Of a DNA stretch of 25,030 nt, positions 1 through 25,030 are shown piece after piece. The translations under genes were made by a program, and so were the position numbers. The stretch's first letter is position 1; every line of letters starts with the position of its first letter. The notes under the pieces were generated by a model. It made no database searches. It saw nothing but the letters and a program-made list of their open reading frames with translations, and was not told the DNA's origin. The stretch is taken from positions 18,882 through 43,911 of IMG/VR virus record IMGVR_UViG_3300030106_001787; one strand, 5' to 3'. The DNA comes from a virus.

Positions 1-125
1 TTTGGTGACCATTGATCTGGACCCACCAATAGGCCGTTCCACGTCTTTTTCATGTCTCTCAGCTTGTACCGAAATCCAGTGATATCACAGATTCCATACG
101 CATTTTTGCCGCCACTGAAGGACAT
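1..125 (-). CDS. Partial phage structural-type protein (5' end only)
   Basis: This reading frame starts at the ATG at 125 and runs off the left edge with no stop, giving about 41 residues. It begins MSFSGGKNAYGICDITGFRYK. An opening of this kind (SGGK followed by a C-D-x-x-G-F-x-Y/F segment) is one I associate with a small conserved phage protein encoded beside head-tail adaptor genes. Its function is unknown to me. The start codon shares one base with the stop of the upstream gene (TAATG), and AGGA lies about 8 bases ahead of it. The coupling and direction fit continuation of the head-tail joining module. The frame is clear, but the identity is weak because the rest is missing. Confidence 0.6.
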   Translation of the reverse strand, partial: MSFSGGKNAYGICDITGFRYKLRDMKKTWNGLLVGPDQWSP

Positions 126-820
126 TAAGCAATCCTGTAAATGGTCAAGTCGGGAGCAACCCTGAATGACGCACGAGACTGATCCTGTGACAGGGCCCGC
201 TCGAACTCCTCCTCATAAAGCTGTTTGAGCAAGGGCACCCTGTCTGGCACGCGCTTCATCGCTATGTAATATGCAAGACCGGCCGCAAGACAGGGGAAAA
301 AACGAAACGGTATTTCTATCGTATCAGTGCCTACATCAGCATCATCCATGCGGCTCAACACGTTCAGGTGCAAGGTGTAAGTAGAGTTTTTGTCAGGCGC
401 AGGATAGACCGTAATCGTAGGACTTATCTGCTTGTCGATAAAATATTGATTTGGCTTGCCGGTGCTGGTCTTAGTTGCAATGTGAGCATACTCTGCCCGA
501 GAAAGTTTTGTCAGCGGCAAGTCTGTGACCGTACCGGAGACTGTCTCGCGCACAAATACGTCCAAGACATCGATGACCGACGTGGGATTTGTCGAATCAA
601 TCGTGTATACAATAGTATCTTTTACTGCACTTATTGTTTTCTGATTGATAGTCCACTGGTTTAATCCGCGATTGGCCCACTCTGCAAGCATGAGGTTGAG
701 AGATCGCTGTGCCGTCTTGAGGTCATAACCAGTGCGAAGCTCAAGCCCACATCGCTCAAAGGCTTCCTCTACATAATCCGCTACATCTAACTCAAAATCT
801 TTACTGCCGCTCGTCGCCAT
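125..820 (-). CDS. Head-tail adaptor / gp4-like packaged-DNA stabilisation protein
   Basis: The product is about 231 residues. Its N-terminus (MATSGSKDFELDV, then a helix containing EEAFERCGLELRTGYDL) and the following RSLNLMLAEWANRGLNQWTI segment match a family of phage adaptor proteins related to P22 gp4. Those proteins sit below the portal, hold DNA in and accept the tail. The open frame extends three codons upstream to a GTG at 829. I prefer the ATG at 820 because known relatives begin MATSG. Both starts lie inside the 3' end of the preceding gene, an overlap of about 20 bases, and neither has a strong ribosome site. The C-terminal third (FRFFPCLAAGLAYYIAMKR) is helical and fits an adaptor helix bundle. 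Role inferred from family resemblance and position in the virion module. Confidence 0.7.
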   Translation of the reverse strand: MATSGSKDFELDVADYVEEAFERCGLELRTGYDLKTAQRSLNLMLAEWANRGLNQWTINQKTISAVKDTIVYTIDSTNPTSVIDVLDVFVRETVSGTVTDLPLTKLSRAEYAHIATKTSTGKPNQYFIDKQISPTITVYPAPDKNSTYTLHLNVLSRMDDADVGTDTIEIPFRFFPCLAAGLAYYIAMKRVPDRVPLLKQLYEEEFERALSQDQSRASFRVAPDLTIYRIA

Positions 821-1499
821 CTTCAGCACCCGCGTAGAGATTATTAAACACTTGATTCACATCTAGGGTGTAGTCTAAATCAGATTTTGAGTAATGGATA
901 TGCTGAGAGGGTCTGAAGTCAGGAGCGCCCTCTCCTGTCTCGAACCAAGCTGGATGTGTTACTCGCACTCGGTTGTTTGGCAACGCCACTATGTTACCTG
1001 TCCATGGTCCTGCGTCGAGCAACTCAAGGACGTGGCTTTGCTTATGCTGAGCGGGATCGTCGGCGATCTCGTTCTCCGCATAATCAACAGTGAAATAATA
1101 CTTGGCGGGATACATCTCGCCGTCAATCATCGCAAGCCAAGGACACGGTGTAGCTCTGTCGAGCACGTAGACAGCGTGGTGATGAGAGCTACAATCCCAT
1201 GGCTGAGCCGCCCAGACGGGCATTGGCTCAGGCCACTCATCCAGAGGAGTATCACCAACTAACGCAGTAATAGGCATACGAGCCCACATGGCACCGCCAT
1301 GAACATTTGGCTCGTCGTCATCGTCGTAAGTCTCAGCTCCAGTAAAAATTAATTGGAAACTGAGACATCGAGTTGGCATTGTTGTGACGGCAATAGCCAT
1401 AGCATGAATAAATTCGCCGTGGTATTGCTGATGGTTGTGCGTGTACTCCCTGCGTACCCAGCACTTAAAGTGCGGGATATTACTTTGCAAATAAGCCAT
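801..1499 (-). CDS. Conserved phage protein of unknown function, 232 aa
   Basis: I cannot assign a function. The protein is rich in aromatic residues, His and acidic residues. It has a DDDDE run near residue 60, an HHH cluster in the middle (CSSHHHAVYVLD) and a conserved-looking block around GEMYPAKYYFTVDYAENE. No signal peptide or membrane segment is visible. The ATG follows the previous stop directly (TAG then ATG), and GGGAGAT forms the ribosome site. Its place between the basic mini-proteins and the gp4-like adaptor suggests a virion or tail-completion component. His-rich trimeric tail-spike parts are a possible comparison but nothing here proves it. I believe similar proteins occur in uncultured marine phages. 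Confidence 0.75.
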   Translation of the reverse strand: MAYLQSNIPHFKCWVRREYTHNHQQYHGEFIHAMAIAVTTMPTRCLSFQLIFTGAETYDDDDEPNVHGGAMWARMPITALVGDTPLDEWPEPMPVWAAQPWDCSSHHHAVYVLDRATPCPWLAMIDGEMYPAKYYFTVDYAENEIADDPAQHKQSHVLELLDAGPWTGNIVALPNNRVRVTHPAWFETGEGAPDFRPSQHIHYSKSDLDYTLDVNQVFNNLYAGAEDGDERQ

Positions 1500-1721
1500 C
1501 TATCTCCCGTAAAGACCACTCTTCTTGTTTGACGGTGGCCGCATTCGCATTTTGCCGCCAGTAGCACCGCCCTTCGTTTTCATGGCGCCGCCTTTTGCCA
1601 TGCCCTTTGTCTTCATGGCACCACCTTTGGCATAACCTTTGGACTTCATCATTCCGCCCTTTTTCATGCCTTTGGTCTTCATCATGCCGCCTTTCTTCAT
1701 ACCCTTTGCTTTCATCTTCAT
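1500..1721 (-). CDS. Lys/Gly/Met-rich tandem-repeat mini-protein, 73 aa
   Basis: This is a tiny, extremely basic protein. By my count it has 20 Lys and 3 Arg in 73 residues and no Asp or Glu at all. Residues 6-49 are four tandem copies of an 11-residue unit, consensus KG(M/Y)(K/A)KGG(M/A)MK(T/S), ending in a degenerate fifth copy and a tail MRMRPPSNKKSGLYGR. Low-complexity KGGMMK-type proteins occur in marine phage genomes, but I know of no demonstrated function. Binding or neutralising packaged DNA is a reasonable inference from charge alone. A real gene is supported by a ribosome site (GTGAGG), tight spacing between neighbours on the same strand, and a clear start. The opposite strand is also open here, but only as a mirror of the repeat. 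Confidence 0.7.
   Translation of the reverse strand: MKMKAKGMKKGGMMKTKGMKKGGMMKSKGYAKGGAMKTKGMAKGGAMKTKGGATGGKMRMRPPSNKKSGLYGR
1575..1706 (-). repeat. Four tandem 33-bp coding repeats
   Basis: Four in-frame 33-bp units encode the 11-residue KGMKKGGMMKT-type repeat of the 73-residue mini-protein. Copies 1 and 2 use KK after Met. Copies 3 and 4 use AK with GGAM in place of GGMM, suggesting duplication of a two-unit block followed by drift. Confidence 0.8.
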
Positions 1722-1728
1722 AACAACC

Positions 1729-1911
1729 TCACGATTTTGGGATACGGGTTTTTTTGCGCTTGCCTTCCATCATCGCGCCACAGCCACGTCCTTGAACCTC
1801 GACGTAACCGCCTTTGTTCAAATTGCGGGCAATCGCCTCGCCACGCTTTCGCTCATAGCCAGACAGCTTTCCGTCTTTATCCAAGTCAGCCTTCTTTTCG
1901 TCAATCTTCAT
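1729..1911 (-). CDS. Small EF-hand-loop protein, 60 aa
   Basis: Residues 9-20 (DLDKDGKLSGYE) fit a 12-residue EF-hand calcium loop, with Asp at positions 1, 3 and 5, Gly at 6, Leu at 8, Ser at 9 and Glu at 12. It is followed by a basic helix (RKRGEAIARNL). The C-terminal half carries a GRGCGAMMEGKRKKT motif that I recall as recurrent in short marine-phage proteins of unknown role. The gene overlaps the upstream one by four bases (ATGA) and ends eight bases before the next start, so translation is coupled. Calcium binding is predicted from the loop only, and a single EF-hand usually needs a partner. It may be a virion component. Confidence 0.75.
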   Translation of the reverse strand: MKIDEKKADLDKDGKLSGYERKRGEAIARNLNKGGYVEVQGRGCGAMMEGKRKKTRIPKS

Positions 1912-2162
1912 TTGCGATGCCTCGCTGTCTTTTTAGCAACCTTCTTAGGTTGCTTTGAAAACTGTTTGCCTTTTTTGGTGTCCGCGCGCTTTTTCCTTGT
2001 AGTGGCCGCATATTCCTTGTCGGACATTGCCTTGATGGCCTTCTCTGGCAAATATCTCTCGCCCGTGGCCTTAGACCCTTGCGTGCTTGGCTTGCCAGAC
2101 TTGGTTCGCCACTTTTGCTTTGTCCACTTCTTCAAGGACTTTTGTGACTTCTTCAGAGCCAT
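1908..2162 (-). CDS. Small basic protein, 84 aa (W-T-x-x-x-W-R-T-K-S-G-K family)
   Basis: This basic protein has an ordered set of motifs: KKWTKQKWRTKSGKPS at the N-terminus, ERYLPEKAIKAMSDKEYAATTRKKR in the middle, and KKGKQFSKQPKK near the end. I recognise this arrangement from short proteins in marine phages and large algal viruses that are catalogued only as a domain of unknown function. The precise domain number is not something I can confirm here. The ATG shares a base with the previous stop (TAATG), and AAGGA lies just ahead. The motifs are more structured than simple charge-rich sequence, so a folded domain is likely. A nucleic-acid-related or packaging role would be inference. Confidence 0.75.
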   Translation of the reverse strand: MALKKSQKSLKKWTKQKWRTKSGKPSTQGSKATGERYLPEKAIKAMSDKEYAATTRKKRADTKKGKQFSKQPKKVAKKTARHRK

Positions 2163-2374
2163 TAGTCCTTGTATCCTCCCCCAGCTTTTTTGTATTCAGA
2201 CGCCAGCATTTGGGCCTTCCGAGCCGACCATTGGCCGGGCCTTCCGCCCTTGCCGCCAGCTTTTATGCGGTTGAAAATCCTTTTTCGGAGGGTAGGCTTA
2301 GTGTAGTTGCCCGCCTCATTAACCCGAGATTTTGCCTTTTTCTTTGGCTTGGCCTTAGATTTAGCTCTCGGCAT
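2162..2374 (-). CDS. Small basic protein, 70 aa (GQWSARKAQ motif)
   Basis: By count 22 of 70 residues are Lys or Arg, against 3 acidic. After a Lys-rich leader comes GNYTKPTLRKRIFNRIKAG, then GGRPGQWSARKAQMLASEYK. The last block (GQWSARKAQ, then a helix and GGGYK) is a pattern I have seen repeatedly in short proteins of marine viruses and consider a real conserved domain. Its function is not known to me. A strong AAGGAG site precedes the ATG after the stop of the 395-residue gene. Together with its two small neighbours it forms a run of co-translated basic proteins in the virion module. Confidence 0.75.
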   Translation of the reverse strand: MPRAKSKAKPKKKAKSRVNEAGNYTKPTLRKRIFNRIKAGGKGGRPGQWSARKAQMLASEYKKAGGGYKD

Positions 2375-2385
2375 GAAATTACTCC

Positions 2386-3573
2386 TTAGCCCATGGCGCC
2401 CATCATCGGCGCGTTCATTCTCGTGTTGTCCATCACAATTTTACTAGGCGCACGAACATCAACCTCACGATCTTGCATAGGCATCGTAGACTGCCTATAT
2501 TCTGCGTCCGTCACAATCCCATCATTATTGAGATCGTGACCTTGTGCGATAGCCGCGCGTTGATTACCCATTGCTTCTTGGGCTGTCATTCCTCGGCCCA
2601 TGAGTGCTGATAATCGCGCCATCCTATCTCTGAGATTGCCAATATCGATGCTTCCACCAAAAGGCAGAGAGATCGAGGCCCTGTCTGGGTTGTTTGCTAA
2701 AAACGCATCAAGTCTTGCCTGTATCGCGGCTGGGTCCATCTGCGGCTGTTGCGGCGCAGGCTGTGCCATCTCTTGTTGCCGCTGGCGAATCATGTCCCTA
2801 ATCCTGTCAATTTGGCTCTGATCAAGGTTAAGGCCAAGCTTAGAGCCGCCAAAAAAGGGATTTGGCGTGGTCATTCCAGCGGATAAACCCGTATCAAACA
2901 AGCTCGACATCGGCGAAGAACCGCCCGTAACCCCTTGTGTAGTGTTTAACAAATTTTTGAATAAGCCAGTGGGTGCAGATCCGCTATCTCCCGACCCCTG
3001 TATGCCGTCAAGCGCTCTCAAGTTTGCGCCCAGTTCAGTGATTCCGAGACGGGTTGGGAGCCTGCGGGGCCCTTGAATAGAGGAGATGAGGTTTGCAATT
3101 GAAACGGGCTCACGATCAGGTAATCCCATATTTTGATCTTGAGGGATCGTCCCCATGAGCTGAGCAATCACGCCTTGGTTCATATTGGAGCCTCCTTGAG
3201 GAATTACTTGTCCGCCTTGTCTCATCATCGGCACATCTTGCAATTCACTGCCTCGCCGAAAATATTGGCTCAAATCACTCAAGGGCAGGTCAGACCGCAC
3301 TCCAAAACCGCCTCTGGCGGTTCCAGCTCCGCCGCTAAGAGGCATCATTCCGCTCATGCCGCCGAAGGGCGTGCGGTTTGTCATTTGGCCGTCGCCCGTG
3401 CCCGCCGCTCCACCAGCGCCTGAAATCATTGAAGCAATTTCTGGTCCGTATCGAACTAACGCTCCAGCGGCAGGATTGATAAGCGAAATTATGCCTGCCG
3501 CCGCACCGCGAGGAGTGGTATAGCTCGAAACGATAGGTTTGATGCGGGTAAGAATCTCATCTTTTATGCTCAT
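2386..3573 (-). CDS. Probable virion protein with C-terminal EF-hand loop, 395 aa
   Basis: Most of this protein is Gly/Met/Gln-rich and looks flexible. A short hydrophobic helix near residues 25-45 (GIISLINPAAGALVRYGPEIAS) could be membrane-active or a packing helix. A Gln/Pro-rich stretch lies in the middle. Residues 347-358 (DLNNDGIVTDAE) form a textbook EF-hand or dockerin-type calcium loop. Position after the capsid and decoration genes suggests a minor capsid or internal virion protein. I do not recognise a named family. The ATG is preceded by GGTAGGAAA overlapping the previous stop. An earlier out-of-frame ATG seven bases upstream opens only a two-codon frame. Confidence is high for the gene and low for the role. 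Confidence 0.75.
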   Translation of the reverse strand: MSIKDEILTRIKPIVSSYTTPRGAAAGIISLINPAAGALVRYGPEIASMISGAGGAAGTGDGQMTNRTPFGGMSGMMPLSGGAGTARGGFGVRSDLPLSDLSQYFRRGSELQDVPMMRQGGQVIPQGGSNMNQGVIAQLMGTIPQDQNMGLPDREPVSIANLISSIQGPRRLPTRLGITELGANLRALDGIQGSGDSGSAPTGLFKNLLNTTQGVTGGSSPMSSLFDTGLSAGMTTPNPFFGGSKLGLNLDQSQIDRIRDMIRQRQQEMAQPAPQQPQMDPAAIQARLDAFLANNPDRASISLPFGGSIDIGNLRDRMARLSALMGRGMTAQEAMGNQRAAIAQGHDLNNDGIVTDAEYRQSTMPMQDREVDVRAPSKIVMDNTRMNAPMMGAMG

Positions 3574-3582
3574 TTCATTTTC

Positions 3583-3867
3583 CTACCAAGCCTTACACGA
3601 CCAGTATCTGGCCGAAAACTTGTCTTTTGCGGTATCGCATTTATGCCGTGCGCGGAAAGACTTACGTCTTGCGGGCTGGCTTTTCTTGATGGTCATTTTG
3701 CTATCGCCATAACGCACGAGCTTGACCTCGTTTCCTTTTTTGGCGAGAACTGCGCTTTTTTTGGCTTTACCGGGCGTGCGCTTTGGCTTGTTGTAGCCAG
3801 CAAAAGTCTCCCCCCTGTAGCTTAATCGCCCAGAGGGGAGTCGCTTTACGTCTTTGGTCGTAGCCAT
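3583..3867 (-). CDS. Small basic protein with ARHKCDTAKDKFSARYWSCKAW C-terminus, 94 aa
   Basis: The protein is Lys/Arg-rich, with an N-terminal LPSGRLSYRGETFAGYNKPKRTP block. Its C-terminal block contains RRKSFRARHKCDTAKDK and SARYWSCKAW. The paired Cys (HKC...WSCKAW) and aromatic residues look like a small folded unit. I recall this C-terminal pattern in marine phages and algal viruses as a domain of unknown function. The start lies three bases after the preceding stop, and I see no close Shine-Dalgarno, so translation may depend on coupling. Codons 10-20 contain a strong RNA hairpin, described separately. The role is unknown; nucleic-acid contact is suggested only by charge. Confidence 0.75.
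   Translation of the reverse strand: MATTKDVKRLPSGRLSYRGETFAGYNKPKRTPGKAKKSAVLAKKGNEVKLVRYGDSKMTIKKSQPARRKSFRARHKCDTAKDKFSARYWSCKAW
3808..3840 (-). other. 10-bp RNA hairpin inside the start of the 94-aa gene
   Basis: In the minus-strand transcript CUCCCCUCUG pairs fully with CAGGGGGGAG across a 13-base loop: nine Watson-Crick pairs and one G-U. On the plus strand the wobble becomes an A-C mismatch. The stem is followed by ACUUUU. It starts 27 bases after the A of the start codon. It could be an attenuator, a weak terminator or an RNA-processing site, or a by-product of codon choice for LPSGRLSYRGE. Confidence 0.4.
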
Positions 3868-3870
3868 AAA

Positions 3871-4275
3871 TCAACCGTAACTCTTGATTAGCTCCAGAAT
3901 AATCATATAGCTGTCACCAGAAGAATGACCGACAGTTGTAAAGTCTAAGTCTCCAGTCTTTCCAGAGCCTGCATTATTAGGGATGCCAGAGAAATTAGAA
4001 TAGTCGTGATGACCATTCGAGTTTTCTGACAACCCGATTGCCAAAACATTGGATGAGGCATCGAACTCAATCTTTACAGACATACCAGTACACTGCCACC
4101 AGATCTTATTGATCGTGACAGCAGAGCACGCCTCTCCACGAGTGTTTGACGTTAAAGCAGAAACGTCGACTTTTTTGACTGCCGACTCACCTGTGCCATC
4201 GCTGGCATTGGTGAATTTCAAGACGGCTTTGCGTTCACCATCTTGAATAGTTTGCGAAGTGACTGCATCAGCCAT
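3871..4275 (-). CDS. Small virion protein, probable capsid decoration, 134 aa
   Basis: The sequence opens MADAVTSQTIQDGERKAVLKF and continues with alternating beta-type segments: VDVSALTS, SAVTINKIWWQCTGMSVKIEF, then GSGKTGDLDFTTVGHSSGDSYMI. I associate this pattern with a small beta-rich protein that follows the major capsid gene in many uncultured marine phages. It has no signal peptide or membrane segment. The ATG has a good GGAGG site in the 14-base gap after the preceding gene. Short length, beta content and position favour an outer capsid or neck decoration protein, but I know of no experimental proof for the family. Confidence 0.75.
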   Translation of the reverse strand: MADAVTSQTIQDGERKAVLKFTNASDGTGESAVKKVDVSALTSNTRGEACSAVTINKIWWQCTGMSVKIEFDASSNVLAIGLSENSNGHHDYSNFSGIPNNAGSGKTGDLDFTTVGHSSGDSYMIILELIKSYG

Positions 4276-4289
4276 GTGGAACCTCCAAT

Positions 4290-5000
4290 TTAGAGTTCGG
4301 TGCTGGCTGTGCGCTCTTTCATGGCCGTAACATAATCTACGGTCAGGACTTTTGCCGCCGCCGCGCCGTTCTGGATGCCAAAGCTAACGGTCAAATCCTC
4401 GTCATCAGGGGCGTTTGTAGAAACTACGGTGCCAACTTCGGTATTGTTCTGATAGACGTGAAACTTTTGATCTTTCGGATCATACATGAAACCAACCGTC
4501 ATAAAGGTGTCATCAGCCATGGCTGTGGGCAGATCCAGCGTGCTTTGAGTGCCGTCCTTTTCCACGATAAACGTAAGAGTGGTCGAGCCATCCGTAAGCA
4601 AAAAGAAAATGCCATCAGAAACATCCAACGGGCTGGTGTCGGTGATTTGTAAACCCATCACAACATCAGAGGCGTCAGCGTCAGAAGTCTTGAATCGCGC
4701 GTTGAAAGCCAACTGCTTTCCAGCCTCGTACTTAAAGCCTTCTTTGACAAGCTGAAGAAAATCGTTGTCGTTGTCGGCGTCATCATTCGTGATGACCAAC
4801 AGACCTCCGTCACCATCGCCTAGAGCTTCTGAAGCGTTGCCAGAGCCGCCCTCGGTGGTAGTGATTGTCCAATCACTCGCGAGGTAGGTGTCAAAATCGT
4901 TGTGATAGACGTGGTACTTGGCAGGGGCTGGCATCTTTGCGCGGCCCAACGTGCTACCAGCGCCTACGTTTGTAACGCCAGAAGTAAAGTGAGTTGTCAT
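4290..5000 (-). CDS. Virion protein with lectin-like beta-sandwich character, 236 aa
   Basis: After an N-terminal MTTHFTSGVTNVGAG segment comes YHVYHNDFDTYLASDWTITT. The rest reads like a concanavalin/LamG-type beta sandwich, with GKQLAFNARFKTSDADASDVVMGL, DGIFFLLTDG, FMTVGFMYDP and KFHVYQNN strands. It is strongly acidic and Asp-rich in the middle (NDDADNDND), which may bind metal. It is the first gene after the capsid terminator and has a strong AAGGAG site seven bases before the ATG. Likely an exposed capsid decoration protein, perhaps binding carbohydrate. The fold is inferred from strand pattern only. I recall close relatives in marine phage metagenomes. Confidence 0.75.
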   Translation of the reverse strand: MTTHFTSGVTNVGAGSTLGRAKMPAPAKYHVYHNDFDTYLASDWTITTTEGGSGNASEALGDGDGGLLVITNDDADNDNDFLQLVKEGFKYEAGKQLAFNARFKTSDADASDVVMGLQITDTSPLDVSDGIFFLLTDGSTTLTFIVEKDGTQSTLDLPTAMADDTFMTVGFMYDPKDQKFHVYQNNTEVGTVVSTNAPDDEDLTVSFGIQNGAAAAKVLTVDYVTAMKERTASTEL

Positions 5001-5076
5001 AACAGTTCTCCTTGTGAACCAGCCGTTGCCCTATGCAATGACCATTAGACTACGACAGTGTACTCCGAAACAAAAT
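5001..5076 (-). other. Gap between capsid terminator and decoration gene
   Basis: This is the longest non-coding stretch once the terminator is excluded. It holds the AAGGAG ribosome site of the gene starting at 5000. I could not find a convincing -35/-10 pair, although a promoter would be expected if the terminator is efficient. Confidence 0.4.
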
Positions 5077-5100
5077 AAAAAAAAGGGGCCCGCAGGCCCC
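5077..5100 (-). terminator. Intrinsic terminator after the major capsid gene
   Basis: On the minus strand GGGGCC and GGCCCC form a 6-bp all-GC stem with a 4-base loop, directly followed by eight T residues. It lies 21 bases after the capsid stop. This is the only classical terminator I found in the window. It probably lowers read-through from the capsid gene into the decoration genes. Confidence 0.85.
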
Positions 5101-5121
5101 GAGGAGTGAACAAGGGGTGAC

Positions 5122-6039
5122 TTATGCCCCTTGAGAACCATAGATTCCACGCCAATCGGAGAAGCCGAAGCTGTAACGCTCGCGGGCTTTGTACCGAATG
5201 TTGTCCGTGGAGAAGTCAGGCTCCATGCTGGTCTCCATCGCGGTTCGCTGGAACATCTTGAGTCCTTCGCCTGCGTCAGTGACCGAGGTCAGCAGGAAGT
5301 AGGCATCAGGGTCATTCAGGTAGTGATTGACCGTGTAGCCTTGCGGAAGGACACCAGTGTTGCGAATCGCATTGATGTCATTGTCAGCAGTTCCAGAACG
5401 CAGAGTTGAGTTCAAGATTCTGTCAGCAACGAATACCAACTGCGGCGGTACAACCAACTTGGTCGCTTGAACCGAGATGGTCAAACCACGATCATCGGTG
5501 AAAGTGCTGATGTCAATCAGCGCGTCTTCCAGCGAAGTTTCGTTAAGGTCTGCCATCGTGGTCGCGCGATTAGCCAGCGTGCCACCACCCGCAAGTGGGT
5601 GTGCAGTAGAGATCAAAGGTTGCCCGTCACCACCAGCGAAGCTGGAGCTGAATGCGTTATTGAGAACATCCGCACCCTTGACCTCCTTGGTGTTTGCCAT
5701 GGATCGCGCAAGCGCTTTCACATAACGTCGACCAAGTGAGTCGTACAGATTGTCCTCGACTGCTTCAGCGGTGAGACTGAAGGCCAAAGCCAGCGTTTCG
5801 TGCGTATAGCGGGCCGTAAAGCCTTCTGAGGCGGTGTCGAAAGAGACACCAGCGCCTTCAGACTTAACCGGCGCACTGCCAAAGCCCGTGATCAAAACCT
5901 CTTCTTCAAAGGCGCGCTCAGAATCTTCAATGGCGAAGATTTCCTCGTACTCCCTATCGTAAGAGTCGTAGCTCATACCAAACAGTGCATTGAGGCCGGG
6001 CTCAAGCTCTTTGGCGAGTTGTGCTCGTGAAATAGCCAT
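5122..6039 (-). CDS. Major capsid protein (HK97 fold, Mu gpT-like)
   Basis: The product is 305 residues. The N-terminal helix (ISRAQLAKELEPGLNALFGM) is followed by a region typical of Mu gpT-like capsid proteins: YEEIF near residue 30, a gap, then YTHETLALAFSLTAEAVEDNLYD at about 95-118. Next comes a long helix (GRRYVKALARSMANTKEVKGADVLNNAF), and GDGQPLISTAHPLAGGG around 160 is a hallmark loop of this group. There is no separate protease gene nearby and no obvious cleavable delta domain, so scaffolding is probably by the separate coiled-coil gene at 7120-8085. The ribosome site AAGGAGG is among the strongest in the window, and a strong terminator follows. Both fit the most highly made virion protein. 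Lysine cross-linking cannot be judged. Confidence 0.85.
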   Translation of the reverse strand: MAISRAQLAKELEPGLNALFGMSYDSYDREYEEIFAIEDSERAFEEEVLITGFGSAPVKSEGAGVSFDTASEGFTARYTHETLALAFSLTAEAVEDNLYDSLGRRYVKALARSMANTKEVKGADVLNNAFSSSFAGGDGQPLISTAHPLAGGGTLANRATTMADLNETSLEDALIDISTFTDDRGLTISVQATKLVVPPQLVFVADRILNSTLRSGTADNDINAIRNTGVLPQGYTVNHYLNDPDAYFLLTSVTDAGEGLKMFQRTAMETSMEPDFSTDNIRYKARERYSFGFSDWRGIYGSQGA

Positions 6040-6051
6040 CCGTCAGCCTCC

Positions 6052-6639
6052 TTATGCTAAGCCAGCGCCTTTAACACCTGCGATATGGTTCTGAATTACA
6101 ACCATAACATTGGTGTTAGCGCTCGCTACGTCGTCGTTGTCGGGATCTTGGCTGATGTCAATGGCCTTGAGAGGCAACGTCGTGGTAGTAGCACCAGTGG
6201 TTACGTCAAGCTCCATGTTTGAACGGCCAGATGAGGTATCACCCGTGGTAGATTGGTCAACGATATCGAAGTTGCCGAAAAGATCGGCCACTGGGAAGGT
6301 ATCGTCTGCCTGCACCTCAAAAACAACATTGGGGTCATCAATGATGAACGCGATGATGTCATCTGCGGCTACAGCACCGGGGTAATGATTTGCGAAAATC
6401 TGCTCTTTCGAGGTTGGGTCCGTATACTGAACGCCGTTGAAGACACCAACGACAGGAACAGTAGAGGAGGCGGCCGCGCGAGATACAGTACCGCCAGTCA
6501 ATTGCTTAACCAAGTCACCTTGGAAAATCGCACCTGACTGGTTGTTGGCGATCCTATAACGCGATTGGCCTCCACTATACGGAGCGCCACCCATCATGCG
6601 GGCAGGTTTTAGTCCAAAAGCGGCATCTTTATTTGCCAT
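6052..6639 (-). CDS. Virion protein paired with the capsid gene, 195 aa
   Basis: The sequence starts MANKDAAFGLKPARMMGGAPYSGGQ and continues as a mostly beta protein: RYRIANNQSGAIFQGDLVKQL, VPVVGVFNGVQYTDP, ADDIIAFIIDDPNVVFEVQAD. I recall this as a conserved structural protein encoded immediately before the major capsid gene in marine podovirus-like genomes. It may be a head decoration or capsid-stabilising protein. Some relatives have been called capsid proteins themselves, so the division of labour with the 305-residue protein is not proven. An AGGAG site precedes the ATG, and the gap to the capsid start is 12 bases. Confidence 0.75.
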   Translation of the reverse strand: MANKDAAFGLKPARMMGGAPYSGGQSRYRIANNQSGAIFQGDLVKQLTGGTVSRAAASSTVPVVGVFNGVQYTDPTSKEQIFANHYPGAVAADDIIAFIIDDPNVVFEVQADDTFPVADLFGNFDIVDQSTTGDTSSGRSNMELDVTTGATTTTLPLKAIDISQDPDNDDVASANTNVMVVIQNHIAGVKGAGLA

Positions 6640-6651
6640 GCTTTAGCTCTC

Positions 6652-7119
6652 CTATTGCTTGCCAAAAGAAACACGGCTTGAGCGACTAGGATCATATTTA
6701 ACATAACGGGAGTCAGCGGCGGTTTCATTGAACATATTGTTATCCAATGCCTCCTTCGCTGTTTCTGTCTTCTGAGCATAATGTTCATTACGCTCTTGAA
6801 CAGTCTCCTCTGGAATCTTAGCCAGCAAAAGCCCTTCGTTATACACGACGCCTTCATGCCTTCCGTTGTCCAAGGTGGGCAACTGCCACTCAGGAGGGAG
6901 ATCCGTGCCACGCACCAATTCCCAACCTTCACGGATCCGACGCGAGACATTAGCTCGGTCTTCGCTTCCCATCATGCTCTCTCTGATCCACCTGTAAACG
7001 TAGCCGGGTGGTGCAGGGGGAGTTTCTAACTTCCGCACTGGACGCCATGGTTGTCGCCGAGCCTGATTAACGTGCGCTCCGCTTTCACGACTTTTGCGAG
7101 TGTTTTTTGCTTCTGTCAT
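6652..7119 (-). CDS. Conserved head-module protein of unknown function, 155 aa
   Basis: The N-terminal 30 residues are basic and probably disordered (TEAKNTRKSRESGAHVNQAR). A central block PPGYVYRWIRESMMG, then ANVSRRIREGWELVRG, with DGRHEGVVY-type sequence (here NGRHEGVVYNEGLLLAKIPEE) follows. The end is a helix of coiled-coil type. The central block is a pattern I have seen in marine phages in just this place between scaffold and capsid genes. A role in capsid assembly or as a minor head protein is inferred from position. Translation is tightly linked to the scaffold gene: its stop is directly followed by this ATG, and the ribosome site GAGGAG lies within the scaffold's last codons. Confidence 0.7.
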   Translation of the reverse strand: MTEAKNTRKSRESGAHVNQARRQPWRPVRKLETPPAPPGYVYRWIRESMMGSEDRANVSRRIREGWELVRGTDLPPEWQLPTLDNGRHEGVVYNEGLLLAKIPEETVQERNEHYAQKTETAKEALDNNMFNETAADSRYVKYDPSRSSRVSFGKQ

Positions 7120-8085
7120 TTACCTAGCTCCTCTCTGCTGGATTTTTTGCTTCTCACGAGCCACAGTCTTCAACCATTGGTCTTCAGACATATTGTGCGG
7201 CTTGAGTCCGCGAATCCTTTCGAGTTCGCTATTCGAGAAACGAACACCGCTTTGCTTTCCTCGTGATTGTTGCCGACCACTTGGCGTGGCTGAAGCGACT
7301 CTTTGCACGGCGGGTCGCGATTCACTTTCTGCGGCATCAGGAGCATCTTCGCCCCTGTTTAAATCAGGATACGCTTTTCCGATTCGGGAATCTAGTGCCT
7401 GATAATAGTCTTCGCTATCAGGCTCATAGCCCTCATTCAGCAAGTTGAAGTGAGTAAAATAAGCAAACTGAGTCGCCTCTTTATTTTCCTCGCTTTCAGT
7501 GTCTCCATACCACTTATTTTTCTCATGCCAGCTCATGGCCTGCTCCGTGGGCTTGACTTCCTCTTGTGGAGCTTGTTGTACAGGCTGTTGATACTGCTGT
7601 GGCTGTAACAACTGCTCGGGCTGTTGCATTTGCTCAGGCTGAGCATATTGCGGATTTTGCTGGGCCTGTCGACTCTTGGCAGTATTTATTTTTTCTTTCT
7701 TAATTGCTATTTCGTTTTTTAACGTAGTAGCTTGCGACATCAGATCGGCGTCGCCACTTGTCACCGCCTGACGATAAATTTCGTCCACTTGCGCTTCCTG
7801 CGCTTTTACCTTTTCCTCTTCCGCCAGAAGTGTGGTTTGTTGCTGTTGGACAGCAAAATTACGGAATTGTTGAAGCTCCTGCTCCTTTTGCTCAGCAAGT
7901 TTCAGCGCGGCTTCTGCTCGCTGTTCTGCCTCCCGAGTCTTCTGGTTTAACTTGTTAACCCTTCTTGAGACTCGCTTGGAATAATCGTCCAGCTCATCTT
8001 TCGCTACCTCCTGCTGTTCTGGCTCGTCAGAAATCTCGATCTGCACTTCTTCTTCAGGCTGTTGCTGTTCCGCGTTGTCAATCAT
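7120..8085 (-). CDS. Capsid scaffolding protein
   Basis: The 321-residue product is highly acidic at its N-terminus (QQQPEEEVQIEISDEPEQQE). Residues about 30-130 form a long Gln/Glu/Lys-rich coiled coil (KLNQKTREAEQRAEAALKLA), followed by a Pro/Gln-rich flexible stretch (PEQMQQPEQLLQPQQYQQP). A conserved-looking AMSWHEKNKWYGDTE segment comes around residue 190, and the C-terminus is basic and helical (SEDQWLKTVAREKQKIQQRGAR). Acid coiled coil plus a basic C-terminal capsid-binding helix is the usual design of scaffolds of P22 type. It lies between the portal and the capsid gene, as expected, and overlaps the GroES-like gene by four bases (ATGA). It is named from architecture and position, not from a clear sequence signature. 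Confidence 0.75.
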   Translation of the reverse strand: MIDNAEQQQPEEEVQIEISDEPEQQEVAKDELDDYSKRVSRRVNKLNQKTREAEQRAEAALKLAEQKEQELQQFRNFAVQQQQTTLLAEEEKVKAQEAQVDEIYRQAVTSGDADLMSQATTLKNEIAIKKEKINTAKSRQAQQNPQYAQPEQMQQPEQLLQPQQYQQPVQQAPQEEVKPTEQAMSWHEKNKWYGDTESEENKEATQFAYFTHFNLLNEGYEPDSEDYYQALDSRIGKAYPDLNRGEDAPDAAESESRPAVQRVASATPSGRQQSRGKQSGVRFSNSELERIRGLKPHNMSEDQWLKTVAREKQKIQQRGAR

Positions 8086-8492
8086 AGGATGCTCACTATA
8101 TCGTCAGGGTTAAGGATTGTGCCGATTACTTCGTCATCGTTAATGATGCGAACCTCTGCGCCATCTTCTAATTTGAAGCGAGCACCAGAGTATCTACCGA
8201 TCAAAATCCACTGCTTTTCACTACACCACGGTGTGTCTCCGTACTTTTCCGTGTCGTTATAGCAAAGCGGCCCCATTTTGACCACATACGCAACTACAGT
8301 GGCAAGCGCCTCTCGATCCATGGTTGCCTTAGTCAGGACGATACCGCCTTTCGACTTTGCAACCCCAGACCACGGCAAAACAAGCATCCGCCAACCTGTT
8401 GGATCTGGCATTCGCTCGATAGCGCTTTTTTCTAAAAGATTTGGATCAAGAACAACTTGATCCGATTGAACGTAGGCTTCTTCAGCTCCCAT
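8082..8492 (-). CDS. GroES-like co-chaperonin
   Basis: The 136-residue protein has a Cpn10 core. GWRMLVLPW matches the first strand, followed by KSKGGIVLTKATMDREALATVVAYVVKMGP. Residues 49-53, GGIVL, are the classic mobile-loop tripeptide region by which GroES docks on GroEL. The end VRIINDDEVIGTILNPDDI is like the C-terminal strands. It is longer than bacterial GroES (about 97 residues), with an N-terminal extension of about 30 residues and an insert around CYNDTEKYGDTPWC containing two Cys. Phage co-chaperonins such as T4 gp31 replace GroES so that host GroEL can fold the phage capsid protein. The gene sits inside the head module before the scaffold, which supports that role. I infer that it still needs host GroEL, since no large chaperonin is visible. 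Confidence 0.85.
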   Translation of the reverse strand: MGAEEAYVQSDQVVLDPNLLEKSAIERMPDPTGWRMLVLPWSGVAKSKGGIVLTKATMDREALATVVAYVVKMGPLCYNDTEKYGDTPWCSEKQWILIGRYSGARFKLEDGAEVRIINDDEVIGTILNPDDIVSIL

Positions 8493-8674
8493 TACTTCTC
8501 CCTAAAGTAGTCTGAGATTTGCTCTTCGATCAAGGATAGCGCGGAAAGCTCACCTTGTATACTCTTGTACATTTCCATGTCCGAAAGTCGGCCACCCATA
8601 AGCGTTTCTTGAATCAAAGTGCGGCGTTCTTCGATGGTCCGTTTGATGCGGTGGGCAATATCAAGGTCATCCAT
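8492..8674 (-). CDS. Small helical protein, 60 aa
   Basis: This is an all-helical acidic-basic protein: DDLDIAHRIKRTIEERRTLIQETL, then SDMEMYKSIQGELSALSLIEEQISDYF. It resembles a short helical hairpin or coiled coil. The open frame has a TTG one codon earlier, but the ATG at 8674 is the better start because it makes a TGATG junction with the preceding stop. The stop overlaps the GroES-like start by one base. No family is recognised. Small helical proteins between portal and scaffold can be assembly helpers, but there is nothing here to prove it. Confidence 0.7.
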   Translation of the reverse strand: MDDLDIAHRIKRTIEERRTLIQETLMGGRLSDMEMYKSIQGELSALSLIEEQISDYFREK

Positions 8675-8883
8675 CAATCAATCTCATAAAATCCAAGGCC
8701 CTTGGTAGCCGCACCGCCGCCTCTAATTTTTTTCTTGACACGCTTCACAAGACCGCCTTGCTTGTACTTTTCTGCACTTTTCAGGGCGATTGCTACGGCC
8801 TGATCTTGAGACTTACCCGCTTTTTTTTCTTTGCGGATGTTTTCGCTTATAACTTTTTGGCTTTTTCCAGACTTCAGTGGCAT
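8674..8883 (-). CDS. Small basic phage protein, 69 aa (PLKSGKSQKVISENIR type)
   Basis: The N-terminus MPLKSGKSQKVISENIRKEKKAGKSQDQAVAIALKSAEK is a widespread pattern in small phage proteins: a basic leader, an amphipathic helix and an AGK..DQAVAIAL segment. Its function is not known to me. The C-terminal half is Lys/Gly-rich (KRVKKKIRGGGAATKGLG). The open frame extends two codons upstream to a TTG. The ATG at 8883 has GGAG six bases ahead, partly inside the portal stop region, so I chose it. It is the first gene after the portal and adds to the basic mini-proteins encoded near the left end. Confidence 0.75.
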   Translation of the reverse strand: MPLKSGKSQKVISENIRKEKKAGKSQDQAVAIALKSAEKYKQGGLVKRVKKKIRGGGAATKGLGFYEID

Positions 8884-8892
8884 AACCAACTC

Positions 8893-11400
8893 CTATTGTA
8901 AAGGGCCGTATTTAGCGGCCAGTTCTGTCAATTTGAGATCGGCCTGCTGTGCAAGCCTTTGTATTGCAAGGTCCATTTTTTCCGAGTTGCTGGCGTTAGT
9001 CGAATCAATTCTTTGCTTCGCAAGCTCAGCCTCCAAAAGTTTTTCGTTAGCGCGAGCTGTTTCGCGCAACTCGAATTGTTCTTGATCTTGCTCCATCTCT
9101 GCCTGACGTAGCGCCAGCTCTTGTTGCCTGATTGCGACCAAGGGATCTTCTTCGTTAGCTTGACCAATGCTCAAAAGAAACTCTTGCGTCAGTTGAGCCA
9201 AGATGGGCGAAGAAGTCTGCTCGATAATCGCAGTCATTTGTTGTTGCATTGCTTGAATTTGATCAGGCGGCAATTGACCTGTAAGAGCCGCTTGCTCAAG
9301 TTGCGCCATTTGTTGTTCAAGCTCTGGTGGGATCTGTTTGGACGCGATCTCTGTCGCGAGAAATTGTAAATGTTGCATACAGTGAGCAATGATCAACGCT
9401 TGGATTTGCGGTGTTGTTTTGACAATCTCGGTCAAAAACAAGCTCCTATGAGCGTCAATGTGGGCACGATGGTTTTGATTTGGAAAAGCCTGTTGCGGCT
9501 GTCCCGCCAAAAGACCTGCGTTTTCCAGCCCCGCATCCACTGGCTGTGGCACGGGCGGCGGAGCGGGTGGCTGTAGCAAGCCTTCGACGTTATCAATGCC
9601 TAACGCCGCATACATTCTTCGATAAGCCTCGTAAACGCCAGTCGGGCCATGCACCTGTGGATTAGATTGCACAAGCTGTAAAAGCTCTTGCGCCATCGTA
9701 ATTCTTTGGCTCTGACTGAAAATATTTGGATCGCTAACAGGAATAACATCTACCCTATTATCAAAATCCTCTACCTTGACCTCCGAGGGGCCTGATCCAG
9801 TCATGTAAGGGTAAGACGGCGGTAAATAATCAGCGAAAACACGCGCCAAGAGCTGAAACTCAATGCGCTGGCTGTAATGTAGCCGTTTGTGTATTGCCGA
9901 CATGACTTTTGTGCCGCGCTCAAGCAGAGCTACGGTGGTGCCAACAGGCATTGCCTGATTCATGTCACCGACGTTCATGTCGGCGATAGATGCAAACCGC
10001 TTGCCAGACTCAACCAGCAACCCAAGCAAACTCATCAAGACATTACTGGGCTCTTTTATCGGCAACGGTATTAGATTCTCCCGCAAACTGCCGCCGGTCG
10101 TGTCAATATCTCTAAACTCGCCGGGTTGAAGAGGCTCATCTTCGTCTCTAATACGCATTCCACGGGCTTTGAAGCCCGCAGGCAAGTTGGCCAAGGTGCC
10201 AGCGTCAATTAGCTGTCTGAGGATCGACGTGCTTGCCTTTGCGAGTCCACCAATCATGTGACTCAGGCCAAGACCATAGAATCCAAGGCCCGGCAAGAAT
10301 TTGTACTGCACAAAATAATTAATCTTTGTTTTGAGGGGATCAGACTCAAGGTAATTTCGGCGTATTGACAAGACTTTTTGACTTCTCTCGTCAATCGTCA
10401 CGATATATGGCAGTTTCAGGCCCGTAGGCTGTCCGTCTGGTCCTACATCCTCAAAGCCGACTAAATCCAGCACCGTATGGACCTCATAGACGACATGATC
10501 GCGCTGATCAATGCCGTCTGGCCCCATGCCTTGGATCTCATCTATTTCTTCTTCGATTTCGTCCCGATTTGGGACGTAAGTTCCGCTTTTTATGTCTACA
10601 TCTGCATAAAATCCGTTGAGCTGTTGCTTACGGATTTCGTTTGATGACATTCTCAAAACATGAGTGACACGCTCAGCGGTCGTCAGGTCAGAAGCCTCAT
10701 AAGGCACGACCAAATCTTGTGGCTCTACGAATTTTGACATGGCTCTGCTGACTGCCGTGTCGTAATACACCTTTTTGAACGCTGTGCCAGCTATAGGCAG
10801 GTAAAACAAAAGCATATCCAGCTCGGGGTCGAATTCTTGCATCACGTTGAGGATGTAGAAATTCATAAACTCTTCGACGCGAGTTGCCTGTGCTTCCGCT
10901 TCGGGGGTCCGCGCACCGACTACTTCGGTTTTCACGGGCCCTTTCGCGGGCAACATCTCTTTGTATGCTTGGGCTTGGAACTGCGTGACCGCTTCCGCCA
11001 AAATTGGATGAATTACACCTGACGAGCCTTGAAACGGTGAGCTTCGCATCTCGTCAAATTTCATGCCGAGGTATTTCAAACCATCGACATAAGTCTTCTC
11101 CCAATCACTGCGGCTTTCCTTATCACTTTCGATGCTGGCAATCGTTTCTTTGGCCAAAATCATCAAGTCGTTTTCGTCAACGAGGTCAACAAGGTTGGCG
11201 TCAAACGGGATCGCTGGAGGGCTCTGTGGCGGAGCGTCAATTTCGTTATCCACAAGAATGCCATCTTCAGTCACCAAAATTTGTGCCGCTTCTCTGACTA
11301 GATCTTGGCGGCTTGGCTCTGGGAACACCTCCATGGCGCGGCCCATAGGCATCACATCTGGGTTGGTATCTGTACCTAACTCTCTTTTCTCAATTGCCAT
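8893..11400 (-). CDS. Portal protein (P22-like)
   Basis: The 835-residue product begins with about 70 residues of variable sequence. It then has a portal core with SDWEKTYVDGLKYLGMKFDE, FQGSSGVIHPILAEAVTQFQAQAYKEMLP and GTAFKKVYYD. FLPGLGFYGLGLSHMIGGL and NAMP-type loops (here GDMNQAMPVGTTVALLERG) follow further along. Its large size and long helical, Gln-rich C-terminus (QMAQLEQAALTG through ELALRQAEMEQDQEQFEL) are like the barrel of P22-type portals. The dodecamer forms the DNA channel, nucleates the capsid and binds the terminase. The start shares one base with the terminase stop (TGATG). The C-terminal 150 residues contain heptad-like Glu/Gln repeats, longer than in most HK97-type portals. 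Confidence 0.85.
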   Translation of the reverse strand: MAIEKRELGTDTNPDVMPMGRAMEVFPEPSRQDLVREAAQILVTEDGILVDNEIDAPPQSPPAIPFDANLVDLVDENDLMILAKETIASIESDKESRSDWEKTYVDGLKYLGMKFDEMRSSPFQGSSGVIHPILAEAVTQFQAQAYKEMLPAKGPVKTEVVGARTPEAEAQATRVEEFMNFYILNVMQEFDPELDMLLFYLPIAGTAFKKVYYDTAVSRAMSKFVEPQDLVVPYEASDLTTAERVTHVLRMSSNEIRKQQLNGFYADVDIKSGTYVPNRDEIEEEIDEIQGMGPDGIDQRDHVVYEVHTVLDLVGFEDVGPDGQPTGLKLPYIVTIDERSQKVLSIRRNYLESDPLKTKINYFVQYKFLPGLGFYGLGLSHMIGGLAKASTSILRQLIDAGTLANLPAGFKARGMRIRDEDEPLQPGEFRDIDTTGGSLRENLIPLPIKEPSNVLMSLLGLLVESGKRFASIADMNVGDMNQAMPVGTTVALLERGTKVMSAIHKRLHYSQRIEFQLLARVFADYLPPSYPYMTGSGPSEVKVEDFDNRVDVIPVSDPNIFSQSQRITMAQELLQLVQSNPQVHGPTGVYEAYRRMYAALGIDNVEGLLQPPAPPPVPQPVDAGLENAGLLAGQPQQAFPNQNHRAHIDAHRSLFLTEIVKTTPQIQALIIAHCMQHLQFLATEIASKQIPPELEQQMAQLEQAALTGQLPPDQIQAMQQQMTAIIEQTSSPILAQLTQEFLLSIGQANEEDPLVAIRQQELALRQAEMEQDQEQFELRETARANEKLLEAELAKQRIDSTNASNSEKMDLAIQRLAQQADLKLTELAAKYGPLQ

Positions 11401-12884
11401 CAGTAGTAAACCCTTCTATCTCGCCGCATTGGGTAAATATCCCTGTCATAGTCATCACCCAGCGACAGAAAGCCGCCCTGTCGGAAACGCATCAGCGCCA
11501 TTGTTGCCGAATCACAGAAGTCATCGTGATCGCCGTAAGGAAAAGCGGCCATCTCCTCGATTACCTCTTCGGCAAAACCTTCATCTGGGGCCCAAACCAT
11601 TCCAGACTCGAAAATTGGGGCCACAGAGTTCATTCTGGCAATCTTATCCTGCCCCCTGCTTGGTGTATAGGCGGTAACGGGGATGCCAATACGACGCAAC
11701 TCCTGCGTCAAGGGCGTGCCGCTGGCTTTCGCCTCAATCAAAACGCAATCTGGCTCCCAATATTTGTATTCCTCCCACGCCAGCTTTTTGAGTTCTGGAA
11801 AATCAGCACGCACTCGCTTTGCGTCAAGCAAAATAATTTGATCTGGCTCGCCATCTTGCGGTTTAAAAACAGCCCAAGTCGTTATCGCAGAGTAGTCGGC
11901 GGTTTCTTTCTTCGAGAATGCAGTGTCATAACTTTGTATGACATAGTTGTACTCGGGCACATAATCCTCGTGCCAGCGGCGCCACCAATCACGCTTTACA
12001 ATAGAACCTTCCTCGGCGGTTGGATCTTGCATCCATTGGGCATTCCACTTGGACAGCGGCAAAGATGCCTTGACAGACAAAAGCTCTTCTTTTTTCCAAA
12101 ATTCTGGCCATAAAGGGGCGTCTGAGTCAGGCATGATGGCGGGAAACTCCACCAACTCCCACTGATCGGCGTAATCGTCGCCCTGCTTCTTCAAAACCCG
12201 GCCTACGAGATCTTTGGTGCTCCACCTAGTCATTACTATGACAATAATACCGCCCGGCTGAAGACGCTGACGCGGGCCAGACGTGTACCACTCATATACC
12301 GAATCCATGGCAGTAGGGCTCAAGGCGTCTTGTTCTGATACAGGATCGTCAATTATCAGCAAGTCTGCGCCTCGACCTGTGATTGCGCCGCCCACACCAG
12401 CATAAAATGACTCTCCGCCCTTGCTGGTGGTCCACCTGCCCGCCGATTTGTTGTCGGCTTGAAGTTTCAGCTCGGGAAAAACAGTCGAGTATTCATCGGA
12501 ATCGATGATATTCCGCACTCTACGGCCAAATCTGACGGCAAGTTCCGCAGTGTGAGTGGTTTGAATTATTTTCAAGTCGCCCCTGAGCCCCATCATCCAT
12601 GCTGGAAAGAAGGTAGAAGCAAATTCTGACTTTGTGTGTCTTGGCGGGAGGCAAACAATTAATCTTTTTAGCTTGCCCTGAGCGATGCGATTGAATTTTT
12701 CACCAATAATACGATGATGTCGGCCCTCTACAAAATCGGGCCACTGACTCTTTACAAATTGTATGAAGTCTTTTTGACAAACTTCTTGTTTTTCAATTGT
12801 TTTATATCTGTCAAGTAGGGCGAGCGCTTCTTGTTGCTCTTGCTCAGACAAAATTTCGAAATCTTTTAAGGCTAAATTAGACAT
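11400..12884 (-). CDS. terL: Terminase large subunit
   Basis: The 494-residue protein is the DNA-packaging motor. The N-terminal ATPase has a TerL-type Walker A (CLPPRHTKSEFAS, about residues 78-90), a Walker B LLIIDD at 175-180 with the following Pro, and a coupling motif VMTRW at about 217-221. The C-terminal RNase H-like nuclease has Asp in QSYDTAF (D320), Glu in LIEAKASG (E384) and Asp in GDHDDFCDS (about 452-458). All key acidic residues are present. The open frame extends to 13001, but that part overlaps the endolysin and looks unlike a terminase. The ATG at 12884 directly follows GGAAGG and overlaps the endolysin stop by eight bases. I see no small terminase gene beside it. Confidence 0.93.
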   Translation of the reverse strand: MSNLALKDFEILSEQEQQEALALLDRYKTIEKQEVCQKDFIQFVKSQWPDFVEGRHHRIIGEKFNRIAQGKLKRLIVCLPPRHTKSEFASTFFPAWMMGLRGDLKIIQTTHTAELAVRFGRRVRNIIDSDEYSTVFPELKLQADNKSAGRWTTSKGGESFYAGVGGAITGRGADLLIIDDPVSEQDALSPTAMDSVYEWYTSGPRQRLQPGGIIVIVMTRWSTKDLVGRVLKKQGDDYADQWELVEFPAIMPDSDAPLWPEFWKKEELLSVKASLPLSKWNAQWMQDPTAEEGSIVKRDWWRRWHEDYVPEYNYVIQSYDTAFSKKETADYSAITTWAVFKPQDGEPDQIILLDAKRVRADFPELKKLAWEEYKYWEPDCVLIEAKASGTPLTQELRRIGIPVTAYTPSRGQDKIARMNSVAPIFESGMVWAPDEGFAEEVIEEMAAFPYGDHDDFCDSATMALMRFRQGGFLSLGDDYDRDIYPMRRDRRVYY

Positions 12885-13320
12885 CCTTCCAGTCGAGCCC
12901 CTGCCAGAGCAATCCTTCAGCCTTGCGGCGTCTTTTGAGCCCCTGTAAGACCTTTCCGTTTGATTTGTTCCAGCGGGCCATTTCACTGGGCACTTCGTCA
13001 TGGTGCCCCTCGTTCAACTTTTTCAGGAGCGTGCTTTCACCAAGATTGGTAGGGCCCAAGTTGAAAGTCCAAGCAACGAGGGCATCAAATTGATCTTGAT
13101 TGAGGCTTACCTCTACTAGCCGATCTACATAATCCTCGAAGTGCTTGAGATCTTCGAGTAACAAATATTCTGCTTTATCTTTAGTAATTTCATCGCCTTC
13201 TCTGACGCCCCGTGTGTGCCCATATCCGACAGTCCACACATTTGCACTGCATTGATATGCTTTTGTCTCACACCCCTCGAAATGTTTTATGAGGTCAATG
13301 CCCTCTTGCGATGTCCTCAC
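12877..13320 (-). CDS. Endolysin, GH24 (T4-type) lysozyme
   Basis: The 147-residue muramidase cuts the glycan strand of peptidoglycan. The family catalytic pattern E-x8-C/D-x5-T is complete: Glu15 in KHFEGCE, Cys24 in AYQCSANVW, Thr30 in WTVGYGHT. The downstream helical region includes FDALVAWTFNLGPTNL and RWNKSNGKVLQGLKRRRKAE, both typical. The nucleophile-site residue is Cys rather than the Asp of T4 lysozyme, as in several phage members. There is no signal peptide or SAR anchor, so release to the wall needs a holin. Three holin-like genes lie immediately upstream. The start is GTG and overlaps the preceding stop (GTGA). The family is clear. Confidence 0.92.
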   Translation of the reverse strand: MRTSQEGIDLIKHFEGCETKAYQCSANVWTVGYGHTRGVREGDEITKDKAEYLLLEDLKHFEDYVDRLVEVSLNQDQFDALVAWTFNLGPTNLGESTLLKKLNEGHHDEVPSEMARWNKSNGKVLQGLKRRRKAEGLLWQGLDWKDV

Positions 13321-13517
13321 TCCTTTTTGCCGCTACCCAAGAACAGCCCAAAGGCGCCGGTTAGAGCGCCGGTCATTACTGAGACTAACGCCGCCTGCTC
13401 CGGATTGGGATCAGGTAAATCCATAAACCACTCAACGACACGGTACGTCATAAAAATCATCACAAACATGACCAGCCGAGGCAATATTCTCCACTGATCA
13501 AGTATTTCTGGTCTCAC
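13317..13517 (-). CDS. Holin-like two-helix membrane protein, 66 aa
   Basis: Two hydrophobic segments are visible: about residues 12-30 (LPRLVMFVMIFMTYRVVEW) and 42-60 (AALVSVMTGALTGAFGLFL). A short polar loop with DPNPEQ separates them, and the end is GSGKKE. Small size, two transmembrane helices, a charged tail and a position directly before the endolysin all fit a class II-type holin or antiholin. The start is GTG with AGGAAA just ahead, and it overlaps the preceding stop (GTGA). I do not recognise a specific family. Confidence 0.7.
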   Translation of the reverse strand: MRPEILDQWRILPRLVMFVMIFMTYRVVEWFMDLPDPNPEQAALVSVMTGALTGAFGLFLGSGKKE

Positions 13518-13885
13518 TTTCCTACGCCTTTGACTCTTTCAAATGACCTTGCGCCTCCCAACCCAAGCATTCCCAAGAGAAGCGGCATCATCACCCCGGC
13601 GTCTGCTTGCGGCACCTCAACTCCAAATCCTGCGGCGAGGGGAGAAATCAAAAAGTTGACCATCAGCCCCAGTACGCAGGTGTAACCGGCTAGGGGGCGC
13701 CAACTTGATTGAAACCAGTTCCCCTTCGCATCGAGCTTTAGTACCTCAATCTGCTGGAGCGCAATCTCCTGAGCATGGCGCTCTGACATGGTGGCGATGC
13801 TGTGGGCGAGCTTAGCCTTCTCATCCGCATCAGGAATAAACTTGTCAAGTAACCCCGTGACAGGGCCTATCAATGCTTGCAACAT
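13514..13885 (-). CDS. Holin, 3TM / GTA-holin type, 123 aa
   Basis: The N-terminal half is amphipathic and helical (LLDKFIPDADEKAKLAHSIATMSERHAQEIALQQIEVLK). It is followed by the family signature KGNWFQSSWRPLAGYTCVLGLMVNFL. A second hydrophobic helix (GVMMPLLLGMLGLGGARSFER) ends the protein. The WFQSSWRPL then GY pattern is characteristic of the three-TM holin family also found in gene transfer agents and many phages. It should form the membrane lesion that lets the endolysin out. The start makes a TAATG junction with the previous gene, with GGAGG nine bases upstream. This is the best of the three holin candidates. Confidence 0.85.
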   Translation of the reverse strand: MLQALIGPVTGLLDKFIPDADEKAKLAHSIATMSERHAQEIALQQIEVLKLDAKGNWFQSSWRPLAGYTCVLGLMVNFLISPLAAGFGVEVPQADAGVMMPLLLGMLGLGGARSFERVKGVGK

Positions 13886-14082
13886 TAATCGTCATCCTCC
13901 GGTAAAAACCGCCCTTTGGCGTCCCTTTTTCTTTTTTTCTGGAAGAGATCTTGCACGGTCTCAGTCTCCCAAATGCGTATCAGCGTCCAGATAATTGTAA
14001 AAAGCGCGGCTAAAGGCGGCAGAATAGCCGCTACCGTGCCGACGGCCGTTGCGACGGAAACTGTGTCTACAACTTGCTTCAT
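13885..14082 (-). CDS. Single-helix membrane protein, holin-like, 65 aa
   Basis: The protein has one long hydrophobic helix, about residues 11-38 (VATAVGTVAAILPPLAALFTIIWTLIRIWE), with Pro-Pro in the middle. It ends in a basic then acidic tail (KKRKRDAKGRFLPEDDD). The open frame begins at an ATG at 14094, but GGGAGAGG lies just before the ATG at 14082. Similar proteins I remember start MK at that point, so I chose it. I recall such single-helix proteins as annotated holins in marine and cyanobacterial phages. It might be an antiholin or holin partner of the next gene. Confidence 0.65.
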   Translation of the reverse strand: MKQVVDTVSVATAVGTVAAILPPLAALFTIIWTLIRIWETETVQDLFQKKRKRDAKGRFLPEDDD

Positions 14083-14096
14083 ATCCTCTCCCATGA

Positions 14097-14468
14097 CTAA
14101 CCTTCCGACCAGCCATCATCTTCATCAGTATATTTACCGTCACCATTCGTGTCGCACGATCTTTGGAATGTCTGCATACCAAATGTGTAACCCTCACTCC
14201 ACGGGACATACTGCTTGCACCACTCATGCGAGCCGGGTTGCAATCCGTCCCATGGCGTTTCGATGTAATCTCGTTTGGTGTTAGGTGCTAGCACTCTGAA
14301 ATACACGTCTCCAGAAGAATACTCGCGCTTTACAAAAACTATTTCATGAGTGACATAGGCTTCTTCTCGCCGCTCCAGCGTGTAAGTAGAACCATCCTCA
14401 TAGTCAATATACGTTTGCGCCAAAACGGCAGGAGAAAAAATTAAAGCGAGCAGAATGGTTCTAAGCAT
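14097..14468 (-). CDS. Secreted protein with Ca-binding loop, 123 aa
   Basis: A clear Sec signal peptide (MLRTILLALIFSPAVLA, cut before QTY) is followed by a mature domain of about 105 residues. It has an HEWCKQYVPWSEGYTFG segment and two Cys (84 and 105), likely bridged in the periplasm. Residues 106-117, DTNGDGKYTDED, fit an EF-hand-type calcium loop. There is no lipobox, so it is not an o-spanin in the usual sense. It lies between a membrane coiled-coil gene and the holins. A 69-base gap with a possible promoter precedes it, the second-largest gap in the window. Function unknown; envelope disruption or protection is inference. Confidence 0.75.
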   Translation of the reverse strand: MLRTILLALIFSPAVLAQTYIDYEDGSTYTLERREEAYVTHEIVFVKREYSSGDVYFRVLAPNTKRDYIETPWDGLQPGSHEWCKQYVPWSEGYTFGMQTFQRSCDTNGDGKYTDEDDGWSEG

Positions 14469-14508
14469 GATTCAATCCTCAATGTCGAGTCTTCCAAATT
14501 TGCACAAT

Positions 14509-14536
14509 ATCATAACTAGTATGTAAAATCTTACAA
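14509..14536 (-). promoter_or_regulatory. Possible sigma70-type promoter ahead of the lysis genes
   Basis: On the minus strand TTGTAA (14536-14531) and TATGAT (14514-14509) are separated by 16 bases. They lie in the gap before the secreted protein and the holin and endolysin genes. The -10 box is close to consensus and the region is AT-rich. It would start transcription about 35 bases before the ATG at 14468. Weak evidence, since AT-rich gaps often give such matches. Confidence 0.35.
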
Positions 14537-14537
14537 C

Positions 14538-15008
14538 TCACTCTTCGTCGTTAAGCGGGTTGTCAAGAATTCTTTCGATGCGTTTTTCAAGATCATCCCG
14601 CATGGTCCGAAGCTCTTGATTAATGTCTCTCAGGGAGTCATTGACCCTCTCTTCTAGCGCATAAACGTCGTCCCTAAGTTCTCTCGTAGCCTCAGCAACT
14701 GTGTCATCGGTGTTCCGTGCGATCGACTCAACAACGTCTATATCAGCTTGTAGCCGATCCAGTTCTCTTTCGAGAGCAGTAGTCAACGACTCAACATTAC
14801 CCATCTTCGTGTCGATCACAGCTAGGGCCTCGTCATAGGCACTAAAATCAGGCGAGACGTACTCAGTTACAGCCTGCTCGGCAGTCAATAGGCGCTGATA
14901 CAGTTCAAAGCCACCCCACATAGCGGCTAAAATGCTACCTAGAAACGGTATTGCAAGCAGTAACTTACCGCCCGAAACCTTTAATCCCGCAAATTCTATT
15001 TCTGCCAT
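14538..15008 (-). CDS. Membrane-anchored coiled-coil protein, spanin-like, 156 aa
   Basis: One N-terminal membrane segment (about residues 15-35, LLLAIPFLGSILAAMWGGFEL) is followed by a long coiled coil from about 60 to 150 (LTTALERELDRLQADIDVVE, then REVNDSLRD-type heptads). The end is DNPLNDEE. An inner-membrane anchor with a rod-like periplasmic coiled coil is the layout of i-spanins (Rz type), and the lysis genes are next to it. A separate outer-membrane lipoprotein partner is not obvious, so the spanin call is tentative. It overlaps the preceding gene by 13 bases, with GGTGGA as ribosome site. Confidence 0.7.
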   Translation of the reverse strand: MAEIEFAGLKVSGGKLLLAIPFLGSILAAMWGGFELYQRLLTAEQAVTEYVSPDFSAYDEALAVIDTKMGNVESLTTALERELDRLQADIDVVESIARNTDDTVAEATRELRDDVYALEERVNDSLRDINQELRTMRDDLEKRIERILDNPLNDEE

Positions 15009-16834
15009 TGAATGTCCACCAAATCTTTATATGTGTCTGAGCCACCAATCCTAAGCACACCAAAGGGATCTACCCGTGGGGCGTTATTTGGATAAACCTG
15101 AGTATTTTTGTAAAACTCGTCGCGGTCAGAAAGGTCAACGTCATACTCGTCAAACGCTAGGTTATTAGATATTAAAAACACTGCGACGCTTTGATCTGTA
15201 AAGCCGCCTGTCTCAGATAGCGTGTCCAATTGATTGTCAATACTTTGCTCCACCTGCGCTTGGCTCATGGTTTTAATAGCCACAGTGGCCTTTTGAACCA
15301 TTCTCTGCTCTTGAATGGTTGGCTCGTCGATTTCAAAGCGGCTAAAGTCTGGGGGCTGTGAGCTTAAAAACTGACCAACACTCTGCCCTGTAGCCAGCGC
15401 ATCATTGAAGTCATCTTCAAACTGCGCCTGTGCTGGTGGGGCTACATCAACGGAGGCCATACTATTCGACTGTTGTTGTTGAGACTGTTGTATCAAAGAT
15501 TGAGCAATTTTGGTTTGTTCCGTCGCCATCTGCCAGTAGTTCCCAGCACCAGTTTGACTAACAACCTGTGCCACTTGTTGCATTGGCTCTGATTTTTGCG
15601 ACCTGCTTGCTTGATTGCTTGATTGCGCTGACTGCTCTGCCACAAGCGATAAAGCTATTCCGACTACATCAACGACAGGTCTTGCAGCGGTGCGAACAGA
15701 CTCCGCGACGGGTTCTGGGCGTGTTGCCGCCGCGACCTCCATAGGCGTCACTTGTTTTTCTCTGGCAGGAGGTTCTAACAGCGCCTCTTGCCGCAGAGGC
15801 ATGGGTTCTGGGCTTTGGAGCCTTGTTACCCTCGCGACCTCTGCAATAATTTCATCTGGTTCGGCCTGTCTTAGTTTCTTTTCTTCTTTCTTTGGCTCAA
15901 CCTTTTTTTTCTTTTCCAAACTAGGCAAAGACTCAATCGTTTCAATTGGCCCTTCAACAGCCTCTAAATACATTATCTCAGGGTTCTGCGGAGGTGCATC
16001 GTCTGCACGAGACCTAGCTTCAGGGGGCGCGCCAAACATTTCAGTTTCTTGCGGCGTGTTTTGGTAAGCTTGCGGCGGCTCAGCCTGCTTCAAGGCCCGT
16101 GGTTTACCCGTCCTGTCGGGCTGGTCTAAGTACAGGAAATCGTCAGGAGAATCACCGAATACAACATTTGTGGCCTGTTCAGCAAAAGTCGGAGGCTTTG
16201 GCTCTTCCGCCGCCTGTAGTGCGGCAACTGCTTCTGCGTAACCCGCACAGGACGGGTCATTAAGAGGGTTTGAGCAATCAGGCAAAATAACGGGGTTAGT
16301 GTTCACAGGAGTATAGATGGCTATCACAGACGGGTTTCGGACTGTTGGCCCGTAGTATCCAGCCCAAAACCCACGATCTATGCCCTCTATTTGCAAAGCA
16401 ACAGCCTCATAAGCACTGCCAAAGTCATAAACCTCAGAGCCACTAAAAGTCTGCCACTCTGTAAAAAAGTCTCGCCTGTTTAACACCTCACGAACATCCT
16501 CATCGCCCGCTAGATTTGTCACAGCAAGAAAGGCTTGTAGCTCATCCTGAGTTCCATTCGGATCTGCACAATTACCACCGATCTGATTATTGCAGTTCAT
16601 TAGGGCATCAAACGACCAAGTGAGCGTGAGTATCTGTAGCGGGTCGTACTGCGGCAAAAGACCGCCAGCAGTCACTTCGCCCGTCTGAAAGCTGTATCTG
16701 TAAGTGCCTGCCGCCGCATTGAATGCCACATTATTCGACGCCTGCGTGAGCGTGACTAGATTTTCACTCGTTTGCGTCTGACCGTACCCAGCACCAGCGT
16801 AAAAAAGAAGTAAGGCACCTGCAAAACGCTTCAT
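14996..16834 (-). CDS. Large secreted protein of unknown function, 612 aa
   Basis: The open frame reaches 16939, but the start at 16834 gives a clean signal peptide (MKRFAGALLLFYAGAGYG, cut before QTQ) and has GAAAGGCG ahead. Mature parts: a beta-rich N-terminal domain to about residue 180, with a C81/C89 pair in LMNCNNQIGGNC; a motif DCSNPLNDPSCAGYA at 186-200; a long Pro/Glu/Lys-rich, probably disordered linker (SLEKKKKVEPKKEEKK); a Gln/Ser-rich part (LIQQSQQQQSNSM); and a C-terminal segment ending DPFGVLRIGGSDTYKDLVDIQW. The C-x-N-P-L-x-D-P-x-C-x-G-Y-A pattern is something I have seen in other phage proteins with signal peptides; its role is unknown. One base separates this gene from the Asn/Thr-rich gene before it, so they probably act together. 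Confidence 0.8.
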   Translation of the reverse strand: MKRFAGALLLFYAGAGYGQTQTSENLVTLTQASNNVAFNAAAGTYRYSFQTGEVTAGGLLPQYDPLQILTLTWSFDALMNCNNQIGGNCADPNGTQDELQAFLAVTNLAGDEDVREVLNRRDFFTEWQTFSGSEVYDFGSAYEAVALQIEGIDRGFWAGYYGPTVRNPSVIAIYTPVNTNPVILPDCSNPLNDPSCAGYAEAVAALQAAEEPKPPTFAEQATNVVFGDSPDDFLYLDQPDRTGKPRALKQAEPPQAYQNTPQETEMFGAPPEARSRADDAPPQNPEIMYLEAVEGPIETIESLPSLEKKKKVEPKKEEKKLRQAEPDEIIAEVARVTRLQSPEPMPLRQEALLEPPAREKQVTPMEVAAATRPEPVAESVRTAARPVVDVVGIALSLVAEQSAQSSNQASRSQKSEPMQQVAQVVSQTGAGNYWQMATEQTKIAQSLIQQSQQQQSNSMASVDVAPPAQAQFEDDFNDALATGQSVGQFLSSQPPDFSRFEIDEPTIQEQRMVQKATVAIKTMSQAQVEQSIDNQLDTLSETGGFTDQSVAVFLISNNLAFDEYDVDLSDRDEFYKNTQVYPNNAPRVDPFGVLRIGGSDTYKDLVDIQWQK

Positions 16835-16835
16835 G

Positions 16836-17744
16836 TTACATACGCCTTTCTGGCGTGGGCACTCGCTCTGGATAAGTTTCCCACAGAGCCTTGGCCTCAT
16901 CGCCAATCTGGCCCTCAATTGGGCAAGGGGTTCCAGCATCCATCATGCTTGACCAAACTCGATAGTCTTGGCACATCAGGCTGACAGCGGCGACCCGCAT
17001 CCCCATGTCATACAAGGTTTTGCTGAGCTTGATTCTTTCGCAGTTCTTGTCGCGCACAGATTTGCCAGTTGAAAATCCCAATATCTGCGTCTGTACAGCC
17101 CCTGAAATCCCCGTGGTGCAAAGGTCTTGGCTGTAACTACTGCCTATTGATGGCGCTATCGCGCTTGGTGGCGGAGAGTTTATGTCCTGCGTGATTCTCT
17201 GTGTTGAATCACTGGTAGAGTTGCTGGTCGAATTGCTGTTGTTGGTGTTGACGTTGTTGTTGTTCGAGGTTACCTCGGACGTAGAGTTGCTGGTCTGATT
17301 GATCGTTGTGTCAGACGTTGACAAGCTAACACTGTTGCTGTTGCTAGTGCTCGTATTCTGATTAATGTTCGTAGCAGTGCTAACCGAGGTATTGTTGTTG
17401 GTGTTGTTATTAGTGTTTGTATTGATATTCGTGTTGTTATTGGTGGCGTTGGTGTTGTTATAGTTTCGAATAAAACCGTTGTAATTGGTATCGTTGATAT
17501 TTTGATTCAGGTTGGTGTTGCTATTGATCGTGCTTGAGGTCGAATCAATAACTGACGTATTCACATTTGTGTTGACGTTCGTGTTTGTAGACGTACCCGT
17601 GTAGGTCGTCGTATTTGCATTATTGTTGGTATTGGTAGACGTATTGGTAGATGACGACGTTGTATTTATATTGGTCGTCGTTTCATCACCTAGCGATAGG
17701 ACAGGCCACAAAAAACACGCAGTGATAATTAATAATCTTTTCAT
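16836..17744 (-). CDS. Asn/Thr/Ser-rich secreted protein, 302 aa
   Basis: The signal peptide (MKRLLIITACFLWPVLSLG) is followed by about 165 residues made almost only of Asn, Thr and Ser (STNTSTNTN, NTNTNNNTNNNT). A folded C-terminal domain from about 200 to 302 has four Cys (209, 235, 258, 274) and the sequence DMGMRVAAVSLMCQDYRVW. ITAC at 7-10 also resembles a lipobox, but the hydrophobic stretch before it is very short and continues after it, so I favour type I cleavage. The open frame extends to 17777, but the ATG at 17744 starts the signal. The Asn/Thr tract may be prion-like or a flexible spacer in the envelope. The four-Cys domain looks like a periplasmic disulfide fold. I recall similar genes in marine phages; function unknown. 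Confidence 0.8.
   Translation of the reverse strand: MKRLLIITACFLWPVLSLGDETTTNINTTSSSTNTSTNTNNNANTTTYTGTSTNTNVNTNVNTSVIDSTSSTINSNTNLNQNINDTNYNGFIRNYNNTNATNNNTNINTNTNNNTNNNTSVSTATNINQNTSTSNSNSVSLSTSDTTINQTSNSTSEVTSNNNNVNTNNSNSTSNSTSDSTQRITQDINSPPPSAIAPSIGSSYSQDLCTTGISGAVQTQILGFSTGKSVRDKNCERIKLSKTLYDMGMRVAAVSLMCQDYRVWSSMMDAGTPCPIEGQIGDEAKALWETYPERVPTPERRM
17181..17684 (-). repeat. Low-complexity AAC/ACN tract encoding the Asn/Thr-rich region
   Basis: About 500 bases code for alternating Asn, Thr and Ser, seen on the plus strand as runs of gttgtt, ggtgttg and attggt. The repeat is irregular at the DNA level, with synonymous changes mixed in. The composition is therefore kept at the protein level and is not a recent slippage product. 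Confidence 0.8.
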
Positions 17745-17758
17745 GTGATTTCCACATT

Positions 17759-18256
17759 TTACGGCTTTTCGGGCCATGTAATCGTGCTGGGAAAATCTGA
17801 CTGTTGTGGCACATCACGCAAAGCCTGCCGATACGTTGTCATCTCGTCCGACATGGTGACATCAGACAAACCATAGTGATCGGTCTCCTTTAACAGTTCG
17901 TCCCGTGTGGCGCGTTTAGAGGCCGCTAAAGACGCAGTTTTTGCCGCGTCATGCGCCGCTTTTTGTGCTTCCACAGTCTGAACATCACCGTTGTCATCCG
18001 TGTACTCGGTGAACCGATCTAGCTCTATCCATGCCTGCACCCAATTACCATCAGAGTCTTGCACCACGCCATTCCGTACAACAACTTTATAGTCATCAGA
18101 AGGTGCTGGCTGGGGAGAGGCTAGTATAGGATCAACGTCCAAGGCGTCAAAGGTGCTTTCACCCCAGACTTTTGGAAGGCTCATATTTTTGTTTTCAGCT
18201 TTTAACTCAACGTCGGTTTTGATTGCGCCGCTAGTCCGATTTCGATATTCAGGCAT
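17759..18256 (-). CDS. Tail-fibre assembly chaperone-like protein, 165 aa
   Basis: The C-terminus TYRQALRDVPQQSDFPSTITWPEKP (residues about 141-165) is the hallmark of phage tail assembly chaperones. These usually end with YRQALRD, a short spacer, then (I/V)xWPxxP. The N-terminal half contains YKVVVRNGVVQDSDGNWVQAWI, a short beta segment also seen in such proteins. The middle is an Ala/Lys-rich helix (AQKAAHDAAKTASLAASKRATRDELLKETDHYGLSD). Members help fold or trimerise the fibre encoded just upstream, and this gene follows the 888-residue fibre gene at an 11-base gap. The ribosome site AGGAGA is good. The role in fibre folding is inferred from family and adjacency. Confidence 0.85.
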   Translation of the reverse strand: MPEYRNRTSGAIKTDVELKAENKNMSLPKVWGESTFDALDVDPILASPQPAPSDDYKVVVRNGVVQDSDGNWVQAWIELDRFTEYTDDNGDVQTVEAQKAAHDAAKTASLAASKRATRDELLKETDHYGLSDVTMSDEMTTYRQALRDVPQQSDFPSTITWPEKP

Positions 18257-18267
18257 AGTTAATTCTC

Positions 18268-20934
18268 CTATGCGATTGCAAAAAAGATATATTCAGCTCC
18301 GCTAATGGTAGTGGTGTACTGATCACTAGCAATAAAGCCAGAGCTATGTGGCTTGATATACGCTCTAGTATCTTGGGCGTTAAGCTCATTAAATATTATC
18401 GCGGGATCGCTCCCAGTAGTAATACCTCGGACGCTATCTAAAACGTACCAACTTCCCGTTGAGTTTGTGCGTTTTATCACCACAAACCTCGCTCCAGAGC
18501 TAAACCCGCAGTCAACTGTTACGTCAGAACCTGTGCCTGAGTAGGTTCCTATTTTTGATATGCCATCTACACTCGCAAACAGGTAAGCAATAAAGAATTT
18601 TTCAAATTCGTTAACAAAACCACTGGTGCCAACTGTAAATACAGAGGCTGTTGGGGAGGTATCGTTCCAGAAAGTATTATCGTCCGTTGTAGCGGTGGTT
18701 TTATTTAATTCCAAATAGTCAGTGTTGTCCCCGTAGTAGACCGCCCAATTGTAGGTGGCGCTACTTCCATTTCTGGTTTTGATAATAATTAGCTCTGGAA
18801 CCACGCCTAAGCTATGGCCGACAGTTTGGTTTGTAAAATATCCCACGTAACCAACAACGTCGCAAAAACCCGGCGCTCTGCGAAACGAATAACCTATCCT
18901 GTCTGTAAAATCTCTACCGCCTGTAGAATAGATCCCATCTGAGTGATCAAATTGATCCAGATAAGTCTCAGCGGCCTCGTTGTCAGCAGTGTTCGTTTCT
19001 AAATAATGCCCAGTACGGTAACCCGCTCTGATCCTGTCTACGACCCTCCAATCTTCGTTATGTGCAAATCTTTTATTGAACATCAAATCCACGGGATAAG
19101 TGGTTGCATAAGACTTGTCGCCCCCAGAGTTCATATTTATGCCTAGTGCAGGCGTGAACAAATCAGTGGCGGCAAACTCAGACGCAGGCTTGTGTGGCCT
19201 ACCGATAGCCATGTAAATGTAGGTCTGGTTATTACTTGAGTAAAATCTGAACCCTGTGGGTGTAGGTTGATAGCCTAGATAATACTGATTGCCTTCTGCA
19301 TCTGCGGTATTTACTTTTATTACTTGTCCATAATTGCCCTCGAAAGGCGGATAAGCGCCCCTCATTATGTCCATGATGTACCAATCGCCAGTGGTGTCAG
19401 TTCTTTTATACAAAAGCCACTGAATTTCGAACCCCACGTTAACTTCGAGGCCACTTGTTCCAAAGCTAGAAGTATCAAATGAGTCGCAATAAACGACTGC
19501 TTGGTCAGAATTTTCGCCAAAGTCTTGAGCATTATGGGCAAAAACATAGGCTACATAGTTATAGGTAGACGTATTACTGTTGACACCACCATCATTTCCT
19601 ACAGTAAAAACTGTGCTAGTTGGTGCTGTGTCATTCCACATACCGGACTGCGTCAAAGGCGCATTAGTACCATTTAAAAGCACATTCTTGGTTGGCCCTA
19701 AACTCCTATGGAAAACCCGCCAATCTGCCGCAAGACTTAAATTTTTAACTAATATCATCCCCGGAACGCTACCAAGGTTATGAGGTATCTCACGACCCGA
19801 AACACCGTTTCCTGTCCACGTTACAATATCGAAGAATCCTTCTGCCTTGCGGAATGTCCACGCACAAAAACTTTTGTCATTCGCATTTACGCTTCCGTCG
19901 CTACCAACAACAGGGCCATTTGCCGTAAACGATGTCACCGCGCTTGTGTCCGTTGACTCTACGGCAGAAGTGTTGCTCCGCAGGGTTTTGGTCGCGCCTC
20001 GAACCGTGTCTGACATGAAGCGGTTGTCACCATCATCCCGCCTTCCAAACCACACCATGCCGCCCTTACCTTCGCCCGAAGCGTACTCAGTGCCGTTTTC
20101 CACGATGCGAGGTGAGCCACTTGCGGTAAAGTCACCGCCTGTACCCTCGTTTTTGCCGATAGCGTAAGCCGTTGTCATCGGGAGGTACATGATCGGGTTT
20201 AATGCGGCAAGTGATGATGCGGAAGTTGAGCCGCCATTGGCGTCAATAAAAATTCTACGGTTAGACTCTGTTGTTAAATCTCGATAGGTGTAGTCTAGGT
20301 AGAAATGAGCCATGTCGTCATAGAAGAATCTTGCCGTGCCATTTCCCCAAACACCTATATAATGAGTTGATCTTGTAAATTCTATATTTGCGTCGTTATA
20401 GGTAGACCATGTTACTGACGCCGCCACATCGTTAAAGTAAACATACCTTTGCGAAGAATTAGACATATTCATTGATACAAGAATATGCGTCCAAACATTA
20501 GTCCCAATTTTTGTTGTGGTCGTTCCTTGTAGCGTCCTGACGCCCCCATTCCACGCCTCTAACCCGAGATAGCCTGACGAATCTACGTTAAAATTAACTC
20601 CGTTATCCGATGAGTCCGTAGCATATAAAACTCGTTGGTTTTGACCGTCGTCCCGATTATCCATTGGGGGCATGAAGACCCAGCAACTAAAAGTGAGAGT
20701 CTTGCCGTCAGCATTGCCCGTCAAATCACTTGATCTGCTTAGATAGTCACTTGTGCCATTAAACCTTGTGCTTGTCCCTGCACCAAAATCACCAAGGTTT
20801 AAGCCGTTTGGAATTCCTTGAACGCCGCCATTGCCTTCATATAAAAAGCTCGAAAACAAATCATCGACGTAAACCGGGTCTGCACCAGCATTGCCCGACG
20901 CCGCCTGTATTAGCTTGTTAGCCGCATTACTCAT
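18268..20934 (-). CDS. Tail fibre / receptor-binding protein with LamG-like domain, 888 aa
   Basis: Residues about 55-225 resemble a LamG/concanavalin-like beta sandwich (TRFNGTSDYLSRSSDLTG, then FSCWVFMPP and HYIGVWGNG). Two long homologous units follow, starting near residue 357 (FCAWTFRKAEGFFDIVTWTG) and residue 683 (SFRRAPGFCDVVGYVG). Both continue with an HNLG or HSLG, VP, (I/M)I(L/I)(V/I)K segment, then FWNDT or MWNDT, PT, and VFTVG. I recognise this repeated unit in marine phage fibres. The protein is probably the adsorption fibre that touches the host surface, with the LamG part as a carbohydrate-binding module. The start shares one base with the previous stop (TAATG). The downstream chaperone gene supports the fibre assignment. 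No catalytic spike motif was seen. Confidence 0.85.
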   Translation of the reverse strand: MSNAANKLIQAASGNAGADPVYVDDLFSSFLYEGNGGVQGIPNGLNLGDFGAGTSTRFNGTSDYLSRSSDLTGNADGKTLTFSCWVFMPPMDNRDDGQNQRVLYATDSSDNGVNFNVDSSGYLGLEAWNGGVRTLQGTTTTKIGTNVWTHILVSMNMSNSSQRYVYFNDVAASVTWSTYNDANIEFTRSTHYIGVWGNGTARFFYDDMAHFYLDYTYRDLTTESNRRIFIDANGGSTSASSLAALNPIMYLPMTTAYAIGKNEGTGGDFTASGSPRIVENGTEYASGEGKGGMVWFGRRDDGDNRFMSDTVRGATKTLRSNTSAVESTDTSAVTSFTANGPVVGSDGSVNANDKSFCAWTFRKAEGFFDIVTWTGNGVSGREIPHNLGSVPGMILVKNLSLAADWRVFHRSLGPTKNVLLNGTNAPLTQSGMWNDTAPTSTVFTVGNDGGVNSNTSTYNYVAYVFAHNAQDFGENSDQAVVYCDSFDTSSFGTSGLEVNVGFEIQWLLYKRTDTTGDWYIMDIMRGAYPPFEGNYGQVIKVNTADAEGNQYYLGYQPTPTGFRFYSSNNQTYIYMAIGRPHKPASEFAATDLFTPALGINMNSGGDKSYATTYPVDLMFNKRFAHNEDWRVVDRIRAGYRTGHYLETNTADNEAAETYLDQFDHSDGIYSTGGRDFTDRIGYSFRRAPGFCDVVGYVGYFTNQTVGHSLGVVPELIIIKTRNGSSATYNWAVYYGDNTDYLELNKTTATTDDNTFWNDTSPTASVFTVGTSGFVNEFEKFFIAYLFASVDGISKIGTYSGTGSDVTVDCGFSSGARFVVIKRTNSTGSWYVLDSVRGITTGSDPAIIFNELNAQDTRAYIKPHSSGFIASDQYTTTISGAEYIFFAIA

Positions 20935-22352
20935 TAGCCCATAGCCTGACCGGCAGTGAAGCCGTAGTAGGTTGTTCCACCGTCGATAGTTAGGAATACA
21001 AAGACATCGACGCCGTTATTAGTGGTCGTGAGTGTGGGCGCTGTAGCCGCCGCCCAATCAACACTGCCGGGCCATGTGATTGTTCGGGCAGAAGAATCTT
21101 GAATAATCTTCAACACGAAGGCAGAAGCTCTGCCTGACGCGGCAGGGTTGCTGAACGTGTATGTGACATTTTCTGTGAGATCATGCTCAAACACGTTGCC
21201 ATCGCGTAGGTTGATCGTCGCCGCGTTTGAGCTAGAGGTGACACTCGTTACCTCGTCGATGGTGCCGTTATCGAAGGAGACGACGCCATTGGCATCCGAA
21301 GTGACAATTCCTGACGCCTGAGTCAGCCCCAGCGTATCTGGTAGCTTAACCGTATAGGTCGCCGCCGCACTGTGCGCCGGGCCTTGGACGGTGACGCCAT
21401 GCGAATTGCTTTCACAATTGAACCGTATAGTCCCCGCGTTTGTGTTGCCATACAGCTCGGTAAAACCTGTGCCATTTGGGAACAACTGGATGTTGCCGTT
21501 GGTGTCCGTAGACTTTATTGCATTGGCGTCGATCTGGATATTGTCCACATCCAGCTCATTTGCGGTGACCTGACCTGCGGCTCCATAAATCACCGCTTTG
21601 GAGTTGACCACGGTATCTGCCGTAGAGCCATCTACTAAATTAAGCTCTGTTGCAGTAGATGTGACGCCATCAAGAATATTCAGCTCCGCCGCTGTTGAGG
21701 TTATCGACGAGCCTGCAATTTGTAGCGTTGTGGCGTTGACCTCTCCAGAAGAGCCGTAAATGACGCTCTTTGAATTTACAATCGTGCCAGCACTTGATCC
21801 GTCAACAAGATTCAATTCGGAGGCGGTAGAGGTCACGCCGTCCAAAATGTTGAGTTCTGCGGCGGTCGACGTAACAGCAGTTCCGCCAATTGCCAAAGTA
21901 GTCGCATCGATCTTGGTCGCGGCGAGAGATGTATTTGCATCGATGACCGCCGCGCCAGATCCTGCGCCATCCAGATAAACTATCGCGGCGTTGCCGTTGC
22001 CAATCGTTACTGTGCCGCCTGAACCTTGCTTGATCGTGATAGATTGGGAGCCGGTGGTGGCGTTTTCGATGTACATGACGCGCGAAACGGTATTCGGCGC
22101 GATAGTCAGCTCGCGAGTCGCGGTCAGGGTAGCGCCTGATGTAACCTTGAAATACATGGATCGGGCGGGATCTGTGGACCCGTCAGCGACTGTGGTCGTT
22201 GCATTTGCATCGCTAGAAAATGACGCCTCGGTGCCATATCCCAGCGATTCGCCGATCAATTCCAGATTTGTGTTGGTGGTGGTGCCCCACGTTCCCGAGC
22301 CCTCACCAGTATTCAGTTCTGTGAGCCTCAAGTCATTGACATAAGTTGGCAT
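20934..22352 (-). CDS. Tail fibre-type protein with internal 57-aa repeats, 472 aa
   Basis: The N-terminus MPTYVNDLRLTELNTGEGSGTWGTTTN is typical of phage fibre proteins. The middle has two copies of a 57-residue unit containing TSTAAELNILDGVTSTA and VDGS, then VNSK and VIYG. ITSTAAELNILDGVTSTA-type elements are common in marine phage fibres. The C-terminal part (EVTSVTSSSNAATINLRDGNVF through TYYGFTAGQAMG) resembles the end domain of phage appendage proteins. It probably forms a trimeric fibre or a connector between the tail and the 888-residue fibre. A GAGGAC site precedes the ATG. A beta-helical or coiled repeat structure is expected, but no fold is proven. Confidence 0.85.
   Translation of the reverse strand: MPTYVNDLRLTELNTGEGSGTWGTTTNTNLELIGESLGYGTEASFSSDANATTTVADGSTDPARSMYFKVTSGATLTATRELTIAPNTVSRVMYIENATTGSQSITIKQGSGGTVTIGNGNAAIVYLDGAGSGAAVIDANTSLAATKIDATTLAIGGTAVTSTAAELNILDGVTSTASELNLVDGSSAGTIVNSKSVIYGSSGEVNATTLQIAGSSITSTAAELNILDGVTSTATELNLVDGSTADTVVNSKAVIYGAAGQVTANELDVDNIQIDANAIKSTDTNGNIQLFPNGTGFTELYGNTNAGTIRFNCESNSHGVTVQGPAHSAAATYTVKLPDTLGLTQASGIVTSDANGVVSFDNGTIDEVTSVTSSSNAATINLRDGNVFEHDLTENVTYTFSNPAASGRASAFVLKIIQDSSARTITWPGSVDWAAATAPTLTTTNNGVDVFVFLTIDGGTTYYGFTAGQAMG
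21561..21902 (-). repeat. Two tandem 171-bp coding repeats in the fibre gene
   Basis: Two in-frame units of 171 bp encode residues 151-207 and 208-264. The protein identity is high (TSTAAELNILDGVTSTA is the same in both), but third codon positions differ widely, so the duplication is old or kept by selection. Unequal recombination could change the copy number. Confidence 0.8.
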
Positions 22353-22364
22353 GATAAAGTCCTC

Positions 22365-23057
22365 TTAGCGCTCTATCGGAGTGTAATTGGGTGTTTGGCT
22401 AGTGTCTATCGGGAAGTACAAAAACATCGACCCGACCGAAGCAGTCATGGGCAGTCCGGTGACCGGAGCATCTATGCTGATCGAAGCAATCGCAGTTCCG
22501 AGAGAAACAGTAGCACTTACGCCGGTCGGAGAGACATTGTTGATTTGAATCACTGAAACGGTGCCAACGCCAGCCGTCATGGCGAAGCCTGTCACCTCTA
22601 TGGGATCCTCTTGCCCCCACGGACCAGATCCCCAAGTATCTCTGCCCCAGCCATTTTGGAACTCAGAATTTTCACGGACTTCTGGGGTGCCGAGGCTTGA
22701 CGCAATCCCGATTCCTGAAACCGATATATCAGCCCTTGCGACGACGGAAACGCTTCCGAGGCCAGATGCAATGCCAAAGCCAGTTACAGAAGTGCTTTTT
22801 GGGATCGAGGCGACGGCCGTGCCAAGGCCCGAGGTCATTCCGAGTCCGGTAACCTCCGCATTGAAAATACTGAATGCGGTGGCGGTGCCGACGCTCGATA
22901 TCATACGCAGGCTGGGTAAGACGTCACCAGCATCACCAACAGTGGTGGCACTGCCAAGACCAGAGGTGATTGCAAGGCCCGTTAGCTCAACTGGCGCCTC
23001 TTCTCCCCAAGCACCAGATCCCCAAGCCTGTCTGCCCCAGCCTGCTAAGTCTGCCAT
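22365..23057 (-). CDS. Repeat-rich tail protein with WGxxxWGSGxWG motifs, 230 aa
   Basis: The protein carries two WG motifs: GWGRQAWGSGAWGEEAP at residues 6-22 and GWGRDTWGSGPWGQEDP at about 136-152. Between and after them lie about eight copies of a roughly 22-residue unit, consensus VTG(L/F)xMTSGLGTAxAS. Such short Gly/Val/Ser repeats suggest a beta-solenoid or a flexible stalk. I recall proteins of this type in marine phage tail modules but know no function. The ATG at 23057 lacks a visible Shine-Dalgarno, unusual in this window, and is preceded by a 45-base gap with an inverted repeat. It could be the first gene of a separate tail transcript. Confidence 0.75.
   Translation of the reverse strand: MADLAGWGRQAWGSGAWGEEAPVELTGLAITSGLGSATTVGDAGDVLPSLRMISSVGTATAFSIFNAEVTGLGMTSGLGTAVASIPKSTSVTGFGIASGLGSVSVVARADISVSGIGIASSLGTPEVRENSEFQNGWGRDTWGSGPWGQEDPIEVTGFAMTAGVGTVSVIQINNVSPTGVSATVSLGTAIASISIDAPVTGLPMTASVGSMFLYFPIDTSQTPNYTPIER
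22623..22652. repeat. Near-identical 30-bp direct repeat, copy B
   Basis: It matches copy A at 23013-23042 in 27 of 30 bases by eye, same orientation, 390 bp apart. Both encode the WGSGxWG motif of the 230-residue tail protein. Exchange between the copies would remove 130 codons in frame. Confidence 0.7.
23013..23042. repeat. Near-identical 30-bp direct repeat, copy A
   Basis: Partner of the copy at 22623-22652. It lies near the 5' end of the 230-residue gene, about 60 bases from the stop of the serine recombinase gene. The identity exceeds what the shared amino acids alone would require, but the short motif limits the strength of that statement. Confidence 0.7.
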
Positions 23058-23076
23058 AAAGATTCGGTATAGTTAC

Positions 23077-23090
23077 ATAGCAGTTGCTAT
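23077..23090. other. 14-bp inverted repeat with 2-bp centre beside the recombinase gene
   Basis: The sequence atagca-gt-tgctat is a perfect 6+6 inverted repeat around a 2-bp core. It lies in the 45-base gap between the recombinase stop and the tail gene start. Serine recombinases cut at a central dinucleotide within imperfect inverted repeats, so this could be part of a crossover site. It could equally be an operator, or chance. No second perfect copy was noticed in the window. Confidence 0.4.
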
Positions 23091-23102
23091 CATACAGCGT
23101 TT

Positions 23103-23900
23103 CTATTCTTTAGTAACAGCCTGTAGCCTGCGCGCTGGCTTCAAAACCCTCTCTACCATCTTGCCGTACCATTGCCGTCCGGTTTGCAGAGAGTTCATTT
23201 GCTCAGCGATTTTGTCATAACTCATCTTGCGCTTTCGCATTTTTCGCATGACCTCGATCCAATGTTGCTGTTCTGGATCAGGGATCATCTTTTTACGGAT
23301 CTTGCCGTCGTGATCGACGGGCTCAAGTTGATAGCCATAGGGCAACTGACCGCCTAAATAATATCCTTTCGCCGCCCACTCCACGCGCCCATCTTCGATG
23401 ATGTCTAGGTCTCTCGTGCGAGAAAGATCATCAACTGCCTGTAGCGCCATCAGAAAAACCTGATGCACGCGGTCAGAAAAGTCCACATGATGTTCAAGGC
23501 CCTTCACCCTCTCGGGTCGGCGGTAGGTGACGGGATAATCGCCAAACTGCTCACAAAAGTATAGATCGACACCAATCTCTTGCAGGATCGGAATAATTAT
23601 CAAAAGGTTATCCACTGATCTGGATATCCGATCAAGGCGAGTCGCGACAATAACGTCGTGCTCCTCGATGGCATCCGTCAAGGCCCGCGCTCCTTCGCGC
23701 TCCAAAACGTCTTTGGTGCCTGTGCAGGGGTGATCGACAAAAAACTCATCCACAGCGCGTTCATACTTATTTGCACAAAATTGTGTAATCAGTTTTTTCT
23801 GCCGCTCAATACAAAGATCGGCAGACGATTCCTCAGAATACGACTGCCGAATATATCCATAGATTCGATTGACTTGGCCGTAGACTGGCCTGACGATCAC
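23103..23900 (-). CDS. Serine recombinase (resolvase/integrase family), 265 aa
   Basis: The N-terminal catalytic domain is clear. YGYIRQSYSEESS contains the nucleophile Ser20 with Arg18, IERQKKLI is the usual following helix, and VIVATRLDRISRS (about 83-95) is the second active-site block with Arg88, Arg91, Ser93 and Arg94. The next part (EWAAKGYYLGGQLPYGYQL, then IPDPEQQHWIEVMRKMRKRKMSYDKIAEQMNS) resembles the recombinase domain that follows the catalytic domain in integrase-type enzymes. The zinc-ribbon and long coiled coil of large integrases are missing. At 265 residues it is longer than Gin/Hin invertases (about 190). The start is GTG, overlapping the preceding stop (GTGA), with GGGCGG upstream. 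It lies next to tail genes. Integration, inversion or resolution are all possible. Confidence 0.88.
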   Translation of the reverse strand: MIVRPVYGQVNRIYGYIRQSYSEESSADLCIERQKKLITQFCANKYERAVDEFFVDHPCTGTKDVLEREGARALTDAIEEHDVIVATRLDRISRSVDNLLIIIPILQEIGVDLYFCEQFGDYPVTYRRPERVKGLEHHVDFSDRVHQVFLMALQAVDDLSRTRDLDIIEDGRVEWAAKGYYLGGQLPYGYQLEPVDHDGKIRKKMIPDPEQQHWIEVMRKMRKRKMSYDKIAEQMNSLQTGRQWYGKMVERVLKPARRLQAVTKE

Positions 23901-24133
23901 TTGATGCCGCCCGTGAATCCGTAGTCGGTCATCTCTTCGTGAAGTCGCTTCCAGTCGATGTTAAGCGGTCGCCAATCTGGGGCGCGATCTGCGAACATCG
24001 TATAGCCGTCCTTGACCAAGCAGACTGAGCGGTAGGCTTTCGGCACGCCCTCGTACACGATATCGATGTCGTGCAATTTGCAGGTGCGCCGCACGCGGTT
24101 GTAGAAAACTTTCTTTTCGGCGGCGCTCATCAT
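23897..24133 (-). CDS. Unknown small protein, 78 aa
   Basis: No family recognised. The sequence is basic at the N-terminus (AEKKVFYNRVRRTCKLHDIDIVYEG) and ends with aromatic and acidic residues (PDWRPLNIDWKRLHEEMTDYGFTGG). No membrane segment or signal is visible. The first two codons are both ATG. The first overlaps the previous stop (ATGA), and GAAGAG lies about 10 bases upstream. It precedes the recombinase by a four-base overlap, so the two are co-translated. A directionality or accessory factor for the recombinase is a thought from position alone. Confidence 0.7.
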   Translation of the reverse strand: MMSAAEKKVFYNRVRRTCKLHDIDIVYEGVPKAYRSVCLVKDGYTMFADRAPDWRPLNIDWKRLHEEMTDYGFTGGIK

Positions 24134-24366
24134 GCGGCCGACTCTTCTATTCCGCGCTCATACTGCTTGCGGTGTACGCGGGTCAGATAATCGACAATTT
24201 GATCTGGCAAAATAATGCCAGCGAGCTTTCCGGTGTGCCAAAGCTTGTTTACCACGCGGATTGCCGCTTGCTCATCCAAGTCGTCAGCCCATATAACAGA
24301 GTCCAGCGCTCGGATTATGACGTGCGCCTCTCTGCGCCTTTGTGCAAATGGTGTTTCAGTTGTCAT
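24130..24366 (-). CDS. Unknown small protein, 78 aa
   Basis: No family recognised. It is a soluble, mainly helical protein: FAQRRREAHVIIRALDSVIWADDLDEQAAIRVVNKLW, then PDQIVDYLTRVHRKQYERG. The ATG has a strong GGGAGAAAG site five bases upstream. The gene lies in the tight run after the HD hydrolase and overlaps the next gene by four bases. Short helical proteins of this kind are often early phage host-modifying proteins, but no specific activity can be read from the sequence. Confidence 0.7.
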   Translation of the reverse strand: MTTETPFAQRRREAHVIIRALDSVIWADDLDEQAAIRVVNKLWHTGKLAGIILPDQIVDYLTRVHRKQYERGIEESAA

Positions 24367-24380
24367 TGCTTTCTCCCTGT

Positions 24381-24587
24381 TTATACAACAAAGTTCTCAT
24401 CTGCGCCGATTGTGCGGGCCATCTTGTTGGCGATCTTCTTGAGTTGCTTCAAGTAATCTTTTTTGAACCGAGAGCTGAATATGTCATCAATTGCGTCTGC
24501 CTCGACCGCTTTGATGTAGTTACCCACAAGCGCTTCGGTTCTAAGATACGCCTGCTGTCGCGGCGTAAGTCCGTACTCGTTTCTCAT
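24381..24587 (-). CDS. Unknown small protein, 68 aa
   Basis: The reading frame is open to 24659, but the ATG at 24587 is the likely start. GGGAGAAAG lies just ahead, inside the last codons of the HD gene, and the longer version would overlap that gene by 71 bases. The product begins MRNEYGLTPRQQAYLRTEALVG and is helical, ending FKKDYLKQLKKIANKMARTIGADENFVV. No family recognised. It is translationally coupled to the HD hydrolase, one base after its stop. Confidence 0.7.
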   Translation of the reverse strand: MRNEYGLTPRQQAYLRTEALVGNYIKAVEADAIDDIFSSRFKKDYLKQLKKIANKMARTIGADENFVV

Positions 24588-24588
24588 C

Positions 24589-25014
24589 TTACTTTCTCCC
24601 TGATAAAAGCGCGTGTCGCGCAATGTACTTTTCAAGTCGCTCAGCGTCTGCTGGGCCAACTACCTTGAGTCGAGTCACATCCATGTTGTCAGCCAAGTCC
24701 GCCAGCTTGATGGCTACCGCTTCGGGATCAGAAAGAATCCCTGCATAGTAATCATCATCGCTCTCATCCTTGACCCTAGTGAGCAACAGAACCAACTCCG
24801 CAACCCTGAGACCAAACTTCTCCTCAATGTCGCCGACAGTAGATTCAGTGTCCTCAACAACGTCGTGCAAAACCGCCGCAATCTTGACGTGATCGTCACC
24901 AGCAACTGCGGCCATGACTCGGAGCGGGTGCGTGATGTACGGTGCCCCGCCCTTGTCAACCTGACCAGCGTGAGCATGAAGCGCGAACTCAATTGCGCCT
25001 TCGATGCCACCCAT
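24589..25014 (-). CDS. HD-domain hydrolase, RelA/SpoT or MESH1-like, 141 aa
   Basis: The metal-binding HD pattern is complete for the RSH hydrolase type. ALHAHAGQVDKGGAPYITHPLRV holds the first His residues (His29 in ITHP). VKIAAVLHDVVEDTES holds His50-Asp51 with the ED pair. VAIKLADLADNMDVTRL holds the late Asp (D106 or nearby) and Asn. The domain is stand-alone, without the synthetase, TGS or ACT parts of full RelA/SpoT, and of MESH1/SAH size. Expected action is removal of pyrophosphate from (p)ppGpp or a related nucleotide, lowering the host stringent response. The ATG has a strong AGGGAGGAAAG site. Being first in the run of small genes suggests an early or host-control role. Family sure; substrate inferred. 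Confidence 0.88.
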   Translation of the reverse strand: MGGIEGAIEFALHAHAGQVDKGGAPYITHPLRVMAAVAGDDHVKIAAVLHDVVEDTESTVGDIEEKFGLRVAELVLLLTRVKDESDDDYYAGILSDPEAVAIKLADLADNMDVTRLKVVGPADAERLEKYIARHALLSGRK

Positions 25015-25030
25015 AACTACTTTCCTCCCT

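Follow-up and report, generated by a model that had tools for sequence, protein, structure and literature searches.

Three adjacent genes of a virus genome, here called A, B and C, form an obligate module that has been transferred across phage families. They were examined within a window of 25,030 nucleotides, corresponding to positions 18882-43911 of a 55,098-base virus record. None of the components falls into a family of assigned function, and no known system has this composition. No description of the module was found in the papers searched, where pelagiphage curli (PMC9599517) and Mu releasin (PMC9239132) proved on comparison to be different, in line with the original prediction, which knew of no system of such composition. 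The reading we favour, held at slightly less than even odds, is that A-B-C is an exported, envelope-spanning lysis complex carrying out the outer-membrane step in place of spanins. The terminase of the window phage shares 62% identity with that of 023Pt_psg01 and 58% with that of HTVC027P, and its portal is closest to those of HTVC027P, HTVC023P and 023Pt_psg01; from these relationships, the window phage is of the HTVC023P type.

The four open reading frames of the original prediction were recovered at the lengths given there, all on the minus strand, and with the features ascribed to them. In translation, gene A (302 residues; 16836..17744 (-)) combines a signal peptide, an Asn/Thr/Ser tract, a PPPSAIAPS linker and a four-Cys domain. 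Gene B (612 residues; 14996..16834 (-)) encodes a signal peptide, a lectin-like beta-sandwich, a Cys motif, a long, charged disordered middle and a conserved C-terminus, while gene C (156 residues; 14538..15008 (-)) encodes an N-terminal transmembrane (TM) segment, a long coiled coil and a C-terminal NPL. Gene D (123 residues; 14097..14468 (-)), with a signal-peptide-like start and an EF-hand-like DTNGDGKYTDED, lies outside the module. The gap between A and B is 1 bp and B overlaps C by 13 bp, which is operonic spacing. The window order is fibre, fibre chaperone, A, B, C, D, TM protein, holin, TM protein, endolysin and TerL. A tail fibre assembly protein (17759..18256 (-); PF16778, 3e-18) and a DUF7483/LamG fibre are found upstream; downstream, a holin with three TM segments (13514..13885 (-); PF11351, 1e-15; phrog_3427, 6e-28) and an endolysin (12877..13320 (-); phrog_7, 9e-58) bear out the predicted location just before the holins. 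The endolysin starts MRTSQEGIDLIKHFEG, and this N-terminus is neither hydrophobic nor SAR-like.

The cassette had been described as four tightly linked genes, a claim which holds for three of them. Of the loci retrieved with C, 42 had more than 4.5 kb of upstream sequence, and every one of these contained both A and B there; B preceded C in 28/28 loci with a shorter upstream stretch. D is a separate, wandering gene which does occur independently: four of its five relatives sit in loci without A-B-C, and it was therefore dropped from the module. A tblastn search that used the four-Cys domain of A as query detected the gene in 11 of 50,697 public phage records, and a query from the roseophage CRP-207 returned the same 11 records, the pelagiphage relatives of the window included, which confirms homology across the family. 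When the loci were read, all 11 records showed an exported protein after A and next to it a protein with a TM segment, a coiled coil and an NPL or NPM end; the exported protein in the middle is shorter and unrelated to B in 3/11, the roseophage-type loci CRP-810, CRP-207 and ct7L0027. On a broader scale, IMG/VR contains at least 536 relatives of A, and an independent scan with C retrieved 462.

The module is present in HTVC023P-type podoviruses, in HTVC033P and CRP-207, both of the HMO-2011 type (PMC9038755), in the Autographiviridae phage S28-C10, in the small podoviruses HTVC202P and Baldr, in the CHUG phage CRP-810 and in Mosig, a T4-like myovirus of the Kyanoviridae. Between Mosig and HTVC033P, which belong to different phage families, A is 52% identical and C 38%. 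Cultured carriers are HTVC023P, HTVC033P, HTVC115P, HTVC202P, Mosig, Baldr, CRP-207 and CRP-810. Evolutionary distances are correlated between the C-terminus of B and C (Mantel r 0.89) and between A and C (0.78); such correlations mostly reflect co-inheritance and are no proof of contact among the three proteins. A cellular origin was considered and set aside, as the 27 matches among 84,980 genomes were all in MAG or uncultured-genome contigs of incoherent taxa and were read as phage contigs.

Signal-peptide-like starts, identified by a crude rule-based test, are found in A, B and D of the window, as originally predicted, and are missing from C. Among homologues they occur in 115/137 A, 87/109 B and 24/134 C proteins, compared with 32/478 control ORFs, that is in 80-84% of A and B and 7% of the controls. 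It is this heuristic that supports the predicted export of A and B. A lipobox was found in 0/137 A and 1/109 B proteins. The same starts bear on the notion that A and B are virion-associated adhesins decorating tail or capsid, with hydrophobic N-termini which are not signal peptides. Tail fibre genes lie directly upstream of A and tail fibres often have CBM-like folds; however, the retention of signal-peptide-like starts, the conserved Cys pairs, which suggest an oxidising periplasm, and the membrane nature of C, the obligate partner, make this explanation improbable.

The Asn/Thr/Ser tract of A (residues 20-183; 17196..17687 (-)) carries Asn at every second position. In homologues it ranges from 17 to 500 residues, with a median of 71% Asn/Thr/Ser, and an Asn-Asn spacing of 2 is enriched (z>2) in 109/112 tracts (mean z 5.6), with no enrichment of spacings 1, 3 and 5 in the same 112. 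This period fits extended beta strands presenting one Asn face. The tract is nearly missing in ctXG6705 (L008), where A and C are still there. The core of A (residues 184-302; 16839..17195 (-)) has four Cys and a helical C-terminal half, contains 39 invariant columns in an alignment of 64 homologues and yielded confident AlphaFold2 helices (pLDDT >90) in the C-terminal half only; neither fold search nor profile search matched it to a PDB entry. The only family to which A could be assigned is phrog_20531 (9e-11), matched by 15 of the 16 members checked and without an assigned function. Pfam Lin-8 matches were driven by composition and were discarded.

The beta-sandwich head of B (residues 53-176; 16307..16678 (-)) resembles FBA/CBM sugar-binding domains, with Foldseek matches in the PDB to Fbs1 (4e-5) and to CBM16/CBM4 (about 1e-3); the structural model had a low overall confidence (mean pLDDT 54) and the beta domain alone was used. 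Heads come in two interchangeable kinds, the FBA/CBM-like one of the window and a NIDO-like one found in many relatives: Pfam detected NIDO in 6/29 B members and FBA in 1, and a rough count of motifs classed 38 of 67 heads as NIDO-like and 20 as CBM-like. The head is followed by the C-x-N-P-L-x-D-P-x-C-x-G-Y-A motif noted in the original prediction (CSNPLNDPSCAGYA; 16235..16276 (-)), a Cys-pair unit of about 22 residues that occurs once in the window and as repeats in several relatives (L048, L050, L055, L064). The conserved C-terminal region (14999..15196 (-)) follows the pattern Y..D..FY....Y... and ends in QWQK/QYR.

These two architectures are the ground for the main rival, in which A polymerises through its Asn/Thr strands into an adhesive fibre on the infected cell, B forms the lectin tip and C is the inner-membrane assembly anchor, the fibre serving to block superinfection or to clump cells, as proposed for the curli of pelagiphages. 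Period 2 in 109 of 112 tracts, the lectin-like or NIDO-like heads and the Cys-pair units all speak for it, and the phage-encoded type VIII secretion system (T8SS) of pelagiphages, which secretes curli, offers a precedent (Wittmers 2022, PMC9599517): it too is a multi-gene exported module with a strand-forming subunit, distributed among podo- and myo-pelagiphages. In contrast to that system, the searches run found the A-B-C families unrelated to Csg proteins, and the outer-membrane secretion pore CsgG (PF03783) was missing from the 55 kb record of the window, in which the controls were detected; a reading as curli proper was rejected on this ground. A fibre would account better than a lysis complex for the strand-forming tract and for the lectin-like head, but not for the lysis slot, and the persistence of A and C in ctXG6705 with almost no tract is at odds with it, so that it is judged rather unlikely.

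Protein C has a transmembrane segment at residues 16-34 (LLLAIPFLGSILAAMWGGF; 14907..14963 (-)), preceded by a conserved G-x-K, and a coiled coil of variable length, matching the membrane-anchored coiled coil originally described. The terminal N-P-L motif (residues 150-152; 14553..14561 (-)) is invariant, an NPL or NPM end being found in 71/71 and 78/78 complete homologues of two sets; this is quoted from HMM-found C proteins alone, given that the first selection of C demanded a terminal NPL and was thus circular. The flanking charges, compared in 68 homologues, are more positive on the N-terminal side in 48 and on the C-terminal side in 14, leaning towards an N-in topology, though not decisively. 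Database matches of C were generic coiled coils and were discarded, and PADLOC gave no match beyond the coiled coil, so a defence system was not retained.

The small size of C, its TM-plus-coiled-coil build and its place in the lysis region also recall the Mu releasin, which, like lysis inhibition by T4 RI/RIII, is a parallel for a possible sensor of lysis timing. The exported A and B could sense a signal from the envelope or from outside and control holin or endolysin via C. The module adjoins the holins, the exported domain is rich in disulfides, and one C homologue is annotated as DUF2730, the family of the Mu releasin gp25 (PMC9239132). Against such a sensor, the Pfam matches listed for 33 C proteins (E<=0.01; 25 of 52 families listed) do not include PF10805 (DUF2730), on which account C was not accepted as a releasin; furthermore, unlike in the Mu context, the window endolysin is not of the SAR type, and releasin action needs no co-inherited large exported proteins. 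A timing role is accordingly given a low probability.

A lysis context is indicated most strongly by two comparisons of genomic slots. HTVC023P carries A-B-C flanked by purM and an M15 endolysin, and in HTVC027P the genes gp12-gp16 are found between the corresponding purM (71% identical) and M15 endolysin (93% identical). HTVC027P gp14 was rejected as a homologue of A, since hhalign aligned signal peptides only, and gp13 was not accepted as a homologue of C (probability 28%). In S28-C10 a holin-like gene is followed by A, B, C, TerS and TerL, and in its relative HTVC200P (Votkovvirus) by a phrog_20984 membrane rod, phrog_24646, TerS and TerL, the holin-like labels deriving in both phages from the TM pattern with no family match. 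In both of these pelagiphage lineages, relatives thus have a different set of membrane rod and small protein where the module would lie. The equivalent stretch of T7 contains the spanin genes 18.5/18.7, and the S28-C10 module, between holin-like and terminase genes, is near the spanin position of T7. The phrog_20984/phrog_24646 pair is also present in HTVC019P and Skadi; it consists of a membrane rod and a small Cys protein and shares the slot with the module, but is far smaller and has no detectable homology to it. There are 45 phage records with the phrog_20984 gene and 11 with the module, HTVC115P alone having both; no significance is claimed for this. C stands directly before TerL in HTVC202P and Baldr. 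With the few seed sequences used, 66/110 loci had a recognisable holin or endolysin no more than 3 kb downstream of C, leaving 44/110 with no seed-recognised lysis gene in range. GH19 endolysins are near the module in 22 loci and are the second gene after C in 17.

The module resembles two-component spanins (Rz/Rz1, T7 gp18.5/18.7) in having an inner-membrane coiled-coil protein with an N-terminal TM segment, exported partners, and a place by holin and endolysin in the lysis cassette. An i-spanin is a type II protein with an N-terminal TM segment and a periplasmic coiled coil; C has a TM segment and a coiled coil, and its flanking charges point to N-in in 48 and the other way in 14 of 68 proteins. 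Unlike them, it has no outer-membrane lipoprotein, and two exported partners of 300-900 residues. An ORF with a lipobox was found near C in 3/110 loci and none in 107/110, where no conventional o-spanin is therefore visible. Spanin families gave only weak coiled-coil matches to C (phrog_739 in 2/33 proteins) and no match in the window's record or in 18/19 records, one being marginal (3.6e-4). Features of unimolecular spanins are likewise missing, the sequences of A and B having neither a lipobox nor a C-terminal TM segment. With the defining lipoprotein missing, A-B-C is not a spanin by family, and its action would be spanin-like only by hypothesis.

According to the lysis-complex reading, the three proteins would be made late in infection. 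C would sit with its N-terminal segment in the inner membrane, and its coiled coil, with the constant NPL tip, would reach into the periplasm. After Sec export, B would use its conserved C-terminus to dock to C or A; its charged disordered stretch and its Cys-pair unit would cross the periplasm, and its swappable head would bind an envelope glycan, either peptidoglycan or LPS. A, likewise Sec-exported, would supply an Asn/Thr polymer that forms strands, together with a domain held by disulfide bonds. Once holin and endolysin have removed the wall, the bridge may collapse or polymerise, opening the outer membrane.

Several observations count against the lysis complex. A length of 3.6 kb far exceeds what outer-membrane disruption needs, and a swappable lectin-like head together with a long strand-forming tract would rather be expected of a surface adhesin or fibre. 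HTVC115P has both A-B-C and the alternative set, which is itself a candidate spanin analogue. The ambiguous topology of C, the 44 of 110 loci with no recognised lysis gene and the unrelated B of roseophages weigh in the same direction. Among the three roles originally proposed, namely envelope disruption, a block on superinfection and exported structures, position and slot replacement favour envelope disruption, while the lectin-like head and strand-like tract are compatible with exported structures on the infected cell. A more specific proposal is possible, if doubtful: that A-B-C represents an undescribed class of outer-membrane disruption, a lipobox-free bridge of three proteins with a glycan-binding head and an Asn/Thr polymer, which is exchanged across unrelated families and which hundreds of aquatic phages use in place of spanins.

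Kongari 2018 listed 13% of phages as spanin-less, marine cyanophages included, and sought another route for them; 20 of the 91 genomes without a spanin were from marine cyanobacteria (PMC6139136). How such phages open the outer membrane was explicitly posed there as a question (PMC6139136), for which A-B-C is a concrete candidate, found in phages of SAR11 and of other abundant aquatic bacteria. Should the module prove to be a surface fibre, phages would carry a second system for exported fibres in addition to the curli of pelagiphages.

In one relative, B, the exported module protein with a lectin-like head, carries many tandem copies of a unit of about 22 residues, CxxNPLYDxxCPGYxxAYxxQQ (locus L048:5383-7710); we know of no description of this disulfide-pair repeat. 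The homologues of C, the module's membrane-anchored coiled coil, in roseophages CRP-810 and CRP-207 (L010:8165-8587 and L011:3292-3873) are labelled 'lysozyme' in GenBank, wrongly, as their sequences consist of a transmembrane segment and a coiled coil. Directly 3' of C, eight module loci feature a class 3 lipase gene (e.g. L022:8136-8870), possibly an additional enzyme attacking the membrane.

D, a separate exported protein of 123 residues (window 14097-14468), contains an EF-hand-like loop (DTNGDGKYTDED), and its relatives (L126-L129) are scattered over phage contexts unrelated to one another. Small, Lys-rich, repeat-like basic proteins, MKTKGMKKGGMMKSKG among them, are encoded at window 1500-2374 and 3583-3867, close to the capsid genes.

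Near holin, endolysin or terminase genes, pelagiphages encode a pair composed of the phrog_20984 membrane rod and the phrog_24646 small Cys protein (L212:3604-4178, L210:4212-4786, L120:1831-2461, L213:5662-6232). The genomic slot of this pair also holds a further set, an exported Cys protein with a transmembrane coiled coil (L120:981-1834, L121:8023-8865, L213:4656-5534), whose members include HTVC027P gp13/gp14 and the Skadi 'micro-tubular organizer'; when the HTVC027P gp13/gp14-type set was compared with A, the module's four-Cys protein, and C, homology to neither was found. The phrog_20984 rod, present in 45 phage records, is a candidate spanin analogue.
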